Assembly (NCBI RefSeq): GCF_014639315.1
Contig: NZ_BMFY01000001.1
Coordinates: 62,001 to 126,000, forward strand
Length of the DNA stretch: 64,000 bases
DNA from: Sediminivirga luteola
Lineage (GTDB): Bacteria; Actinomycetota; Actinomycetes; Actinomycetales; Brevibacteriaceae
Direction: 5' to 3'
Shown: one piece after another, positions 1 to 64,000 of the stretch
How positions within the stretch are numbered: position 1 is the first letter of the stretch
How the letters are laid out: the number at the start of each line of letters is the position of its first letter
Program-made: the position numbers and the translations under genes
Notes under the pieces: model-generated
Database searches by the model: none
What the model saw: only the letters and a program-made list of their open reading frames with translations
What the model was told of the DNA's origin: nothing

Positions 1-889
1 CATGTCCGAGTACGCGGAGAAGCACACCGTCTCCCGGCTGTTCGGTTCGCCTCCGGGCTACGTCGGTTACGAGGAGGGCGGCCAGCTGACCGAGAAGGTG
101 CGCCGCAAGCCGTTCTCCGTGGTGCTGTTCGACGAGGTGGAGAAGGCCCATCAGGACATCTTCAACTCGCTGCTGCAGATCCTTGAGGACGGTCGCCTGA
201 CCGACTCCCAGGGCCGGATGGTGGACTTCAAGAACACCATCATCATCATGACCACCAACCTCGGCACGCGGGACATCGCCAAGGGCCAGCAGCTCGGCTT
301 CCAGGTGGAGGGTGACACCACCACCAACTACGAGCGGATGAAGGCCAAGGTGAACGACGAGCTCAAGCAGCACTTCCGGCCGGAGTTCCTCAACCGCGTG
401 GACGACACGATCGTCTTCCCGCAGCTGAAGAAGGACGAGATCATCCAGATCGTCGATCTCTTCCTCAAGCGGCTGAGCGAGCGGCTGGCGGACCGGGGCA
501 TGAGCATCTCGCTCACGCAGGAGGCCAAGAACGTCCTGGCCGACCGGGGTTACGATCCCGTCCTGGGTGCCCGGCCGCTGCGCCGCACCATCCAGAACGA
601 GATCGAGGACCAGCTCTCCGAGCGCATCCTGTTCGGCGAGCTGAACTCCGGTCAGCACGTGAAGGTCGATGTGGAGGGCTCCGGCACGGACTCCCGCTTC
701 ACCTTCGAGGGCGTGGAACAGGAGAAGGTCCCGGTGGCCGTCGGTGCCGACTCCGGTGACGAAGCAGCCGGCGGTGGCGCGCTCGGCGGGGGTTCCATCA
801 CTGCGGGCGCTGCCGGGCACGGCGGTGAGGGCGGCGCGGCCGGCGGCCCCGACGACGGGCTCTCCGGCGGTGCAGCCAAGGTCGGCTGA
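1..889 (+). CDS. clpC: ATP-dependent Clp protease ATP-binding subunit ClpC, C-terminal part
   Basis: Hsp100/AAA+ unfoldase that feeds proteins to ClpP. Only the last 295 codons lie in the window; the reading frame runs in from the left edge, so the ATG at position 2 is an internal Met (family context DMSEY..EKH). Visible parts of the second AAA+ domain are the pore loop GYVG (residues about 19-22), Walker B with VVLFDEVEKAH (about 40-50), sensor 1 TTNLG (about 85-89), the arginine-finger region FRPEFLNRVD, and sensor 2 GARPLRR (about 189-195). The C-terminal D2-small domain follows, then a Gly/Ala-rich tail of about 55 residues. Such tails vary in ClpC and are likely disordered. The next gene starts 11 bp downstream with its own ribosome binding site. 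Confidence 0.95.
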   Translation, partial: MSEYAEKHTVSRLFGSPPGYVGYEEGGQLTEKVRRKPFSVVLFDEVEKAHQDIFNSLLQILEDGRLTDSQGRMVDFKNTIIIMTTNLGTRDIAKGQQLGFQVEGDTTTNYERMKAKVNDELKQHFRPEFLNRVDDTIVFPQLKKDEIIQIVDLFLKRLSERLADRGMSISLTQEAKNVLADRGYDPVLGARPLRRTIQNEIEDQLSERILFGELNSGQHVKVDVEGSGTDSRFTFEGVEQEKVPVAVGADSGDEAAGGGALGGGSITAGAAGHGGEGGAAGGPDDGLSGGAAKVG

Positions 890-899
890 GGGAGTAGTC

Positions 900-1784
900 A
901 TGGGTGAGACGACACGGCCGGCCGGGCCGCAGGGGGTTTCCCCTGCGGCCCGGTCCGCCGCGGCCGGACGGCCGCCGAAGGTCCGCGATGCGGATAAGAC
1001 GAAACTGGCGGGCGCCGACGGGCGCATCGCCGACGAGGACTCCGGCGAGAAAGCGCAGCCGGAGGACTCCTCCGAGGGTTCGTCCGGCGCCGACTCCGGC
1101 GACGAGGCCGACGACGAAGACGACTCCGGGTCCTGGCCCGCGGGCCGGGGACACCACGTGGTGACGCCCCTCCGCCGGGGTGGCGGCGCGACCGGCGGTG
1201 CCGGTTCCCGCGTCACCGCCCCGGCGTCCGCCGGCCGGGCCGGGCACGCGCCGTCGGCCACGGCGACGGAACAGCCGGTGACGGTGCGCAAGGCCGTCGT
1301 CGCGGATATCCCCCGCATCTTCGATCTGGTGGCGCCGATGGCGGAGTCACGCCTCCTGGTGGCCAAGGAGAAGGTGGCCTACTACGAGAGCGTGCAGGAG
1401 TTCCGCGTCGCGGAGGTGACCGGTGCCGACGGCGCACCGGTTCTGGTCGGCTGCGCGGCTCTGCATGTGATGTGGAGCGATCTGGCCGAGGCGCGCACCG
1501 TGGCCACGCACCCGCAGTACCGCGGGCTGGGCATCGGCAAGGCCCTGATGGAACAGCTCTTCGCCGACGCCCGGGAACTGGGCGTCAAGCGGATCTTCTG
1601 CCTGACCTTCGAGACGGAGTTCTTCTCCCGCCTGGGCTTCGAGGAGATCGAGGGTACCCCGGTCGAGCCGGAGGTCTACATGCAACTGCTGCGCTCGCAC
1701 GACGAAGGCGTGGCCGAGTTCCTGGATCTGGCAAGGGTCAAGCCCAACACTCTCGGCAACAGCCGCATGCTCAAGTACCTCTGA
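900..1784 (+). CDS. argA: GNAT amino-acid N-acetyltransferase (N-acetylglutamate synthase-like)
   Basis: Probable acetyl-CoA:L-glutamate N-acetyltransferase, the first step of arginine synthesis. It resembles the short GNAT-type enzyme of mycobacteria rather than the long ArgA fused to a kinase domain. The protein is 294 aa. Residues 1-125 are low-complexity, acidic and Ser/Gly/Pro-rich, probably disordered; residues 126-294 form the GNAT domain. The acetyl-CoA loop reads YRGLGIGKALM (about 203-213), and the region CLTFETEFFSRLGF (about 234-247) is typical of this subgroup. The start was chosen because GGGAG lies 6 nt upstream. A start nearer the domain (about 1267) would remove the odd N-terminus but has no clear ribosome site. 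Confidence is high for the fold and moderate for the substrate. Confidence 0.8.
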   Translation: MGETTRPAGPQGVSPAARSAAAGRPPKVRDADKTKLAGADGRIADEDSGEKAQPEDSSEGSSGADSGDEADDEDDSGSWPAGRGHHVVTPLRRGGGATGGAGSRVTAPASAGRAGHAPSATATEQPVTVRKAVVADIPRIFDLVAPMAESRLLVAKEKVAYYESVQEFRVAEVTGADGAPVLVGCAALHVMWSDLAEARTVATHPQYRGLGIGKALMEQLFADARELGVKRIFCLTFETEFFSRLGFEEIEGTPVEPEVYMQLLRSHDEGVAEFLDLARVKPNTLGNSRMLKYL

Positions 1785-1868
1785 GCGTCCCGTCCGGCGT
1801 GCTCCGCTCCGGCAGGACCCGGTCGCCGGTATCCCGGCGTCTGCTGAGGCCCGCCGCCGGGAGAGGGA

Positions 1869-2060
1869 TCAGACCAACTGGACAGGCGGGCCGTAGCGGC
1901 CTACGTGGACATCCGCGGTGAGGAGCGTGACGCCTTCATCTCGGGCCTGAGCGACGAGGAGCCGGTCGAACGGGTCTTTGTGGAGCATGGGGAGCCCTGA
2001 GACGTTGGCCGTGTGCGCCCCAGTCACGGGCAGCTCGTGGTAACCCGCCTCAAGCAGGGC
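1869..2060 (-). pseudogene. Remnant of a VapC-type PIN-domain toxin (C-terminal third)
   Basis: Between the acetyltransferase and mutY, the minus strand carries an open frame of about 63 codons ending in TGA at 1869. It translates to the C-terminal part of a type II PIN toxin: ...LPMLHKDPFDRLLVAQA... followed by GVTLLTADVHVGRYG and a short terminal strand. The HKDPFDRLLVAQA block and the TAD motif with its acidic residue are hallmarks of the VapC/PIN fold. The N-terminal half, with the first catalytic Asp, is missing: upstream the frame runs directly into the 3' end of mutY. No VapB-like antitoxin is present. It looks like the stub of a deleted toxin-antitoxin module. The frame is intact over the remnant, so loss may be fairly recent. 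Confidence 0.75.
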
Positions 2061-2064
2061 CCGG

Positions 2065-3066
2065 TCAGTCCGGGAGGGTGAGGCCTTCCGGGTTCTCCTG
2101 GGCCAGCCGGTCGCCGATGAGTCCCGTCACGATCCGGTCCATCCGCGCCGGGTCGGGGTTCAGTCTGCGCAGCCGGGCCAGTGCCTCGAGCTGGGACTCT
2201 GTCAGGCTCTCCGGGACCGAAGCCGTACCCTCCCGCCCGGAGACGAGCAACCCCCGCGGGACTGCGGCGTCACCCGCGCGGAGCACCGCCAGGACCGCCC
2301 CGCGCAGCTGCCGGTCGGTGCCGTGCCACGTCTGCTTGCGCACGGTGGGTGCCTCGGCTCCCGGTCTTCCGGCCGCCAGCCAGGTGCAGTCGGCGGCCAG
2401 CGGGCAGGCCGTGCAACGGGGTGAGCGTGCGGTGCACACCAGGGCGCCGAGTTCCATCAGACCCGCGTTCCAGCGCACCGATACCGCTTCGTCCTCTGGG
2501 ACGAGGGCCGCCGCCCACCGGTACTCGGTGCGGCTGAGCGCCGGGGGCGGCGCGGCCTCTCCCCGGGCTGCGCGGGCCAGCACCCGGCGGATATTCGTGT
2601 CCAGCACGGTGCTGCGCCGGCCGTGCGCAAAGGCCGCGACGGCCGCCGCCGTGTACTCGCCGATGCCGGGCAGCGCGCGCAGTTCCGCCTCGTCCTCCGG
2701 AACCTTCCCGCCGTGCCGTGCGGTGATCGCGGCTGCAGCCTCTTTCAGCCGCAGCGCCCGCCGCGGGTACCCCAGCCGGTCCCAGGCGCGCAGCACGTCC
2801 CCGGTCGGCGCAGCGGCCAGGTCCGCCGGTGCCGGCCAACGGCGCATCCAGTCCTCCCAGCGGGGCAGCACCCTGACCACAGGGGTCTGCTGCAGCATGA
2901 TCTCGCTCACCAGCACGCCCCACGGGGTGCAGTCCGGCCGCCGCCAGGGAAGGTCCCTGGCCTCGGCGGCGAACCACCCGGGGATCAGCGCCTGCCACCG
3001 TCGCAGGGTTCCCGGTCCGGGGCTGTCCCAACGGACGGACGGGTTGAGCGTTGACGAGTTCGGCAT
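2065..3066 (-). CDS. mutY: A/G-specific adenine DNA glycosylase MutY
   Basis: Base-excision repair glycosylase that removes adenine mispaired with 8-oxoguanine. Length 333 aa, usual for actinobacterial MutY. Seen in order: the minor-groove reading motif EIMLQQTPV with catalytic Glu (about 55-63), helix-hairpin-helix LPGIGEYTAAAV (about 132-143), catalytic Asp in VLDTNIRRVL (about 154-163), and a [4Fe-4S] cluster CX6CX2CX5C (about 211-227). A short C-terminal region corresponds to the NUDIX-like 8-oxoG recognition domain. Start ATG has AGGGA 5 nt upstream. A likely -10 (TAGATT, complement of 3112-3117) gives a leader of about 40 nt and overlaps the divergent promoter of the next gene. Neighbours radA and disA are also genome-maintenance genes. 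Confidence 0.95.
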   Translation of the reverse strand: MPNSSTLNPSVRWDSPGPGTLRRWQALIPGWFAAEARDLPWRRPDCTPWGVLVSEIMLQQTPVVRVLPRWEDWMRRWPAPADLAAAPTGDVLRAWDRLGYPRRALRLKEAAAAITARHGGKVPEDEAELRALPGIGEYTAAAVAAFAHGRRSTVLDTNIRRVLARAARGEAAPPPALSRTEYRWAAALVPEDEAVSVRWNAGLMELGALVCTARSPRCTACPLAADCTWLAAGRPGAEAPTVRKQTWHGTDRQLRGAVLAVLRAGDAAVPRGLLVSGREGTASVPESLTESQLEALARLRRLNPDPARMDRIVTGLIGDRLAQENPEGLTLPD

Positions 3067-3111
3067 GCGGTCCCTGTTGCGGAGTGTCTGTTAGGTGGCT
3101 GTGCTGGCAAC

Positions 3112-3121
3112 AATCTACAGT
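3112..3121. promoter_or_regulatory. Overlapping divergent -10 boxes for mutY and the 3131 gene
   Basis: On the minus strand TAGATT (complement of 3112-3117) suits mutY. On the plus strand TACAGT (3116-3121) lies 9 nt before the ATG at 3131. The two hexamers share two bases, so the two transcripts probably compete for polymerase. This is inferred from motif and spacing only. Confidence 0.45.
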
Positions 3122-3130
3122 CGAAGCGAG

Positions 3131-4219
3131 ATGACGACGCAGCCCCCTTCCTCCGCCGATCGCTCCCGCCGCGCACCACGCTCCGGGGGTGACCCGGCGC
3201 GCCATACGGCGCCGTACCGCGCCCCGCGCAGCCGGGCCGCCGAGGGCGGGACCGAGGGACGTGCCGCCGGGCGCCGCCCGGCCTCACCGGGGAAGGCATT
3301 GGGGAAAGCGCAGCCCAGACAACAAGGCGGCTCGGGCGCGGGTGGCCGGCGTCCGCGCTCGGCCGGCGGCGAGACGGCCGCAGGCCCCTCACGGTCACCG
3401 AACCGCGGCACCGGCCGGTCGCGCACGAGTGCCGCGCGCAGCGGCTCCGGGGGAGGCGGGCGTCCCCCGGGCGGTCATGGGCGTGGCGGTCCGGGCGGTC
3501 CGGGTGGACCACAGGGGCCGAGGCGTCCCTCCGGCGGTCCTCCCGCGCGGTTGCCGAAGTCCGTCTACATCCGCCGGCGGATCATCGTCGGCGCCCTGGC
3601 CCTGCTCGTACTGGCTGGCCTGGTCACCGGTGGCGTCTTCGCCGTGCGGGGCGTCATCGGGCTGATCCAGGGAACCGGCGCCGAGCCGGTCGCGGAAGCC
3701 GACGCCGCCGGCGAAGCCCAGGCAGGGGAGCAGAGCGCCGAGGCCACCCCCGAGCCCAGCCCGGAACCCGGCGAGGACGAGGGTGAGGCCGGTGACGGTG
3801 AGGCGGCCGAGCCGACCGAGACCTGCGCGGAGGACAGCGTGCAGGTGACTGCCCGCACCGACAAGGGCGAATACGCCGAGGGGGAGAACCCCGCCCTGGA
3901 GCTGGTCGTGGCCACGGACGCCGAGCAGGCCTGCCTGATCGACGTCGGCACCGCTCAGCAGGAGTTCATCGTCAACCGCGACGGCGAGCAGGTGTGGAGT
4001 TCCGCGGACTGCTACGACGTGGACGCCGACCGCGACACGGCGCGGGTGATGGAGCCGTTCGAACCCGAGCAGGAGCGGCGCGCCGTGATGGAATGGCCGC
4101 GCATCCCGTCCGAGCAGGGCTGCCCCGCCGTCGACGAGGAAGCCGGGCCCGGTGAGTACGAACTGGTCGTCGTGCTCGGGCGGACGGAGAGCGAACCGGT
4201 GAGCTTCACGCTCGAATGA
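3131..4219 (+). CDS. Membrane-anchored protein of unknown function with disordered N-terminus
   Basis: 362 aa, not assigned to a named family. Residues 1-145 are extremely rich in Arg, Gly, Pro and Ser with Gly-Gly-Pro runs, probably a disordered cytoplasmic segment. A single transmembrane helix follows at about 154-180 (IIVGALALLVLAGLVTGGVF). Then comes an acidic Pro/Glu/Ala-rich linker (about 185-230) and a globular extracytoplasmic domain (about 232-362). That domain has three or four Cys residues that could form disulfides and reads like an Ig-like or beta-sandwich fold (tail SEPVSFTLE). Its position divergent to mutY and upstream of radA/disA is the only context. The start is the ATG before MTTQPPSS; an upstream in-frame start at 3095 would overlap the promoter. 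Confidence 0.7.
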   Translation: MTTQPPSSADRSRRAPRSGGDPARHTAPYRAPRSRAAEGGTEGRAAGRRPASPGKALGKAQPRQQGGSGAGGRRPRSAGGETAAGPSRSPNRGTGRSRTSAARSGSGGGGRPPGGHGRGGPGGPGGPQGPRRPSGGPPARLPKSVYIRRRIIVGALALLVLAGLVTGGVFAVRGVIGLIQGTGAEPVAEADAAGEAQAGEQSAEATPEPSPEPGEDEGEAGDGEAAEPTETCAEDSVQVTARTDKGEYAEGENPALELVVATDAEQACLIDVGTAQQEFIVNRDGEQVWSSADCYDVDADRDTARVMEPFEPEQERRAVMEWPRIPSEQGCPAVDEEAGPGEYELVVVLGRTESEPVSFTLE

Positions 4220-4364
4220 GCGCCCGCCGGCTCATGTGGCGAGTCAGGCGCGGCGAGGCGTATGCGGTGCGCGTGTCCGGCCGGGGGCGAGGTGCTGGCG
4301 CCCATGTCCCGTGCAGGGTCGCTTGTGCTGGTGCCACCGGAAGCGGAACGCCGGGTGGTCTGCG

Positions 4365-4370
4365 TAGAAT
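4365..4370 (+). promoter_or_regulatory. -10 box TAGAAT giving a probable leaderless mRNA
   Basis: TAGAAT ends 6 nt before the ATG at 4377, which places the expected transcription start on or next to the A of the start codon. No Shine-Dalgarno sequence precedes the gene. Confidence 0.6.
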
Positions 4371-4376
4371 CAACGC

Positions 4377-5228
4377 ATGAGCGCTCTCGCAGAGAATCAG
4401 CCGTGGATCGAGCTCAATGACGGCACGACCCTCCCGGCGATCGGCTTCGGCACCTACCCCCTCTTCGGGCGCGGCGGCACGGAGGCCGTCTCCAACGCCC
4501 TGCAGGCCGGCTACCGCCTGATCGACACCGCCTACAACTATGAGAACGAGGGCACCGTCGGCGCTGCCCTCGCCGCCAGCGGGCTCGACCGCGGCGCCTA
4601 CCGCGTCCAGAGCAAGCTCGCCGGCCGGTATCACGAGTACGACAAGGCCATCGCCGCCACCGAGGAGTCCCTCATGCGGCTGGGCCTGGATTACCTGGAC
4701 TCGCTCATCATCCACTGGCCCAATCCCATCGCGGGCAAGTACGTGGAGGCGTGGCGCGCGCTGGTCGAGCTCAAGGAGCGAGGGCTGGTCCGTTCCATCG
4801 GCGTGAGCAACTTCGAGCCCGAGCACCTGGAACGCGTCATCGAGGCCACCGGCGTGGTCCCCGCGGTGAACCAGATCGAGCTGCACCCGTACTTCGTCCA
4901 GTCCCATCTGCGGGAGGTCCATGCGACCTTGGGCATCGTCACGCAGGCGTGGCGGCCGCTGGGCAAGCGGAATCCGGCCTATCACGAGGAGCCGGTCGCG
5001 GCCGCGGCCGCGGCGCATGGCGTGAGCCCGGCGCAGGTGATCCTCCGCTGGCACATCCAGTTGGGCGTGCTGCCGCTGCCGAAGTCCGCCACCCCCGAGC
5101 GCCAGCGGAGCAACCTGGACGTGTTCGGCTTCGAGCTCAGCGCGGCGGAGGTCGAGGCCATCTCCGCGCTGGACTCGCCCGAGGGTCGTAGCCCGGGCCT
5201 GGACCCCAACTCCCACGAGGAGTTCTGA
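4377..5228 (+). CDS. Aldo/keto reductase (2,5-diketo-gluconate reductase type)
   Basis: NADPH-dependent carbonyl reductase with a TIM-barrel fold, 283 aa, full length for AKR3/AKR5-type enzymes. The catalytic tetrad is visible: Asp and Tyr in LIDTAYNYENE (about 49-59), Lys in VQSKLAGR (about 78-85) and His in LIIHWPNP (about 111-118). The cofactor phosphate-binding segment PLPKSATPERQRSN (about 234-247) has the Lys/Arg typical of NADPH preference. SIGVSNFEPEHLE is the usual family signature. Physiological substrate unknown. The upstream -10 box suggests a leaderless transcript, so the gene is probably a single-gene unit. Confidence 0.9.
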   Translation: MSALAENQPWIELNDGTTLPAIGFGTYPLFGRGGTEAVSNALQAGYRLIDTAYNYENEGTVGAALAASGLDRGAYRVQSKLAGRYHEYDKAIAATEESLMRLGLDYLDSLIIHWPNPIAGKYVEAWRALVELKERGLVRSIGVSNFEPEHLERVIEATGVVPAVNQIELHPYFVQSHLREVHATLGIVTQAWRPLGKRNPAYHEEPVAAAAAAHGVSPAQVILRWHIQLGVLPLPKSATPERQRSNLDVFGFELSAAEVEAISALDSPEGRSPGLDPNSHEEF

Positions 5229-5249
5229 CGCCCGCCTGACGCCTGCTGC

Positions 5250-5343
5250 GGTCCGTTTCCGGCCCGCCGGAGCGGTGGTCCGCCGGAGGCGCGGCGGCTG
5301 ACGGTGGTCCGCTCCCGGCCCGCGGTCCGCCGGAGGCGCGGCG
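5250..5343 (+). repeat. Imperfect direct repeat in the intergenic region before radA
   Basis: The 341-bp space between the aldo/keto reductase and radA has no convincing gene. A 20-bp word starting GGTCCGCCGGAGG occurs exactly at 5277-5296 and again at 5324-5343 (period 47). Less exact matches to its flanks extend back to about 5250. The rest of the space shows only the radA promoter. Confidence 0.6.
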
Positions 5344-5555
5344 AGGAGAGCGAGGCTGCGGCGCTGTCCGATCCGGTGCCTGTATCGTGCATCGGGCGGG
5401 GATCGGCGCGCGCCGGTTCCGCCGGATCCCAGCGTTCGTGTCGTGCGGTTGCCTGGTCCCTCAGCCCGCATTCACGACCTCACGGGGAAGCGCGTCCTGG
5501 CCGGCGCGGTAGCTCTGGCGTGGACGCAGCGCCGCGTGATGTCCGTGCCCGGCTC

Positions 5556-5561
5556 TAGAGT
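5556..5561 (+). promoter_or_regulatory. -10 box TAGAGT upstream of radA
   Basis: TAGAGT ends 8 nt before the radA ATG at 5570. The transcript would start at or within two bases of the codon. The GGAG at 5562-5565 would then lie upstream of the mRNA, so it is probably not used as a ribosome site from this promoter. Confidence 0.45.
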
Positions 5562-5569
5562 GGAGCATC

Positions 5570-6961
5570 ATGGCGAAGACGATGTTCCTGTGCTCCGAAT
5601 GCGGCTGGACCACGCCCAAGTGGGTGGGCCGCTGCGGTGGCTGCCAGTCCTGGGGGACGATGGCGGAGACCGGCGGGGTGACCCAGTCGCGCACCCGCGC
5701 CGTGCGCCCGTCCTCCGCCGCGCAGCCCATCGCGGAGGTGGACGCCAACACGGCGCAGGCCCTCGGCACCGGGGTGGACGAGCTGGACCGCGTGCTCGGC
5801 GGCGGCATCGTGCCCGGAGCCGTGGTGCTGCTCTCGGGAGAGCCCGGGGTCGGGAAGTCGACGCTGCTGCTGGACGTCGCCGCGCGTTTCGCCCGTACCG
5901 GCCGGAAAGTCCTCTATGTCTCCGGCGAGGAGTCCGCCGGGCAGATCCGGTTGCGTGCCCAGCGCATCGGCGCCCTGGCGGACCTGCTGTACCTCTCGGC
6001 GGAGACGGATCTGGGCACCGTGCTGGGCATGATCGAGGCGGAGCAGCCCGAACTGCTCATCGTCGACTCGGTGCAGACCCTGGCCTCCGCCGATGTCGAG
6101 GGCGTGCCAGGCGGCGTGACCCAGGTCCGGGAGGTCGCCGCCGGCATCATCCGCGCCGCCAAGTCCAAGGGCGTGGCGACCCTCCTGGTCGGGCACGTCA
6201 CCAAGGACGGCCAGGTCGCCGGGCCCAGGCTGCTGGAGCACCTGGTGGACGTGGTGTGCTCCTTCGAAGGGGAGAAGCACTCCCGGCTGCGCACGCTCAG
6301 GGCGGTGAAGAACCGCTTCGGCCCCACGGACGAGTTCGGCTGCTTCGATATGACGGAGAACGGCATCATCGGCCTCGCCGACCCCTCCGGGCTGTTCCTC
6401 TCCGCCACCGAGGATCCCAGTCCCGGTACGTTCCTCGGCGTGACGCAGGAGGGCCGGCGCCCCATGGTGGTGGAGGTGCAGGCCCTGCTGACGCCGCCGG
6501 CCTCCGGGCCGCCCCGGCGGGCCGTCTCCGGTGTGGAGAACGCCCGGACGGCGATGATCCTCGCGGTGCTCAACAAGCACGTGGGGCTGGACATCCTGGG
6601 CAAGGACGTTTTCGCCGCGACGCTGGGCGGCGCGAAGGCGGTGGAGCCGGCGTTCGATCTGGCGTTGTGCCTGGCTCTCGTCTCGGGGCTGAGCGGGAAG
6701 CCGCCGCGCCGGCGTACCGTCGCCATCGGCGAGATCAGCCTCTCCGGGGAGATCCGCACCGTGCCGGGCATCGAATCGCGGCTCTCCGAGGCGTTCCGGC
6801 AGGGCGTGACCCACGCGATCGTCCCGCGCGGCGCCATGGAGGGCACGCGCAAGCCGAGGGGCATGGCGGTCCGCGAGGCGCAGAGATTACAAGATGCGAT
6901 CAATTCCGGCGTGCTGAGCGACACTGCGCCGTCCGTCTCCCTAGACTCGAATCACGCCTGA
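5570..6961 (+). CDS. radA: DNA repair protein RadA
   Basis: RecA-like ATPase that promotes branch migration and processing of recombination intermediates. 463 aa, full length. It opens with a four-Cys zinc finger (CSECGWTTPKWVGRCGGC, about 8-25). The RecA-like core has Walker A GEPGVGKSTLL (about 93-103) and Walker B LLIVDSVQT (about 163-171). The RadA-specific KNRFG motif sits at about 252-256. The C-terminal third is the Lon-protease-like domain (about 285-463), including GGAKAVEPAFDLALCLAL. It is followed after 67 bp by disA, a partnership conserved in many actinobacteria and firmicutes; RadA can bind DisA and modulate c-di-AMP synthesis in other bacteria. Confidence 0.97.
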   Translation: MAKTMFLCSECGWTTPKWVGRCGGCQSWGTMAETGGVTQSRTRAVRPSSAAQPIAEVDANTAQALGTGVDELDRVLGGGIVPGAVVLLSGEPGVGKSTLLLDVAARFARTGRKVLYVSGEESAGQIRLRAQRIGALADLLYLSAETDLGTVLGMIEAEQPELLIVDSVQTLASADVEGVPGGVTQVREVAAGIIRAAKSKGVATLLVGHVTKDGQVAGPRLLEHLVDVVCSFEGEKHSRLRTLRAVKNRFGPTDEFGCFDMTENGIIGLADPSGLFLSATEDPSPGTFLGVTQEGRRPMVVEVQALLTPPASGPPRRAVSGVENARTAMILAVLNKHVGLDILGKDVFAATLGGAKAVEPAFDLALCLALVSGLSGKPPRRRTVAIGEISLSGEIRTVPGIESRLSEAFRQGVTHAIVPRGAMEGTRKPRGMAVREAQRLQDAINSGVLSDTAPSVSLDSNHA

Positions 6962-7028
6962 GCGCGGGCACCCCGCCCGGAGGAATCAAGGCACAGACCA
7001 CGATCGCGGGCGACGCCCGCCACGGACG

Positions 7029-8156
7029 ATGAGGGAACAGGTGCGCACGACTCTGCTGGCTGGCATCGCCGAGGGCAGCCTCTCGGCGCAGCAGGCGACC
7101 GAGGAGCTCATGCGGCAGACGCTCGCCGCCGTCGCCCCCGGAACGGAACTGCGGGACGGCCTGGAGCGCGTCCTGCGGGGCGGCACGGGCGCCCTCATCG
7201 TGCTGGGCACCTCCTCCACCGTGGAGTCGATCAGCACCGGCGGCTTCCCCATCGACGTGGAATTCACCGGCACGCGCCTGCGGGAACTCGCCAAGATGGA
7301 CGGCGCCGTGATCCTCGACCGCCGTGCCAGGACGATCCTGAAAGCCGGGGTGCAATTGCATCCCGCGCCGTCCATCCCCACGCGCGAGTCCGGCACCAGG
7401 CACCGCACCGCCGAGCGGGTGGCCAAGCAGACCGGCTTCCCCGTCATCACGGTCAGCCAGTCGATGCAGATCGTCCAGCTCTACGTGCACGACCGCCGGC
7501 ACGTCCTGGAGAACACCACCAAGATCCTCGCCCACGCCAATCAGGCGCTGGACACGCTGGAACGGTACAAGACCCGCCTGGACGAGGTGACCGATGCCCT
7601 CACCGCGCTGGAGATCGCAGGCCGGGCCACCGCCGCCGACGTCCTGCAGGTGGCCCAGCGGCAGGAGATGGTGCGGCGCATCTCCGCGGAGATCAGCTCC
7701 TACATCATCGAGCTCGGCACGGACGGCCGGCTGCTCACGCTCCAGCACGAGGAACTCGTCGGCGGGTTCAGCACTGCCCGGACCCTGCTCATCCGCGACT
7801 ACCTGGGCCAGCTTCCCCGGCAGCACTCGGTCGAGGGCGTCAAAGCCATCCTGGCGAGCCTGGACAGCAGCGAACTGGTGGATGTGGCCGCGGTCGCCCG
7901 GGCGCTGGGCATCCCGGCCACCGCGGAGACCCTGGACGCGGCCGTCTCACCCAGGGGCTACCGGTTCCTCCAGCGGGTGCGCAGGGTGCCCGAGGCGGTG
8001 ATGGAGCGGGTCGTGGAACACTTCGACGACTTCCAGACCCTGCTGCGGGCCGGCCTGGAGGAACTGCGCGTCATCGAGGGCGTCGGGGAATACCGCGCCC
8101 GGCTGATCAGCGAGGGCATCACCAGGCTCGCCTGGCACGACGCCGAGCGGTTCTGA
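7029..8156 (+). CDS. disA: DNA integrity scanning protein DisA (diadenylate cyclase)
   Basis: Makes the second messenger c-di-AMP from two ATP while scanning DNA for branched structures. 375 aa. The N-terminal DAC domain has both catalytic motifs, DGA in AKMDGAVIL (about 94-102) and RHR in GTRHRTAER (about 126-134). A helical linker follows (about 150-290). The C-terminal helix-hairpin-helix DNA-binding region contains VIEGVGEYRARLI (about 351-363). No strong ribosome site is next to the ATG; a GGAGG lies 45 nt upstream with no start codon at useful spacing. Translation may therefore rely on coupling or a weak site in the radA-disA transcript. The gene ends at a bidirectional hairpin shared with the convergent dehydrogenase gene. 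Confidence 0.97.
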   Translation: MREQVRTTLLAGIAEGSLSAQQATEELMRQTLAAVAPGTELRDGLERVLRGGTGALIVLGTSSTVESISTGGFPIDVEFTGTRLRELAKMDGAVILDRRARTILKAGVQLHPAPSIPTRESGTRHRTAERVAKQTGFPVITVSQSMQIVQLYVHDRRHVLENTTKILAHANQALDTLERYKTRLDEVTDALTALEIAGRATAADVLQVAQRQEMVRRISAEISSYIIELGTDGRLLTLQHEELVGGFSTARTLLIRDYLGQLPRQHSVEGVKAILASLDSSELVDVAAVARALGIPATAETLDAAVSPRGYRFLQRVRRVPEAVMERVVEHFDDFQTLLRAGLEELRVIEGVGEYRARLISEGITRLAWHDAERF

Positions 8157-8172
8157 CAGCGCGCCCTCTCGA

Positions 8173-8210
8173 CCCCGGTTGCGGCTCGCGCCCGGCGGAA
8201 GCAACCGGGG
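8173..8210. terminator. Bidirectional hairpin between disA and the convergent ALDH7 gene
   Basis: A perfect 10-bp inverted repeat, CCCCGGTTGC (8173-8182) and GCAACCGGGG (8201-8210), with an 18-nt loop lies between the two convergent stop codons. There is no T-tract on either side, as is common for actinobacterial terminators. Confidence 0.6.
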
Positions 8211-8246
8211 CCAGCAGCCGCAGCCGGGACCGGGGGCTGGAAGAGC

Positions 8247-9785
8247 TCAGAGGAACTCGACGCCCTGCGCCAGCGGCAGTTCCCCGGAGTAGTTGACCGT
8301 GTTGGTGGCCCGGCGCATGTACGCGCGCCAGGCGTCGGAGCCGGACTCCCGGCCGCCACCGGTCTCCTTCTCCCCGCCGAACGCCCCGCCGATCTCCGCG
8401 CCGGAGGTGCCGATGTTCACATTCGTGATGCCGCAGTCGGACCCCTCGATGAACCGCTCGGCCTCGGCCAGATCCGAGGTGAAGATCGCCGATGACAGTC
8501 CCTGCGGGACCTCGTTGTTCAGCGCGATCGCCTCGTCCAGGTCCTCGTACTCGACCACGTACAGGATCGGCGCGAACGTCTCCTCCCGCACGATCTCCGT
8601 CTGCCCGGGCATCCGCACCACCGCCGGTTCGACGTACCAGGCGTCCGGTGCCTCGTCGGCCAGGACCCGGCTCCCCCCGCACAGCACCTCGCCGCCCTGC
8701 TCCACGGCGGCCTTCAGCGCGTTCTGCATCGCCTGATGGGAGTTCTCGTCGATGAGCGGCCCCACCAGCACGCCCTTCTGCTCGGGGGCGCCGATGCCGA
8801 GGGTGCCGTAGGCGGCGACGATCCGGTCCGTCAGCTCGGCCGAGATGTCCTTGTGCACGATCAGCCGCCGCAGCGTCGTGCACCGCTGGCCGGCGGTCCC
8901 GGCGGCGGCGAACACCACACCGCGCAGCGCCAGCTCCAGGTCCGCGCTGGGAGCCACGACGGCGGCGTTGTTGCCGCCGAGCTCCAGCAGGACCTTCCCG
9001 AAGCGTTCTGCCACCCTGGGCCCCACCGCGCGGCCCATCCGCACCGAACCGGTCGCCGAGAGGAGCGCCACGCGAGGATCGTCGACCAGCAGCCGGCCGC
9101 CGTCGGCGCCCGCGGCGATCACGCTGTTCAGGCCCTCGGGAGCCCCGACCTCCCGCGCGGCCCGCGCCAGCAGCGCATCGGCGGCCAGTGAGGACAGCAG
9201 CGTCTTCTCCGAGGGCTTCCACACCACCGCGTTGCCGCACACCAGGGCGAGCGCCGTGTTCCACGAGTACACCGCGACGGGGAAGTTGAAGGCGCTGATG
9301 ACGCCGACGACCCCCAGCGGATGCCAGGTCTCCATCAGACGGTGCCCGGGCCGCTCCGAGGGCATGGTCCGGCCGTAGAGCTGCCGGGACTGGCCCAGCG
9401 CGAACTCGCAGATATCGATCATCTCCTGCACCTCGCCGGCCGCCTCCGAGGGAGTCTTGCCCGCCTCGATGGTCACCAGCGTGGCCAGGTCCGCCTTGTG
9501 CTCGGCCAGCAGCCGCCCCCACCGGGCCACGAGCTGTCCCCGCTCGGGCGCCGGCACCCGCCGCCAAGCCAGGAATGCCTGCTGCGCCGCATCGAGCGTG
9601 GCGTCGATGTCGTCCGGCGAGTCCGCCGGCAGCTGGCCGAACGTCCCGCCGTCGATGGGGCTGCGCAGCGGCAGGCTCCCGGCCGGGCCCGGCTGCCGTG
9701 CCGTGAGCGCGTCCAGATCCGCGCCGCAGGCGGCCAGCGCGGCGGCGGCACGGCTGCGGATCTCATCGGTCGTGGGAATGGCCAT
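8247..9785 (-). CDS. amaB: L-piperidine-6-carboxylate dehydrogenase (ALDH7 family)
   Basis: Oxidises piperidine-6-carboxylate/alpha-aminoadipate semialdehyde to alpha-aminoadipate in lysine and pipecolate breakdown. 512 aa. The ALDH7 signature is unusually clear: LELGGNNAAVV with the catalytic Glu (about 272-282), nucleophile Cys in GTAGQRCTTLRRL (about 300-312), and near-identity to eukaryotic antiquitin in GGEKETGGGRESGSDAW and SGELPLAQGVEF at the C-terminus. The start is the ATG before AIPTTDEIRS because AAAGGAGA lies 7 nt upstream; a longer start at 9839 lacks a ribosome site. It is downstream of, and probably co-transcribed with, the flavoprotein oxidase gene (211 bp apart), which supports the assignment to pipecolate/lysine catabolism. 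Confidence 0.88.
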   Translation of the reverse strand: MAIPTTDEIRSRAAAALAACGADLDALTARQPGPAGSLPLRSPIDGGTFGQLPADSPDDIDATLDAAQQAFLAWRRVPAPERGQLVARWGRLLAEHKADLATLVTIEAGKTPSEAAGEVQEMIDICEFALGQSRQLYGRTMPSERPGHRLMETWHPLGVVGVISAFNFPVAVYSWNTALALVCGNAVVWKPSEKTLLSSLAADALLARAAREVGAPEGLNSVIAAGADGGRLLVDDPRVALLSATGSVRMGRAVGPRVAERFGKVLLELGGNNAAVVAPSADLELALRGVVFAAAGTAGQRCTTLRRLIVHKDISAELTDRIVAAYGTLGIGAPEQKGVLVGPLIDENSHQAMQNALKAAVEQGGEVLCGGSRVLADEAPDAWYVEPAVVRMPGQTEIVREETFAPILYVVEYEDLDEAIALNNEVPQGLSSAIFTSDLAEAERFIEGSDCGITNVNIGTSGAEIGGAFGGEKETGGGRESGSDAWRAYMRRATNTVNYSGELPLAQGVEFL

Positions 9786-9996
9786 GATGTCGGTCTCCTT
9801 TGTCTGTCGGGTCGTACGGTTCATGCAGGTGCGGTTCATGCAGGGTGCGCGAATGCGCGGGGCTCGTGCGGCGCGCGGACGCCGGGGCGATCGGACGCAG
9901 CGCGGCGGCTTGGCGAGGACCGGCCGGCGGCGGAGCCGGAAGAGGGCGGCTCGGCACAGACACCACGGCCCGGCCCGGTCCGGCCACTGGGCAGCC

Positions 9997-11157
9997 TCAG
10001 ACGATGTTCAGCTCGGGCCGTTCCACCCCCTCGGTGAACCGCTCCGCGGACAGACCCGACACATCCACCCAGGGCGGGCGTGCCGCGTAGAGATCGGCCA
10101 TCACCTCGCCGATGCCAGGTCCCATCAGGAAGCCGTGCCCGGAGAACCCGGCTGCGTACAGGAACCGGAACCCGTCGTCGTCGGCGTGCTCGCCGACCAG
10201 GGCGTTGTGGTCCGGGGTCATCTCGTACAGGCCGGCCCAGCCGGAAGCCACATCGATCTCGGAGAGCCCGGGGAAGCGCTCGGCGATCAGCTCGGCGGTG
10301 TCGGCCAGCCACTCGTCGCTGCGCCGCGGTTCGAAACCCCAGGTGGGTTCCCGCTCCGGCGCTCCGATGAGCAGGCCCGCGCCCTCGCGGTGGAAGTACA
10401 GCGAGGTGGCGAAGTCGATTGTGAAGGGCAGCGCCGGATCCAGATCCGGCAGCGGGCCGGTCACGAGGATCTGCCGGCGCAGCGGACGGACCGGCAGCGG
10501 GACGCCGAAGGCATCGCCGATGGCGGCCGACCACGCCCCGGCAGCGCAGACGACGGCGGCCGCCTGGATCGTCCCGGCGGAGGTGCGCAGCGCACGCCGG
10601 CCCGATCCCGGCTCCGCTTCGCCGGCACCTTCGAAGCGGCAGCCGGTGACGATGCGCACGCCCTGCCGACGGGCGGCCGCGGCCAGCCCGAGGACGACCG
10701 ACTCCGGCGTGCAGTGCCCGTCGCGCGGGTGGAACGCGGCTCCCAGGACGTCCATGCCGGCAGAGGGCGCCAGCCGGCGCGCCTCGCTGGCATCGAGCAT
10801 CCTGCTCTGCACGCCCATGCTGTTCTGCAGGGCGACGTTCTGCTCGAAGCTGGCGAGCGCCCCGGGCTCGTCGATCAGGAACAGGTAGCCGCACTGATTC
10901 AGGTCGATCTCCTGGCCGAAGTCCTGTGCGAAGGACTCGAAGACCTCCAGCCCGCGCAGTCCCAGGGCGATGTTGATCTCATCCGAGAACTGGGCGCGGA
11001 CCCCGCCCGCGGCCCGGCAGGTGGAACCCGAGCCGAGCTGAGCCTGCTCCAGCAGGACGACGTCTCTGACCCCGTCAGCGGCCAGCCGATGAGCGATGGA
11101 CAGGCCCATGATCCCGCCCCCGATGATGACGACCTCGGCGCTTGCCGGCAGCTCCAT
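9997..11157 (-). CDS. FAD-dependent amine oxidase of the DAO family, candidate L-pipecolate oxidase
   Basis: 386-aa flavoprotein of the D-amino acid oxidase/sarcosine oxidase family. An N-terminal Rossmann motif GGGIMGLSIAHRLA (about 13-26) is followed by LLEQ, whose acidic residue binds the FAD ribose. GSGSTCRAAGGVRAQF (about 42-57) is the usual FAD-contact segment. The C-terminal GLYEMTPDHNALVG and GFSGHGFLMGPGIGE are typical of sarcosine/pipecolate/proline oxidase relatives. The family does not fix the substrate. The adjacent ALDH7 enzyme uses piperidine-6-carboxylate, the product of pipecolate oxidation, so L-pipecolate oxidase (an AmaA equivalent) is the best inference. Alternatives are sarcosine, proline or another secondary amine. 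The start ATG has a GGGGG run 6 nt upstream and faces the divergent lysR gene. Confidence 0.75.
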   Translation of the reverse strand: MELPASAEVVIIGGGIMGLSIAHRLAADGVRDVVLLEQAQLGSGSTCRAAGGVRAQFSDEINIALGLRGLEVFESFAQDFGQEIDLNQCGYLFLIDEPGALASFEQNVALQNSMGVQSRMLDASEARRLAPSAGMDVLGAAFHPRDGHCTPESVVLGLAAAARRQGVRIVTGCRFEGAGEAEPGSGRRALRTSAGTIQAAAVVCAAGAWSAAIGDAFGVPLPVRPLRRQILVTGPLPDLDPALPFTIDFATSLYFHREGAGLLIGAPEREPTWGFEPRRSDEWLADTAELIAERFPGLSEIDVASGWAGLYEMTPDHNALVGEHADDDGFRFLYAAGFSGHGFLMGPGIGEVMADLYAARPPWVDVSGLSAERFTEGVERPELNIV

Positions 11158-11182
11158 GCGGCACCCCCTTCAGCAGAGCCGG

Positions 11183-11200
11183 TAGTGATGTGTGTCACTA
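11183..11200. promoter_or_regulatory. Palindromic operator candidate TAGTGA-N6-TCACTA
   Basis: A perfect 6-bp inverted repeat with a 6-nt spacer lies 26 bp upstream of the oxidase start in the divergent oxidase/lysR space. A second, GTGAA-N13-TTCAC, lies at 11240-11262. Both share the half-site GTGA/TCAC. Such paired dyads between a LysR gene and its divergent target are typical regulator binding sites. Binding is inferred. Confidence 0.5.
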
Positions 11201-11411
11201 TCGAAACCCGGCCGGCGTGTTCAGCACCAGCGATGTAATGTGAATGAACCCATCAGCTTCACTGAACTGTTGCCGGGGCGCACGCGAGAGGAGTGCCGCT
11301 GCGCGCGACGGGTGCGCGCGACGGTCGAAGCGAGCCCTGTGCGTGCGCGCCGGATGACGGCGGATGCGCGCGGGCCCGGCCGGGCTGGGTGGCGGAGGGG
11401 GAGAGCGGAGA

Positions 11412-12509
11412 ATGGCCGAACTGACGATGCAGGGGGTGCGCGTGGACTGGACCTTGACGCAGCTGCGGACCTTCGTGGCCGTGGCCGACGCCGGGTCGAT
11501 GTCCCGCGCCGCGCAGCTCCTGGGTTACACCCCGGGCGCGGTGTCACAGCACATGGCGGCGCTGCGCAAGGCCGCGCAGCACGAGCTCTTCGTCAAGGAC
11601 GGCAGGCACCGGCGGCTGACGGAGGCAGGGGAGACGCTGCTGCAGCACGCCCGCGCGATCTTAGCGGCGGAGGCGCGGGCCAGCGAGGCCATGTCGCCGA
11701 TGAGCGAGTCCCCGCAGGTGGCCGTGACGGTGGGGGTCTTCGGCTCGGTGGCGGCGGCCTGCGCGGCTCCGCTGATGGCGCAGCTCACCCAGCGGCACGG
11801 TTCTTCGTCGGCGGTCCGGCTCCGTGAGATCGACGTGGACGGCATCCCGCAGGCGGTTCTGGAGGGCACGGTGGACGTGGCCCTGGCACTCGACTACCCG
11901 GACGCCCGGCGCGCCCCGCAGCGCGGGCTGCGCTCGCAGACGGTGCACCGGGAGGAGTTCAGCGTGGTGGCTTCGTGCACGCATCCGCTGGCTCGCTGGG
12001 CGGTGAAGAACGGCAATGGCGGTCGGGCCGATGAACCGGCGCCAACCGCGTCCCAGGCGGGCGACGACGCGGCCGCCGGCGCGGGCGAGGCGGCTCCGGC
12101 GGCGGAGGGAAGCAGCGGCGCGACGGCACCGTGCGGCGCGGACAAGGCTGAACGGCTCCTCTGGGCCAGGCTGGCCGACGCCCACTGGATCCTCCCGCCG
12201 GTCGACACCGCCTTCGGCCGCGCGACCCGGATCGCCTGCTCGGTCAACGGCATGGAGCCGGCAGAGCGGCACATCGTCGTGGACTCCGCGCTCGCGCTCG
12301 GCCTGGTGGCCGACGGCCTGGGGATCACCCTGGCAACGCCGCTCATGCTCCGGATGCAGCCCGCCGCCGTCCGGCGGGACCTCGTGACCATCCCGCTGAA
12401 CGTGCCGGCCATGCGGGAGATCGTGCTGATCACCCGGGCCGCCGATGCGGGGCGCCGCGGGATCGGCGCGGTCACGGACGCCCTCGTGCAGACCGCCCCC
12501 TGGGAGTGA
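11412..12509 (+). CDS. LysR-family transcriptional regulator
   Basis: 365 aa. The N-terminal winged helix-turn-helix spans about residues 12-70 (TLTQLRTFVAVADAGSMSRA, then GAVSQHMAALRK as recognition helix). A type-2 periplasmic-binding-like effector domain follows (about 100-365). Its orientation, divergent from the oxidase-ALDH7 genes, suggests it controls them. An Ala/Gly/Ser-rich insert of about 45 residues (about 200-248) interrupts the effector domain in a surface-loop position; it is compositionally like linkers elsewhere in this genome. The start is the ATG before AELTMQG with GGAGA close upstream; longer in-frame starts are possible. The gene ends 20 bp from the convergent rhodanese gene. 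Confidence 0.85.
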   Translation: MAELTMQGVRVDWTLTQLRTFVAVADAGSMSRAAQLLGYTPGAVSQHMAALRKAAQHELFVKDGRHRRLTEAGETLLQHARAILAAEARASEAMSPMSESPQVAVTVGVFGSVAAACAAPLMAQLTQRHGSSSAVRLREIDVDGIPQAVLEGTVDVALALDYPDARRAPQRGLRSQTVHREEFSVVASCTHPLARWAVKNGNGGRADEPAPTASQAGDDAAAGAGEAAPAAEGSSGATAPCGADKAERLLWARLADAHWILPPVDTAFGRATRIACSVNGMEPAERHIVVDSALALGLVADGLGITLATPLMLRMQPAAVRRDLVTIPLNVPAMREIVLITRAADAGRRGIGAVTDALVQTAPWE

Positions 12510-12529
12510 GGCGCTGCCTGAGATGCGGC

Positions 12530-13405
12530 CTATCGCTCCCCCGGCTCCTCGCCGGTCGCCACCGGGCGGTCCGGGTCGGAGGACCACTCGCTCCAGGAGC
12601 CCGGGTACAGCGCCGCCTCCTTGCCGGCGACCGCGAGTGCGAGCACGGTGTGGGTCGCGTGGATTCCCGAGCCGCAGTAGGCGCCGGCCGGCGCCTCGTC
12701 CGTGACGCCGAGGCCGGCGTAGCGCTCGCGCAGCTGCTCCGGGGGCAGGAAGGCGCCGTCCCGGCCCAGATTGCCTTCGCCCGGCGCGTTCACGGCACCG
12801 GGGATGTGGCCGGCGACGGGATCGATGGGCTCGGTCTCCCCGCGGTAGCGTTCCGGGGCCCGCGCGTCCAGGAGCACGCCGGTGCGCGCCATCTCCTCGG
12901 CGGCATCGGCGTCCAGCACCGGCATGGCGCCGTACCGGAGCGTCACGTCCCCGGGTTCGGGACGGTGCCCGGGGCCGGTCTCCAGCGGCAGGCCCGCGGC
13001 GCGCCATGCGCTCAGCGCGCCGTCGAGCACCCGCACGTCCTCCAGGCCGGCGTGGCGCAGCAGCCACCACGCCCGGGCCGCCGACGACCCGCCGGCATCG
13101 TCGTAGGCGACGACCGTGTCGCCGGGGCGGATGCCCCATCCCCGCGCGTTCTCCTGCAGGCGCTCCACTGGCGGAATCGGGTTGCGCCCGCCGCTGGTGG
13201 CGCCGGGGTCGGCGAGTTCGGTGGGCAGGTCCACGAAGACCGCGCCGGGCAGGTGCCCGGCGGCGAAATCCTCTCGGCCGTCGGGCTTGCCCAGTTGCCA
13301 GCGCACATCGAGCAACCGCACGGGCGCTCCCTCGCGCAGCAGCGCGTGCAGGTCCGAGGGGGTGATGAGGTGGCCGGAGGTGCCCGGCCCGTTCGTGAGG
13401 CTCAT
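12530..13405 (-). CDS. sseA: Thiosulfate/3-mercaptopyruvate sulfurtransferase (tandem rhodanese)
   Basis: Transfers sulfane sulfur to thiophilic acceptors. 291 aa, the usual two-domain size. The N-terminal rhodanese domain (about 15-140) is inactive-type; it contains LLDVRWQLG and GAVFVDL. The C-terminal domain (about 160-285) carries the catalytic Cys in the loop AYCGSGIHATHT (about 245-256). CGSG is the form seen in mercaptopyruvate sulfurtransferases, though the loop continues IHA instead of VTA. The start has GGGAG 5 nt upstream. The frame stays open far upstream into the repeat region to 13939, but that part is repeat-encoded and is excluded. Confidence 0.9.
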   Translation of the reverse strand: MSLTNGPGTSGHLITPSDLHALLREGAPVRLLDVRWQLGKPDGREDFAAGHLPGAVFVDLPTELADPGATSGGRNPIPPVERLQENARGWGIRPGDTVVAYDDAGGSSAARAWWLLRHAGLEDVRVLDGALSAWRAAGLPLETGPGHRPEPGDVTLRYGAMPVLDADAAEEMARTGVLLDARAPERYRGETEPIDPVAGHIPGAVNAPGEGNLGRDGAFLPPEQLRERYAGLGVTDEAPAGAYCGSGIHATHTVLALAVAGKEAALYPGSWSEWSSDPDRPVATGEEPGER

Positions 13406-13440
13406 GCGGAACTCCCTTCGTCTCCTGCAGGCTACCGGAC

Positions 13441-13664
13441 CGGGGTGCCCGCGGCTGCCGGAGTCGGGACTTCCACATGTGCACGGAACGCGTCTCTGGC
13501 CGAGACCGAGACGAAACCAAGGGTCAGGGAAGTTCCGCACGTGCACGGGGCCGTTGTCCGCAGGGGCGCCCCGTGGCTGCCGGGGGCGGGACCTGCCACG
13601 AGGAGAGATGTGTTTGTCCGCAGGGGCGCCCCGTGGCTGCCGGGGGCGGGACCTGCCGCGAGGT
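13441..13664 (+). repeat. 60-bp tandem repeat, two near-identical copies plus an older degenerate copy
   Basis: The 532-bp space between sseA and the NUDIX-like gene has no convincing gene. A 50-bp word starts TTGTCCGCAGGGGCGCCCCG at 13555 and recurs exactly 60 bp later at 13615, with one mismatch up to 13664. A third, diverged copy (GCGGCTGCCG and GGGAC blocks kept) lies at 13441-13475. A smaller related word ending GTGCACGG occurs near 13470 and 13532. There are no unique spacers, so this is a tandem array and not a CRISPR. Confidence 0.85.
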
Positions 13665-13841
13665 GTGTTCTGAGGCGTGCTCGGCACGGGAGCGCCGCGG
13701 GGGAGGTCGCCCCGAGTATCGCCTGCGATGTCGTGAGCACGATGCGGTGCCCCCGCCAGCCGGGTGAAGCAGCGAGCCAGCCTGGCAGTGGCCTCCGGGC
13801 TGTCTCGCCACGTGCTCCCGAGGCCGGCGCCGGCGTCCGTG

Positions 13842-13877
13842 CTTGTTCTGAACCCGGCGCTTGTTCTGAACCCGGCG
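13842..13877 (+). repeat. 18-bp perfect tandem duplication
   Basis: The word CTTGTTCTGAACCCGGCG occurs twice in a row (13842-13859 and 13860-13877), about 50 bp before the NUDIX-like promoter. It may put the same protein-binding word in two helical phases or may be slippage noise. Confidence 0.8.
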
Positions 13878-13924
13878 CAGAGCTTCAGGCGCGCCGGAAC
13901 CCCGGGCTGCGCGGGCCGCTCCGG

Positions 13925-13930
13925 TATATT
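13925..13930 (+). promoter_or_regulatory. -10 box TATATT, leaderless start of the NUDIX-like gene
   Basis: TATATT, rare in this GC-rich sequence, ends 7 nt before the ATG at 13938. There is no Shine-Dalgarno sequence, so the mRNA probably begins at the start codon. Confidence 0.7.
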
Positions 13931-13937
13931 CGCGGCC

Positions 13938-14477
13938 ATGAGCAGAACCGCACTGGACTACGGCGACGCCTGGTTCGAGCCGGATGAGTTCGACGAGGTA
14001 CGCCGCCGCCTGCCGATCGCCTACGTCAACGCGGTTCCGGTCCGGGTGGGGCCGGACGGGCAGCTGGAGAAGGTCGGCCTGCTGCTGCGCAGCATGGACG
14101 ACGGCTCACTGGGCCGCGAGCTCGTCAGCGGGCGGATCCGCTATCACGAGACGGTGCGCTCGGCGCTGCTGCGCCACGTCGAGAACGACCTGGGCCCGAT
14201 GGCGCTGCCCCAGGTGCCGGTGTCCCCGCAGCCGTTCACCGTGGCCGAGTACTTCCCCACCCGTGGCGCGGCCGCGCTGCACGATCCGCGGCAGCACGCC
14301 ATCGCCCTGTGCTACATCCTTCCCGTGGGCGGCGAATGCACGCCCCGCCAGGATGCCCTGAGCCTGGACTGGCTCAGTCCGGCCGAGGTCATGAGCGACG
14401 GCATCCGCGAGGAGATGCGGCACGGACAGGACCGTGTCCTCGCCCAGGCGCTCGCGCATCTGGGCGAGCTGCCCTGA
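13938..14477 (+). CDS. NUDIX-like protein of the DUF4916 type
   Basis: 179 aa. The size, the opening (LDYGDAWFEPDEFDEVR) and the central block GLLLRSMDDGSLGRELVSGR resemble the actinobacterial NUDIX-hydrolase-like DUF4916 family. A standard NUDIX box (GX5EX7REUXEEXGU) is not obvious; only a partial helix with RYHETVRSALLRHVENDLG (about 71-89) occupies that place. Pyrophosphohydrolase activity is therefore uncertain and the substrate unknown. The start is fixed by the promoter position. The last 23 bases of the gene, including the stop, are copied immediately downstream. Confidence 0.75.
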   Translation: MSRTALDYGDAWFEPDEFDEVRRRLPIAYVNAVPVRVGPDGQLEKVGLLLRSMDDGSLGRELVSGRIRYHETVRSALLRHVENDLGPMALPQVPVSPQPFTVAEYFPTRGAAALHDPRQHAIALCYILPVGGECTPRQDALSLDWLSPAEVMSDGIREEMRHGQDRVLAQALAHLGELP

Positions 14478-14507
14478 AACTCGCATCTGGGCGAGCTGCC
14501 CTGAAAC
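14455..14507 (+). repeat. Tail duplication: 26-bp perfect repeat over the end of the NUDIX-like gene
   Basis: The 26 bases 14455-14480, which include the last codons and TGA stop, recur perfectly at 14482-14507 (period 27). The copy is not translated from the gene because the first stop ends it. Confidence 0.9.
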
Positions 14508-14571
14508 ACAGCGGGTCGCTGCGACCGAAGCGCCGCGTCGCCGGCCTCGACCGATCGAAGCGTGAGGGCAA

Positions 14572-14635
14572 TTCCCACGGCTGTTTCGAATTCCCGCCGC
14601 TGATCACGAGGGGATTCTGGAAACAGCCGTGGGAA
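14572..14635. terminator. Long imperfect hairpin downstream of the NUDIX-like gene
   Basis: A perfect 16-bp inverted repeat (TTCCCACGGCTGTTTC at 14572-14587 with its complement at 14620-14635) encloses a 32-nt centre. The centre itself contains GAATTCCC and GGGGATTC, which pair with one mismatch. It is 95 bp after the stop codon and could be a terminator or a mobile palindromic element. No T-tract follows. Confidence 0.5.
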
Positions 14636-14638
14636 GCT

Positions 14639-14916
14639 GGGCGTGCCTGCGCCGTGAGGCGGCACTGGGGCGCCGGGCCGGGTCCGCGAGACGTGCTGTG
14701 AGCGCGGCACTGCGGTTCCCGGACGGTCTTCCGGCGGCCGAGGCGCTGGGGTTCCCGGCTGTCGCTCGGAGGAGCGTGCCTGGGCGTGCCCGCGCCATGA
14801 GGCGGCACTGGGGCGTGCCTGCGGCGCTGGGCGAGGCGTGCTGCCAGCCGGGGGCTGCGGTGCCGCCGGCGAGACGTGCTGTGAGCGTGGCACTGCGGTT
14901 CCCGGACGGTCTCCGG
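14639..14916 (+). repeat. Segmental imperfect repeats upstream of prpD
   Basis: Part of the 735-bp gene-free space before prpD. Word A (34 bp, starts GGGCGTGCC) occurs at 14639-14672 and 14782-14815. Word B (48-49 bp, starts GCGAGACGTGCTGTGAGCG) occurs at 14686-14734 and 14869-14916, almost identical. The A copies are 143 bp apart and the B copies 183 bp, so this is a mosaic of duplications and not one simple tandem array. Weak antisense frames here are repeat artefacts. Confidence 0.85.
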
Positions 14917-14970
14917 GCCGCGCGATGCATCCCGACTGGCGCCGGCACCCCCGCAAGGGGGAGAATGTAT

Positions 14971-14982
14971 CTTGATGACAAG
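14971..14982. promoter_or_regulatory. Small AT-rich palindrome CTTGATGACAAG upstream of prpD
   Basis: CTTG-ATGA-CAAG lies in an AT-rich island (about 14966-14990) that stands out from its surroundings, about 45 bp upstream of the proposed prpDBC -10 box. It could be an operator of a GntR-type or other prp regulator. No regulator gene lies next to it. Confidence 0.3.
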
Positions 14983-15023
14983 GTTTTTCGTTCCGCGGCT
15001 GCCGTGCCGGGTTCTGTGGCGCA

Positions 15024-15212
15024 TAAGCTAGGAACGGATCTCGCAGCTGGAGACACCCGTGCCGTGCACGCCGGTCCTACCGGACCCGGGTGAGCACGGC
15101 ACAGGAGCGGCAGGGCGACCAGCCGTGGTCTTGGGCTCTCGGCCAATGGTGACCGCAGGTCGAAGGCAAAGGACGCTCCCGCTCGACCGTCACGACCCCA
15201 TAAGGAGACCCC
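15024..15212 (+). promoter_or_regulatory. prpDBC promoter and structured 5' leader
   Basis: TAAGCT (15024-15029) is a fair -10 and would give a leader of about 175 nt. The leader has a perfect 9-bp inverted repeat, GTGCCGTGC (15059-15067) with GCACGGCAC (15094-15102). It encloses a second hairpin, CCGGT-CCT-ACCGG (15071-15083). The leader ends with an AAGGAGA ribosome site 6 nt before the prpD ATG. The nested stems could be an attenuator or protein-binding RNA. It matches no riboswitch class I recognise. Confidence 0.45.
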
Positions 15213-16709
15213 ATGATCGAGCACGAAGTCCGGACCTACAAGAGCTCCGAGAACCTCCCGCGCGAGGAGCAGCTGGCCTGGAAGATCGCGTCCGTCGCGA
15301 CCGACCCCGTCGAGGTCGAGGCCGAGGTCACCGATATGGTGATCAACCGCATCATCGACAACGCGGCGGTCGCCGCCGCCTCCGTCCGCCGTTCGGCCCC
15401 GACGCACGCCCGCGAGCAGGCGCAGGCGCATCCCACCGAGCCGGGCGCGCCCGTCTTCGGCCTGGCGGTCCACGAGACCGTCTCGCCCGAATGGGCCGCC
15501 TGGGCAAATGGCGTGGCGGTGCGCGAACTCGACTTCCACGACACGTTCCTGGCCAAGGAATACTCCCACCCCGGCGACAACATCCCGCCGATCCTGGCCG
15601 TGGCCCAGCACAAGGGCATCGGCGGCAAGGCCCTCGTCAACGCCATCGCCACCGGCTACGAGATCCAGGTGGACCTGGCCAAGGGCATCTGCCTGCACGA
15701 GCACAAGATCGACCACGTCGCCCACCTGGGCCCCTCCGCCGCAGCCGGCATCGGCGCTCTCCTGCAGCTGCCCACCGAGGTGACCTACCAGGCCGTGCAG
15801 CAGGCGCTGCACGTCACCACGGCCACCCGCCAGTCCCGGAAGGGCGAGATCTCCTCCTGGAAGGCCCATGCCCCCGCGTTCGCCGGGAAGATGGCCGTGG
15901 AGGCCGTGGACCGTGCCATGCGCGGCGAAGGCGCGCCCTCGCCGATCTATGAGGGTGAGGACGGCGTCATCGCCTGGATCCTCTCCGGCCCCGAGGCCCG
16001 CTACACCGTGCCGCTGCCGGGTCCGGGAGAGGCCAAGCGCGCCATCCTGGAGACCTACACCAAGGAGCACTCCGCCGAGTACCAGAGCCAGGCGCTCATC
16101 GACCTCGCCCGGAAGCTGGGCGGTCAGATCGAGGACGTCTCCGCGATCGAGAAGATCACCATCCACACCTCGCACCACACCCACTACGTGATCGGCACCG
16201 GCTCCAACGACCCGCAGAAGATGGATCCGACGGCCTCCCGGGAGACCCTCGACCACTCGATCATGTACATCTTCGCGGTCGCCCTGCAGGACCGCGAATG
16301 GCACCACGAGCGCTCCTACGCCCCCGAGCGCGCCGCCCGGCCGGACACGGTCGAGCTGTGGCACAAGATCGTCACCACCGAGGACCCGGAATGGACCCGG
16401 CGGTACCACTCCACCGACCCGGACGAGATCGCCTTCGGCGGCCGCGTGGTCGTGGAGTTCAAGGACGGCAGTGTCCTGGAGGACGAGATCGCCGTCGCCG
16501 ACGCCCACCCGCTGGGCGCCAAGCCGTTCGCCCGTGAGGACTACATCCGCAAGTTCCGCACCCTCGCCGAGGGGATCGTCGCCCCGGCCGAGCAGGACCG
16601 CTTCCTGGAGCTGGTGCAGCGCCTGCCGGAGCTCTCCGGCACGGAGGTGCGCCAGCTGTCCTTCGCGGTCGAGGGCTTGGAGCACACAGGTTCGAAGGGG
16701 ATCTTCTGA
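15213..16709 (+). CDS. prpD: 2-methylcitrate dehydratase PrpD
   Basis: Dehydrates 2-methylcitrate to 2-methyl-cis-aconitate in the methylcitrate cycle for propionate and propionyl-CoA. 498 aa, MmgE/PrpD family. Recognisable segments are [20 protein letters not shown] (about 88-107), [20 protein letters not shown] just after it, and [19 protein letters not shown] in the C-terminal lid domain. The start has AAGGAGA at good spacing. Its stop overlaps the prpB start by one base (TGATG), giving translational coupling. The gene order D-B-C followed by a crotonase-like gene forms one operon. Confidence 0.95.
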
Positions 16710-17614
16710 TGCTCGGAGCCACCACCACCGCGGCCGAGCGCCGCGCGAAGTTCCGGGAACTGCTGGGCGGTGATCAGATCGTCCAGTTCCCCGGCGCCAT
16801 CAACCCGCTCAACGCCCAGCTGATCGAGCAGACCGGCTTCGAGGGCGTGTACATCTCCGGCGGGGCGTTCTCCGCCGCGCAGGGCCTCCCGGACATCGGG
16901 CTGACCACGCTCACGGAGGTGGCCCAGCACGGCAGGGCGATCGCCGGCGTGACCAACCTGCCTACCCTCATCGACGCCGACACCGGCTGGGGCGAGGCCA
17001 TGAACGTGGCCCGTACCGTGCAGGTGCTCGAGGACGCCGGCCTGTCCGGCGCCCACTTCGAGGACCAGGTGAACCCCAAGCGCTGCGGGCACCTGGACGG
17101 CAAGGAAGTCGTGTCCACCGGCGAGATGGTCAAGCGGATCTCCGCCGCCGCGAAGGGCCGCCGGGACCCGAACTTCGTGATCGCCGCACGCACCGACGCC
17201 CGCGCCGGGGAGGGGCTGGAAGCCGCCATCGACCGGGCCAAGGCCTACACCGACGCCGGCGCCGACCTGATCTTCCCGGAGGCGATGCGCGATCTGAGCG
17301 AGTTCGAGGCCTTCGCCAAGGCCGTGGACGTGCCGATCCTGGCGAATATGACGGAGTTCGGCAAGAGCGAGCTGTTTACCACCCGCCAGCTGGCCGACGC
17401 CGGCGTGCGGCTCGTCATCTATCCCGTCACCACGCTCCGCCTGGCGATGGGCGCCATCACGGAAGGGCTTCGGACCATCCGGGAGACCGGCACCCAGGAG
17501 AGCCTGGTGCCGAAGATGCAGACCCGCGCGGACCTCTACGAGGCGATCGACTACGAGGCCTACAACGAGTTCGACTCGGCCGTGTTCAACTTCTCCCAGG
17601 AGAACCACCGCTGA
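16709..17614 (+). CDS. prpB: Methylisocitrate lyase PrpB
   Basis: Cleaves 2-methylisocitrate to pyruvate and succinate. 301 aa, isocitrate lyase/PEP mutase superfamily TIM barrel. The active-site loop motif PKRCGH (about 129-134) with catalytic Cys is intact. Metal ligands lie in DADTGWGEAMNV (about 91-102) and in FEDQV (about 122-126). Coupled to prpD by a one-base overlap. Confidence 0.96.
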   Translation: MLGATTTAAERRAKFRELLGGDQIVQFPGAINPLNAQLIEQTGFEGVYISGGAFSAAQGLPDIGLTTLTEVAQHGRAIAGVTNLPTLIDADTGWGEAMNVARTVQVLEDAGLSGAHFEDQVNPKRCGHLDGKEVVSTGEMVKRISAAAKGRRDPNFVIAARTDARAGEGLEAAIDRAKAYTDAGADLIFPEAMRDLSEFEAFAKAVDVPILANMTEFGKSELFTTRQLADAGVRLVIYPVTTLRLAMGAITEGLRTIRETGTQESLVPKMQTRADLYEAIDYEAYNEFDSAVFNFSQENHR

Positions 17615-17616
17615 CC

Positions 17617-17667
17617 CTCGACGGCGTCCGCCGCGCGGCCCACGCGGGCCGGGGCGGGGGCGTCGAG
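17617..17667. other. Nested hairpin between prpB and prpC
   Basis: Outer stem CTCGACG (17617-17623) with CGTCGAG (17661-17667) encloses an inner stem CGGCCC-ACGC-GGGCCG (17636-17651). It begins two bases after the prpB stop. It may be an mRNA-processing or partial-termination site that sets prpC output apart from prpDB. Confidence 0.45.
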
Positions 17668-17741
17668 CGGGAACGGCTGAACCGGCCATCCGGTGCCACG
17701 GCGCTCCAGCGGTGCGGCACAGTGACGAAGGAGGCATTGCA

Positions 17742-18869
17742 ATGACGCAAGACGAGAAGATCTACAAGGGCCTGGCCGGCGTCGTCGTCGACACGACCGC
17801 CATCTCCAAGGTCGTGCAGGAGACCAACTCCCTGACCTACCGCGGCTACCCGGTGCAGGAACTCGCCGGCGCCGTGAGCTTCGAGGAGGTCGCCTACCTC
17901 ATCTGGCACGGCGAGCTGCCCACGGCCTCGCAGCTGGAGGAGTTCACCGCCAGGGAGCGCGCCCAGCGCGCGCTGGACCCCAAGGTCAAGGACCTCATCC
18001 TGAGCCTGCCCGCCGACACGCACCCCATGCACGTGGTGCAGGCCGCCGTGGCGTACATCGGCGGACTCGACCCGGACGCGGAGGTGGAGACGCCGGAGGC
18101 CAATCTGGCCAAGGCCGAGCGGCTGTACGCGCAGCTGCCCGCGATCGTCGCGCTCGATCATCGCCGCCGGCACGGGCTGGACGCGGTGGATCCGGACCCG
18201 GAGCTCGGCTACTCGGCGAACTTCTTCAAGATGACGTTCGGTGAGGTGCCGGAGCAGGCCACCGTCGACGCCTTCGACATCTCGATGATCCTGTACGCCG
18301 AGCACTCCTTCAACGCCTCCACGTTCACCGCCCGGGTGATCACCTCCACCACCTCGGACCTGTACTCCGCGGTGGCCGGCGCCATCGGCGCGCTCAAGGG
18401 CGCCCTGCACGGCGGCGCGAACGAGGCGGTCATGGCGACCCTGGAGGAAGTCGGCTCGGTGGAGAACGTCAAGCCCTGGCTGGACAAGGCGCTGGGCGAG
18501 AAGCGCAAGGTCATGGGCTTCGGGCACCGGGTGTACAAGAACGGCGATTCCCGCGTGCCCACCATGCGCAAGGCCTTCGAGGCGATGGCCGAGGCCAAGG
18601 GCGCCACGGAGCTGCTGGACCTGTACAACGCCTTCGAGGAGGAGTTCGTCTCCCGCAAGGGCATCTACCCCAACCTGGACTACCCCTCGGGTCCGGCGTA
18701 TCACCTGATGGGCTTCGACACGCAGGCGTTCACGCCGATCTTCGTGATGAGCCGGATCACCGGGTGGACCGCGCACATCTTCGAACAGCAGGCCAGCAAC
18801 GCCCTGATCAGGCCGCTGAGCGCCTACAACGGCGTGGACCAGCGGCCGGTCCCGGCGCGCGAAGGCTGA
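17742..18869 (+). CDS. prpC: 2-methylcitrate synthase PrpC
   Basis: Condenses propionyl-CoA with oxaloacetate; also has citrate synthase activity in relatives. 375 aa, short citrate-synthase type. Active-site regions are visible: YAEHSFNASTFTARV (about 195-209), ALHGGANEAVM (about 227-237) and MGFGHRVYKNGDSRVP (about 264-279), with the catalytic Asp in the last third. The start is the ATG preceded by AAGGAGG at 6 nt. A 127-bp spacer with a hairpin separates it from prpB. Confidence 0.94.
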   Translation: MTQDEKIYKGLAGVVVDTTAISKVVQETNSLTYRGYPVQELAGAVSFEEVAYLIWHGELPTASQLEEFTARERAQRALDPKVKDLILSLPADTHPMHVVQAAVAYIGGLDPDAEVETPEANLAKAERLYAQLPAIVALDHRRRHGLDAVDPDPELGYSANFFKMTFGEVPEQATVDAFDISMILYAEHSFNASTFTARVITSTTSDLYSAVAGAIGALKGALHGGANEAVMATLEEVGSVENVKPWLDKALGEKRKVMGFGHRVYKNGDSRVPTMRKAFEAMAEAKGATELLDLYNAFEEEFVSRKGIYPNLDYPSGPAYHLMGFDTQAFTPIFVMSRITGWTAHIFEQQASNALIRPLSAYNGVDQRPVPAREG

Positions 18870-18875
18870 CGTCCC

Positions 18876-19811
18876 GTGGGACCGGTGGGATCGCCGCCGG
18901 GCGGCGTCGATGACGGGGGCCGCCCGGACGATGCCCTCGGCACGGACGTCCCCGGCATCCTGCGTGCCGGCCGGCTGCCCGCCGATGCGCTGCTCACCGC
19001 GGGCCTGCGCCTGCGGACCGAGAGCGTGCGGGCGGCCGATGCCGGTGCCGGCGACGGCGCCGATGCGGGGTCCGGGGCCGCGGGGGCGGACGAGGACGTC
19101 GTGGCGACGCTCGTCTTCGACCGGCCGGACAAGCTGAACGCGCTGCCGGTCGCGCTCTGGCGCGCGCTCCCGGAGATCCTGCGGGAACTCGACGCCCGGC
19201 GGGATGTGCGGGCGCTCGTCCTCGCCGGCGCGGGGGAGAACTTCTCCTCCGGCTCCGACATCGCCGAGCTGCCCGCGGACATCGCGGAGTTCTGGGAGGT
19301 CAATGCGAGCGCGCTCGGTGCCCTCCACGCGGTGCGGGTGCCCACCATCGCGGCAGTGCGCGGGGTGGGCATCGGCGGCGGCACGGAACTCGCCGCGGCC
19401 TGTGATATCCGCATCGGTCAGCCCGGAGCGCGCTTCGGCATTCCCGCCGCACGCCTGGGCCTGGTCTACCCGCCGGGGCCGACCCGTGCGCTGGCGGAGC
19501 TGATCGGTCCTGGCCGCGCCCGGTACCTCATCCTGACCGGGGAGATCATCGACGCGGATCAGGCGCTCGCATTCGGGCTGATCGACGAGATCGCCGATGA
19601 CGCGCTGGCCCGCGCGATGTCCCTGGCCAGGCGCGTGGCGGGCCTCTCGGACCTCTCCCAGCAGGGCGCCAAGCGCATCCTGGCGGGCGAGGACATCGAG
19701 GCGCCGCCGCTGGCCGGGGCGTTCCGGTCCCAGCTGGAGGGCGCGCGCCGGGCGTTCGCGATGAAGGAAAGACCCGTCTTCGGCTTCCGCCGCCAGGACT
19801 GGCCGGGCTGA
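18876..19811 (+). CDS. Crotonase-family protein (enoyl-CoA hydratase/isomerase-like) lacking the usual catalytic Glu
   Basis: 311 aa. Residues 1-70 are a Gly/Ala/Asp-rich extension; the crotonase fold spans about 70-300. The oxyanion-hole segments are present: FSSGSDIAEL (about 122-131) and GVGIGGGTELAAACDIRIG (about 163-181). The position normally holding one catalytic Glu (xxPE in hydratases) reads GIPAARLG, and the second Glu region reads GLVYPPGPTRAL, so standard enoyl-CoA hydration is doubtful. It could be an isomerase, decarboxylase or thioesterase variant. The GTG start lies 6 bp after the prpC stop, which makes it the last gene of the prp operon. That suggests a role with propionyl-CoA-derived substrates. 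The exact start is uncertain because of the low-complexity N-terminus. Confidence 0.75.
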   Translation: MGPVGSPPGGVDDGGRPDDALGTDVPGILRAGRLPADALLTAGLRLRTESVRAADAGAGDGADAGSGAAGADEDVVATLVFDRPDKLNALPVALWRALPEILRELDARRDVRALVLAGAGENFSSGSDIAELPADIAEFWEVNASALGALHAVRVPTIAAVRGVGIGGGTELAAACDIRIGQPGARFGIPAARLGLVYPPGPTRALAELIGPGRARYLILTGEIIDADQALAFGLIDEIADDALARAMSLARRVAGLSDLSQQGAKRILAGEDIEAPPLAGAFRSQLEGARRAFAMKERPVFGFRRQDWPG

Positions 19812-19957
19812 GCGGACGACGTTCCAGTCCGGGTGCTGTGGCGGCATCCCGCCCCGGAGACCGGGCAGTTCCGGCCGCCACCGCGGGGACGCCGTCCGCG
19901 GCGGGCAGACAGCGTCTCACCGGCTGGCGCGGTGCACGGCACAGCCCCGGAGATGCG

Positions 19958-19963
19958 TAGGGT
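19958..19963 (+). promoter_or_regulatory. -10 box TAGGGT for gdhA
   Basis: TAGGGT is placed to give a leader of about 25 nt, which contains a GAGGAGGGG ribosome site before the gdhA ATG. Confidence 0.45.
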
Positions 19964-19976
19964 GAAGACGGCTTGA

Positions 19977-21332
<1,356 letters not shown>

Positions 21333-21410
21333 TCGCCCCTCGCGGCATCCGGCCGTCTCGCGATCCAGTCTTCAAGGGGCGTCCCTTCGACTGATCCGCG
21401 GCCCGTGCAT

Positions 21411-21416
21411 TAGATT
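21411..21416 (+). promoter_or_regulatory. -10 box TAGATT, leaderless start of the Ppx/GppA gene
   Basis: TAGATT ends 7 nt before the GTG at 21424. There is no ribosome site. This spacing favours the GTG over the TTG at 21415, which lies inside the promoter. Confidence 0.6.
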
Positions 21417-21423
21417 GACCTGC

Positions 21424-22389
21424 GTGCGCTTAGCAGTCCTCGACATCGGCTCGAACTCCGTCCACCTGCTCGTCGTCGACGCCCATCCAGGCGCCGCGCC
21501 GCTGCCGGCCACCTCGCACAAGGAGGTCATCCGGCTGGCGGAGCTGCTCGACGACGACGGCGCCGTGCGGGGAGAGGGCCGCAAGCGGCTGACGGCGTTC
21601 GTCGCGGAGGCGCTGGAGATCGCGCAGGATCAGGGCGCCGAGGAGATCATGGCCTTCGCCACCTCCGCCATCCGCGAGGCTGCCAACGGGCAGGAGGTCC
21701 TGGACCACGTCGAGAAGAAGACCGGCGTGAAGCTGCGGGTCCTCTCCGGTGACGACGAGGCCCGCATCACCTTCCTCGCTGCACGGCGCTGGTTCGGCTG
21801 GTCCGCGGGCCGGCTGCTGCTGCTGGACATCGGCGGCGGATCGCTGGAACTGGCGGCCGGCCAGGACGAGTATCCGGACGCGGCCTACTCCATCCCGCTG
21901 GGAGCCGGGCGCATGCACCAGCAGTTCCTCGCCCGTGAACAGCGCGCGGACCCGGCGGACGTCAAAGCCCTGAGCCGGTACGCCCGCGCCACCATCGGCC
22001 GCGTCGCCGGGCACATCAACCGGGTCGGCAGGCCGGACAACGTCGTCGCCTCCTCCAAGACCTTCCGGTCCCTGGCGAGGCTGGCCGGGGCCGCGCCCTC
22101 GGCTGAGGGGATCTACGTCCCGCGAAGCCTCAAGCACTCCGACCTGCCGGGCATCATCGACCAGCTCGCCGAGCGCACCCCCGCAGAACGCGCCGAACTC
22201 CCGGGAATCTCCCAGGCGCGCTCCGGTCAGGTGCTGGCCGGCGCCATCGTCGCCGAGGCGGCCTGCGCCATCCTGGGGATCGACGAGCTCGTCATCTCTC
22301 CGTGGGCGCTGCGCGAGGGCCTGATCATGCGCAAACTCGACAATCTGGACGATCCCGATCAGGACCCCGGTGAGATCGCCCCGGGCTGA
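21424..22389 (+). CDS. Ppx/GppA-family phosphatase (exopolyphosphatase-like)
   Basis: 321 aa, ASKHA fold. The N-terminal phosphate loop is [17 protein letters not shown] (about 3-19). A second nucleotide motif is [16 protein letters not shown] (about 135-150), and the catalytic region is [13 protein letters not shown] (about 75-87). The short single-domain size matches actinobacterial Ppx1/Ppx2-type enzymes acting on polyphosphate or (p)ppGpp. Which one cannot be told from sequence. Confidence 0.92.
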
Positions 22390-22412
22390 GCGGCGGCCGG
22401 ACAGGACAGTTC

Positions 22413-22444
22413 GGGCCTACGGTGAGACGGGCCTGCGGTGAGAC
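22413..22444 (+). repeat. 16-bp tandem duplication downstream of the Ppx/GppA gene
   Basis: GGGCCTACGGTGAGAC (22413-22428) is followed directly by the same word with one change (22429-22444). Confidence 0.75.
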
Positions 22445-22494
22445 GGGAATGTGTCGAATTGAGCGAGGCGACGGCAGCGACGAGGATATGACGC

Positions 22495-23439
22495 ATGGGT
22501 GACAAGAAGAGGCACCGGCTGCTGGCCAAGAGCCAGGCGAAGCGCAATGCCCGCCGGATCCGTGAGCAGTACCTCCGCGGTGAGCCCTACGACCCGGGCA
22601 TCCGGCACGTCTCCGACCATCCCATCCGCATCGGCCTGTCCACCTCTTCCGTCTACCCGATGACCGTCACGGAGGCCTTCGCGGTCGCGGCGGACCTGGG
22701 ATACGACGGCGTCGAGGTGATGATCACCGGCGAGCGGGAGACGCAGGACGTCGACCACATCCGCGACATGGTCGAGCACTACCAGCTCCCGGTCATCTCC
22801 CTGCATGCCCCGACGCTGCTGGTCACGCCGCGGGTGCTGGGCAAGAACCACTGGCGGAAGCTGCTGGCGACCTGCGAGATGGCCAAGTCCGTCGGCGCCA
22901 CCACCGTCGTGGTGCATCCGCCGTTCCGCTGGCAGGGCGGTTACGCGCATAACTTCGAGGCCGGGGTGCGCCGGGTCTCTCGCGGCACCGGGGTGACCCT
23001 GGCCGTCGAGAACATGTTCCCCTGGCGTGCCGGCGTGCGAGAGCTGATGATCTACCTGCCGCACTGGGACCCGGTGCCGCAGGACTACGACGCCGTCACG
23101 GTCGACTTCTCCCACGCCGCGACCGCCGGGGCGGACGTGATGGACATGATCCGGCGGCTCGGGCCCAGGCTGAAGCACATCCACCTCACCGATGGCGCCG
23201 GCTCCGTCAAGGACGAGCACCTCGTACCGGGGCGCGGCACGATGCCGGTGGCGGAGTCCCTCAGGTATCTTGCCGAGCACAACTGGGACGGCGATGTGGT
23301 CGTCGAGGTCAACACGCGTTTCGCCGCCTCCACCGCCAAGCGCGACGACATGCTGCTGGAGTCGCTGGAGTTCGCCAAGCGGCACCTGGGGATCGACGAG
23401 ACCGGCGGCACGTTCCGCGAGGCAGAACCGGGCGCCTGA
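22495..23439 (+). CDS. Sugar-phosphate isomerase/epimerase-type TIM barrel protein
   Basis: 314 aa, AP-endonuclease-2/xylose-isomerase-like TIM barrel. Residues 1-45 are a basic extension (KKRHRLLAKSQAKRNARRIR). The barrel begins at IRIGLSTSSVYP. Likely metal ligands are Glu in AVENMFPWRAGV (about 170-181), Asp/His in DFSHAATAG (about 203-211), His-Asp in HIHLTDGAGSVKDEHLVPGRG (split around 225-245), and Glu in VVVEVNT (about 266-272). The substrate is unknown. The gene sits between ppx and proC in related actinobacteria. ATG with GAGGA 8 nt upstream. Confidence 0.82.
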   Translation: MGDKKRHRLLAKSQAKRNARRIREQYLRGEPYDPGIRHVSDHPIRIGLSTSSVYPMTVTEAFAVAADLGYDGVEVMITGERETQDVDHIRDMVEHYQLPVISLHAPTLLVTPRVLGKNHWRKLLATCEMAKSVGATTVVVHPPFRWQGGYAHNFEAGVRRVSRGTGVTLAVENMFPWRAGVRELMIYLPHWDPVPQDYDAVTVDFSHAATAGADVMDMIRRLGPRLKHIHLTDGAGSVKDEHLVPGRGTMPVAESLRYLAEHNWDGDVVVEVNTRFAASTAKRDDMLLESLEFAKRHLGIDETGGTFREAEPGA

Positions 23440-23460
23440 CGCCCCGGGGGGCCGTGACGG

Positions 23461-23735
23461 ACGCCTGGCCGTGGTCTGCCGGCGTCATCGGGCGCCGATG
23501 CGCGTGTGCCCGGGGCGGGTGGACGCTGGCCGTGGTCTGCCTGGGGCCTCGGGCCTAGATGCCCCTGTGCCTGGAGCGGGTGGACGCTTGGGGGGTCCTG
23601 CCGGGGGCCTCGGGCCTTGATGCGCGTGTGCCTGGAGCGGGTGGACGCTGGCCGTGGTCTGCCGACGTCATCGGGCGCCGATGCGCGTGTGCCCGGGGCG
23701 GGTGGACGCTGGCCGTGGTCTGCCTGTGCGACCGA
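23461..23735 (+). repeat. 61-bp minisatellite, four copies plus a partial fifth
   Basis: The 475-bp space between the isomerase and proC holds tandem units starting with ACGCTGGCCGTGGTCTGCC at 23461, 23523, 23584, 23645 and 23706. The period is 61 bp (62 for the first, which has an extra C). Units 1 and 4 are nearly identical, units 2 and 3 form a second subtype, and unit 5 is cut after about 25 bp. The period is not a multiple of three, and no frame through it looks coding. The array resembles mycobacterial MIRU/VNTR loci in size and placement. Confidence 0.9.
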
Positions 23736-23914
23736 GCCCCGGATCAGCGGCAGAGGCGCGAGCGGAGATGCGGCCTGTGACGGCGGATGCGGCGCGCGGT
23801 GCCCTTGAGGACGCCGTCGCGGCAGCACTCCCGCCCGCCCAGGCGGGGTCTCGATAGGGTGGTGGGGGTTGCGCCGGCCGGCGCGGCCTGCGACCGCACC
23901 ACGTAAGGAGACGC

Positions 23915-24739
23915 ATGACGCAGCTGGCATTCATCGGCGCCGGATCCATGGGCTCGGCCCTCATCGAGGGCCTGCTGGCCGGGGGACACCCGGTGGACGG
24001 CATCACCGCCACCACGGGGAGCGCGGCGAGTGCGCAGGCACTGCACGATCGGCTCGGCGTCCAGGCAGTGGCCCTCGCTGATGATGCCGACGCCAACCGC
24101 CGGCTGGCGTCCGGCGCGGACATCGTCATCCTCGGGGTGAAGCCCTGGATGATCCGCGAGACGCTCGCGGGGCTGGGCCCGCTGCGCGCGGACCAGGTGC
24201 TCGTCTCCGTCGCCGCTGGCATCACCATCGGCACGCTCCGCGATCTCAGCGGGGAGGCGCCCGTGGTCCGGCTCATGCCCAACACGCCCACCGCCATCGG
24301 CCTCGGCGCCTCGTCCCTGTCCGTCGCCGATGATCCCTCCCCGGCGGAGGAGGCCGCCGCCGACCGGGTGACCGAGCTGTTCGCGCCCACCGGAGTGATC
24401 GTGCGGCTGCCGGAGGACCAGATTCCCGCGATGACGGGGATCGCCGGTTCCGGCACGGCCTACTTCTACCACCTGGCCGAAGTCCTCATCGAGGCCGGAG
24501 TGCGGGAAGGCCTCGACCGGGAGACGGCAGTGCGGCTGGTGCACGCCACGGCCCACGGAGCCGGCGCCATGCTGGCCCGCGGCGCCGACGACGCCGGCAC
24601 GTTGCGCGGCAAGGTCACCAGCAAAGGCGGGACGACCGCCGCGGCGCTCGCGGTCTTCGCTGAAGCCGGCTTCCCGGAGGTGGCGCACCGCGCCGTCAAA
24701 GCCGCCGCCGACCGCGCCCGTGAGATGGCCGCCGAGTAG
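23915..24739 (+). CDS. proC: Pyrroline-5-carboxylate reductase
   Basis: Last step of proline synthesis, NAD(P)H-dependent. 274 aa. The N-terminal Rossmann motif is FIGAGSMGSALIEGLLAGG (about 5-23). The NPT segment is VRLMPNTPTAIGLGAS (about 120-135). The dimerisation domain contains the family signature GIAGSGTAYFYHLAEVLIEAG and KVTSKGGTTAAAL (about 231-243). A strong AAGGAGA ribosome site lies 3-4 nt before the ATG. A possible -10 is TAGGGT near 23854. Confidence 0.97.
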   Translation: MTQLAFIGAGSMGSALIEGLLAGGHPVDGITATTGSAASAQALHDRLGVQAVALADDADANRRLASGADIVILGVKPWMIRETLAGLGPLRADQVLVSVAAGITIGTLRDLSGEAPVVRLMPNTPTAIGLGASSLSVADDPSPAEEAAADRVTELFAPTGVIVRLPEDQIPAMTGIAGSGTAYFYHLAEVLIEAGVREGLDRETAVRLVHATAHGAGAMLARGADDAGTLRGKVTSKGGTTAAALAVFAEAGFPEVAHRAVKAAADRAREMAAE

Positions 24740-24815
24740 CCGCCGCCATCGTCCGCGAGCGCGTGGCGACGCTGCGCGGCACAGGCGGTGAGCGTGCGAT
24801 GACGCTGCGGCACAA

Positions 24816-24877
24816 AACAACCGCCTAGTGACAGAACACCACCGTCTACGGTGGTGTTCTGTCACTAGGCGGTTGTT
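24816..24877. repeat. Long perfect palindrome, copy 1 of 2
   Basis: Two perfect 30-bp arms (24816-24845 and 24848-24877) are separated by a 2-nt CT centre. The arm starts AACAACCGCCTAGTGACAG and ends CACCGT. It lies 77 bp after the proC stop and before the 3' end of the convergent DUF559 gene, so as RNA it could act as a bidirectional terminator. Copy 2 lies at 26177-26248. The two copies differ at three arm positions, and each change is matched in the opposite arm. Confidence 0.9.
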
Positions 24878-24904
24878 CTACGGGCGCGCTGCGAGGCGGA
24901 GGCC

Positions 24905-25006
24905 CGGGCGGAGCAGGCGGCTTGCGGGCGGCGGGGCTCACGAGTGGCGAGCGGCTTGCGGGGCTCCCGAGTGGCGGGGTGCCCGAGTGGCAGGCGGCTT
25001 GCGGGC
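24905..25006 (+). repeat. Degenerate GAGTGGC/GCGGCTTGCGGG repeats next to palindrome copy 1
   Basis: GAGTGGC occurs three times (about 24942, 24970 and 24985), interleaved with GGCGGCTTGCGGG-like words. Together they fill the space between the palindrome and the stop codon of the DUF559 gene. Confidence 0.6.
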
Positions 25007-26044
25007 TCAGACGCGCACACCTGCTGCGCGTAGTTTGGCCGCAGTCCTCGCGGGATCGATGAGGTCTGCCCACTCCAGACGCACGACCGTATAGCCGAGA
25101 GCCCGGATGGCGTCTTCGCGTCTCTTCTCCGCGCGGAATGCGTGCAGGGCAGCGGCACGATCCTCAGCCGGGTACTTTGACCATCCGTCCACCTCGACCA
25201 CAATGCGTCCGATCAGGAAGTCCACGCGCGCGATCTCTTGGCCCTCGCGGTTCAGCAGACGCACCTGCTGGCGATAGGCGCCGGTGAGGCCGAGTACGTC
25301 CAGCACTGCGATAGCCAGGCTCTCCGCCGGGCTCTCCGAGAGCCCGCGGGCCAGCCGCAGCACCTTCACATAACGCTTCGCCGCGGCCGACGACCGGCAC
25401 CGGGACGCCTGGGCATGCGCCGCGCGAAGTCGCTCTGACACAGGTTGTGAGTACACCTCCACGACCGCGGGTGAGTGGTCCGGTGTGATGATGCTCCTGC
25501 CACGCAGCAGATGATCCGCGGCTGTGATCGCCGCGGCGAGTCCCGCATCGGCGGCCAGATCGCGTACGGTCGCCCACGGCGAGGTGACCGGCCTGCCGAG
25601 GACGCTGCTGACCTCGGCCGCTTCCCTGGGCGGCCGGTGCATCCGGATGTGAGCGGTGCGCCGGGAGATCGGCCCGCTGTACTCCAGCAGCTCCGGTACG
25701 GCGGAAATGATCGGCAGGCCGTGCAGTACGGCTGCCGAGACATGGCTCACCACGGCGCCGGCGGGAGGCCGGCGCAGGACCAGCCGGGCTCTGTGCCATG
25801 CGAGCTGCGCCTTCGCCTTGTCCTGGACGCTGGCATCCGGCCGCCTCCCGGCTGCGACCGTCTGCAGCCAGCGTTCATCGTCGATGAAGGAGTGGAACAT
25901 GCGGTGCTCGTCCGCTTCGCAGAGCTGGAAGACGGCGTAGATCCCGCGGGCTGCACGTGCGACGCAGCAGCCGAGCGCTGAGTCGAGGATGCGCCTGCCA
26001 TCCGGGAGGATCGCGATGCGCTGGCGGGTGAATGAGTTGAACAT
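25007..26044 (-). CDS. DUF559-type protein with predicted PD-(D/E)XK nuclease-like C-terminus
   Basis: 345 aa. The C-terminal part (about 235-345) matches the Vsr/DUF559 endonuclease-like layout: a Glu-containing helix SPAESLAIAVLDVLG, then IARVDFLIGRIVVEVDGWSKY. There the Asp and the Glu-x-Asp after the strand form the usual D...ExD site. A helix with basic residues and the strand YTVVRLEWADLI follow. The N-terminal two thirds resemble AbiEi-like proteins common in actinobacteria (AVVSHVSAAVLHGLPI). Function unknown; related genes are seen in defence or mobile contexts, but no partner is present here. The gene lies between the two palindrome copies, so it may be a cassette inserted between proC and acuC. 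Confidence 0.7.
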   Translation of the reverse strand: MFNSFTRQRIAILPDGRRILDSALGCCVARAARGIYAVFQLCEADEHRMFHSFIDDERWLQTVAAGRRPDASVQDKAKAQLAWHRARLVLRRPPAGAVVSHVSAAVLHGLPIISAVPELLEYSGPISRRTAHIRMHRPPREAAEVSSVLGRPVTSPWATVRDLAADAGLAAAITAADHLLRGRSIITPDHSPAVVEVYSQPVSERLRAAHAQASRCRSSAAAKRYVKVLRLARGLSESPAESLAIAVLDVLGLTGAYRQQVRLLNREGQEIARVDFLIGRIVVEVDGWSKYPAEDRAAALHAFRAEKRREDAIRALGYTVVRLEWADLIDPARTAAKLRAAGVRV

Positions 26045-26127
26045 GGTGCCAGCATGGCCGTACCGCAGGGCGCCAGCCAGGGATCCGGTCCATCATGTGG
26101 AGGGACGCCTCGCGACCAGGCTCCTGT

Positions 26128-26176
26128 GACACGGCGCGGCTACGCCGTGCACGGCACAGCGGAACGCCGTGCCGCG
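26128..26176. other. Two small hairpins directly upstream of palindrome copy 2
   Basis: CACGGCG-N6-CGCCGTG, then GCACGGC-N10-GCCGTGC, lie back to back and lead straight into the long palindrome. This gives three stem-loops in about 120 bp between the DUF559 start and the acuC stop. Confidence 0.6.
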
Positions 26177-26248
26177 CGCAGAACAACCGCCTGGTGACAG
26201 AACGACACCGTCTACGGTGTCGTTCTGTCACCAGGCGGTTGTTCTGCG
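26177..26248. repeat. Long perfect palindrome, copy 2 of 2
   Basis: Two perfect 35-bp arms (26177-26211 and 26214-26248) share the same CT centre and the same core AACAACCGCC-T-G-GTGACAGAAC as copy 1. It starts 18 bp after the acuC stop on the minus strand, a natural place for a terminator, but no T-tract follows in either direction. Confidence 0.9.
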
Positions 26249-26266
26249 AGTGCCTCCCAGGGAGGC

Positions 26267-27469
26267 TCAGTCGTAGTAGGGGTCGAGACCGTAGAACGGG
26301 AACACGCACTTGCGGGTGTTCATCACCGCGCGGTCCAGCTCCGAGCCCGGGTCGTAGCCGTCCGTCCACGGCGCCACCGGGGGCAGCTCGGCCTCGCCCA
26401 TGTGCCGGGGGGCGTCCCGCCCGGTCAGCTCCAGCACGTACTCCCGCCAGCGTTCCGGGGTCTCCGATGTGTACGCCAGCTCGGCGCCCGCGGCGATCGC
26501 CACCAGGTTCACCCACACCCTCGGCACCACCTCGACCAGCTCGTAGCCACCGCCACCGGTGGCCAGCCATCGCCCGCCGGTGTGCTCCTCGGCCAGTGCG
26601 CGCACCCGCACCGTCGCCTCGCGCATGGCGTCCACGCTCAGCCGCAGATGCGTCAGCGGATCCTGCCGGTGCCCGTCGCAGCCGTGCTGGGAGACGATCA
26701 CCTGCGGCCGGAACTCCCGCACCACCTGCGGCACGACCGCGTCGAAGGCCCGCAGCCAGTCCTGGTCTCCCGTGCGCGGCGGCAGCGCGATGTTGACCGC
26801 GCTCGCGGCGGCGTCGTTGCCGCCGATCTCGTCCGGGTAACCGGTGCCCGGGAACAGGAACCTGCCGTTCTCGTGCAGGGACACCGTGAGCACGCGCGGG
26901 TCGTCCCAGAAGATCGACTCGGTGCCGTCGCCGTGATGGGCGTCCAGGTCGATATACGCAATGCGCTCATAGCCATTGTCCAGCAGATGCGTGATCGCCC
27001 CGGCCAGATCGTTGTACACGCAGAAGCCCGAGGCCTTGCCGTGCATGGCGTGGTGCATCCCGCCGCAGAAGTTCACCGCCCGCGAGTAACGGCCGCTCGA
27101 GATCGCCTCGGCCGCCAGGACGCTGCCCTGATAGATCCGGGCCGAGGCCTCGTGCACCTTGTCGAACCGGGGCACGTCCTCGGTGCCGATGCCGAACTCC
27201 TCCCGCACGCTCGCGGCGATGTCGGCGCTCACCTCCGCGTTCCGGACCGCCTGGACGAACTCCGGCGCATGCACCCGCGCCAGGGACTCGTCGGTGGCCA
27301 CCCCCGGCGCGGCGATGTGCACGCGGCTCAGATCGAAGAGCCCCATGTCGATGGCGAGCTTGGCGGTGAGGTCCAGCCGCAGGGGATGCATGGGGTGGGT
27401 CGGGCCGAAGTTGTACTCCGAGAACGACTCATCCCACACCACGAGGACCTCGGTGGCGTCAGCGCTCAT
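26267..27469 (-). CDS. acuC: Histone deacetylase-superfamily protein AcuC
   Basis: Zinc-dependent deacetylase; in other bacteria AcuC removes acetyl groups from acetyl-CoA synthetase. 400 aa. Active-site blocks are GGMHHAMHGKASGFCVYND (about 135-153) with the His pair, AYIDLDAHHGDGTESIF (about 170-186) with metal-binding Asp/His, SQHGCDGHRQDPLTHL (about 255-270) with the second metal Asp, and ATGGGGYEL with the C-terminal glycine loop. No acs or acuA gene is adjacent. On the minus strand TAGGCT (27481-27476) ends 6 nt before the ATG, so the mRNA is probably leaderless. Confidence 0.93.
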   Translation of the reverse strand: MSADATEVLVVWDESFSEYNFGPTHPMHPLRLDLTAKLAIDMGLFDLSRVHIAAPGVATDESLARVHAPEFVQAVRNAEVSADIAASVREEFGIGTEDVPRFDKVHEASARIYQGSVLAAEAISSGRYSRAVNFCGGMHHAMHGKASGFCVYNDLAGAITHLLDNGYERIAYIDLDAHHGDGTESIFWDDPRVLTVSLHENGRFLFPGTGYPDEIGGNDAAASAVNIALPPRTGDQDWLRAFDAVVPQVVREFRPQVIVSQHGCDGHRQDPLTHLRLSVDAMREATVRVRALAEEHTGGRWLATGGGGYELVEVVPRVWVNLVAIAAGAELAYTSETPERWREYVLELTGRDAPRHMGEAELPPVAPWTDGYDPGSELDRAVMNTRKCVFPFYGLDPYYD

Positions 27470-27475
27470 GGAGAC

Positions 27476-27481
27476 AGCCTA
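27476..27481 (-). promoter_or_regulatory. -10 box TAGGCT, leaderless start of acuC
   Basis: TAGGCT on the minus strand is followed by six bases and then the acuC ATG. No ribosome site. Confidence 0.6.
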
Positions 27482-27604
27482 TGTGCTTCGCGCCGGTGGT
27501 GCGCGCGCCGGACGCCCAGGGCGTCTACACTGCCTGAAGATCGACACACCGGCCGTGCACCCGCCGGCCGGCCGATGGAGCCGTCAAGGCTCGAGAGGAG
27601 AGGC

Positions 27605-29014
27605 GTGCCCGCGTCCATCCGCCCGTTGCTGTCCCGCTTCGGCCGGGCCCTCACCGCAGGAGTGCGGTGGCTCCGGGACGTCATCGATGAAGTCGCCTCC
27701 TCCACGCCGGCCCGGCTGGCGCTGGTCTCATTCACCGCCGTGGTGCTCGTATTCGTGGGCCTGCTGAGCCTGCCGGTCTCCTACCGGGGCGAGGGCGCGG
27801 CGGAGTTCAACGTCGTCGTGTTCGTCGCCGTCTCGGCCGTGTGCGTCACCGGCCTGACGCCCGTCATCACGGAGCAGTACTGGTCGGAATTCGGCATCAG
27901 CGTCATCACCCTGGCCATCCAGGTGGGTGGCCTGGGCATCCTCACCCTCGCGTCCATCATGGGCATGGCCGTGTCCAAGCGCCTCGGCGTGCGGCAGAAG
28001 CTCATCGCCGCCCAGGCCACGAACGCCGTGAACCTCGGTGCCGTCGGCACCCTGCTGCGGGTCGTGGTGATCACCGTTCTGACCGCCGAGGTCATCGTCG
28101 CGGCACTGCTGTTCCCCCGCTTCCTCGCCCGCGGCGAGGAGTTCGGGGATGCGCTCTGGTACTCGGTCTTCTACTCCATCTCCGCGTTCAACAACGCCGG
28201 CTTCACCATCCACCCCGGCGGGATGGCCCATTTCGCCGATGACCCGTGGATCCTCCTCGTCGTGGCCCTGGCGGTGTTCGTCGGCTCGCTCGGGTTCCCG
28301 GTGATCCTGGTGCTCTCCCTGGCGTGGCGACGGCCGAAGAAATGGGATCTGCACACCCGGCTCACGCTCACCGTCTCGCTCGTCCTGGTCGTCATCGGCG
28401 CCGCCCTGCTGGCGCTCTTCGAGTGGAACAACGAGCGCACGCTGGGGTCGAAGGGGTTCTGGCAGACGGTCCTGGAAGTCGTCTTCGCCGCGGTCATGCC
28501 CCGCTCGGGCGGATTCGCGACGATGGACATCGCCGATATGCATCAGACCTCCCACCTGGTCCTGGACATGCTGATGTTCATCGGCGGCGGCTCCTCCTCC
28601 ACCGCCGGCGGGATCAAGGTCACGACCCTCGCGGTGCTGCTGCTGGCCGCGCTCGCCGAGGCGCGGGGCCTGGACGACGTCTCGGTGTTCCACCGGCGGA
28701 TCAGCCCGGCGACGATCCGGCTGGCGGTGGCCGTGATGCTGGTGGGCGTGGCCACCGTCGTCGGCGGCAGCATCATCATGCTGCACGTGACCAAGCTGCC
28801 GCTCGACCTGGTGCTGTTCGAGGTCACGAGCGCCTTCGGCACGAGCGGACTCACCTCCGGCGTGAGCGAGGCCTCGCCGCCGGCGGGCAGATACGTCTTA
28901 AGCGTGCTGATGTTCCAAGGCAGACTGGGTACCATCACACTCGCTGCGGCGCTGGCGCTGCAGAACCAGAAACGTCTGTTCAGGTATCCCGAGGAAAGGC
29001 CGATCATTGGATAG
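27605..29014 (+). CDS. trkH: TrkH/KtrB-type potassium uptake channel subunit
   Basis: Membrane channel for K+ uptake. 469 aa with about eight to ten hydrophobic helices in four M1-P-M2 repeats. Selectivity-filter loops are seen at VCVTGLTPV (about 79-87), SAFNNAGFTIHPGG (about 195-208), PRSGGFATMDIADM (about 298-311) and SAFGTSGLTSG (about 408-418). Each has the single Gly typical of Trk/Ktr. GTG start with GAGGAGAGG directly upstream; an in-frame ATG 30 nt earlier is possible. The end overlaps the trkA start by 8 bases. Confidence 0.92.
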   Translation: MPASIRPLLSRFGRALTAGVRWLRDVIDEVASSTPARLALVSFTAVVLVFVGLLSLPVSYRGEGAAEFNVVVFVAVSAVCVTGLTPVITEQYWSEFGISVITLAIQVGGLGILTLASIMGMAVSKRLGVRQKLIAAQATNAVNLGAVGTLLRVVVITVLTAEVIVAALLFPRFLARGEEFGDALWYSVFYSISAFNNAGFTIHPGGMAHFADDPWILLVVALAVFVGSLGFPVILVLSLAWRRPKKWDLHTRLTLTVSLVLVVIGAALLALFEWNNERTLGSKGFWQTVLEVVFAAVMPRSGGFATMDIADMHQTSHLVLDMLMFIGGGSSSTAGGIKVTTLAVLLLAALAEARGLDDVSVFHRRISPATIRLAVAVMLVGVATVVGGSIIMLHVTKLPLDLVLFEVTSAFGTSGLTSGVSEASPPAGRYVLSVLMFQGRLGTITLAAALALQNQKRLFRYPEERPIIG

Positions 29015-29693
29015 GACCACCCGCCGGATGAAGGAGGAGGCGCAGTCGCCCGTGCTCGTCATCGGGCTGGGGCGCTTCGGCTCGTCCACGGCGCTGACCC
29101 TGCAGCGGCTCGGCCGCGAGGTCCTCGCGGTGGAGCAGGACGCCCACCTCGTCCAGGAATGGACCGGCCGGCTCACGCACGTGGTGGAGGCGGACACCAC
29201 CAATATCGAGGCGCTGCGGCAGATCGGCGCCTCCGAGTTCGACACGGCGGTGATCGGCATCGGCACCTCGGTCGAGGCCAGCGTGCTGACCTGCGCGAAC
29301 CTCTCGGACCTTGGCATCGGGCAGATCTGGGCGAAATCCATCTCGGTGGCGCACGGCCGGATCCTCAGCCGCATCGGCGCCCATCACGTGCTCTATCCCG
29401 AGTCCGACGCCGGCGCACGCGTCGCCCACCTGGTGTCCTCGCGGATGCTGGACTACATCGAGTTCGACGAGGGCCACTTCGCCGTGGTGAAGATCCCGCC
29501 GCCGCTCGAAGTGCAGGGGAAGCTGCTGAGCGAATCGCGCATCCGGGACAACTACGACGTCACGGTCGTGGGGATCAAGAGCCCGGGGAAGGACTTCACC
29601 TACGCCGAGCCCAGCACTTACGTCTCCCCGGACGACATGCTCCTGGTGGCGGGACAGATCCACCGGATCAACCGCTTCGCCGCCAGGCCCTAG
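29007..29693 (+). CDS. trkA: TrkA/KtrA-type potassium channel regulator (RCK domain)
   Basis: Cytoplasmic gating ring subunit of the K+ uptake system. 228 aa. An RCK_N Rossmann fold VIGLGRFGSSTALTLQRLG (about 18-36) ends in an acidic residue (AVEQD), pointing to NAD(H)/ATP binding. An RCK_C domain follows at about 145-225. The TTG at 29007 fits the upstream GAGGAAAGG and overlaps trkH. An ATG at 29028 is the alternative start and would lose seven residues. Confidence 0.92.
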   Translation: MDRTTRRMKEEAQSPVLVIGLGRFGSSTALTLQRLGREVLAVEQDAHLVQEWTGRLTHVVEADTTNIEALRQIGASEFDTAVIGIGTSVEASVLTCANLSDLGIGQIWAKSISVAHGRILSRIGAHHVLYPESDAGARVAHLVSSRMLDYIEFDEGHFAVVKIPPPLEVQGKLLSESRIRDNYDVTVVGIKSPGKDFTYAEPSTYVSPDDMLLVAGQIHRINRFAARP

Positions 29694-29840
29694 AACCAAT
29701 AGCGGGCGGCGTCGGCTGGATTTGTCCCAGCGGGGTGTGAACGGATAGTGTCGTGGGGTTGCACACGTCGCGCCTTGAGCACTCCTGCTCGCGCCGGCCG
29801 TGTGCGTTGACGCTCGTACAGACCGGCGGAGGTATGAACT

Positions 29841-29939
29841 GTGGGCTCAGTGATCAAGAAGCGCCGCAAGCGGATGGCCAAGAAGAAGCACCGCAAGCTG
29901 CTGCGTAAGACCCGGCACCAGCGCCGCAACAAGAAGTAG
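29841..29939 (+). CDS. Small ribosomal subunit protein bS22
   Basis: 32 residues starting MGSVIKKRRKRMAKKKHRK, almost all Lys/Arg, with the family ending RHQRRNKK. This is the actinobacterial ribosomal protein bS22 (AURKAIP1/COX24-like domain), which binds near the decoding centre of the 30S subunit. GTG start with GGAGG 8 nt upstream. A likely -10, TAGTGT (about 29746-29751), gives a leader of about 85 nt. It is monocistronic and followed by a strong terminator hairpin. It is often missed by gene callers because of its size. Confidence 0.95.
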   Translation: MGSVIKKRRKRMAKKKHRKLLRKTRHQRRNKK

Positions 29940-29991
29940 GCGCCGCTTACGGCCTCTCTGCGCCGGGCCTGCGCCCGTGTGCAGGCTCCCG

Positions 29992-30036
29992 ACCCCGTTG
30001 TGAGAACCCGCCTGAAGGGCGGTCCCACAGCGGGGT
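29992..30036 (+). terminator. Terminator hairpin after bS22
   Basis: Outer stem ACCCCGTTGTG (29992-30002) pairs with CACAGCGGGGT (30026-30036), with one G-U. The inner stem is ACCCGCC-TGAA-GGGCGGT (30006-30023). It is followed by GCGTGCTTTCC, a weak T-run. Confidence 0.8.
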
Positions 30037-30151
30037 GCGTGCTTTCCGGCCGGAAGTGGTAGCGTGCGGGAGGCTCGGCGCTGTGCCGGCCTCAATCGTA
30101 GGAGACGGTCGCGCCGGTGCGCGGCCCGCATATCGTCAGAGCGAGGAGAAC

Positions 30152-30400
30152 ATGGCAACGCAAGTCGAGCTGCTGTCACGAGCCGGCTGCCATCTCTGTG
30201 AAGAAGCCCGGCCCATCGTCGCCTCCGCCGTGCGGAAGCACGGCGTGAAGCTGCGCGAGGTCGACGTCGACTCCGATCCCGAGCTCCGGGAGCGGTACGG
30301 CGACGAGGTCCCCGTCGTGCTCATCGACGGCCGCCAGCACGCCTTCCACCGGGTCGACCCCCAGCGGCTGGACCTCGCCCTCGCCCACGCCGAGAACTGA
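30152..30400 (+). CDS. Glutaredoxin-like thiol protein
   Basis: 82 aa, thioredoxin fold. The active site is CHLC in RAGCHLCEEA (about 12-15), followed by REVDVDSDPEL and the cis-Pro segment EVPVVLIDG (about 53-61). It belongs to the small glutaredoxin-family proteins found next to rex/hemA in Micrococcales. The partner thiol (mycothiol or other) is unknown. The start has GAGGAGAAC directly upstream; a longer frame from 30035 runs through the terminator and was not used. Confidence 0.85.
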   Translation: MATQVELLSRAGCHLCEEARPIVASAVRKHGVKLREVDVDSDPELRERYGDEVPVVLIDGRQHAFHRVDPQRLDLALAHAEN

Positions 30401-30648
30401 CCGGGCACCGGCGCCTCGCCACCCGGGGACCCTCAGGCTTCTCGGAAGGGCTCCGGAGCCTGGATCTGCGGACCGTCCGGGCGGCCCCCGCCACCACGTC
30501 GCCGGCGGCGGTGTGATAGCCGAATGTGCCCTGTCACCAGGACAGCTACTCTGCCGCGGAAATGGTTTCCGGATACACCAATGCATCCGCCGGCCGATCC
30601 GGACCCGCATCGGCGAGTGAATCCCCAGGTGAGGGAAGGATTCTCACT

Positions 30649-30677
30649 TTGTGAATTGGTTCCCGTGCCCCTACGAT
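30649..30677 (+). promoter_or_regulatory. rex promoter overlapped by a Rex-operator-like sequence
   Basis: -35 TTGTGA (30649-30654), exactly 17 bp, -10 TACGAT (30672-30677): the best sigma-70-type promoter in the window. Over the -35 lies TGTGAA-TTGG-TTCCCG (30650-30665). It matches the Rex operator TGTGAA-N4-TTCACA perfectly in one half and at 4 of 6 bases in the other. Rex would then repress its own operon when NADH/NAD+ is low, as reported for rex-hemACD in Streptomyces. The rest of the 306-bp space between the glutaredoxin-like gene and rex shows nothing else clear. Confidence 0.65.
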
Positions 30678-30706
30678 TGATAGACGGGCAGGCAGATGGG
30701 GCGAGC

Positions 30707-31450
30707 ATGGGAAAGGTCGTTGACGGTGGAGGGGAAGGCGCAGCGGAGGTGACCGGAATTGAATCGTCCGGTCGGCTGCCCTGGAGGAAAGCAACCCTCG
30801 CGCGGCGCGACATCCCGGACGCAGTGGTGAGCCGCCTCCCCGGCTACCTTCAGGTGCTCACCGATCTCGCCGCCGCCGGGGAACGCACGATCCCCTCGGC
30901 CGAACTCGCGGTGCGCAGCGGCGTCGGGCCGGCCACTCTCCGCAAAGACCTCGCCCACCTCGGGTCCACCGGTACCCGCGGTGTCGGCTACCAGGTCGAC
31001 CCGCTCATCGCGACCCTGCGCGACTGCCTCGGCCTCAACCGGCCCTGGCGCGTGGTCATCATCGGTGCCGGCCACCTGGGACGGGCACTGGCCGCCTACC
31101 CCGGGTTCACCGAGCGTGGCTTCTCCCTGGCGGGCATCGTCGACGTCGATGCCGCCGCCATCGGCACACGGGTCGGTGGCGTGACGATCCGGCACACCGA
31201 CGACCTGGCCGAGCTGATCGCCGATCCCCCCTCGACGATGGCGGTCATCGCAGTGCCGGCCCTCGCCGCCCAGCGGGCCGCCGACCAGGCGATCGCGCTC
31301 GGCGTGACCGGCATCCTGAACTTCGCGCCGGTGGTGCTGAACGTGCCGGCCTCGGTCGAGGTGCGCAATGTGGACCTGTCCACCGAACTTCAGATCCTCG
31401 CCTTCCACGCCGGGCAGCCGCCGGCCGACGAGCACCAGGAAGTGAGCTGA
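30707..31450 (+). CDS. rex: Redox-sensing transcriptional repressor Rex
   Basis: Senses NADH/NAD+ and represses respiratory and haem genes when the ratio is low. 247 aa. The N-terminal winged helix (about 30-105) has SRLPGYLQVL and the recognition segment SGVGPATLRKDLAHLG. The Rossmann domain has VVIIGAGHLGRALAAY (about 109-124), and the dimer swap helix lies at the C-terminus. The ATG at 30707 gives a leader of about 23 nt from the proposed promoter, with GGGGCGAG as ribosome site. It heads the rex-hemA-hemC-hemD-hemB operon; hemA follows 4 bp after its stop. Confidence 0.94.
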   Translation: MGKVVDGGGEGAAEVTGIESSGRLPWRKATLARRDIPDAVVSRLPGYLQVLTDLAAAGERTIPSAELAVRSGVGPATLRKDLAHLGSTGTRGVGYQVDPLIATLRDCLGLNRPWRVVIIGAGHLGRALAAYPGFTERGFSLAGIVDVDAAAIGTRVGGVTIRHTDDLAELIADPPSTMAVIAVPALAAQRAADQAIALGVTGILNFAPVVLNVPASVEVRNVDLSTELQILAFHAGQPPADEHQEVS

Positions 31451-31454
31451 GCAC

Positions 31455-32858
31455 ATGGCCCTGCTGATCCTCGGGCTGTCGCATCGCAGCGCGCCCATGC
31501 CGGTGCTCGACGCCGCCGCGCTGGACGCCGCCGCCGGCGAACGCCTGCGTGAGGCCGTGTTGGCCGGCAGCTACGTCAACGGCCTGGGCCTGCTGTCCAC
31601 CTGCAACCGGCTGGAGCTGATCGCCGATGTCTCGGCGTTCCACGGCGGCCTCGCCGATCTGGGCAGCGCGCTCGTCGACACCGTCGGCATCGACTGGCAG
31701 ACCCTCGCCCCGCACCTGTACGCCCACTACGACGAACGTGCCATGGAGCATCTGCTCCATGTCGCCTGCGGCCTGGACTCGATGGCACTGGGCGAAGCGC
31801 AGATCCTCGGCCAGGTCCGCCAGGTGCTCAGCGAGGGACAGCGGCGCAAAGAGCTCACCGGCGAACTCTCCCAGGCCCTGCAGCAGGCCTTGCGCATCGG
31901 CAAGCGCGCCCACGCCGAGACCGAGCTCGACAGCGTCGCCCGGTCCCTGCTGGGCACCGCCCTGGACAGTGCTCCGGGCGTGATCGGCGATTACGCGAAA
32001 GCCAAAGCCCTCGTGGTCGGCGCCGGCGCGATGTCCGGTCTCGTCGTGGCCAGCCTGGCCAAGCTCGGACTGAACCGGATCAGCATCGTGAACCGGAGCC
32101 TGGACCGCGCCGAGCGCCTCGCAGCCGGCGTGGGCGGGCGGGCGCTGCCGCTGACCCCGGAGACGCTGGAGACGGAGATCGCCGATGCCGATCTGATCGT
32201 CTCCTGCACCGGTGCCCGCGGCGCCGTCATCACGCCGGACCTGGTGCGGCGGGTGCCCGGCCGGCCCGCCTTCGTCGTCGACCTCGCGCTGCCCCGCGAT
32301 GTGGCCCCGGAGGTCGGCGAGATGGAGGACGTCACCCTCATCGGGCTCGACGATCTCGCCGAGCGGCTGCGCGAGGCCCCGCACTCCGGGGACAAGGTGA
32401 CCGCCGTGATCGCCCAGGTGCGCGCCATCATCGCCCAGGAGATGAACCGGCTAGGCGCCGAACGCCGCGCCCGTGAGATCGGTCCCGCGGTGGCGGCGCT
32501 GCGCAGCCGCGCGGCCGAGGTCCTGGAGCTGGAGATCGCGCGGCTGCGGAGCAAGATCGGCAGGGACGCCGATGAACGTGTCCTCGCCGAGGCGGAGACC
32601 GCGATGCGCAGAGTGGCCGACAAGATCCTCCACACCCCCACCGTCCGCGCCAAGGAACTCGCCGCGGACGCCCAGGGCGTCGACTACGCCGCGCTGCTGG
32701 GAGTGCTCTTCGACCTGCCGTCCGGCGACGGCGTCAAAGGGCACGTCGCCGGCCAGCACATCGGCGGCATCGACCCGGCCCATGTGCGCCTGGCCGGCAA
32801 CCGCAGCGACGAGGACACCGTCCTTCGGGCCTTCGGCGGGCGGGAGGCCGCCTCGTGA
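31455..32858 (+). CDS. hemA: Glutamyl-tRNA reductase
   Basis: First committed step of C5-pathway haem synthesis: glutamyl-tRNA to glutamate-1-semialdehyde. 467 aa. The catalytic Cys is in LSTCNRLELI (about 48-57). The tRNA/substrate region HVACGLDSMALGEAQILGQV is near 100-120, and the NADPH domain has VVGAGAMSGLVVASLA (about 187-202). The C-terminal dimerisation helix is followed by a longer tail of about 50 residues. The GTGA overlap with hemC couples the two. Confidence 0.96.
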   Translation: MALLILGLSHRSAPMPVLDAAALDAAAGERLREAVLAGSYVNGLGLLSTCNRLELIADVSAFHGGLADLGSALVDTVGIDWQTLAPHLYAHYDERAMEHLLHVACGLDSMALGEAQILGQVRQVLSEGQRRKELTGELSQALQQALRIGKRAHAETELDSVARSLLGTALDSAPGVIGDYAKAKALVVGAGAMSGLVVASLAKLGLNRISIVNRSLDRAERLAAGVGGRALPLTPETLETEIADADLIVSCTGARGAVITPDLVRRVPGRPAFVVDLALPRDVAPEVGEMEDVTLIGLDDLAERLREAPHSGDKVTAVIAQVRAIIAQEMNRLGAERRAREIGPAVAALRSRAAEVLELEIARLRSKIGRDADERVLAEAETAMRRVADKILHTPTVRAKELAADAQGVDYAALLGVLFDLPSGDGVKGHVAGQHIGGIDPAHVRLAGNRSDEDTVLRAFGGREAAS

Positions 32859-33946
32859 GCGACCACACGTTCGACATCGTCGAGCCCCCGGCACATACCC
32901 CGGCCTCCGGTGCGACGGTCCGCTTGGGGACCCGGCGCTCGGTGCTGGCCCGGACCCAGTCCGTGCAGGTGGCCCGCCGCCTGGCGGAATCGGCTGGCTT
33001 CCGGGTCGAGATCGTCGAGGTCGTCACCGAGGGCGATGTGAACATGGCACCGCTGGCCCAGATGGGCGGCACGGGGGTCTTCGTCTCCGCCGTGCGCACG
33101 GCACTGCAGAACGGCACGATCGACATCGCCGTGCACTCGCTCAAGGACCTGCCCACCGCGCAGCCGCCGGAGGTGCTGCTCGCGGCCATCCCCGACCGGG
33201 AGGACCCCCGGGACGCGCTGCTGACCGCCTCGGCGCCGGATCTGGCCTCGCTCCCGCCAGGAGCCCGGGTCGGCACCGGCTCGCCCCGGCGGGCCACGCA
33301 GCTGGCCGCTCTGCGCCCCGATCTGGAGATCACCGGTCTGCGCGGGAACATCGACACCCGCATCGGGTACCTGCGTGAGGGCCGCCTGGACGCGATCCTG
33401 CTGGCCGCGGCCGGCCTGCGGCGTGTGGGCCGCGAGACCGAGGTGGCCGAGTTCCTCGACCCGGCGCGCATGCTCCCGGCTCCCGGGCAGGGCGCGCTGG
33501 CCGTGGAATGCCGCCCCGGCGACGGCATCGCCGAGGCCCTGGCGGCGCTCGACCATGCGCCCACCCGCGCCGCCGTCACCGCTGAACGTGCCGTCCTGGC
33601 GCGGGCGGAGGCCGGCTGTTCCGCCCCCATCGGCGCTCTCGCCCGCTGGGAGGACGCCCCGCAGGAGGGCGCGGCCGCCGCAGACCGGGCGGGCGACGCC
33701 CCGGAGCCGACGGGACGCTTGACGCTGGACGCCGTCCTCGCCGACGACGACGGCCGCCTGATCCGCCGCAGCTTCGAGGGCACGGCCGCCGAGGCCCAGG
33801 CGCTGGGCGAACGCACCGCCGATGCGCTCCTGGCCGGGCTGGCGGCGGGACCGGACGCCAGTACCGGGAGACCGCCGGAGCCCGGCGCCGGCGGCACGAG
33901 ACCATCAGACGAGGACCCCACGACCGGACGGGAGGTGCGCGGATGA
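32855..33946 (+). CDS. hemC: Hydroxymethylbilane synthase (porphobilinogen deaminase)
   Basis: Links four porphobilinogens into hydroxymethylbilane. 363 aa, long because of Pro/Gly/Asp-rich stretches at both ends. Motifs: LGTRRSVLARTQSVQVA (about 24-40), HSLKDLPT (about 93-100) with catalytic residues, TGSPRRATQL (about 142-151), and the dipyrromethane-cofactor Cys in AEAGCSAPIGALA (about 249-261). GTG start overlapping the hemA stop; the ATGA end overlaps hemD. Confidence 0.96.
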   Translation: MSDHTFDIVEPPAHTPASGATVRLGTRRSVLARTQSVQVARRLAESAGFRVEIVEVVTEGDVNMAPLAQMGGTGVFVSAVRTALQNGTIDIAVHSLKDLPTAQPPEVLLAAIPDREDPRDALLTASAPDLASLPPGARVGTGSPRRATQLAALRPDLEITGLRGNIDTRIGYLREGRLDAILLAAAGLRRVGRETEVAEFLDPARMLPAPGQGALAVECRPGDGIAEALAALDHAPTRAAVTAERAVLARAEAGCSAPIGALARWEDAPQEGAAAADRAGDAPEPTGRLTLDAVLADDDGRLIRRSFEGTAAEAQALGERTADALLAGLAAGPDASTGRPPEPGAGGTRPSDEDPTTGREVRG

Positions 33947-35589
33947 ACGCCTTGAGCGCTGTCTCGTCCGGGAATCCACCGGAGAAGAAGAAAACAGCCC
34001 CGGTGTTGCGCCCGGCAGTGAGCTTTGTCGGCACGGGCCCCGGCGATCCGGGACTCATCACCGCGCGGGCCATCGAAGCGATCGAGCGGGCCGCCGTGGT
34101 GGTGACTTCGGATCCGACGCACATGGAACTCGTCGACCGGTACGCCCAGCACGGCCCGCAGATCCTCGACGCGCAGGAACTCGGCAACACCGGCCGGGTG
34201 CGGGGCAGGCGGCTGGCCGCCCTGGCCGGCGAGTACGGCCGCGTCGTGCGGCTGCTGTGTGACGACGGCATCCTGTTCGCGCCCACCACCGATGAGGCCG
34301 CTGCCTGCCGCCGAGCCGGCATGTCCTTCGAGATCGTTCCCGGCGTCGGCCTGCCGGCGGGGATCTCCGCCTACACCGGCACCCCGCTGACGGACGGGCG
34401 CGTCCGGTCCGTGCGCCTGGTCGCCGCGGGCAAGACGGCGCACCTGGACATGACGCCGCACCGCAACACCGGCCATGTCCTCGCCGGAAGCCTGGTAGAC
34501 ATCGAGGACTCCGTGTGCGGGCTGATCGACGCCGGATGGGACCCGGAGACCGAGGTCGTCATCTGCTCCGGCGGGACCACCGCGACCCAGGTTACGGCGG
34601 ACACCACCCTGGGCGCCCTGCGCCGGCACGTGGCCGATCTGGCCGAGGTCTCCACGCCGGAGGAGAGGATCGTGGTCCTGGTGGGACCGGGCAATGCCCT
34701 CCGCCAGGAGCTGGAGTGGTTCGAGTCCAAGCCGCTGTTCGGCTGGCAGATCATCATCCCCCGCACGAAGGAGCAGGGCGCCGCCACGGTGGAGGCCCTT
34801 GCCGAGCTCGGCGCCGTGGGCACCATCGTGCCGACCATCTCGGTGGAGCCGCCGCGCAGCCCGCAGAAGATGGAACGGGCGATGCGCGGACTGGTCACCG
34901 GCGACTACCGGTGGGTCGGGTTCACCTCGGTCAACGCCGTCCGGGCCGTGCGCAACCACCTGTCCACGCTGGGTCTGGACGCCCGCTGCTTCGCTGGCAT
35001 CAAGATCGCCGCGGTCGGCGGGGTCACGGCAGCGTCGCTGCGGGAGATCGGGATCGAGCCGGAGCTGATCCCCTCCGGGGAGCAGTCAGCCCGCGGGATG
35101 CTGGAGGACTGGCCGCCGTACGATCCCGACCTCGACCCGATCAACCGGGTGCTGCTGCCGCGGGCCGACATCGCCACCGACACCCTGATCGCCGGCCTGC
35201 AGGAGATGGGCTGGGACGTCGACGACGTGACCGCGTACCGGACCGTCCGGGCCGCCCCGCCCCCGGCGCCCATCCGCGAGTCCATCAAGGGCGGTGACTT
35301 CGACGCGGTGCTGTTCACCTCCTCGTCGACGGTGCGGAACATGGTGGGCATCGCCGGCAAACCCCACCCGCGGACCATCGTGGCGTGCATCGGCCCGGCC
35401 ACCGCCAAGACGGCGGAGGAGCACGGCCTGCGGGTCGATGTCCTGGCGCCGGAGGCGAACATCGGCGCCCTGATCACGGCCCTGGCCGACTTCGCCCGCG
35501 CCCGCCGCCAGGAGGCCAAGGACAACGACGAGACCCCGCTGCGGCCCTCGCAGGCACGCACGCCGGCAAGGAGGAGGAAGCGTTCATGA
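33943..35589 (+). CDS. hemD: Fused uroporphyrinogen methyltransferase-like/uroporphyrinogen-III synthase
   Basis: 548 aa, two domains. The N-terminal half (about 25-265) has the tetrapyrrole methylase fold: the SAM-site start [13 protein letters not shown] (about 28-40) and [19 protein letters not shown] are kept. The motif that normally reads RLKGGDPxxFGRGxEE is replaced by [17 protein letters not shown], so methyltransferase activity is doubtful. The C-terminal half (about 270-525) is uroporphyrinogen-III synthase, which closes and inverts ring D. It shows [11 protein letters not shown] and [14 protein letters not shown], a repeated HemD signature. A basic tail (ARRRKRS) ends the protein. 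ATGA overlaps couple it to hemC and hemB. Confidence 0.9.
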
Positions 35590-36557
35590 GCCCCGTCATC
35601 CGGCCCCGCCGGCTTCGCCAGACCCCCGCCATCCGGCGGCTGGTGGCCGAGCACCGGCTGCATGCCCGGGATCTGATACTGCCGCTGTTCGTCCGGGAGG
35701 GCCTGGACGAACCGGTCGCGCTGAGTCTCATGCCCGGCGTCCTGCAGCACACCCTGGACTCCCTCGTCGACGCCGCGGAGCACGCCGTGGAGGCGGGTGT
35801 CGGGGGACTCATGCTGTTCGGCGTCCCCGAGCGCCGCGACGCGACCGGATCCGCCGCCGATGACCCCGAGGGCATCCTGAACGTCGCCATCGGGCGGCTG
35901 CGCGCCGCGCTGGGGGACTCGACCGTGATCATGGCGGACCTGTGCCTGGACGAGTTCACCGACCACGGGCACTGCGGCGTCATCGGCGCACACGGCAGAG
36001 TCGACAACGACGCCACGCTGGAGCGCTACGGCCAGATGGCGCTGGCCCAGGCCAGCGCGGGCGCGCAGTTCGTGGGCCTGTCCGGGATGATGGACGGCCA
36101 GGTCGGCCACGTGCGCGCCACCCTGGACTCCGCCGGGTTCACCGACACCGGCGTCCTGGCGTATTCGGCGAAGTACGCCTCCGCGTTCTACGGCCCCTTC
36201 CGTGAGGCGGTCGACTCCCAACTGCAGGGCGACCGCCGCAGCTATCAGCAGGACCCGGCCAACGGCCGCGAGGGCCTGCGGGAGACGCTCCTGGACATCG
36301 AGGAGGGCGCCGATGTCGTCATGGTCAAACCCGGGCTGCCCTACCTGGATGTGCTGGCGCGGGTCTCCGACAGCGTGAGCGTCCCGGTATGGGCCTATCA
36401 GGTCTCCGGCGAGTACGCGATGATCGAGGCGGCCGCCGCCGCGGGTGCCATCGACCGTAAGCCGGCCATCATGGAGTCGCTGCTGGCGTTCAAGCGGGCC
36501 GGGGCCCAGGCCATCCTCACCTACTGGGCGGCGGAGATCGCAGCGGAGCTGAGCTAG
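35586..36557 (+). CDS. hemB: Delta-aminolevulinic acid dehydratase (porphobilinogen synthase)
   Basis: Condenses two 5-aminolevulinates to porphobilinogen. 323 aa TIM barrel. Schiff-base lysines lie in [18 protein letters not shown] (about 195-212) and [11 protein letters not shown] (about 246-256). The metal motif reads [14 protein letters not shown] (about 118-131). It keeps the outer two Cys but has Asp where zinc enzymes have the middle Cys, so metal use may be Mg2+ or mixed. AAGGAGGAAG ribosome site and ATGA overlap with hemD. Confidence 0.96.
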
Positions 36558-36575
36558 CCGTACTTCCTCGTGAGG

Positions 36576-36721
36576 TTGTGAACACGGGATGCGGGCACAG
36601 CGCCCCCGCCCGGCCAAGGCCAGCCGAGGTGCCGCCCCGGCGCGGGACTGTCCGCCGCCGTCCGGTGACGGGCACGGTTTGACCGCCGGGCGGGTACGCG
36701 GCACGGTGAGTGTGAACACGG
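36576..36721 (+). promoter_or_regulatory. Two TGTGAACACGG words in the hemB-hemL space
   Basis: TGTGAACACGG occurs at 36577-36587 and 36711-36721, flanking the space between hemB and hemL. TGTGAAC is the conserved half of actinobacterial Rex operators; the second half-site is absent in both. They could be weak Rex half-sites or chance. Confidence 0.3.
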
Positions 36722-36772
36722 CGGTGCCGGCCTCAGGTCAGCGCCGGCACATCAGCACATGACGGGAGAACC

Positions 36773-38107
36773 ATGCAGACCACACGTTCGGCCGGGCTCT
36801 TCGACCGCGCCCGCCAGGTGACCCCCGGCGGGGTGAACTCGCCTGTGCGGGCATTCCAGGCGGTCGGAGGCACTCCCCGGTTCATCGACCGGGCCGAGGG
36901 CGCGTTCCTCGTGGACGTCGACGGCAACGAGTACGTCGACCTGGTGGGCTCCTGGGGGCCGATGATCCTCGGACACGCGCATCCGGACGTGCTCGAAGCC
37001 GTGCAGCGCACCGCGGCGAAGGGCTTTTCCTTCGGCACTCCGAGCGAGAACGAGGTGCTCCTGGTCGAGGAGATCGTCTCGCGCGTGACGCCGGTGGAGA
37101 AGGTCCGGCTGGTCTCCTCCGGCACCGAGGCGACGATGAGCGCGATCCGCCTGGCCCGGGGCTACACCGGCCGGGCCAAGGTGGTGAAGTTCGCCGGCTG
37201 CTACCACGGGCACGTCGACGCCCTCCTCGCCTCCGCCGGTTCCGGCCTGGCGACCTTCGCGCTGCCGGACACCCCCGGCGTCACGGGGGCGTCTGCCGCC
37301 GAGACGATCGTGCTGCCGTACAACGACACCGAGGCGCTGGAGCGGGCGTTCGCGGAATCGGGTGAGGAGATCGCCTGCGTCATCACCGAGGCCTCGCCGG
37401 GCAATATGGGCGTCGTCCCGCCGCTGCCGGGCTTCACGGACGCCATCCGGCGGCTCACCCGCGAGCACGGCGCGCTGATGATCTCCGATGAGGTCATGAC
37501 CGGTTTCCGGGTATCCCCGGCGGGGTGGTACGGCTGGGAGTCCGGTGAGTACGGCGATCCGGCCGGCCCGGGCTACCGGCACGGCGCGGCGGACCTGTTC
37601 ACCTTCGGCAAGGTGATGGGCGGCGGCTTCCCGGCCGCGGCCTTCGGCGGGCGCGCCGAGGTGATGGCTCAGCTGGCACCGGAGGGGCCGGTGTACCAGG
37701 CCGGCACCCTCGCCGGGAATCCCGTCGCCACTGCAGCCGGCCTGGCGACCCTGCGCGGCACGGTGGAACACGATGTGTACCCGGTCCTCGAGCGCGCCGC
37801 CGATGCGCTGCGCGCCGCCGTGACCGAGGAGCTCTCCTGCGCCGGGGTGCCGCATCTGATCCAGAGCGCGGGCTCCATGTTCAGCGTCTTCTTCACCGAC
37901 GCCGATGCGGTCACCGACTACGAGGGCGCCCGCGCCCAGGACACTGCGGCGTTCGGCCGGTTCTTCCAGTCGATGCTGGCCCAGGGCGTGCACCTGCCCC
38001 CGGCCGCGTTCGAGGCCTGGTTCCTCAGCCTCGCCCACACCGACGACGTCGTCGACCGGATCATCGCCGCACTGCCGGCCGCGGCCAAGGCGGCCGCCGA
38101 AGGCTGA
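36773..38107 (+). CDS. hemL: Glutamate-1-semialdehyde 2,1-aminomutase
   Basis: PLP enzyme converting glutamate-1-semialdehyde to 5-aminolevulinate. 444 aa. N-terminal [14 protein letters not shown] (about 13-26). The PLP Lys is in [18 protein letters not shown] (about 277-294), and [10 protein letters not shown] (about 239-248) carries the PLP-ring Asp. Separated from hemB by 215 bp, so it may have its own promoter. GGGAG ribosome site 5 nt before the ATG. Confidence 0.96.
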
Positions 38108-38283
38108 GCCGCAGGGATCCCTCGGCGGTGTGCTCCATCGCCGCCGCACGACCGCGCCCGTCCAGAGCCCTCGGGTGCTGATGTCGTCGCTCAGCCCGTA
38201 CGTCGTCGCGCTCCAGACCTGGGCGGTGACGATCTACCGGCGCGGTGACGACGTAACGGGCCAGGCTGCCTCAAGGAAAGCGC

Positions 38284-38326
38284 ACCGGCTGCCATGCGAC
38301 GAGGCATGGGACACACGGCAGCCGGT
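38284..38326. terminator. Hairpin between hemL and the FAD oxidoreductase gene
   Basis: ACCGGCTGCC (38284-38293) pairs with GGCAGCCGGT (38317-38326). An inner ATGC/GCAT pairing extends the stem with an asymmetric bulge. It ends 22 bp before the next -10 box. No T-tract. Confidence 0.45.
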
Positions 38327-38347
38327 TACCGTGCGACGGCACCTGGG

Positions 38348-38353
38348 TAGGCT
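38348..38353 (+). promoter_or_regulatory. -10 box TAGGCT, leaderless start of the FAD oxidoreductase
   Basis: TAGGCT ends 6 nt before the ATG at 38360. The GTG at 38354 is too close to be the start. Confidence 0.6.
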
Positions 38354-38359
38354 GTGGTC

Positions 38360-39811
38360 ATGGCACGCATCTCAGTCGTCGGCGCTGGTCCCAATGGGCT
38401 GACGGCCGCTGCGGTGCTCGCGGTCGCCGGTCACGAGGTGACGGTGTTCGAGGCCGCCGAGGAGATCGGGGGCGCCACCCGCTCGGCCGATCTGACCGGC
38501 GGGGGCGGCATCAGCGACATCGGCTCGGCGGTGCACCCCATCGGCGCCCAGTCACCGGTCTTCAAAGCGCTGGAACTGGAGCGGTACGGCCTCGAATGGG
38601 CCCATCCCGAGATCCCGCTCGCGCACCCTCTGGACGGCCGCCCGGCCGCCCTCATGCACGCCGACCTCGCCACCACCGCCGCTGAGCTGGACGTCGACGA
38701 ACGCGCCTGGAAGGCGCTCTACGGCCCGCTCGTCCCCGAGACCCAGACGATGCTGGAGTCCCTGCTCAGCCCGCTCCTGCCGCTGCCCAAGCACCTGATG
38801 CGCAGTCTGGGATTCCTCGGTCTGTCCGGGCTCCCGGCGGCCGCGCTGCAGGCCTCCGCCCTGCGCGGCGAGGATGCCCGCGCACTGTTCGCTGGGATCG
38901 CCCTGCACTCGGCGCTCCCGCTGGAACGGCTGATCTCCAGCGGGTTCGGGATCGTGCTCGGCGCCATCGGGCAGCGTCACGGCTGGCCCTTCGCCCGCGG
39001 CGGTTCCCAGGCCATCGCGCGGGCACTGGGCCGGCTGATCGAGGAGCACGGCGGCACCATCCGCACCGGGCACCGCATCACCGACCTGCGCGAGGTCACC
39101 GTCGGCGGCGAGCGCCCCGATGTCACGATGCTGAGCCTGACACCCGCCCAGCTGCTGCGGCTGGAGGGTTTCGACGTCCCCGAGGGATACCGCCGCCGGC
39201 TGGCCCGGTTCCGTTATGGCCCCGGCGTCGTCCGGGTCGAGTTCGAGCTCAGCGAACCGGTGCCCTGGTCCGATCCGCGGCTGGCAGGCGCCGGCACCTT
39301 GCACCTGTGCGGCACCGCCGCCGAGTGCGCCGCTGCGGAGCGCGCCGCCCATTCCGGCGGGATCCCGGAACGCCCCTTCGTCCTGGCCGCGCAGCAGGAC
39401 GCCGCCGACGCCTCCCGCCGTCCCTCCTCCGGCGGACGGCTGCTGTGGACCTACGCCAGGCTGTCCACCGCCAGTGGCCTCGGGCCTGAGGTGGAGACTG
39501 CCTTCGCCGGCGCCATCGAGGATCAGGTGGAGCGCTTCGCCCCGGGATTCCGGGACACCGTCGTGGCCCGTCATGTGATGGGCCCGGCCGCGCTGGAGGC
39601 GTTCGACGCGAACCTCGTCGGCGGGGACATCATCGGCGGGGCCATGGGCCTGCGGCAGCAGCTCTTCCGGCCCGTCGCCTCCCTGGACCCGTACCGCACG
39701 CCGATGCCCGGGGTCTTCCTGTGCTCCTCCTCCGTCCCGCCGGGCGGCGCGGTGCACGGCATGCCCGGTCTGCACGGTGCCGCCTCGGCCATGCGCTGGC
39801 TCGAAGGCTGA
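38360..39811 (+). CDS. Phytoene-desaturase-like FAD-dependent oxidoreductase
   Basis: 483 aa, NAD(P)/FAD oxidoreductase related to carotenoid desaturases. FAD site VVGAGPNGLTAAAVLAVAGH (about 6-25), then FEAAEEIGGATRS. The C-terminal FAD signature is PGVFLCSSSVPPGGAVHGMPG (split; about 447-470). The central substrate domain has FARGGSQAIARALGRLIEEHGG, typical of the family. The substrate is unknown. No carotenoid genes are adjacent, so carotenoid desaturation is not supported by context. Confidence 0.85.
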   Translation: MARISVVGAGPNGLTAAAVLAVAGHEVTVFEAAEEIGGATRSADLTGGGGISDIGSAVHPIGAQSPVFKALELERYGLEWAHPEIPLAHPLDGRPAALMHADLATTAAELDVDERAWKALYGPLVPETQTMLESLLSPLLPLPKHLMRSLGFLGLSGLPAAALQASALRGEDARALFAGIALHSALPLERLISSGFGIVLGAIGQRHGWPFARGGSQAIARALGRLIEEHGGTIRTGHRITDLREVTVGGERPDVTMLSLTPAQLLRLEGFDVPEGYRRRLARFRYGPGVVRVEFELSEPVPWSDPRLAGAGTLHLCGTAAECAAAERAAHSGGIPERPFVLAAQQDAADASRRPSSGGRLLWTYARLSTASGLGPEVETAFAGAIEDQVERFAPGFRDTVVARHVMGPAALEAFDANLVGGDIIGGAMGLRQQLFRPVASLDPYRTPMPGVFLCSSSVPPGGAVHGMPGLHGAASAMRWLEG

Positions 39812-39902
39812 GCGCGCCTAGCCTGATTCCAAGCGGATTCACAGCCGCGATCCCCGTGCGCAGGGGCCGACGAAGATGAAGGCCAGGCGAAATTCTGGGA
39901 AC

Positions 39903-40547
39903 ATGGGGACCATGGCCGCCACGACGATCCACTTGCTCCGGCATGGTGAGGTGCACAATCCCGAAGGCATCCTCTACGGCCGCCTGCCGGGATACCACCT
40001 CTCCGAGCGGGGCTTCGAGATGGCCGAGCGGGTCGGCGCGGTCCTGAGCGGCCAGCACGAGATCCGTGAGATCGTCAGCTCGCCGCTGCTGCGGGCACGG
40101 CAGACCGCTGAGCCGCTGGCCCGCCTGACCGGGCTGGAGCCCACCATCGACCACCGCGTCATCGAGGCGGAGAACGATTTCCAGGGTCAGAAGGTCTCCA
40201 AGGACCGGCTGCTGCGCAGCCCGGCGATGCTGGCGAAGACCTGGAACCCCTTCCTGCCGTCCTGGGGAGAGCCGTATCACAAGCAGGTGCTGCGGATGAA
40301 AGCCGCCGTGACCAGCCTGCGCCGCCGCGTCGACGGCGGGGTCGGCGTGGTGGTCTCGCATCAGCTGCCGATCTGGGTCACCCGCCTGCACGCCGAGAAC
40401 CGGCGCCTCTGGCACGATCCGCGCAGCCGCGAATGCTCCCTTGCCTCGCTGACCACGCTGACCTTCGACGGCCACCGCCTGGTGGACCTGTCCTACGCCG
40501 AGCCGTGCCGCGACCTGCTGCCCGAGAAGGCGGTGCCGGGCGCATGA
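39903..40547 (+). CDS. Histidine phosphatase family protein
   Basis: 214 aa, phosphoglycerate-mutase-like fold. The catalytic RHG is in IHLLRHGEVHNPEG (about 8-21); the second His is in VVVSHQLPIW (about 147-156). Substrate unknown. AATTCT (39891-39896) lies 6 nt before the first ATG, matching the leaderless spacing elsewhere, though this -10 lacks the initial T. An ATG 9 nt later is the alternative start. It is the first gene of a run of four overlapping genes (histidine phosphatase, resA, ccdA, resB); ccsB follows. Confidence 0.85.
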   Translation: MGTMAATTIHLLRHGEVHNPEGILYGRLPGYHLSERGFEMAERVGAVLSGQHEIREIVSSPLLRARQTAEPLARLTGLEPTIDHRVIEAENDFQGQKVSKDRLLRSPAMLAKTWNPFLPSWGEPYHKQVLRMKAAVTSLRRRVDGGVGVVVSHQLPIWVTRLHAENRRLWHDPRSRECSLASLTTLTFDGHRLVDLSYAEPCRDLLPEKAVPGA

Positions 40548-41179
40548 GCACTCGGCCTGCATCGCGGTCAGCACGGCTGCCGCGAGCCGGGCGGCGCGGG
40601 CGCGCCCTCACCGCCGCGGTGCTGACGGCCGCACTCGCCGTGGGAGTCGCCTGCAGCCCCGCCTCCGACGGCCTGGCCGAGCAGGCGGGCGAGGACAAGG
40701 GCTACATCGCCGGAGCCGGCGTCATCACTCAGCTGGGCCCGTCCGAGCGCGGCGAGCCGATCGACCTGGCGGGTGAATACACCGATGGCGAGCCCTTCGA
40801 CCTCCAGGAGTGGCGCGGCGCCCCCGTCGTCATCAACCTCTGGTACGCCGCCTGCCCGCCCTGCCGGACCGAGGCGCCGGGCCTGCAGGCGAACTACGAG
40901 GAGTTCCAGGACGACGGCGTGCGGTTCTTAGGGGTCAACGTCCGCGACGAGGCGCCCACCGCGGAAGCCTTCCACCGCACCTTCGAGCTGACCTACCAGT
41001 CCATGCTCGACCGCGACGGGGCGGCGGTCTCCGCGCTCAGCAACGTGCTCCCGCCCCAGGCGACGCCCTCCACCGTGGTGCTCGACGCGGAAGGCCGGGC
41101 CGCGGCCCGGGTCGTCGGCGAGGTGGACGAGTCCACGCTGCGCGCCCTCATCTCCGATGTGCTCGCAGAACAGTCCTGA
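40544..41179 (+). CDS. resA: TlpA/ResA-type thiol-disulfide protein
   Basis: Extracytoplasmic thioredoxin-like reductant for apocytochrome c. 211 aa. The N-terminal signal (RALTAAVLTAALAVGVACSPAS) ends in a Cys that is probably lipidated; its -3 residue is Gly, a slight deviation from the lipobox. Active site CPPC in WYAACPPCRTEAP (about 100-112); cis-Pro in ATPSTVVLD. ATGA overlap with the phosphatase gene and one-base overlap with ccdA. Confidence 0.9.
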   Translation: MSTRPASRSARLPRAGRRGRALTAAVLTAALAVGVACSPASDGLAEQAGEDKGYIAGAGVITQLGPSERGEPIDLAGEYTDGEPFDLQEWRGAPVVINLWYAACPPCRTEAPGLQANYEEFQDDGVRFLGVNVRDEAPTAEAFHRTFELTYQSMLDRDGAAVSALSNVLPPQATPSTVVLDAEGRAAARVVGEVDESTLRALISDVLAEQS

Positions 41180-42048
41180 TGCCGGATCCCCTCAGCCGTC
41201 TCGCCAGCATCCCGTCCGGCTCCGGCCTCGTCGCCGCGCCGGTCGCTGATGCCATGCCGGACCTCGCGGTGCCATCCCCGGTCGCCAGCCTGGGCTCGCA
41301 GTTCGCGGAGGTGGCCCTCAACGGCCCCATGCTGATGGCGGTGCTCGTCGCGGCCCTCGCCGGCCTGGTCTCGTTCCTGTCCCCGTGCGTGCTGCCGCTC
41401 GTTCCCGGCTACGTCGGCTACGTGACGGGGCTGGGCGCCGGCTCGCTGCAGGACCGGCGCACCTGGCGGGTGGGCCTGGGCATCGGCCTGTTCATCCTCG
41501 GGTTCGCCGTCGTGTTCACCGCTTTCGGGGCGCTGGCCGGTGCAGCGGGGCAGCTCGTCTCCGCGCATCTGGACCTGGTGACGAGGATCCTGGGTGCAGT
41601 GGTCATCCTCGCCGGCATCGTGTTCATGGGCGGTTTCGCGTTCCTCCAGCGCAACCGTGAGATCGGTGCGCGGCCGCCGGCCGGACTCTGGGGCGCACCA
41701 CTGCTGGGCGCGACGTTCGGCTTGAGCTGGGCGCCGTGCATCGGCCCGACCCTGGCGGCGGTGCTGAGCCTCTCGGTGGGCTTCGGCGCCGATCAGGGAA
41801 GCGTGTGGCGCGGCGCGATCCTCGCCTTCGTCTACTGCCTGGGACTGGGCATCCCGTTCCTGCTGCTCGCCGTGGCGCTGGTGAAGGGAATGGGCCGGGT
41901 GGACTGGGTCCGCAGGCACCAGCTGACCATTCAGCGGATCGGCGGTGGCATGCTCATCCTGCTGGGCCTCGTGATGGCGAGCGGCCTGTGGATGCGCTGG
42001 ATCTATTCCCTGCAGGGACTCATCGACGGATTCTGGGTGGTGATCTGA
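41179..42048 (+). CDS. ccdA: Cytochrome c biogenesis protein CcdA
   Basis: Transfers reducing equivalents from cytoplasmic thioredoxin across the membrane to ResA. 289 aa with six predicted helices. The two key Cys are in FLSPCVLPLVPGYVGYV (about 72-88) and GLSWAPCIGPTLAAVL (about 184-199). One-base overlaps at both ends (TGATG) tie it to resA and resB. Confidence 0.94.
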   Translation: MPDPLSRLASIPSGSGLVAAPVADAMPDLAVPSPVASLGSQFAEVALNGPMLMAVLVAALAGLVSFLSPCVLPLVPGYVGYVTGLGAGSLQDRRTWRVGLGIGLFILGFAVVFTAFGALAGAAGQLVSAHLDLVTRILGAVVILAGIVFMGGFAFLQRNREIGARPPAGLWGAPLLGATFGLSWAPCIGPTLAAVLSLSVGFGADQGSVWRGAILAFVYCLGLGIPFLLLAVALVKGMGRVDWVRRHQLTIQRIGGGMLILLGLVMASGLWMRWIYSLQGLIDGFWVVI

Positions 42049-43703
42049 TGAGCGGACCGGCGGACCGGGTGGACTCCTTCGCCGCCGATGCCGACACCTC
42101 CGGCGAGGGCACCGGCGCCCCGGCCGGGGCGGCTGGCGGTCCTCAGGACGGCAAGGCCGCCCCGCCGGACATCGGCGTGATCGGCATGCTGCGCTGGGCG
42201 TGGCGCCAGCTGACGACGATGCGGGTCGCGCTCATGCTGCTCCTGCTGCTCGCGCTCGCCGCGGTCCCCGGTTCGCTGTTCCCCCAGCGCATCCAGGATC
42301 CCTCCCAGGTGGCGCAGTACATCCAGGAGAACGGCGCGGTGGGGGAGTGGCTGGACCGGCTGCAGCTCTTCGACGTCTACAGCTCGATCTGGTTCTCCGC
42401 CATCTACATCCTGCTGATGGTCTCCCTCATCGGCTGCATCCTGCCCCGCACCAAGGTGCACTGGCAGGCGATGCGCGCCCGCCCGCCCAAGGCGCCCCGC
42501 CGGCTGAGCCGGATGCCGGCCTACCGGGAGCTGGAGCTGAACGGCGACCGGGAGAGCGTCCTGGACGCGGCCGAGCGGATCCTCAAGCGGCGCGGCTACC
42601 GGGTGGACCGGCGCGGCGACCACCTCGCCGCCGAACGCGGCTACCTCCGCGAGACCGGCAACATCATCTTCCACGTGGCGCTGCTGGGCATCGTGATCGC
42701 CGTGGCCCTCGGCAGCCTGTTCGGCTGGTCCGGTCAGCGCATCCTGGTGGAGGAGGAGTCCTTCTCCAATTCACTGGTCTCCTACGACTATTTCGAGCCG
42801 GGCGCCTATTTCGACCCGGACCGGCTGCAGGATTTCCGGTTCCGGCTCGACGAGTTCCACGCGAGCTTCGACACCGTCGCCGAGGGCAATCAGTTCGGCC
42901 AGCCGCGGGAGTTCACCGCGCTCGTCACCACGACGGAGGACGGGCAGGAGCGGCAGCAGATCATGCGGGTCAACGAGCCGGTGCGCATGGACGGCGCGAA
43001 CGTGTACCTGGTCGGCAACGGGTACGCGCCGGTGATGACGGTCCGTGACGGCTCCGGCGAGGTGGTGTTCTCCGGTGCGGTGACGTTCCTGCCGCAGGAC
43101 GGCGTCTACACTTCCCGCGGCGTGATCAAGGTGCCGGATTCCTCACCCGAGCAGCTTGGCTTCGTGGGAATCCTGCTGCCCACCGTGTCCCAGGACCCGG
43201 AGACCGGGGAACTCGTCTCCACCTTCGCGGACCTGGTGAACCCGTACATGGTCCTAAGTGCCTATGCCGGCGACCTCGGCCTGGACTCCGGCATCCCGCA
43301 GTCGGTGTACTCCCTCGACCCGGAGAACATGCGCGAGCTGCAGGACCCGCAGACCGGTGAACCGCTCACCCTCCAGCTGCGCGAGGGGGAGACGGCGCAG
43401 CTGCCGGAGGGCCTGGGCTCGGTCACCTACGAAGGCACCCGGCGCTACGTGGCCCTGGACATCCGGCACGACCCGGTGCAGGGCGTGACCCTGGTGTTCT
43501 CCGTGCTGGCGTTCCTGGGGCTGACCGCGTCCCTGTTCGTGCCACGCCGCCGGGCCTGGATCCGGGTCGCATCCGATTCCAGCAAGGAACCCGATGACGC
43601 CGTCCGGGTCGAAGTCGCCGCCCTCGCCCGCGGGGACGACCCCCGGCTCCGGCCCGAGGTTTCTCGACTTGTCGTAGAATTGCAGTCGGCGGTGCCGAAG
43701 TGA
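42048..43703 (+). CDS. resB: Cytochrome c biogenesis protein ResB
   Basis: Part of the System II haem export and ligation complex with CcsB. 551 aa. Helices lie at about 60-80, 118-138, 205-225 and 483-503, with a large extracytoplasmic domain between the third and fourth. NIIFHVALLGIVIAVALGSL carries the haem-contact His. The N-terminal 45 residues are a disordered Gly/Ala/Asp stretch. Confidence 0.93.
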   Translation: MSGPADRVDSFAADADTSGEGTGAPAGAAGGPQDGKAAPPDIGVIGMLRWAWRQLTTMRVALMLLLLLALAAVPGSLFPQRIQDPSQVAQYIQENGAVGEWLDRLQLFDVYSSIWFSAIYILLMVSLIGCILPRTKVHWQAMRARPPKAPRRLSRMPAYRELELNGDRESVLDAAERILKRRGYRVDRRGDHLAAERGYLRETGNIIFHVALLGIVIAVALGSLFGWSGQRILVEEESFSNSLVSYDYFEPGAYFDPDRLQDFRFRLDEFHASFDTVAEGNQFGQPREFTALVTTTEDGQERQQIMRVNEPVRMDGANVYLVGNGYAPVMTVRDGSGEVVFSGAVTFLPQDGVYTSRGVIKVPDSSPEQLGFVGILLPTVSQDPETGELVSTFADLVNPYMVLSAYAGDLGLDSGIPQSVYSLDPENMRELQDPQTGEPLTLQLREGETAQLPEGLGSVTYEGTRRYVALDIRHDPVQGVTLVFSVLAFLGLTASLFVPRRRAWIRVASDSSKEPDDAVRVEVAALARGDDPRLRPEVSRLVVELQSAVPK

Positions 43704-43756
43704 CCGAGGCAGCCGCCTGCGTGCCCTGTCACGCGACCGGATCCTGGAGGTAGGAA

Positions 43757-44830
43757 GTGGACGTCAACGTCGAGCTCGCCGAGTGGTCTAACCTCATGAT
43801 CTACTCGGCGATGGCGGTCTACACCATCGCCCTCATCTTCTCCGCCATCGACCTCTTCGGCCGCGGCGAGCGTGCACCCGTGCAGACGGCACTGGGCGCC
43901 GCGTCCCGGCCGGCCGGCGCCAAGGGCGCCGTGCGCACCAGCCGCCAGCGCGCCCTCGTCACCGCCGGGGGCCCGGACGATGCCGCGGAGGACGCCGATG
44001 GCGGTGGAGCACCGGGCGAGGACTCCGGTGACGGGGCCGATGAGCCGCGTCGTACCGCCGGTGGCAAGGCGGTGCCCCCGCGGCGGATGGCCCGCATCGG
44101 CACCGCGCTCATCGCCATCGCCGTGGTGCTGCACGTGGCGGCGGTGGTGCTGCGGACCGCCTCGGTGCAGCGCGTGCCGTGGGGCAACATGATGGAGTAC
44201 GCCCTCACCGCGACGGCGCTGATCGGCGTGGCGTATCTGGTCTCCCTGTTCTTCCGGGACCTGAGGTTCATGGGAACCTTCGTCTCGGGTGCGCTGCTGA
44301 TCGCGCTCGGGCTGTGCATCACCGTGCTCTACACGCCGGCGGCTCAGCTGATCCCCGCCCTGGACACCTACTGGATCCTGATCCACGTCCCGGTCGCGAT
44401 CTTCTCGACCGTGCTGCTGTACCTCTCGGCGGGGCTGACGCTGTTCCAGCTGGCGAAGCAGTGGTACGACGGGGCCGAGTCCCCGCGCAAGGTCTTCCGG
44501 TTCCTGCGGCGCTTGCCCGAGGCCGACTCCATCGAGCGCCTCGCCTACCGCGTGGCGGGCCTGGGGTTCGTCACCTGGACGTTCACCCTCATCGCCGGCG
44601 CCGTGTGGGCCGAGTTCGCCTGGGGCCGCTACTGGGGCTGGGACACCAAGGAGGTCTGGACGTTCGTCGTCTGGGTCATCTACGCCGCCTACCTGCATGC
44701 GCGGGCGACCCGCGGCTGGACCACGACCGCCATCGGCGTGCTGAACCTGATGGGCTTCCTGTCGGTGCTGTTCAACTTCTACGTCGTCAACGTCTTCTTC
44801 ACCGGGCTGCACTCCTACTCCGGCCTGTAA
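43757..44830 (+). CDS. ccsB: Cytochrome c biogenesis protein CcsB (CcsA/ResC type)
   Basis: Haem-handling membrane protein of System II. 357 aa. The tryptophan-rich haem motif reads WGRYWGWDTKEVWTFVVW (about 292-309). External His ligands lie near LIALGLCITVLYTPAAQL and in the late YAAYLHARATRGW region. An unusual charged linker (about 40-110) joins the first helix to the rest. GTG start with GGAGG 6 nt upstream. Last gene of the cluster; a hairpin follows. Confidence 0.92.
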   Translation: MDVNVELAEWSNLMIYSAMAVYTIALIFSAIDLFGRGERAPVQTALGAASRPAGAKGAVRTSRQRALVTAGGPDDAAEDADGGGAPGEDSGDGADEPRRTAGGKAVPPRRMARIGTALIAIAVVLHVAAVVLRTASVQRVPWGNMMEYALTATALIGVAYLVSLFFRDLRFMGTFVSGALLIALGLCITVLYTPAAQLIPALDTYWILIHVPVAIFSTVLLYLSAGLTLFQLAKQWYDGAESPRKVFRFLRRLPEADSIERLAYRVAGLGFVTWTFTLIAGAVWAEFAWGRYWGWDTKEVWTFVVWVIYAAYLHARATRGWTTTAIGVLNLMGFLSVLFNFYVVNVFFTGLHSYSGL

Positions 44831-44845
44831 AGCGTGCAGCTCTCC

Positions 44846-44885
44846 GGCCTCTGCGATCCTGCTGGTGGTGGGTGTGGCAGAGGAG
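44846..44885 (+). terminator. Hairpin after ccsB
   Basis: CCTCTGC (44848-44854) pairs with GCAGAGG (44877-44883), with a 22-nt loop. A third GGCCTCTGC at 44901 offers alternative pairing. It is 17 bp after the ccsB stop. Confidence 0.5.
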
Positions 44886-45067
44886 GCCGGGGCGCCTTTC
44901 GGCCTCTGCGCGCTCAGGGACCGGTTCCGGCGCTGCGCCGTGTCACGGATGTCCTGAGACGTCGCACCACGGGAGGCCCTCTCGCGCTGCCACTTCAGAT
45001 CAGCGCGTCACACTCTCTCGACCGACGTGCCGGGTCAGTACATCTGGAGGGCAGCTCTCATGTGTCG

Positions 45068-45364
45068 TCAGCGCAGGCTCGTGCGAAGGCGGTGAGCCTG
45101 TTCCTCCACGCCAGCGGCGAGCCGAGCCAGGGCGGCGCGATCGAGCGGGCGTTCGGCATCGAGTGCCGCGGCACGGATGAAGGCGGTGACCTTGATCCCG
45201 AGTTCTTCAGCCCTGTTTCGGAGGGCGGCGATTTCTTCTTCGCTGAAGCGCACGGAGATGGTGACCTGCCGACGGGCTTCGATGGGCACCTCGTCTGTGA
45301 ATCCGGCAGTATCCCGTGTGCTGTCGTAGTGGCCGGCCAACCCGGCCTCGTGCCCCGTCGTCAT
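45068..45364 (-). CDS. Ribbon-helix-helix antitoxin partner of the BrnT-like toxin
   Basis: 98 aa. The ribbon-helix-helix is in the middle: RRQVTISVRFSEEEIAALRN (about 32-51), then ELGIKVTAFIRAAAL (about 55-69). A toxin-contact tail follows. The ATG at 45364 overlaps the toxin stop (ATGA) and has GGGAGG 7 nt upstream; the ATG at 45379 is less suitable. The toxin-first order with a coupled RHH antitoxin is the BrnT-BrnA arrangement. It probably represses its own promoter. Confidence 0.75.
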   Translation of the reverse strand: MTTGHEAGLAGHYDSTRDTAGFTDEVPIEARRQVTISVRFSEEEIAALRNRAEELGIKVTAFIRAAALDAERPLDRAALARLAAGVEEQAHRLRTSLR

Positions 45365-45597
45365 GCTCGTCCCTCCCATGCTGTGATAGGCCGGAGCCCC
45401 CGGTGCGTGACGTGAGCGATCACCACGACCGGTTTGCCGCCGTCAGTGACCGAACTGACCACCACGCGACTGGAATGCCGCCGGTGTCTCCGTGCCCCGG
45501 TGGCGTTCCATATCGCCTGCTCGATCTCCCGAGCGGACACTCGCCTGGTGGCGTGCTCGAAATTGTGTTCATCCCACTCGACGGATTCGACGATCAT
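45361..45597 (-). CDS. BrnT-like toxin of a type II toxin-antitoxin pair
   Basis: 78 aa. The opening VEWDEHNFEHATRR fits the BrnT-type start (WDexNxxHaxxH/R), followed by VSAREIEQAIWNA, an Arg/His-rich strand RRHRRHSSRVVV, and the closing RPITAWEGR. BrnT toxins are RelE-fold ribonucleases that inhibit translation. The match is by pattern only, so RNase activity is an inference. Start ATG at 45597 directly after the operator/promoter region. Transcribed before its antitoxin. Confidence 0.65.
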   Translation of the reverse strand: MIVESVEWDEHNFEHATRRVSAREIEQAIWNATGARRHRRHSSRVVVSSVTDGGKPVVVIAHVTHRGLRPITAWEGRA

Positions 45598-45615
45598 GAG
45601 CACGATCGTGGAGAT

Positions 45616-45644
45616 GTGTTGCTCTGTAACTCTACATGCAACAC
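45616..45644 (-). promoter_or_regulatory. Toxin-antitoxin promoter with flanking operator repeat
   Basis: GTGTTGC (45616-45622) and GCAACAC (45638-45644) form a perfect 7-bp inverted repeat. It brackets the minus-strand -10 box TAGAGT (complement of 45629-45634). An RHH antitoxin bound there would block the promoter, the usual autoregulation of such modules. Leader about 25 nt. Confidence 0.6.
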
Positions 45645-45845
45645 GAATCTGTGGACGGTTCCACGGCGGAGTGATGTGGCTGGGGGCAGGCGTCTCTGAG
45701 GGTTGTGCCGTCAGAACGCCGCCGTTGAAGCCCTCTGGGGCGAGTTCCGGGACAGGGGCGGGCCCCGAGCTTCCCTTCCGTCTGCACATACTCGCCCGGG
45801 CAGGAGGGGCGGCGTGAGGCAGGTACGGCCCCAGTTGTGGTTGTT

Positions 45846-45867
45846 GGCCCCAGTTGCAGCTGGGGCC
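45846..45867. terminator. GC-rich hairpin in the toxin-antitoxin/menE space
   Basis: GGCCCCAG (45846-45853) pairs with CTGGGGCC (45860-45867) around a 6-nt loop; a further GGCCCCAGTTG copy lies just upstream (45828). The 618-bp space between the toxin and menE has no convincing gene. Confidence 0.45.
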
Positions 45868-45956
45868 ATGTCGGCTGTGGTCTTGCGGGTTGTGGTGCCA
45901 GAGCCTCACGACTTTGAAAAGGCCTTAGCCTGTGCCGCGCAGTCAACCGGGCGGGG

Positions 45957-45962
45957 GTAGGA
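45957..45962 (+). promoter_or_regulatory. -10 box TAGGAT, possible distal menE promoter
   Basis: TAGGAT in a GC-rich context. If used, menE would have a leader of about 245 nt containing the 30-bp repeats. Confidence 0.35.
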
Positions 45963-46069
45963 TCGTTCCGGCGCCCGCGGGTACCGTCGGTGCTCGGTGC
46001 TCGGTGCACCCTGTGGACCGGTGCCGGCACCGCACCCGTGGAGCGATTCGCGGTGAATGCCGGGGAAGC

Positions 46070-46157
46070 GAATGACCGGGATAGGTGCCGATGTGGCGTG
46101 GGCGCCCGGGACAGGTGTCCACGTGGCGTGGGCGCCCGGGACAGGTGTCCACGTGGC
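46070..46157 (+). repeat. 30-bp tandem repeat upstream of menE
   Basis: The unit GTGGGCGCCCGGGACAGGTG plus CCACGTGGC-type tail occurs twice exactly (46098-46127 and 46128-46157). A degenerate first copy (GGATAGGTGCCGATGTGGC) ends at 46097. Each unit carries two short palindromes, GGGCGCCC and CACGTG. No unique spacers. Confidence 0.85.
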
Positions 46158-46215
46158 ATGAGCACGCTGGCCCGGAACCGGGGAAACGCTTAAGCACGCA
46201 TGGAGGAGGCAGGCG

Positions 46216-47544
46216 ATGGCACGCGATCCGCTCGCGGTGCTGCCTGCCCTCGAAGCGGCGCTCGACGGATCCGGCCCGCCGCTCGTCCTGCCTGCGACCG
46301 CCGATTCCCCTTGGCTGACCGTGACCGATCCGGGAGAAGCCCGCGGCCTGGCACTCATCGCGCGCACCTCGGGATCGACCGGCGAGCCGAAAGCGGTGGC
46401 ACTGCCCGCCGCAGCCCTGCGCGCCTCCGCCGAAGCCACCGCGGCGCATCTGGGCGGGCCAGGCGCCTGGCTGCTGGCGCTCCCGGTCCATCACATCGCC
46501 GGAGCGCAGGTGCTGCTGCGTTCCCTGCACGCCGGCACCCGGCCGTTCGTCTCATCGCCCGGCCCGTTCACGGCGGAGGGCTTCAGCGCCGATGTCGCCG
46601 CCATGCAGGCGGCACTGGAACCTGGCGGACGTCGCTACACCGCCCTCGTGCCGACCCAGATCGCACGCCTCCTGGACGATCCCGAGGCGCTGGCGCGCGC
46701 GGCCTGGTTCGATGCCATCCTCGTGGGAGGCGCCGCCCTGCATCCCTCGCTGCACGACCGTGCCACCGAGGCGGGCCTGCACCTGGTGCGCACCTACGGC
46801 ATGACCGAGACCTGCGGCGGGGTCGTCTACGATCGCATGCCGCTTCCCGGAGTGGATCTGGACATCGACCCGCAGGGACGGATCGTGATCGCCGCGCCCA
46901 TGGTCGCCTCGGGCTACGCCGATATCGAGGCCGACGGCACGGCCGCCCGGCTGCGCTCCCTCCGCCCGTTCGAGGAAGTCCCGGGGCTGGGCCGGCGGTT
47001 CCGCACCAGTGACCTCGGCTCTCTCCAGGACGGGATGCTGAGCGTCCACGGCCGGGCCGACGATGTGCTCATCAGCGGCGGGGAGAATGTCTCGCCGGCG
47101 CTCGTGGAGGCGGCTTTGCTGCGCGCCCTGCCGGGTCTGCGGCAGGCAATCGTCACCGGAGTGGACGATCCGGAGTGGGGAACCCGCATCGTCGCGCTGC
47201 TTCAACCGGAGCAGGGGCCGGAGCCGGCGCCCGCGTCCGCCCCGGATGCACCCGGAGGGGCTTCCGCCGATGCGGCAGCCGCGGACCGCGTGCCCGATCC
47301 AGGTACGGGGGGAGGAACGCCAGCAGCGGCCTGGTGGGCAGGTGGAGACGTCGACCTCGCCCGGTTGCGGTCCCTGCTGAGCGGCCGGCTGCCCGCGGCC
47401 GCTCTGCCCCGGCAGGCCTTCCTGGTGGAGTCGCTGCCCGAGCGGGGGATCGGCAAGCCCGACCGTGCCGCGGCGAAAACGCTGGCCGGACGTCTGGCGT
47501 CGCGGGAATTCCGGTTCTCAGGACCGGGCGGTCCCGATGGGTGA
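46216..47544 (+). CDS. menE: 2-succinylbenzoate-CoA ligase
   Basis: Activates o-succinylbenzoate with CoA in menaquinone synthesis. 442 aa, adenylate-forming family. P-loop ARTSGSTGEPKAVALP (about 49-64), TYGMTETCGGVVYD (about 193-206), the ribose-binding Asp in RTSDLG, the hinge/SGGENVSPALVE region (about 293-304), and catalytic Lys in GIGKPDRAAA (about 412-421). An Ala/Pro-rich insert (about 335-385) sits in the C-terminal subdomain. GGAGGAGG ribosome site. menA, menB and menC are nearby. Confidence 0.9.
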   Translation: MARDPLAVLPALEAALDGSGPPLVLPATADSPWLTVTDPGEARGLALIARTSGSTGEPKAVALPAAALRASAEATAAHLGGPGAWLLALPVHHIAGAQVLLRSLHAGTRPFVSSPGPFTAEGFSADVAAMQAALEPGGRRYTALVPTQIARLLDDPEALARAAWFDAILVGGAALHPSLHDRATEAGLHLVRTYGMTETCGGVVYDRMPLPGVDLDIDPQGRIVIAAPMVASGYADIEADGTAARLRSLRPFEEVPGLGRRFRTSDLGSLQDGMLSVHGRADDVLISGGENVSPALVEAALLRALPGLRQAIVTGVDDPEWGTRIVALLQPEQGPEPAPASAPDAPGGASADAAAADRVPDPGTGGGTPAAAWWAGGDVDLARLRSLLSGRLPAAALPRQAFLVESLPERGIGKPDRAAAKTLAGRLASREFRFSGPGGPDG

Positions 47545-47629
47545 GCAACTCATGACGGCCCGGCACGGACGGGCAGTACGATGAGTATTCCGTAGCGACC
47601 CCGATCGACGTCTGTTCACGAGGATCTTC

Positions 47630-48568
47630 ATGGCCACACTCGCCCAGTGGGTGGAAGGCGCGCGCCTTCGCACCCTCCCCCTCGCTGCCGCGCCCGTGGC
47701 GGTGGGCACGGGCGCCGCGCTGGGAGAGCTCGGCGGTCTGCCGCATCTGGTGATCGGCAGCTTCGACGTGGACACCCCTCCGGGCGGGGCGAGCATGCTG
47801 GAGGTCTTCAGTCGCGGCCTGCTGGCGCTTATCCTGGCGCTCGGACTGCAGATCGGCACGAACTACGCCAACGATTACTCCGACGGGGTGCGTGGTACGG
47901 ACGATGAGCGCGTCGGTCCGCTGCGGCTGACCGCCTCGGGCCTGGCGGCACCGGAGACGGTGAAGCGAGCGGCTTTCCTCAGCTTCGGGGTCGCGGCGCT
48001 GGCGGGCGTGGCGCTCGTCCTGGTGTCCGGCGCGTGGCTGCTGCTTCCCGTGGGGGCGACGGCCGTCCTGGCCGCCTGGTACTACACCGGGGGGAAACGA
48101 CCCTACGGGTACCGGGGGCTCGGCGAGGTCTTCGTGTTCGTGTACTTCGGCCTGGTGGCGACGGCGGGGACGACATACGCGCAGGTGGGCACCATCCCGC
48201 TGAACGCCTGGACGGGGGCCGTCGGGGTGGGGTTGTTCTCCTGCGCAGTGCTGATGATCAACAACATCCGGGATATCGCCACCGACACCGTCAGCGGGAA
48301 GCGCACCCTCGCGGTCCGGCTGGGGCAGCAACGCGCCCGCTATGCCTACGCCGCGATGGTCCTGGTCCCGTATGTGCTGCTGATCGTCCCGATCCTCACC
48401 GGCACGCCGGCGGTGTTCCTGGCCGTGCTGTCCTTGGCGCTCATGGTCGGCGCGCTGCAGACGGTGCTCTCCGGCGAGGAGGGCCACGCGCTGGTCCCGC
48501 CGCTGAAACAGACCGGGATCGCGACGCTGGTCTACGGGTTGCTGCTGGCGCTGGGACTGGCGCTGTAA
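47630..48568 (+). CDS. menA: 1,4-dihydroxy-2-naphthoate polyprenyltransferase
   Basis: Integral membrane UbiA-family prenyltransferase that joins the isoprenoid tail to DHNA, giving demethylmenaquinone. 312 aa, about eight helices. The first Asp-rich motif is NYANDYSDGVRGTDD (about 79-93); the second is NNIRDIATDTVSGKRTLAV (about 210-228). GAGG lies 6 nt before the ATG. Confidence 0.94.
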   Translation: MATLAQWVEGARLRTLPLAAAPVAVGTGAALGELGGLPHLVIGSFDVDTPPGGASMLEVFSRGLLALILALGLQIGTNYANDYSDGVRGTDDERVGPLRLTASGLAAPETVKRAAFLSFGVAALAGVALVLVSGAWLLLPVGATAVLAAWYYTGGKRPYGYRGLGEVFVFVYFGLVATAGTTYAQVGTIPLNAWTGAVGVGLFSCAVLMINNIRDIATDTVSGKRTLAVRLGQQRARYAYAAMVLVPYVLLIVPILTGTPAVFLAVLSLALMVGALQTVLSGEEGHALVPPLKQTGIATLVYGLLLALGLAL

Positions 48569-48600
48569 CGCTCACGGGTCGGTCGCTGCTGGCGCTGTAA
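48557..48600 (+). repeat. Tail duplication at the end of menA
   Basis: CTGGCGCTGTAA, the last codons and stop of menA (48557-48568), recurs exactly at 48589-48600. The preceding GCTGCTGG and ACGGGT words are also repeated. Confidence 0.6.
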
Positions 48601-48629
48601 ACCGGGCCGGGTGCTGCGGGGGAGGCGCT

Positions 48630-48643
48630 GGCGGGTGCCCGCC
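48630..48643. terminator. Small GC-rich hairpin between menA and the DUF4229 gene
   Basis: GGCGGG-TG-CCCGCC lies between the convergent stop codons. Weak support as a bidirectional terminator. Confidence 0.3.
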
Positions 48644-48674
48644 GGTCTGCCCTCAACGTCCGGCGCCCGGGTGG

Positions 48675-48923
48675 TCAGCTCAGTTTGTCCTCGGCGTTCT
48701 CGTCCGTGCCGGCCCGCTTGGCGCGGCGCTGCTCGGTGCGGGCCACCATGCGCTGCACCATCTGCTCACGCAGAGGCCCCAGCAGCAGGAAGCTCAGCAG
48801 CGCGGAGATGACGATCGCGGCCACCAGCGTCAGCAGCGTCAGATCCGCGATCAGCCACAGCACGCCCAGCACGACGGCGAAGAGACCGAGCCGGGCGAGG
48901 CTGTACAGGAAGACCGTTTTCAT
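48675..48923 (-). CDS. DUF4229 small membrane protein
   Basis: 82 aa with two hydrophobic helices (about 5-25 and 28-50) and a charged C-terminus (ARTEQRRAKRAGTDENAED). Size, topology and position beside menA match actinobacterial DUF4229. Function unknown. TAGGCT on the minus strand ends 7 nt before the ATG, so probably leaderless. Confidence 0.8.
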   Translation of the reverse strand: MKTVFLYSLARLGLFAVVLGVLWLIADLTLLTLVAAIVISALLSFLLLGPLREQMVQRMVARTEQRRAKRAGTDENAEDKLS

Positions 48924-48930
48924 GACGTCT

Positions 48931-48936
48931 AGCCTA
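48931..48936 (-). promoter_or_regulatory. -10 box TAGGCT, leaderless start of the DUF4229 gene
   Basis: Seven bases separate TAGGCT from the ATG; no ribosome site. Confidence 0.55.
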
Positions 48937-49097
48937 TCGTCCGAAGCTGAACGGCAGCGCCGGACGGCGGGGTCCGCGCCGTTCCCGCGGAGTCCGGGAG
49001 GCCATGCCCGCAGACCCGAGGATGAGAGCGGCCGGATCGCAGCCGAGGCGGGCCTCCGGTGCCCGGTACCTCTTCGCCGCCTCCCAGGGTGGTGCTT

Positions 49098-49103
49098 TAG
49101 CAT
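49098..49103 (+). promoter_or_regulatory. -10 box TAGCAT, leaderless start of the PLDc_N gene
   Basis: TAGCAT ends 6 nt before the ATG at 49110. Confidence 0.5.
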
Positions 49104-49109
49104 GGATGC

Positions 49110-49565
49110 ATGGCACGACTCCTCTGGCTCGCAGCGGTGATCCTGATCTCCGTGACGATCTACGCCGTGATCGACTGCGCCCGGCGGGACCGCTCGGAGG
49201 TCAAGGCCATGCCCAAGAGTGCCTGGCTGCTGGTCATCATCCTGCTGCCGGCCATCGGGGTGATCATGTGGTTCGCGTTCGGCCGTTCCTACGGGAAGCA
49301 GGTCCGGCCGCCGGTGGCTCCCGACGATGACCCGGAGTTCCTGCGCAAGCTCGCGGAGCAGAGCAGCTGGGAAGCACAGCGCAACCAGCGCCGCGCCGCC
49401 GCGGAACAGCACGCCGAACAGGAGCCTGCGGAGCAGGACCCGGCTCAGGACGACGATCCCGGCGTCCCGGACGAGAGCGACCCCGAGGACGACGACGGCC
49501 CTAGCGGCCAGGGCAGCCCCGGCCGGCCGAAGGGCCAGCACGAGGACCGCGACGCGGAGAACTGA
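49110..49565 (+). CDS. PLD-nuclease N-terminal-domain membrane protein
   Basis: 151 aa. Two N-terminal helices (LLWLAAVILISVTIYAVIDC, about 4-23, and WLLVIILLPAIGVIMWFAFG, about 39-58) form the PLDc_N domain, also found alone in actinobacteria. The rest is an acidic, Gln/Glu/Asp-rich cytoplasmic tail, probably disordered. Function unknown. It lies among the menaquinone genes, as in relatives. Confidence 0.8.
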   Translation: MARLLWLAAVILISVTIYAVIDCARRDRSEVKAMPKSAWLLVIILLPAIGVIMWFAFGRSYGKQVRPPVAPDDDPEFLRKLAEQSSWEAQRNQRRAAAEQHAEQEPAEQDPAQDDDPGVPDESDPEDDDGPSGQGSPGRPKGQHEDRDAEN

Positions 49566-49676
49566 CCGCAGGCCGACACCGGTGACCGTGCGTGGCCGTG
49601 CGCAGCCGCCGGGCCAGACGAAGGTCTCTGTGGTGCGGGAGAAGCTGCTGCGGGACGCCGCTGGGTGCGAGGTTTT

Positions 49677-50609
49677 TCAGTAATACCAGGGGAAACGGCT
49701 CCAGTCGGGATCGCGCTTCTGAAGGAACGCGTCCCGGCCCTCTACCGCCTCGTCGGTCATATAGCCCAGCCGGGTGGCCTCCCCGGCGAACACCTGCTGG
49801 CCCATCAGGCCGTCGTCCACCAGATTGAACGCGAATTTCAGCATCCGTTGCGCGTTCGGCGACTTGCCGAGGATCTCCTGCGCCATCTCCAGCGCCGCCT
49901 CCTCCAGCTCCGCGTGGGGGGCCACCTCGTTCACCGCGCCCATCCGGTGCATGTCCTCGGCGGTATAGGTGCGGCCCAGGAAGAAGATCTCCCGGGCGAA
50001 CTTCTGCCCCACCATCTTGGCCAGATAGGCCGAACCGTAGCCCGCATCGTAGGATCCGACATCGGCGTCCGTCTGCTTGAACCGGGCGTGCTCCCGGCTG
50101 GCGATGGTCAGATCGCACACCACGTGCAAGCTGTGGCCGCCACCTGCCGCCCAGCCGGGCACGACGGCGATGACGATCTTCGGCATGGTGCGGATGAGCC
50201 GCTGCACCTCCAGGATGTGCAGCCGCCCGGCCCGTGCCGGATCCACCGTCTCCGCGGTCTCACCCGAGGCGTACTGGTAGCCCGAACGGCCACGGATGCG
50301 CTGATCGCCCCCGGAGCAGAACGCCCAGCCGCCGTCCTTGACGCTGGGGCCGTTGCCGGTCAGCAGCACCACGCCCACATCCGGGGTCTGCCGGGCGTGA
50401 TCCAGGGCGCGGTACAGCTCGTCCACCGTATGGGGGCGGAACGCATTGCGCACCTCCGGCCGGTGGAAGGCGATCCGCACGCAGCCGATGTCCTTCCCCG
50501 TCTGCGGGTCCACTGCCCGGTGGTAGGTGATGTCGGTGAAGTCGAAACCGTTGACCTCGCGCCAGCGGGAGGGGTCGAAGATCTCGGAGACCTGCGTCGT
50601 AGCTGCCAT
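49677..50609 (-). CDS. menB: 1,4-dihydroxy-2-naphthoyl-CoA synthase
   Basis: Crotonase-fold cyclase that converts o-succinylbenzoyl-CoA to DHNA-CoA. 310 aa, the long actinobacterial form. Visible: FHRPEVRNAFRPHTVDEL (about 48-65), AFCSGGDQRIRG (about 95-106), PGWAAGGGHSLHVVCDLTIA (about 150-169), and QTDADVGSYDAGYGSAYLAK with the catalytic Asp/Tyr region (about 178-197). Divergent from menC; both appear leaderless from interlocked promoters. Confidence 0.95.
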   Translation of the reverse strand: MAATTQVSEIFDPSRWREVNGFDFTDITYHRAVDPQTGKDIGCVRIAFHRPEVRNAFRPHTVDELYRALDHARQTPDVGVVLLTGNGPSVKDGGWAFCSGGDQRIRGRSGYQYASGETAETVDPARAGRLHILEVQRLIRTMPKIVIAVVPGWAAGGGHSLHVVCDLTIASREHARFKQTDADVGSYDAGYGSAYLAKMVGQKFAREIFFLGRTYTAEDMHRMGAVNEVAPHAELEEAALEMAQEILGKSPNAQRMLKFAFNLVDDGLMGQQVFAGEATRLGYMTDEAVEGRDAFLQKRDPDWSRFPWYY

Positions 50610-50616
50610 GCGCCCA

Positions 50617-50630
50617 AGCCTAGCTAGGGT
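50617..50630. promoter_or_regulatory. Interlocked divergent -10 boxes for menB and menC
   Basis: On the minus strand TAGGCT (complement of 50617-50622) ends 7 nt before the menB ATG. On the plus strand TAGGGT (50625-50630) ends 6 nt before the menC ATG. Only two bases separate the hexamers, and the two start codons are 27 bp apart. Both mRNAs would be leaderless, and simultaneous polymerase binding looks impossible. Confidence 0.65.
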
Positions 50631-50636
50631 GGGACC

Positions 50637-51827
50637 ATGAACGCGCATCCCGATCCCGGCGTCGCATCCGGGCCGGTCTCCGGTGCGTCCCCGGTCGCCG
50701 GGCTCAGCGGGACCGATGGAGCCGGCACGCTCGCCGCGGAGACGCCCGGTCCCTACGGGGCTCTTCCCGCCGGTCTGACCGGCGAACTGCCGCGGGACGT
50801 CAGGGAGCTGTTCTCCCGGATCCACGTCGTCTCCATCCCGATGGTGATGAGATTCCGTGGCGTGGACACCCGTACCGCGATGCTGCTGCGCGGGCCGGCC
50901 GGCTGGGCGGAGTTCTCCCCGTTCGAGGAGTATCCACCGCCAGAGGCCGCCCGGTGGTTCGCCGCGGCGCTCGAACGCGCCTACGTCCCCGGCCCCGCCG
51001 GAACGGTGCGCGACCAGGTGCCGGTCAACGCCACCGTCCCGTCCTGCGACCCCGAGGAGGTGCCGCGGGTGCTCGCGCGTTTCCCGGGGTGCACGACCGC
51101 CAAGGTCAAGGTGGCGCAGGCCGGCGTGCCGCTGGAAGCGGACATCGCGCGAGTCGCTGCCGTCCGCCGCGAGCTCGGCCAGGACGGCGTCATCCGGGTG
51201 GATGCCAACGGCGGGTGGTCCCTCGCCGAGGCGAAGCGGGCGCTGCGGCGCCTCGCGGAGTTCGGCCTGCAGTACGCAGAGCAGCCCTGCGCCGCGGTGG
51301 AGGACCTGGCGGCGTTGCGAGCGGAACTCGCCGAGGCGGGCATCGGCGTCCCCATCGCCGCCGACGAGTCGATCCGCCGGGCCGAGGACCCCATGAGGGT
51401 GGCACGCCTGCAGGCAGCGGACTACATCGTCGTCAAGGTCCAGCCGCTGGGCGGGATCGCTCAGGCCAGGCACATCGTCGCCCAGACCGGGCTGCCCGCG
51501 GTGGTGTCCTCGGCGCTGGACACCTCCATCGGCATCGCCGCCGGGGTGGAGCTGGCTGCGCTGCTGCCGCCCGGCCCGGACGGGGAACCGCTCGCCTGCG
51601 GCCTCGGCACGGTGGGACTGCTGCGCGGCGATGTCGCCGATCCCTCCCTGCGGCCCTCCGGCGGCATGCTCCCGGTCACCCGGCCGGACGCCGATGACGC
51701 CCTCCTGGAGCGCTACCGTGCCGATCCTGGCACAGCAGAGGCGTGGCTGGCTCGGGCGCAGGCATGCTGGGAGCTGATCCGTCGTACGCCGGGCGGGGAG
51801 GCCCGCGGTCACGACCACGCTTCGTGA
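50637..51827 (+). CDS. menC: o-Succinylbenzoate synthase
   Basis: Enolase-superfamily dehydratase making o-succinylbenzoate. 396 aa, including an N-terminal extension of about 55 low-complexity residues. Active-site positions: KVKVAQ (Lys pair, about 155-160), metal ligands in RVDANGGWS (about 186-194), YAEQPC (about 217-222) and IAADESIRR (about 239-247), and the second catalytic Lys in IVVKVQPLGG (about 264-273). Start set by the leaderless promoter. Confidence 0.93.
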   Translation: MNAHPDPGVASGPVSGASPVAGLSGTDGAGTLAAETPGPYGALPAGLTGELPRDVRELFSRIHVVSIPMVMRFRGVDTRTAMLLRGPAGWAEFSPFEEYPPPEAARWFAAALERAYVPGPAGTVRDQVPVNATVPSCDPEEVPRVLARFPGCTTAKVKVAQAGVPLEADIARVAAVRRELGQDGVIRVDANGGWSLAEAKRALRRLAEFGLQYAEQPCAAVEDLAALRAELAEAGIGVPIAADESIRRAEDPMRVARLQAADYIVVKVQPLGGIAQARHIVAQTGLPAVVSSALDTSIGIAAGVELAALLPPGPDGEPLACGLGTVGLLRGDVADPSLRPSGGMLPVTRPDADDALLERYRADPGTAEAWLARAQACWELIRRTPGGEARGHDHAS

Positions 51828-51846
51828 GGAAGGGAACCCAGTCGCG

Positions 51847-52707
51847 ATGACACAGTCCCCGGGGCCGCACCCCCACGCCCCGCAGCCGGGTCCGGGCAGG
51901 CCGCATCAGCACCCCGGATCCGGCGCAGCCGGAGAGGGTCCGCCGGGCGCATCCGGCGGCGGCGCACCGCAACATCCAGGCTACGGCCCGCCGGAGTTCC
52001 CTGCCGCAGGCGGATATGGCGGGCCGCTTCCCCCGTGGTCAGGTCCGGGCGGACCGCATGCCCCGGCCGGATCCGGCGCCGCGCCGGGACGTCCTTCCGG
52101 TGGCGCCGGACGGACTGGAAAGGCCGGGAACGGGCCGCTCATCATGGGCGTCTCCGGCGGGATCCTGCTCGCCGGCGGCATCGTGCTGATGGTCTTCGCG
52201 ATCCTCTCCTTCGTCCGGATCATCCCCCTGGGGGTGCTCCAGCAGGACGGCAGCCCCGGCGGCGACGCCCTCGCGCACACGGCTGCACCGGGTCGGATGA
52301 CCGCCGAACTCCAGGAAGGCCAGACCTACTTCATCTACCTGGCCCGCTCGGCTGCGGACCCGCGGGCCAGGTTCGATCAGCGCCCCGTGGTCACCGGGCC
52401 GTCCGGGGACCCCTATGAGAGCGGCCCGGCCACTGTCAGCTCGAACTCTGCCCTGCGGGGCACCGAGGCGACAGTGGAGGCTTCCTTCGTCGCCCGGGAG
52501 AGCGGGCTGCACACCATCGATGTGCCCCAGCCGGAGCCGGCGCAGACGGAGGTCACGGCGATCCTGACCCTGGGCGAATCGACCGGCGGTTTCCTCTCCG
52601 GGCTCTTCGGCACGGTGGGAAGCGTCTTCACCGCGATCGTCGCCGGCGCCCTCGGGCTGACGCTGCTGGTGGCCGGGGTGATCTGGGGTTTCGCGCGCCG
52701 CCGCTGA
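51847..52707 (+). CDS. Two-helix membrane protein of unknown function
   Basis: 286 aa. Residues 1-95 are Pro/Gly/His-rich and disordered. Helix 1 lies at about 99-122 (ILLAGGIVLMVFAILSFVRI). An extracytoplasmic domain of about 135 residues has a beta-rich look (QTYFIYLARSAADPRARFD, and DVPQPEPAQTEVTAILTLG). Helix 2 is at about 258-281, then a short basic tail RRR. Twenty bp after menC, so probably co-transcribed. No family name recognised. Confidence 0.7.
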   Translation: MTQSPGPHPHAPQPGPGRPHQHPGSGAAGEGPPGASGGGAPQHPGYGPPEFPAAGGYGGPLPPWSGPGGPHAPAGSGAAPGRPSGGAGRTGKAGNGPLIMGVSGGILLAGGIVLMVFAILSFVRIIPLGVLQQDGSPGGDALAHTAAPGRMTAELQEGQTYFIYLARSAADPRARFDQRPVVTGPSGDPYESGPATVSSNSALRGTEATVEASFVARESGLHTIDVPQPEPAQTEVTAILTLGESTGGFLSGLFGTVGSVFTAIVAGALGLTLLVAGVIWGFARRR

Positions 52708-52830
52708 GCCCGCCTTTCGGCCAGCCCCGGCGTGCCCAGTCCACGAGTGTCCAGCCCCAGGAATGCTCAATCCAGCGGGGGTGCGTCTGCCGTGCGTGTT
52801 CCGGCGAGTCGGGCGAGGGCGTCCTGTGGG

Positions 52831-54042
52831 CTAGCCCTGCGGGATGCGTTCGGCCAGGATCACCCGGTGGGCCGGGCCGATGCGGGTGTAGAACAACGTC
52901 GCGCTCCCCGGCCCATCCAGCCGCAGCTGCTTGCGGACCTGTTCCGGGACGATGTCCGCGCCCCGCTTCTTGATCTCCACCGTGCCGATGCCCTCCTCGC
53001 GCAGCCGGTCCCGCACGGCGCGCACGTTCATCGGCAGCACGTCCCGCACCTGCCAGACCGCCGCCAGGGGCGAGCGGACCAGCCGGTCGGAGCTCAGGTA
53101 GGCGATCGAGGGATGGAGCTGATGCGCTTCGAAGGGACCGGCCAGGGCGCCGACGAGTCCCGCCCGGATGATCGCGCCGTCGGGCTCGTAGAGATATCCG
53201 GCCGGCTCCCCGGCGGGCACATCACCCTGCGGCAGCTGTTCCTCGTTCAGTTCGATGCTCTCCCCGTCGCCGAGGACCAAGGCCGTCCGCCGGGCGGAGC
53301 CGTGGCGCGCCGCGCCGAACCACAGCGCCACCTCCACCACATCGCCGCCGTGCGAGACCCACTGCGCCTGCGCGTCCTCGGGGATCGCGTCGTGAGGCAG
53401 GGCCGGCCCGAGCTTGATGCCTGCCGCGCGCACCTCACGCGCCGCGCCGACGGCCCAGGACAGCGGCGGTGAGAACGCCTCGGGGTCGAACAGGCGCGCG
53501 GCCTCACCACGGCTGCGCCGGCCCCTCGCCTGCCGTCTGGCGGGGTCCAGCCACAGCCCGTCAGCCTGCCCCAGATCGAAGTCCTCTGCTGCGCCCTGCC
53601 GCGCGACGGCGTTGTCGAAGTGGCGCAGATTGAAGGTGGCGATGGCGGCGGTGACCTCATCGGCGTCCACGGCGGTGACCCGCGGCGCTAGCCCGGCCAG
53701 GGCCATCGCGTCCCCGCCGATTCCGCAGCCCAGATCCGCGATGTGCTCACAGCCGGCGGCCGTCAGCCGGTGGGCGTGCCTGGCGGCCACGGGGAGCCGG
53801 GTGGCCTGCTCCAGCCCGTCCCGGGTGAAGAGCATGTCCTGGGCGAACTCCCCGAACTTGGCCCTGGCCGCCTGCCGCAGCTGGGCCTGGGTGAGCGCGG
53901 CGGAGACCAGCGCGGGGGAGTGCCCCTCCTTCCGGAGGCGTTCGCCCTGTGCCAGCGAATCCGAGGAGCTGTATTCGCCGATCTCCATCAGCAGCCGGTA
54001 GCCCTCCGGCGTCAGCAGTTCCGCAAGTCCTTCCCTGTCCAC
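52831..54042 (-). CDS. Class I SAM-dependent methyltransferase with THUMP-like C-terminus
   Basis: 403 aa. Residues 1-85 are a helical N-terminal domain. SAM motif I reads IADLGCGIGGDAMALAGLAP (about 97-116), with VTAVDADEVT (about 118-127) binding the ribose. LWLDPARR (about 157-164) sits where the catalytic loop is expected. The C-terminal domain (about 320-403) with VEIKKRGADIVPEQVRKQL matches the THUMP-like domain of these proteins. Likely an RNA methyltransferase; target unknown. GTG start 7 nt after TAGGCT on the minus strand, leaderless. Confidence 0.82.
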   Translation of the reverse strand: MDREGLAELLTPEGYRLLMEIGEYSSSDSLAQGERLRKEGHSPALVSAALTQAQLRQAARAKFGEFAQDMLFTRDGLEQATRLPVAARHAHRLTAAGCEHIADLGCGIGGDAMALAGLAPRVTAVDADEVTAAIATFNLRHFDNAVARQGAAEDFDLGQADGLWLDPARRQARGRRSRGEAARLFDPEAFSPPLSWAVGAAREVRAAGIKLGPALPHDAIPEDAQAQWVSHGGDVVEVALWFGAARHGSARRTALVLGDGESIELNEEQLPQGDVPAGEPAGYLYEPDGAIIRAGLVGALAGPFEAHQLHPSIAYLSSDRLVRSPLAAVWQVRDVLPMNVRAVRDRLREEGIGTVEIKKRGADIVPEQVRKQLRLDGPGSATLFYTRIGPAHRVILAERIPQG

Positions 54043-54049
54043 CCGGTCA

Positions 54050-54055
54050 AGCCTA
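54050..54055 (-). promoter_or_regulatory. -10 box TAGGCT, leaderless start of the THUMP-like methyltransferase
   Basis: Minus-strand TAGGCT followed by seven bases and GTG; supports the GTG at 54042 as start. Confidence 0.55.
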
Positions 54056-54160
54056 CGCGTCCTGAGGGTCCTGGCGTGCGCGGTCTCCCGCGTCCGCGTC
54101 TGCTCGGGCGCGGGCCCGGTGCTCCTCGTCTGCTGGGGTCGTGCCCGCTGCGCGGAGGCC

Positions 54161-54166
54161 TAGACT
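54161..54166 (+). promoter_or_regulatory. -10 box TAGACT, leaderless start of ksgA
   Basis: TAGACT ends 7 nt before the GTG at 54174. A longer in-frame ATG at 54141 lies upstream of this box. Confidence 0.55.
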
Positions 54167-54173
54167 GCTGGAT

Positions 54174-55031
54174 GTGGATCTCCTTCTCACCCCCAATGAC
54201 ATCCGGCGCATCGCCGGGGCGCTCGATCTGAAGCCCACCAAGCAGTGGGGGCAGAACTTCGTGATCGACCCCAACACCGTGCGGCGGATCGTGGCGGCGG
54301 CAGGGGTGCGCGAGGGCGACCACATCGTCGAAGTGGGCCCCGGCATCGGCTCCCTGACCCTCGGTCTGTTGGAGGCCGGCTGCCGGGTCACCGCCGTGGA
54401 GATCGACCCCGCCCTGGCACGGGCTCTTCCCGAGACGGTCCGGGGCCGCAGCCCGGAGGCCGCCGCGCGCCTGCGGGTGCTGCATGCGGACGCCCTGCGC
54501 ATCACCCGGGACGAGCTCGCCGGCGGCGGGGCGGACCCGAGGGCGCTGGTGGCGAATCTGCCCTACAACGTCTCCGTACCGGTGCTATTGCATATGCTCG
54601 CAGAGGTCCCCGGGCTGGAACGCGTGCTGGTGATGGTGCAGGCCGAGGTGGCGGATCGGCTCGCCGCGCCGCCGGGCTCGCGCGTCTACGGCGTGCCCAG
54701 CGTGAAGGCCCAGTGGTACGCCGAAGTCAGCCGAGCCGGCTCGATCGGCAGGAACGTCTTCTGGCCGGCGCCTCGCGTCGACTCGGGTCTGGTCGCTTTC
54801 GACCGGCGCGAGCCTCCCGTCACGACCGCGTCGAGGCCGCAGGTCTTCGCGCTCGTGGACGCCGCGTTCGCGCAGCGCCGCAAGACCCTGCGCGCCGCGC
54901 TGTCCGGGCTCGCCGGGTCCGGCGAAGCCGCCGAGCGGGCACTTCGCGCCGCCGGAGTGGACCCGCGGGCGCGAGGCGAGCAGCTGCGGATCGAGGACTA
55001 CGCCCGCATCGCCGAGCAGCTCGCCGGCTGA
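54174..55031 (+). CDS. ksgA: 16S rRNA (A1518/A1519-N6)-dimethyltransferase KsgA/RsmA
   Basis: Dimethylates two adjacent adenosines in helix 45 of 16S rRNA. 285 aa. [20 protein letters not shown] (about 20-39), SAM motif [17 protein letters not shown] (about 52-68), [11 protein letters not shown] (about 71-81), and the catalytic [15 protein letters not shown] (about 129-143). The C-terminal helical domain is complete. ispE follows, a common ksgA-ispE pairing in actinobacteria. Confidence 0.96.
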
Positions 55032-55188
55032 GCGGCCCCGGCGGCAGCGCCCGGGTGGATGCTGAGCGCTCATCCCTGCTTGGTACGGTGGAGACATCGC
55101 ATGTGAGCGGCGACACATCCGCCCGATGCCGGGGCCCCAGCTGGCGTCGGCGGACATCGCCGGTACGGCCCGCCTGAGGGAGGCATGG

Positions 55189-56118
55189 ATGGCGCAGAGT
55201 TCCAGGACGCCGCGCGCCGTGACCGCGAGCGCCCCCGGCCGGATCACCCTCTCCCTCCGGGTGGGACCGCGCGCCGCCGACGGCTACCATCCCGTGGCGA
55301 GCGTCTTCCAGGCGGTCGGCCTGACGGACTACGTGACGGTCAAGCCCGCCGATGACTGGTCCGTGCACTACGACGGGCCCTTCGCCACTGACCGTCTCCC
55401 CGCCGACGAGACCGACCTGGCGATGCGCGCCGCTCGGCTGCTGGCCGGCCGCTTCGCGCGGGTGCGCCGGCCGTGCCGCATCGAGGTGGAGAAGAACATC
55501 CCGGCCGAGGCCGGCCTGGGCAGCGGCCCCGCCGATGCCGCCGCCACCCTCGTGGCCTGTGCCCAGCTGTGGGGTCTGGAGCTCAGCCGCGCCGAGCTGC
55601 ACGGCCTGGCCTCCGAGCTCGGCGCCGATGTGCCCTTCGCCCTGGCCGGCGGCACCGCCCTGGGCACCAGCCGGGGCGACCGGCTCACCACGCTGCTGTG
55701 CCGCGGCGCCTACACCTGGGTGCTCGTCCTCTCCGACGCCCGCCTGCCTACGCCGTCGGTGTACCGGCGGCTCGACGATCTGCGGGAGAGCCGGCGCATC
55801 CGCGATCCCGAGGCCGCACCGGACCTGCTCCAGGCGCTCGCCTCAGGCGACGCCGCGCATCTCGCCGCCGAGCTGGTCAACGACCTCGACCTTCCCGCCC
55901 GCAGGATGGCGCCCCTTGTCACCGATGTGCACCGGGCCGGACTCGAGGCCGGCGCCCTGGGCTCGGTGCTGACCGGATCCGGTCCCACCGTCGCGCTGCT
56001 GGCCCGGGACGCGGCGCACGCCCTGGAACTGTCCGTCATGCTCTCGGCCACGCCCGATGTGACCGCGGTGCTCAGAACCACCGGCCCCCGCCCGGGTGCT
56101 CGCGTGATGCGCCGGTGA
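55189..56118 (+). CDS. ispE: 4-diphosphocytidyl-2-C-methyl-D-erythritol kinase
   Basis: GHMP kinase of the MEP isoprenoid pathway. 309 aa. Substrate-site start ASAPGRITLSLRVGPRAADG (about 12-31). ATP loop PAEAGLGSGPADAAATLVA (about 105-123); the usual GGSSDAA is GSGPADAA here, with Pro at one Ser position. C-terminal LTGSGPTVALLA (about 262-273). ATG with GGGAGG 5-6 nt upstream; an in-frame ATG at 55126 lacks a site. Confidence 0.92.
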   Translation: MAQSSRTPRAVTASAPGRITLSLRVGPRAADGYHPVASVFQAVGLTDYVTVKPADDWSVHYDGPFATDRLPADETDLAMRAARLLAGRFARVRRPCRIEVEKNIPAEAGLGSGPADAAATLVACAQLWGLELSRAELHGLASELGADVPFALAGGTALGTSRGDRLTTLLCRGAYTWVLVLSDARLPTPSVYRRLDDLRESRRIRDPEAAPDLLQALASGDAAHLAAELVNDLDLPARRMAPLVTDVHRAGLEAGALGSVLTGSGPTVALLARDAAHALELSVMLSATPDVTAVLRTTGPRPGARVMRR

Positions 56119-56166
56119 GCGCCACTGGCACCTCCGCTGCTCGCGGCAGGTGCCAAGGCCGACGTC

Positions 56167-56198
56167 TTGACGTCGAGAAGCTTGGCCGAGGGTATTCT
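56167..56198 (+). promoter_or_regulatory. marR-type promoter, leaderless, with GACGTC/CTTGA-rich operator-like sequence
   Basis: -10 TATTCT (56193-56198) ends 6 nt before the ATG at 56205. A -35-like TTGACG (56167-56172) is 20 bp away, a long spacer. GACGTC occurs twice (56161-56166 and 56169-56174), next to CTTGACGTCGAGAAG, an imperfect dyad that could bind the MarR protein itself. Confidence 0.5.
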
Positions 56199-56204
56199 TG
56201 ATCC

Positions 56205-56690
56205 ATGGACGAAGTGGATCGGATCGTTGCGGCCTGGCGGCGCGAGCGGCCCGACCTCGAGGTCAGCCCGATGGAGATCCTCTCCCGGGTCTCGCGCCTG
56301 TCCCGGCAGCTGGACCTGGCGCGGAAGTCCACCTTCGCCCAGCACGGTCTGGAGGTGTGGGCCTTCGACGTGCTCTCGGCGCTCCGCCGCTCCGGTGAGC
56401 CGTACCAGCTCACCCCGTCCCAGCTGCTCACGCAGACCCTCGTCACCTCCGGGACGATGACCAATCGCATCGACCGCCTGGTGGCAGCCGGTCTCGTGGA
56501 GCGGCACCCGGACCCCTACGATCGCCGCGGAGTCCTGGTGCGCCTGACCGATGCGGGAAAGTCCAAGGTGGACAACTCCCTGCAGGACCTGCTGGTTCAC
56601 GAGCAGGAGCTCCTGGCGGGACTCACCGCGGCGCAGCGCAAGCGTCTGGCCGAGCTGCTGCGGAGCCTGTCGACCGGTTTCGAGAACTGA
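56205..56690 (+). CDS. MarR-family transcriptional regulator
   Basis: 161 aa winged-helix repressor. Helix-turn-helix SQLLTQTLVTSGTMTNRIDR (about 75-94), wing with the conserved DPYDRRGVLVRLT (about 104-116), and dimerisation helices at both ends. Ligand and targets unknown. It follows ispE on the same strand but has its own promoter, probably autoregulated. Confidence 0.93.
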   Translation: MDEVDRIVAAWRRERPDLEVSPMEILSRVSRLSRQLDLARKSTFAQHGLEVWAFDVLSALRRSGEPYQLTPSQLLTQTLVTSGTMTNRIDRLVAAGLVERHPDPYDRRGVLVRLTDAGKSKVDNSLQDLLVHEQELLAGLTAAQRKRLAELLRSLSTGFEN

Positions 56691-56974
56691 CCCTGCCCGG
56701 CGGATGCTCCGCGGCGCCCCGGGTGCTGCTGCGCGCATCACCGGCTGCGACGGGACCCGGTGTTGTCCGCGCCCGTGACGGGGTCGCCCCGCCTCACCCG
56801 TGTGGTCTGCGTCACAGCAGGCTGTATGCGAAATCCGTGAGGGCGGGCTTAAGGTTGGACTTGGCTGCATGGCAATAAGAGTGAGCGCCACAGCAGGCTC
56901 CACGGCGGCGGCAAGGGGAGTGCGGCCGGCCGCGGGCCCTCGGGCGCGAACACGAGACGATAGGACGTGAAGAC

Positions 56975-58144
56975 GTGGATCTGTTCGAGTATCAGGCGCG
57001 CGATCTGTTCGAGAAGCACGGCGTGCCCGTGCTCAAGGCCCTCGTGGCCGAGACCCCCGAGCAGGCCGAAGCCGCAGCGGAGCAGCTGGGAGGCGGCACC
57101 GTCGTGGTGAAATCCCAGGTGAAGATCGGCGGCCGCGGCAAGGCCGGCGGCGTGAAGCTGGCGAAGAACCCGCAGGAGGCGAAGGCGCGCGCCGAGGAGA
57201 TCCTCGGCCTGGACATCAAGGGCCACATCACGCGCAAGGTGATGATCGCCCAGGGCGCCGATATCGCCGAGGAGTACTACTTCTCCGTCCTCCTGGACCG
57301 CTCGAACCGCACGTACCTCGCCATGGCGTCCAAAGAGGGCGGCATGGAGATCGAGCAGCTCGCCGAAGAGCGCCCCGAGGCGCTGGCTAAGGTCCCGGTC
57401 TCCGCGCTGACCGGCATCGACGAGGCCAAGGCCGCGGAGATCGCCGAAGCAGCCGGCTTCGACGCCGAGACCGCCGCCAAGGTGGCTCCCGTCCTGCAGA
57501 GCCTGTGGACCGTCTTCGCCGAAGAGGACGCCACCCTCGTGGAGGTCAACCCGCTGGTGAAGACCGGCGACGGCGAGATCATCGCGCTGGACGGCAAGGT
57601 GTCCCTGGACGAGAACGCCGAGTTCCGGCAGCCCGGCCATGCCGAGCTCCACGACATCGACGCCACCGACCCCTTGGAGCTCAAGGCCAAGGAGCTCGAC
57701 CTCAACTACGTGAAGCTCGACGGCGAGGTCGGCATCATCGGCAACGGCGCAGGCCTGGTGATGTCCACCCTCGACGTCGTCGCCTACGCCGGCGAAGGCC
57801 ATGGCGGCGTGAAGCCGGCCAACTTCCTGGACATCGGCGGCGGCGCCTCCGCCGAGGTGATGGCCAACGGCCTGAGCGTGATCCTCTCCGACAGCCAGGT
57901 CAAGTCCGTGTTCGTGAACGTCTTCGGCGGCATCACCGCCTGCGACGCCGTCGCCAACGGCATCGTCAAGGCGCTGGAGATCCTCGGCGACGAGGCCACC
58001 AAGCCGCTCGTGGTCCGCCTGGACGGCAACAACGTGGAGGAGGGACGCCGCATCCTGCAGGATGCCGCGCACCCCCTCGTGACCCTCACCGAGACCATGG
58101 ACGGCGGCGCGGACAAGGCCGCCGAGCTGGCCGCCGCCAACTGA
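56975..58144 (+). CDS. sucC: Succinyl-CoA synthetase beta subunit (ADP-forming)
   Basis: TCA-cycle enzyme making ATP from succinyl-CoA. 389 aa. ATP-grasp domain with [17 protein letters not shown] (about 3-19), [18 protein letters not shown] (about 46-63), the [11 protein letters not shown] segment (about 98-108), and the CoA-ligase domain [19 protein letters not shown] (about 252-270). GTG start with GGACGTGAAG upstream. No clear promoter in the 284-bp upstream space; TTGGAC (56855) with TAAGAG (56876) is a weak candidate with short spacing. Confidence 0.96.
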
Positions 58145-58183
58145 CCGCGCGAGTCTGCGAAGAGCTTAGGGAGAACAAGAGAC

Positions 58184-59080
58184 ATGTCGATTTTCCTCAA
58201 CAAGGATTCCCGCGTCATCGTCCAGGGCATCACCGGCGGCGAGGGCAGCAAGCACACCGCCCGCATGCTCGCGGCCGGCACCGCCATCGTCGGCGGGGTC
58301 AACGCCCGCAAGGTCGGCACCACCGTGACTCATAAGGACAAGGACGGCAACGACGTCGAGCTGCCGGTGTTCGGCACCGTCGTGGAGGCGATGGAGACGA
58401 CCGGCGCCGATGTCTCGGTCGCTTTCGTGCCGCCGGCGTTCGCCAAGGACGCCGCCAAGGAGGCCATCGACGCGGAGATCGGCCTGCTGGTGGTCATCAC
58501 CGAGGGCATCCCGGTGCAGGATTCTGCCGAGTTCTGGGCCTACGCCCAGCAGAAGGGCGGCAAGACCCGCATCATCGGCCCCAACTGCCCCGGCATCATC
58601 ACTCCGGAGGAAGCCCTGGCGGGCATCACCCCGGCGAACATCACCGGCAAGGGCCCCATCGGCCTGGTGTCGAAGTCCGGCACCCTGACCTACCAGATGA
58701 TGTACGAGCTGCGGGACATCGGATTCTCCACCGCCATCGGCATCGGCGGGGACCCGGTCATCGGCACCACCCACATCGACGCCCTGGAGGCCTTCGAGGC
58801 CGATCCGGAGACGCAGGCGATCGTGATGATCGGCGAGATCGGCGGCGACGCGGAGGAGCGCGCGGCGGAGTTCATCAAGCAGAACGTCACCAAGCCGGTC
58901 GTCGGCTACGTCGCCGGCTTCACCGCGCCGGAGGGCAAGACCATGGGCCACGCCGGCGCCATCGTCTCCGGCTCGTCCGGTACGGCGCAGGCGAAGAAGG
59001 AGGCCCTGGAAGCCGCGGGGGTCAAGGTCGGCAAGACCCCGTCCGAGACCGCGCGGCTCCTGCGCGAGCTGCTCGGCTGA
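58184..59080 (+). CDS. sucD: Succinyl-CoA synthetase alpha subunit
   Basis: Carries the phosphohistidine intermediate. 298 aa. CoA domain [20 protein letters not shown] (about 13-32); [11 protein letters not shown] (about 128-138); the active-site His in [20 protein letters not shown] (about 247-266). Cotranscribed with sucC (39 bp apart). Its last bases and stop are duplicated downstream. Confidence 0.97.
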
Positions 59081-59100
59081 GACGAGCCGGCTGAGACGAG
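59074..59100 (+). repeat. Tail duplication at the end of sucD
   Basis: CGGCTGAGACGAG, which includes the sucD stop, occurs at 59074-59086 and again at 59088-59100 (period 14). Confidence 0.7.
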
Positions 59101-59177
59101 CGCCCGTGCGCCCGCAGGCGGGACAGCGCCCCGCCACGGGGCTCCCCGCCACGGGCGGACAGAGCGTAGATCTGCGC

Positions 59178-59233
59178 ACGAGATGACGGCGCCTCCCCGG
59201 GGAACTCTCACCGGGGAGGCGCCGTCGTCTCGT
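59178..59233 (+). terminator. Strong terminator hairpin after sucD
   Basis: GACGGCGCCTCCCCGG (59185-59200) pairs perfectly with 59211-59226 around a 10-nt loop. The stem extends outward to about 23 bp with one G-U. The rest of the 371-bp space between sucD and uspA holds no gene or other clear element. Confidence 0.85.
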
Positions 59234-59430
59234 CTCATGTGCCCGTCGCCGCATGCAGCCTGTTCATCGGCGCACTGCCCGGCCATCCGCCGGGCAGCTG
59301 GTGAGCACGCTTCGCGACTTCCTCGCCATCCTGCGTGCCGGTGGGCAGGCCGGGCCGCGAGCGGGCTTCGCGGTGGGCGGGCCGGCGATGGTGCCAGCCG
59401 GGCAGCGTCGCGTCGCTTTCGCCAGCCGGC

Positions 59431-59457
59431 GTTCGCTCAGTCTGTGTTCGCTCAGTC
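59431..59457 (-). repeat. Tail duplication at the end of uspA
   Basis: The word GTTCGCTCAGTC (minus strand GACTGAGCGAAC, containing the uspA stop TGA) occurs at 59446-59457 and again just beyond the gene at 59431-59442 (period 15). Confidence 0.6.
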
Positions 59458-59844
59458 GGCCTTCACGGAGACGACCGGCTTGGACGAGCCCAGGATGATC
59501 CGCTGCGCGGTGGAACCCATGATGAGCTTGCCCACGGGAGAGCGCTTCCGGGAGCCGATCACGATGATCGACACGTCTGCGGTCTCTGCCGCCTGCAGGA
59601 TCTCCTCCGCAGCGTCGTTGCCGCGGACGTACTGCTTCAGGTCGAAGGCCACGCCGGACTTCTTGAGGATGTCCAGGACATGGTCCTTCTGCTGCTCCGT
59701 GGCGATGCCCGGGTCGTCGTGCTCCCGGCCCTCGCCGGCGTTGAGCACCAGGACGTCCTCACCGAACGCCTTGGCCTGCCGGATGCCGAAATGTACCGCG
59801 GCCTCACCTTCGGGGGTGGGGGAATAGCCGATCAGAACTGTCAT
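59452..59844 (-). CDS. Universal stress protein (UspA family)
   Basis: 130 aa single-domain Usp. TVLIGYSPTPEGEAAV at the N-terminus, and the ATP-binding signature G-X2-G-X9-G-S in GSRKRSPVGKLIMGSTAQ (about 96-113), so an ATP-binding member. AAAGGAGG precedes two successive ATGs; the second (5 nt away) has better spacing. A likely minus-strand -10, TATGAT (complement of 59926-59931), gives a leader of about 75 nt. Confidence 0.9.
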   Translation of the reverse strand: MTVLIGYSPTPEGEAAVHFGIRQAKAFGEDVLVLNAGEGREHDDPGIATEQQKDHVLDILKKSGVAFDLKQYVRGNDAAEEILQAAETADVSIIVIGSRKRSPVGKLIMGSTAQRIILGSSKPVVSVKAD

Positions 59845-60039
59845 CATGTCCTCCTTTGGAACGGCGGGCGGGCATCGGCGGGCCGCGCCGGCGTTCAGAC
59901 CGCGCCCCTGCGCACCGCCGCCTCCATCATATCCACGGATGCCGCTCTGACCAGGGGCATAGCGGGGACGAGTAGAGTCCCAGGTGATGGGACGACACCC
60001 GAGGCGGGGCCGCGCCGGCTCCGCGTGGAGGAGGAACGC

Positions 60040-60963
60040 ATGACCGGACTGGACTTCGGCACGCTGGTGCTCGGCGGCAACGTCTTCGGCTGGACGGCGG
60101 ACAGGGAGGAGAGCTTCCGCATCCTGGACGCCTTCGTGGCGGCGGGCGGGAAGTCCATCGACACCGCCGATGTCTACTCGGCCTGGGCGGAAGGCAACTC
60201 CGGCGGGGAGTCGGAGACGATCATCGGTGAGTGGCTGGCCTCCCGGGGCAACCGCGAATCCGTCGTCCTGGCGACCAAGGTGTTCCAGCACCCCCAGCGG
60301 CCCGGCCTGTCCCCGGGCAATGTCCGGCAGGCAGTCGAGGATTCGCTGCGACGGCTGCGCACCGACTACGTGGATCTGTACTACGCCCACCGTGACGATC
60401 CGGATGTCCCGCAGGAGGAGTACATCGCGGTCTTCGACGAGCTGGTCCGCGCGGGCAAGGTGCGCGAGGTCGGCGCCACCACGTTCACGGCGGCACGGCT
60501 GCGTTCGGCGGTGAAGATCGCCAAGGACAACGGCCTGACCCCGTTCACCGTCTCCCAGGACCCCTACAACCTGGTGGAGCGCGGCATCGAGGCCGATGTC
60601 CTCCCGGCGGTGCAGGAACTCGGCCTGGTGGAGCTTCCGTACTGGTCCCTCGCATCGGGCTTCCTGACCGGCAAATACCGCCCGGGAAAGGAGGTCGACT
60701 CGGTGCGCGCGGGCAAGGCCGCGGGCTATCTGGACGAGCCGCGCAACCTCATGCTGCTGGGCCTGCTGGACGAACTCGCCGCCGAACGCGGCGTCAGCAT
60801 GGCCGCGGTCGCCCTGGCATGGCTTCGCACCCGTCCCGCGGTTCCGGCGCCGATCGCCTCGGCGCGTACGGTGGAGCAGCTGCCTGCACTGGTGGAGTCG
60901 ATGGACCTGGACCTGACTGCGGATGAGATCGTCGCTTTGAACGATGCCTCCTCGCGCGGCTGA
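60040..60963 (+). CDS. Aldo/keto reductase
   Basis: 307 aa TIM-barrel oxidoreductase of the AKR11/YajO-like branch. Catalytic tetrad in SIDTADVYSAW (Asp and Tyr, about 39-49), LATKVFQHP (Lys, about 77-85) and YYAHRDDP (His, about 112-119). IASARTVEQL near the end contacts NADP. Substrate unknown. GGAGGAGG ribosome site; the methyltransferase ATG follows its stop directly, with no gap, so the two are coupled. Confidence 0.9.
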   Translation: MTGLDFGTLVLGGNVFGWTADREESFRILDAFVAAGGKSIDTADVYSAWAEGNSGGESETIIGEWLASRGNRESVVLATKVFQHPQRPGLSPGNVRQAVEDSLRRLRTDYVDLYYAHRDDPDVPQEEYIAVFDELVRAGKVREVGATTFTAARLRSAVKIAKDNGLTPFTVSQDPYNLVERGIEADVLPAVQELGLVELPYWSLASGFLTGKYRPGKEVDSVRAGKAAGYLDEPRNLMLLGLLDELAAERGVSMAAVALAWLRTRPAVPAPIASARTVEQLPALVESMDLDLTADEIVALNDASSRG

Positions 60964-62352
<1,389 letters not shown>

Positions 62353-62405
62353 CACTGCACCACTAGCTCAACCCCAACCGAAGCATCGAGTAAGGAAACA
62401 GCAGC

Positions 62406-64000
62406 GTGTGTGGAATCGCCGGTGAGATCACCTATGGCCGTAAGCCGGATCTGGACGCCCTGGAGCGGATGTCCCGGTGCCTGGAGCCGCGAGGCCCCGA
62501 CGGAAGCGGGATCTGGCAGGACGGGAACATCGCGTTCGCGCACCGGCGGCTGGCGATCATCGACCTCTCCCAGGCCGGCGCGCAGCCTTTCGTGGACGAG
62601 GAGACGGGCCTGTCGATCGTCTTCAACGGGTGCATCTACAACTACCCCAAGCTGCGCGAGGAACTGATCTCCCGCGGTCACAGCTTCCGCTCACACAGCG
62701 ACACCGAGGTCATCCTGAAGGCCTACCGCGAATGGGGCGAGTCCTTCGTGGACCGGCTGATCGGGATGTTCGCCTTCGCGCTGACCGAGATCGGCTCCGG
62801 CCGGGTCCTGCTGGGCCGCGACCGCCTGGGCATCAAGCCGCTGTACTACGCGCAGGTGGACGGCGGGCTGCGCTTCGCCTCGACCCTGCCGGCGCTGCTC
62901 CAGGCCGGCGGCGTGGACACCCGGATCGACCCCGAGGCGCTGCACTCCTACATGACCTTCCATTCCGTGGTGCCGGCGCCGCGCACCATCCTGACCGGCG
63001 TCCGCAAGCTCCCCCCGGCCACGCTGAAGTGGATCGAACCGGACGGCCGCTCCCAGGAGAAGCTCTACTGGGAGGCCTCCTTCACCCGCCGGGAGGAGTA
63101 CGCCGGGTGGAGCGAGGAAGACTGGCAGGACGCCGTCCTGGAGGCGCTCCGGGTGGCGGTCCGCCGGCGTCTGGTCGCCGACGTCCCGGTCGGCTGCCTG
63201 CTCTCGGGCGGCCTCGACTCCAGCCTCATCGTCGGCCTCCTGGCCGAGGAAGGGCAGCACGGGCTCAACACCTTCTCCATCGGCTTCGAGGCCGCCGGGG
63301 GAGAGGAGGGCGACGAGTTCCGCTACTCCGACATCATCGCCGAGCACTACGGCACCTCGCACCACCAGATCCGCATCGACACCGCCCGGATGCTGCCCGC
63401 GCTGGACGACGCCATCGGCGCCATGGCCGAACCCATGGTCAGCCACGACGCGGTGGCGTTCTACCTGCTCAGCCAGGAGGTCGCCAAGCACGTCAAGGTC
63501 GTGCAGTCCGGGCAGGGCGCCGATGAGGTGTTCGCCGGCTACCACTGGTACCCGCCGATGCACGCCGCAGGCAGCGACCTGGACGAGGCGGTGGCGCGCT
63601 ACCGGGGAGCGTTCTTCGACCGCAGCCACGAGGAGATGGCGCAGCTGGTCACGGCTCCGGCGCTCGCGGCCGCCGATGTCTCCGGCGAATTCGTCCGTGC
63701 CCACTTCGCCCGGGCCGGCGCCCAGACCGGCGTGGACCGGGCACTGCGACTGGACACCACGGTGATGCTGGTCGACGACCCGGTCAAGAGGGTCGACAAT
63801 ATGACGATGGCGCACGGCCTCGAAGCGCGCGTGCCGTTCCTGGACCACGAACTGGTGGAACTGGCCGCGGCCTGCCCGCCGGAGCTGAAGACCGCGCAGG
63901 AGGGCAAAGGCGTGCTCAAGGAAGCCGCCCGGAAAGTGATTCCCGCGGCGGTCATCGACCGGCCCAAGGGGTACTTCCCGGTGCCGGCACTCAAGCATCT
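62406..64000 (+). CDS. asnO: N-acetylglutaminylglutamine amidotransferase (asparagine-synthase family), 5' part
   Basis: Class II glutamine amidotransferase; about 531 codons are visible before the right window edge cuts the gene. After the GTG start comes the nucleophile Cys2 in MCGIAGE. The glutaminase domain runs to about 200 (APRGPD-type loop EPRGPDGSG; RRLAIIDLSQAGAQPF; FNGCIYNYPKL). FNG-C-IYNYP and the block FRYSDIIAEHYGTSHHQIRI are distinctive of the NAGGN osmolyte subfamily, not AsnB. The ATP-pyrophosphatase motif SGGLDSSLIVG (about 266-276) and YHWYPPMHAAG support this. The expected partner (ngg, acetyltransferase/ligase) should lie just beyond the window. Confidence 0.88.
   Translation, partial: MCGIAGEITYGRKPDLDALERMSRCLEPRGPDGSGIWQDGNIAFAHRRLAIIDLSQAGAQPFVDEETGLSIVFNGCIYNYPKLREELISRGHSFRSHSDTEVILKAYREWGESFVDRLIGMFAFALTEIGSGRVLLGRDRLGIKPLYYAQVDGGLRFASTLPALLQAGGVDTRIDPEALHSYMTFHSVVPAPRTILTGVRKLPPATLKWIEPDGRSQEKLYWEASFTRREEYAGWSEEDWQDAVLEALRVAVRRRLVADVPVGCLLSGGLDSSLIVGLLAEEGQHGLNTFSIGFEAAGGEEGDEFRYSDIIAEHYGTSHHQIRIDTARMLPALDDAIGAMAEPMVSHDAVAFYLLSQEVAKHVKVVQSGQGADEVFAGYHWYPPMHAAGSDLDEAVARYRGAFFDRSHEEMAQLVTAPALAAADVSGEFVRAHFARAGAQTGVDRALRLDTTVMLVDDPVKRVDNMTMAHGLEARVPFLDHELVELAAACPPELKTAQEGKGVLKEAARKVIPAAVIDRPKGYFPVPALKH

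Follow-up and report, generated by a model that had tools for sequence, protein, structure and literature searches.

Two long palindromes flanking a DUF559-type gene in Sediminivirga luteola as probable members of a lineage-specific, REP-like repeat family

Introduction

MITEs are short non-coding elements with inverted repeats that occur in many copies per genome, and REPINs and BIMEs are paired inverted REPs. The REP elements themselves are short, palindromic and intergenic, are present in many copies, and are found mostly in convergent or unidirectional gaps near 3' ends (PMC3733652). The CGTC REPs occur, like the repeats described here, without a dedicated transposase (PMC3733652). Bidirectional or I-shaped terminators of GC-rich bacteria form strong hairpins at convergent gaps and 3' ends with no clear downstream U-tract (PMC8269248). 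Quasi-palindromes are known to undergo template switching, which raises their complementarity (PMC7202029).

The present analysis concerns a stretch of 64,000 nucleotides of Sediminivirga luteola (contig NZ_BMFY01000001.1, positions 62,001 to 126,000; the window), in which the two longest inverted repeats, copy 1 and copy 2, flank a single gene. The family that contains them is REP-like in distribution and is not a member of the GTAG or CGTC superfamily. It shares with REP elements the many dispersed palindromic copies in one genome (42 sites) and the intergenic location, mostly in convergent or unidirectional gaps near 3' ends. However, it is longer (about 60-70 bp) and consists of a non-palindromic 19-bp unit in head-to-head arrays. 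The end tag of the GTAG REP/REPtron systems is missing: in the consensus, TAG is confined to the junctions between units, and GTAG spans the centre on one strand. A REP-type transposase (RAYT, Y1_Tnp, PF01797) gave no match in this 99%-complete genome, while control genomes were positive. The CGTC end tag is also missing; CGTC is found only inside the centre CACCGTCTACGG. As in REPINs and BIMEs, a short repeated unit forms an inverted pair dispersed in one lineage. The present unit, however, does not form a hairpin on its own, the spacer measures just 2 bp, and further units follow outward in tandem. Like MITEs, the family is short, non-coding and multicopy in one genome, with inverted repeats; unlike in MITEs, no parent transposon was seen among the flanking genes that were read, and no target-site duplication is evident, close relatives offering no empty site that could be aligned. 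The strong hairpins at convergent gaps and 3' ends, with no clear downstream U-tract, resemble the bidirectional terminators of GC-rich bacteria (PMC8269248), but about 60 bp are shared at 42 places, often beside a second independent hairpin, and the stems are over-long.

Results

The features of the locus are given below in window coordinates.

23915-24739, + strand: proC, pyrroline-5-carboxylate reductase (Pfam P5CR_dimer, E=1.7e-30)
24816-24877, no strand assigned: family copy 1, palindrome with perfect 30-bp arms (covariance model score 89.1 bits)
24816-24845 and 24848-24877: arms of copy 1, 30 nt, 100% complementary, 2-nt spacer
24846-24847: CT centre of copy 1
24828-24845 and 24848-24865: inner 19-bp-type units of copy 1
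24816-24827 and 24866-24877: outer units of copy 1, diverged
25007-26044, - strand: DUF559-type (PD-(D/E)XK-like) open reading frame, 345 aa (homologues reach the PF04480 cut-off; conserved residues)
26177-26248, no strand assigned: family copy 2, palindrome with perfect 35-bp arms (covariance model score 92.8 bits, the best in the genome)
26177-26211 and 26214-26248: arms of copy 2, 35 nt, 100% complementary, 2-nt spacer
26212-26213: CT centre of copy 2
26194-26211 and 26214-26231: inner units of copy 2, with the outer units further out
26267-27469, - strand: acuC, histone-deacetylase family (Pfam Hist_deacetyl, E=1e-80)

Copy 1 is located 76 nt from the end of proC, and copy 2 is 18 nt from the stop codon of acuC. 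The first-pass annotation, made from the letters alone, described two palindromes flanking exactly one gene between proC and acuC, and the single reading frame at 25007-26044 on the minus strand is indeed found there. Its account of perfect 30-bp and 35-bp arms with a shared CT centre was exact in the inverted-repeat search of the window, and the comparison of the two copies bears out its three compensated arm differences: A/G at arm position 12 and AC/GA at positions 23-24 (copy 1 numbering), each matched by a change in the opposite arm. Both copies have the same orientation, with CT on the plus strand, and rank within the family's three longest in uninterrupted arms. Folded as RNA, they give z-scores of -12.9 to -15.1 against shuffles. 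The statement that a T-tract is lacking is only partly right. T-rich runs, GGTTGTTCT and GGTTGTTTT, are located within the distal 3' arm, and a consensus-based terminator scan found 13 nested terminator-like structures on both strands, where 0.3 were expected; the location also fits an intrinsic terminator. Apart from the family copies, no other strong hairpin was found behind proC, acuC or the DUF559-type frame. Elsewhere in the window, a long near-perfect inverted repeat (59178-59233, 26-bp arms, 92%) in a convergent gap is unrelated in sequence to the family and resembles an ordinary bidirectional terminator. Between an isomerase-like gene and proC, at 23459-23710, a sequence of about 125 bp is present twice in imperfect tandem (81% identity).

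The DUF559-type frame sits between the two copies and is not taken to belong to the repeat. Its protein has no Pfam or NCBIfam family match of its own, and the earlier description, "AbiEi-like plus DUF559", is supported in its second part through homologues: two that share 31-34% identity with it reach the Pfam cut-off for DUF559, and the residues R-x-D...D-G-x-x-K-Y are conserved in a 14-sequence alignment. The AbiEi_1 matches are weak. In relatives readable through this region the gene order is proC, then trkA-trkH on the opposite strand, then acuC; compared with the relatives examined, the acuC-trkH-trkA block (26267-29693) is inverted in place here. One breakpoint is the proC/acuC interval, which now holds the palindromes and the DUF559 gene, while the other is at about 29.7-30.2 kb, where the inverted-repeat search found no palindrome (about 29.7 kb). 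None of the relatives examined has a DUF559 gene between proC and its neighbour.

The annotation had proposed a search of the genome and its relatives, and had listed a REP/BIME-like element among its alternatives; the dispersed sites now found support that alternative. Searches with copy 1, with the core pattern and with a covariance model built from 38 aligned copies gave about 42 distinct sites in the organism's own genome (3.86 Mb, 45 contigs), a count that includes one half-site (C11:111870, E = 0.04) and one weaker site (C4:241957). With up to 3 mismatches allowed, the core pattern is absent from 38 relatives. A degenerate exact version of the core had no match in 84,980 species genomes or in viral contigs, collections that may omit records very near the window's genome. 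BLAST against phages and plasmids gave no match to the family. A phage, plasmid or viral origin was rejected on the lack of matches in viral contigs, phages and plasmids. Applied to 396 genomes of the order, the covariance model gave hits in 14 genomes besides the own one; these hits are weak and mostly single, and they look like other palindromes. A single similar hairpin, CAGAACACCCCGTTGCAACGGGGTGTTCTG, is present in some members of the neighbouring genus and resembles an ordinary terminator. Comparison with known RNA families gave only sub-threshold matches, the best being to a plant miRNA model, and no description of this repeat was found in the literature.

Several repeats were seen beside the family or in other genomes. 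In two other genomes of the order (L162 in G096 and L175 in G393), inverted or tandem arrays carry a CAGAACC motif, for example CAGAACCACCTCGCGGTGGT, and are possibly analogous to the family. At the ends of contigs C4 and C16 (L081:5200-5764 and L099:100-720), family palindromes form part of repeated units, spaced about 280 bp, that also contain a second hairpin; each of the two contigs ends within such an array, which assembly may have collapsed. A short direct repeat, GACAGGCATGCGGAAGCCAGGGGAAGTCCCGTTGGAG, in tandem adjoins a family copy at L089:4200-4480.

Alignment on the centre revealed that CACCGTCTACGG is invariant across copies. It is flanked by conserved GAAC/GTTC blocks, and conservation decays outward. 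Each arm consists of one to three copies of the 19-bp unit GTGACAGAACACCACCGTA, which may be written (A)GTGACAGAACACCACCGT(A), and the arms are arranged head-to-head about the centre. The self-identity of the arms is 0.53 at lag 19, compared with 0.17-0.35 at the other lags from 10 to 30. The window copies have two units per arm, the outer one being diverged (AACAACCGCCTR). Taken as a whole, the helix shows covariation, mainly at 12-25 bp from the centre. However, the variable dinucleotide 6-8 bp from the centre shows no covariation (10 matches, 10.8 expected), so that the perfection of the hairpin is not strictly kept. Uninterrupted arms of at least 17 bp occur in only 9 of the 38 aligned copies, perfect pairing thus being unusual for the family. 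Together with the behaviour of the dinucleotide, this indicates that strict symmetry belongs to some copies. Copies within 2.5 kb of one another are more alike than distant ones (identity 0.87 vs 0.75, a difference reached in 0 of 5000 permutations), and local duplication therefore contributes to the family.

The location of the copies relative to genes was assessed using gene calls from a simple codon-usage model that had been trained on the window. The 37 placed copies lie in 19 convergent, 15 tandem and 3 divergent gaps, with four further copies at contig edges. The intergenic bases of 424 kb of control sequence are 11.7% convergent, 63.8% tandem and 24.5% divergent, which gives a convergent excess with p = 4e-9 and a divergent deficit with p = 0.02. 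In tandem gaps, 12 of the 15 copies are closer to the upstream stop than to the downstream start. Two of the three divergent copies are upstream of dnaK. This pair (L094:4037-4489), 375 bp apart beside a dnaK-like gene and accompanied by short low-complexity repeats, is an exception to the 3'-end rule. Housekeeping genes, named by eye from translations, adjoin several copies (ilvC, serA, dnaK, glmS and dapB).

About a third of the control convergent gaps contain an unrelated long hairpin, as expected of bidirectional terminators. When the family copy is masked, 8 of the 18 family convergent gaps still contain an unrelated strong terminator-like hairpin, no fewer than the controls. Since nearly half of these gaps hold another hairpin, the family copies are not simply "the" terminators, and in these eight gaps the copy is probably not the sole one. 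The additional hairpin immediately follows the stop codon of the gene on the left at C9:3096 and likewise in the C13 gap. In a relative, G012, the gap that matches C9:3096 is about 40 bp long and has no palindrome, and the C13 and C6:54069 gaps have unrelated hairpins of their own; this comparison covered 1.2 Mb, with too few testable pairs for statistics. The copies thus occupy gaps of conserved gene order, among them convergent gaps conserved in G012, that lack the family palindrome in relatives. These gaps, and the independent hairpins in family gaps, make the copies look like additions. In 12 tandem copies, G.U mismatches on the transcribed strand outnumber A.C mismatches by 29 to 11 (sign-flip p = 0.018), which would fit selection on an RNA hairpin, the copies being few.

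Discussion

It is important to consider whether the palindromes and the enclosed gene belong together. The first-pass annotation had suggested that the palindromes might be the borders of a mobile cassette carrying the DUF559 gene, or a DNA substrate of its protein. Both copies are near the gene, alike and in the same orientation, and they lie at an inversion breakpoint where the relatives examined have no DUF559 gene beside proC. However, this genome has one DUF559-type protein against 42 palindrome sites, about 40 of which lie elsewhere, while relatives have up to 11 homologues and no palindromes; the co-occurrence of palindrome and gene family expected of a nuclease-linked cassette is thus not seen, and the link to the DUF559 protein was rejected on this disproportion. 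Between ilvC and serA, a second pair of palindromes encloses a GNAT-like gene. A homologue of this gene already follows ilvC in many neighbouring-genus genomes, which are without the repeat. The enclosed GNAT gene is thus ancestral at this place, a result that breaks the cassette idea. Elsewhere, closely spaced pairs surround unrelated genes or no gene, and no sequence is common to the insides of the pairs. The cassette was rejected on this last result and the ilvC-GNAT case, and either form of the link is extremely improbable. The DUF559 gene and the repeats are best taken as independent, because the homologue is the only one here, its counterparts in relatives lack palindromes, and the GNAT gene is ancestral.

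The copies might instead be plain bidirectional intrinsic terminators, a favoured sequence that was copied to gene ends or arose there by convergence, without any REP-like character. Transcription from either side would form the hairpin with its GC-rich tip, and RNA polymerase would release at the T-rich part of the distal arm. This is the usual reading named by the annotation, and it agrees with the enrichment at 3' ends and in convergent gaps, the terminator-like scan hits on both strands, the family copies being the only strong hairpins behind proC and acuC, the similar single hairpins of the neighbouring genus, and the frequency of stable stems with few U residues at actinobacterial 3' ends (PMC8269248). 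As a whole account it is insufficient and unlikely: close similarity over about 60 bp links 42 sites of a single genome and has no counterpart elsewhere, independent hairpins occur just as often in family gaps as in the convergent controls, some copies are in divergent gaps, the stems are much longer than needed, and tandem 19-bp units and local duplications are present. A binding-site array for a putative chromosome- or element-encoded protein, with the units as operator-like or organiser-like sites and the symmetry reflecting dimer binding, could explain the one to three units per arm and the invariant CACCGTCTACGG and GAAC/GTTC separated by a variable dinucleotide that does not covary, as expected of protein contacts. 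However, the invariant centre may equally reflect a recent common origin, the scarcity of copies in divergent (promoter) gaps argues against an operator, the G.U excess on the sense strand points to RNA, and no candidate protein is known, which makes such an array quite improbable.

We therefore favour, with a probability of roughly 0.65, the reading that copies 1 and 2 belong to a lineage-specific, REP-like interspersed repeat of about 42 copies, which probably serves as a bidirectional hairpin at transcript 3' ends. The family would have multiplied within the lineage, partly through local duplication, and copies would have been retained where they are least harmful, between convergent genes and behind stop codons. 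Many copies would then be transcribed and may act as bidirectional hairpins that end or protect transcripts. That the repeat is put to use at transcript ends is favoured by the G.U excess and by the lack of another strong hairpin behind proC and acuC. It is the copy number alone that suggests mobility, because neither Y1_Tnp nor target-site duplications nor any other mover was identified. The strict matching of the arms in copies 1 and 2 may in part be due to template-switch correction of quasi-palindromes, which would yield compensated differences without selection on the fold; selection of this kind is not required, and a link to the DUF559 protein is not needed. A further proposal, which we consider unlikely, is a new type of repeat: inverted tandem arrays of the 19-bp unit, whose core GAAC-NN-CACCGTCTACGGTG-NN-GTTC would be recognised by a putative protein, multiplied without RAYT and with arms matched by template switching.

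The compensation of arm differences between two perfect palindromes is not in itself a sign that the fold is under selection or that the enclosed gene is linked to the palindromes. The present family adds to the known repeats a palindromic one whose 19-bp unit architecture is unusual and whose GC-rich host genome has no RAYT, and the multiplication of REP-like sequences and the upkeep of palindromes without a transposase therefore become testable in this organism.

Follow-up and report, generated by a model that had tools for sequence, protein, structure and literature searches.

AbiEi proteins are the antitoxins of the type IV AbiE systems, and they autoregulate. The protein described here, P0001, is similar to them in its winged-helix (wHTH) segment and in its middle domain, and differs from them in having a predicted nuclease at its C-terminus, metal-type residues within the winged helix, and no adjacent AbiEii. 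The predicted nuclease resembles the Vsr, DUF559 (PF04480) and REase_MTES_1575 (PF18741) nucleases, among them I-Bth0305I, with which the P0001 family shares the order of the core fold and the catalytic-type positions. Compared with the DUF559 pattern, P0001 has by alignment a lysine near the histidine and a glutamate near the last aspartate; it also carries wHTH and AbiEi-like parts in front of the core, and neither a linked methylase nor an intron was seen. The P0001 gene lies between proC and an acuC-like gene, and a search that covered C5-methylases found no linked methylase such as a restriction-modification system would have: the matches in this genome are confined to contigs C8 and C20, and the window is on C1.

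The nearest studied protein that we found is VsrA of Caulobacter crescentus, a solo DUF559, Vsr-like protein, which is described in the accessible text of its report as provoking the SOS response after deletion of a solitary methylase (PMC12907096). On that description, VsrA and P0001 are both solo, unlinked, and of the DUF559/Vsr-like kind. They differ in that the accessible text describes VsrA as induced in the SOS response and does not mention an AbiEi part (PMC12907096), while no SOS-box-like match was found upstream of 53 genes of the P0001 family. RAP-domain proteins (FASTK, and those of the Toxoplasma mitoribosome) also have a Vsr-like fold and give weak sequence and fold matches to the P0001 family; they are RNA-binding, unlike P0001 as it is read here, and for FASTKD4 the accessible part of one account gives arguments against nuclease activity (PMC11879112). 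We found no description in the open-access literature of the P0001 family, its role, its cysteines or its promoter box.

Gene and domain organization

The window, by which we mean the whole stretch of DNA analysed, is 64,000 nucleotides long and lies on contig C1 of the Sediminivirga luteola genome (3.86 Mb in 45 contigs); gene names within it were assigned from translations. The P0001 gene has proC (plus strand, 23915–24739) on one side and the acuC-like gene (minus strand, 26267–27469) on the other. Its features are collected in Table 1. The open reading frame had been proposed in an earlier sequence-only reading of the window, and it is real: its coordinates were confirmed, and its start is backed by a near-invariant M1 in the alignment and by the promoter spacing.

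Table 1. Features of the P0001 gene and its upstream region, in window coordinates.
Feature	Position	Strand	Details
Candidate solo nuclease gene, P0001, 345 aa	25007..26044	minus	ATG at 26044
AbiEi-type winged-helix-like segment with C26, C27, C42, H47	25871..26044	minus	Residues 1–58; alignment and hhalign
Putative metal site: C26+C27 (25964–25969), C42 (25919–25921), H47 (25904–25906)	25904..25969	minus	57/58 aligned rows
AbiEi-like middle, approximately residues 69–225	25370..25840	minus	HMM match 69–167; end at 225 estimated
Predicted Vsr/DUF559-type nuclease core, approximately residues 233–345; E241, D275, K290, E306	25010..25348	minus	
TCCACA box (DnaA-box core)	26096..26101	minus	−57 from ATG; context CCCTCCACATG
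−35-like CTGGCT	26075..26080	minus	In register with relatives' conserved T, G/T at −35/−34
−10-like CATGCT (CANNNT)	26051..26056	minus	At −12..−7, ends 6 nt before ATG

The rows of the protein alignment and of the promoter comparison were picked by similarity to P0001 and by the regions fetched, and not by their cysteines or promoters. Many of these rows are related, so the counts given below are counts of genes and not of independent events.

PADLOC models of AbiEi match P0001 over residues 69–167 (E 8.6e-11), in agreement with the AbiEi-like middle that had been recognised from the sequence. The Pfam search proposed at the same time gave a divided answer: P0001 alone has no Pfam match (DUF559 included) and no NCBIfam match at E ≤ 1, while 30 of the 46 rows formed by P0001 and 45 relatives match DUF559 at E ≤ 0.1. 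The same scan matched RAP in 19 rows, REase_MTES_1575 in 13, AbiEi_1 in 6 and AbiEi_4 in 3.

The nuclease core

The motifs that had suggested a PD-(D/E)XK site, namely a glutamate followed by VDF and EVDG, are present as E237-x3-E241, VDF with D275, and EVDG with E284 and D286, and are followed by K290 and E306. E237, E241, Q260, D275, G287 and K290 are invariant in the 46 rows. K290 is found in all 58 rows of the larger alignment, at the position where the EDxHD/Vsr site has histidine (EDxHD being the name used in the accessible text of PMC3943268). The position of E284 is occupied by tyrosine in 13 of the 58 rows, so some of the relatives may be inactive as nucleases.

AlphaFold2 was run on four sequences and is usable only for approximately the last 100 residues: for P0001 the mean pLDDT is 48.3 over the whole protein, with block values of 21–53 over the poorly predicted first 240 residues and 59–85 from residue 241 on. 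The predicted core has the order α-β-β-β-α-β across residues 239–323 (helix 239–250; strands 257–264, 270–278 and 281–285; helix 296–315; strand 319–323). Foldseek gave I-Bth0305I (3r3p) as the top match to this model, with a probability of 1.00, an E of 8e-3 and a TM by target of 0.71; 3hrl ranked fourth, and no match fell under 1e-3. The family profile run against the PDB also matched 3r3p (E 0.021) and 3hrl (E 0.29), both weakly. In the HMMER alignment to 3hrl, D275 corresponds to the VDF aspartate of the DUF559 pattern, and K290 and E306 fall close to its histidine and its last aspartate, respectively, so that by this alignment K290 would stand in for the histidine and E306 for the last aspartate. 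The predictions support the sequence-only reading in that the back of P0001 is a Vsr/DUF559-type core of the PD-(D/E)XK superfamily; the catalytic-type residues are intact, and the core is presumably catalytic.

A Cys/His signature in the winged helix

Of the 58 aligned rows, 57, those of P0001 plus 56 homologues, have all four of C26, C27, C42 and H47; the one exception, L067, is without the whole segment. In the set of 46 rows they are conserved as strictly as the nuclease residues. The spacing of the signature is CC-x14-C-x4-H or CC-x14-C-x2-H (38 rows). Neither the signature nor the upstream box described below formed part of the sequence-only reading.

The Cys/His segment was aligned by hhalign with the ordinary AbiEi-type wHTH of relatives from other families, ten of eleven of which could be cut out; the probability was 96% and the score 41.3, against scores of at most 12.6 in 20 column-shuffled control runs. 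Both cysteines of the CC pair align with the turn before the wing of the ordinary wHTH, and the alignment does not extend to C42 and H47. The AlphaFold2 model of the N-terminal segment (mean pLDDT 56.8) has the order strand-helix-helix-strand-strand, a weak prediction that fits a winged helix; Foldseek found nothing significant with this model.

A profile of the segment matches 53 of 60 genomes of the family, with 280 matches in total and up to 10 per genome. The 60 genomes include the present one, and 57 belong to the largest sister genus, whose flanking regions are 87–92% identical to named Brevibacterium contigs; we therefore call the family Brevibacteriaceae by kinship. Two other genera of the family (g3 and g4, represented by G058 and G059) contain general relatives, and the Cys/His segment was not found in them. 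In the overlapping samples of 394 genomes of the class and 396 of the phylum, the present genome aside, matches were found only in G617, G798 and G1019; at most 16 candidates were scored per genome in these scans, so copy numbers and absences are lower bounds. None of the three has the complete signature: those in G617 and G798 (L135 and L162) are ordinary relatives without the cysteines, and that in G1019 (L163) covers 27 columns of an ORF antisense to a dehydrogenase-like frame and has CC but not the signature. No copy was found in G020, another genome of the family within the class and phylum samples. The pattern suggests that the winged helix gained a metal-site-like Cys/His signature in Brevibacteriaceae, where the CC-C-H residues probably form a zinc site. 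A metal-type site that occurs in one family offers a clean comparison of versions with and without it.

An upstream box at a fixed position

Among 57 genes, those of P0001 and of 56 homologues, 49 have the hexamer TCCACA at −62..−50 relative to the start codon: at −58 in 24, −57 in 13, −56 in 11 and −55 in one; with one mismatch allowed, it is found at −60..−54 in 54 of the 57. It occurs at −62..−50 in 0.27% of shuffled upstreams and in none of 364 other genes of the same loci, which carry mechanical longest-ORF starts (Fisher 5e-56, the rows not being independent), and anywhere within 150 nt upstream in 8 of the 364. Permuted hexamers scored a mean of 0.5 among the 57 genes; only two exceeded 1 (19 and 6), and both overlap the box.

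In 48 non-redundant upstreams the box widens to TTRTCCACAG, with the three bases on its 5′ side loosely conserved. The same upstreams have T at +22 in 40 of 48 and CANNNT at −12..−7 (A in 37 and T in 40 of 48), which would form a −35/−10 pair, with the transcript expected to start at the ATG. TANNNT was rejected as the −10 form, being rare (2 of 39, versus a shuffled rate of 15%); CANNNT is the conserved form. Seven ribosome-site-like 5-mers were sought before the start and found in 0 of the 57 nuclease genes, compared with 113 of the 364 neighbours, which fits a leaderless start.

The window gene has T at −35. CCC stands just 5′ of its TCCACA and the 5′ TTR is missing, and this together with the loose conservation on the 5′ side makes the affinity for DnaA unsure. 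As for a second box further upstream, the window has only CACAG, at −84. A decayed second copy in the genome (L136, see below) has TTATCCACAG at −58, with the box intact. The genome as a whole has 14 exact TTRTCCACA sites, one of them before this decayed copy, against 9 for the pattern read backwards, and is thus hardly enriched. Patterns for SOS- and PafBC-type sites matched nothing upstream of 53 genes, in 9 of which the position used is the aligned lysine and not the start.

The box extends beyond the family. In the order, 50 loci from other families were collected, and 35 of the relatives were anchored on the winged helix. Within 420 nt upstream, TCCACA is found in 28 of these 35 as against 21 of 223 control ORFs (p 6e-18), and T[TC][AG]TCCACA in 16 of 35 as against 7 of 223 (p 5e-11). 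Picking among candidate starts lifts the score, and permuted hexamers were therefore used as the control for position: TCCACA lies at −60..−54 of an in-frame start in 25 of the 35 (permuted hexamers mean 0.4, maximum 6), and the other 10 have no box there. Among the order relatives (L124–L133, L164–L203), a spacing of 28 or 29 nt from one box to the next is seen 13 times. The class set comprises 28 loci from other orders, of which 22 were anchored; 11 of the 22 have the box at −60..−54 (permuted hexamers mean 0.19, maximum 5) and 11 do not. Boxes of the class relatives are mostly TTATCCACA, TTGTCCACA or TCGTCCACA, the first two of which are the consensus for DnaA boxes in E. coli and in actinobacteria.

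A DnaA-like ORF, identified from the Walker motif alone, is present at five of eight contig starts, and these five contain 4, 5, 3, 3 and 4 T[TC][AGT]TCCACA boxes per 6 kb; the three contig starts without such an ORF contain 1, 0 and 0. The sister genus therefore has the box sequence at dnaA. A DnaA-box core stands at a fixed promoter position in the P0001 gene and many of its relatives, and DnaA may be the protein that binds it, with the nuclease itself or another factor as alternatives.

Distribution, neighborhoods and selection

Relatives were found in 271 of 297 genomes of the order and, for the class, in at least 216 of the 296 genomes sampled, where up to six candidates were scored per genome and counts are lower bounds. 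This makes the family a large one, and a partnerless one: no recurrent partner gene was found in 41 neighborhoods (40 loci and the window). The neighbor clusters that recur most widely are c1, in 7 loci, and c3, in 6, and most others recur through shared synteny; c1 is no further than two picked genes from the nuclease at L083, L097, L087 and L091 only. The survey of homologues' neighbors that the sequence-only reading had called for covered 98 non-redundant neighbors (98 of 99 listed). Among the 25 of 133 matching Pfam families that were listed, none matches more than two of the 98, and those listed largely belong to core genes, RNA polymerase, topoisomerases and enolase among them. PADLOC families matching at least one neighbor at E ≤ 1e-5 number 54, and among the 25 of these that were listed none matches more than two neighbors; mad2, mad3 and mad8 match two each, and there are single GajA-, AriA- and HEC-01A-type matches.

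AbiEii (PF08843) was not found in the present genome, nor beside the P0001 gene, in keeping with the earlier statement that no partner is adjacent. Half of the 60 family genomes (30) have it, and among the matches listed the one nearest to a nuclease is that in G031, at a distance of 2.4 kb and separated from it by two picked ORFs. The copy number of the nuclease is unrelated to the presence of AbiEii (p 0.85). The sequence-only reading had left it open whether the protein acts alone or has lost its partner. The former fits better; the partnerless neighborhoods, the copy number independent of AbiEii and the syntenic copies all speak against a lost partner.

Several copies keep the same site across species. 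One such group comprises L080, L084, L085, L093 and L099, and another (L066, L068, L072 and L075) lies beside rpoB-rpoC, with rpoC recognised by the motif NADFDGDQM in all four. Of 18 close pairs, 17 have dN/dS values of 0.05–0.21 and are under purifying selection, and no domain stands out; the remaining pair has a dN/dS of 0.71 at a dS of 0.02. Several broken copies were seen. In the decayed copy of the present genome (G000:C6:126279-126437), the N-terminal segment with the cysteines is followed by a frame break, the middle is deleted, and what remains of the C-terminus lies in a different frame. No relative was detectable in five viral contigs that have a DNA pattern of the E[FV]DG..KY type.

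Proposed function

We tentatively read P0001 as a DNA nuclease that works alone, resides in the chromosome and is under a DnaA type of control. The winged helix, probably metal-stabilised, and the AbiEi-like middle would set the nuclease core on DNA, and the core, being Vsr-like (EDxHD-type) and presumably metal-dependent, would most likely nick it. Transcription of the gene would begin right at the ATG, from a promoter that has the DnaA-box-type element (TCCACA, in its fuller form TTRTCCACA) just upstream of the −35. With the element in this position, expression would probably track DnaA and, through it, the state of replication. The fixed sites and the purifying selection suggest that the protein is a resident one that helps to maintain DNA in replicating cells, and speak against a mobile or addiction role. 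If so, the element that stands at a fixed place before many relatives provides a testable handle on when the nuclease is made, and many of the "orphan AbiEi-like" proteins in these bacteria would not be antitoxins.

TCCACA could instead be the nuclease family's own operator, the winged helix repressing its own promoter as AbiEi does and DnaA being uninvolved, which we regard as possible though doubtful. The box marks the nuclease genes and not their neighbors, the 28/29-nt spacing of boxes looks like that of a cooperative operator, and the 5′ TTR half is degenerate, all of which would suit an operator. However, the box is unchanged across the class although the wHTH has diverged, and in Brevibacteriaceae has been rebuilt with four metal-type residues; moreover, it equals the DnaA-box consensus, and the sister genus has it around dnaA.

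A solo anti-phage or anti-plasmid role, that is a one-gene defence cutting foreign replicating DNA, seems to us unlikely. It would account for the combination of nuclease and DNA-binding modules, for a copy number that rises with genome size (Spearman 0.66), for the several broken copies, and for the PADLOC matches among the neighbors. Against it, those matches do not recur beyond two neighbors in any listed PADLOC family, the listed Pfam families of the neighbors are largely those of core genes, and dN/dS is not raised; searches of phage and plasmid collections by tblastn with P0001 and the L039 protein gave no match.

A further reading is a long shot. The nuclease might read the DnaA box itself, operator and target sharing TCCACA, and so compete with DnaA; DnaA would then protect the host origin, and the nuclease would nick sites that resemble origins and are left unprotected on replicons that invade or over-initiate, with CC-C-H acting as a zinc or redox gate in Brevibacteriaceae. 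If true, a partnerless nuclease that senses origins, and serves in replication control or in defence, would be found throughout a whole class of bacteria.

Very-short-patch repair of T:G mismatches arising from deamination of 5-methylcytosine was tested and is improbable. The core is Vsr-like, and VsrA offers a precedent as far as the accessible text describes it (PMC12907096), but the histidine of the Vsr/EDxHD site is replaced by lysine. Furthermore, C5-methylase matches occur in 25 of the 53 genomes with the segment and in 4 of the 7 without it (Fisher p 0.70), and copy number of the nuclease is unrelated to them (p 0.98). This lack of a C5-methylase link speaks against a VsrA-like role.

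A free-standing homing endonuclease gene was likewise tested, and we consider it very improbable: the closest solved core is that of a homing enzyme, I-Bth0305I, and the proC-trk-acuC stretch holds different nucleases in different genomes, but several copies sit at stable syntenic positions across species, and the family has its own promoter with a conserved box, is under purifying selection, and gave no tblastn match in phage or plasmid collections. Least probable of all is an AbiEi antitoxin orphaned from its AbiEii toxin, which would explain the AbiEi-like middle and was tested and disfavoured, given conserved nuclease residues, the lack of a detected AbiEii in the genome or of a recurrent partner, and a copy number that ignores AbiEii.

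The proC-trk-acuC locus

The neighborhood from proC to hemD is conserved across the family. A nuclease bearing the signature lies between proC and trkA in the window and in G051, G045, G029 and G054. G030 has at this place a different, H-type DUF559 nuclease, and G001 and G034 have an H-type nuclease between trkA and trkH. Overall, among 23 loci of relatives, the proC-trk-acuC stretch has no detected nuclease in 16, and in the other 7 it has nucleases that differ in clade or subfamily. The H-type nucleases form an AbiEi-like subfamily with the classical DUF559 histidine (EYEG..H), represented by L155 (between proC and trkA) and by L145 and L146 (between trkA and trkH).

P0001 was considered as an ortholog of the Brevibacterium nuclease between proC and trkA (L082, L089 and L096), and this was rejected by the tree (AU p 5e-6), which has 54 rows, four long or fragmentary rows having been left out, and in which the branch of P0001 is long. 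As far as the tree tells, then, the shared position does not reflect shared descent.

Compared with the family members examined, the acuC-trkH-trkA block (26267–29693) is inverted in the window, and a palindrome (26177–26248) sits at one breakpoint of the inversion. Perfect palindromes of 62 and 72 nt, with GTGACAGAAC-type cores, flank the P0001 gene at 24810–24887 and 26176–26253. This type of palindrome is dispersed, with 69 BLAST matches across the genome on both strands; of 18 places examined, 8 are between convergent genes and 8 between genes that run in the same direction, the remaining 2 overlapping a picked ORF. The palindromes are terminator- or REP-like. The idea that they are the borders of a mobile unit was rejected; they are dispersed intergenic hairpins. 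Between one palindrome and the stop codon of the P0001 gene, at 24919–25004, there is a GC-rich imperfect repeat (GGCTTGCGGG...).
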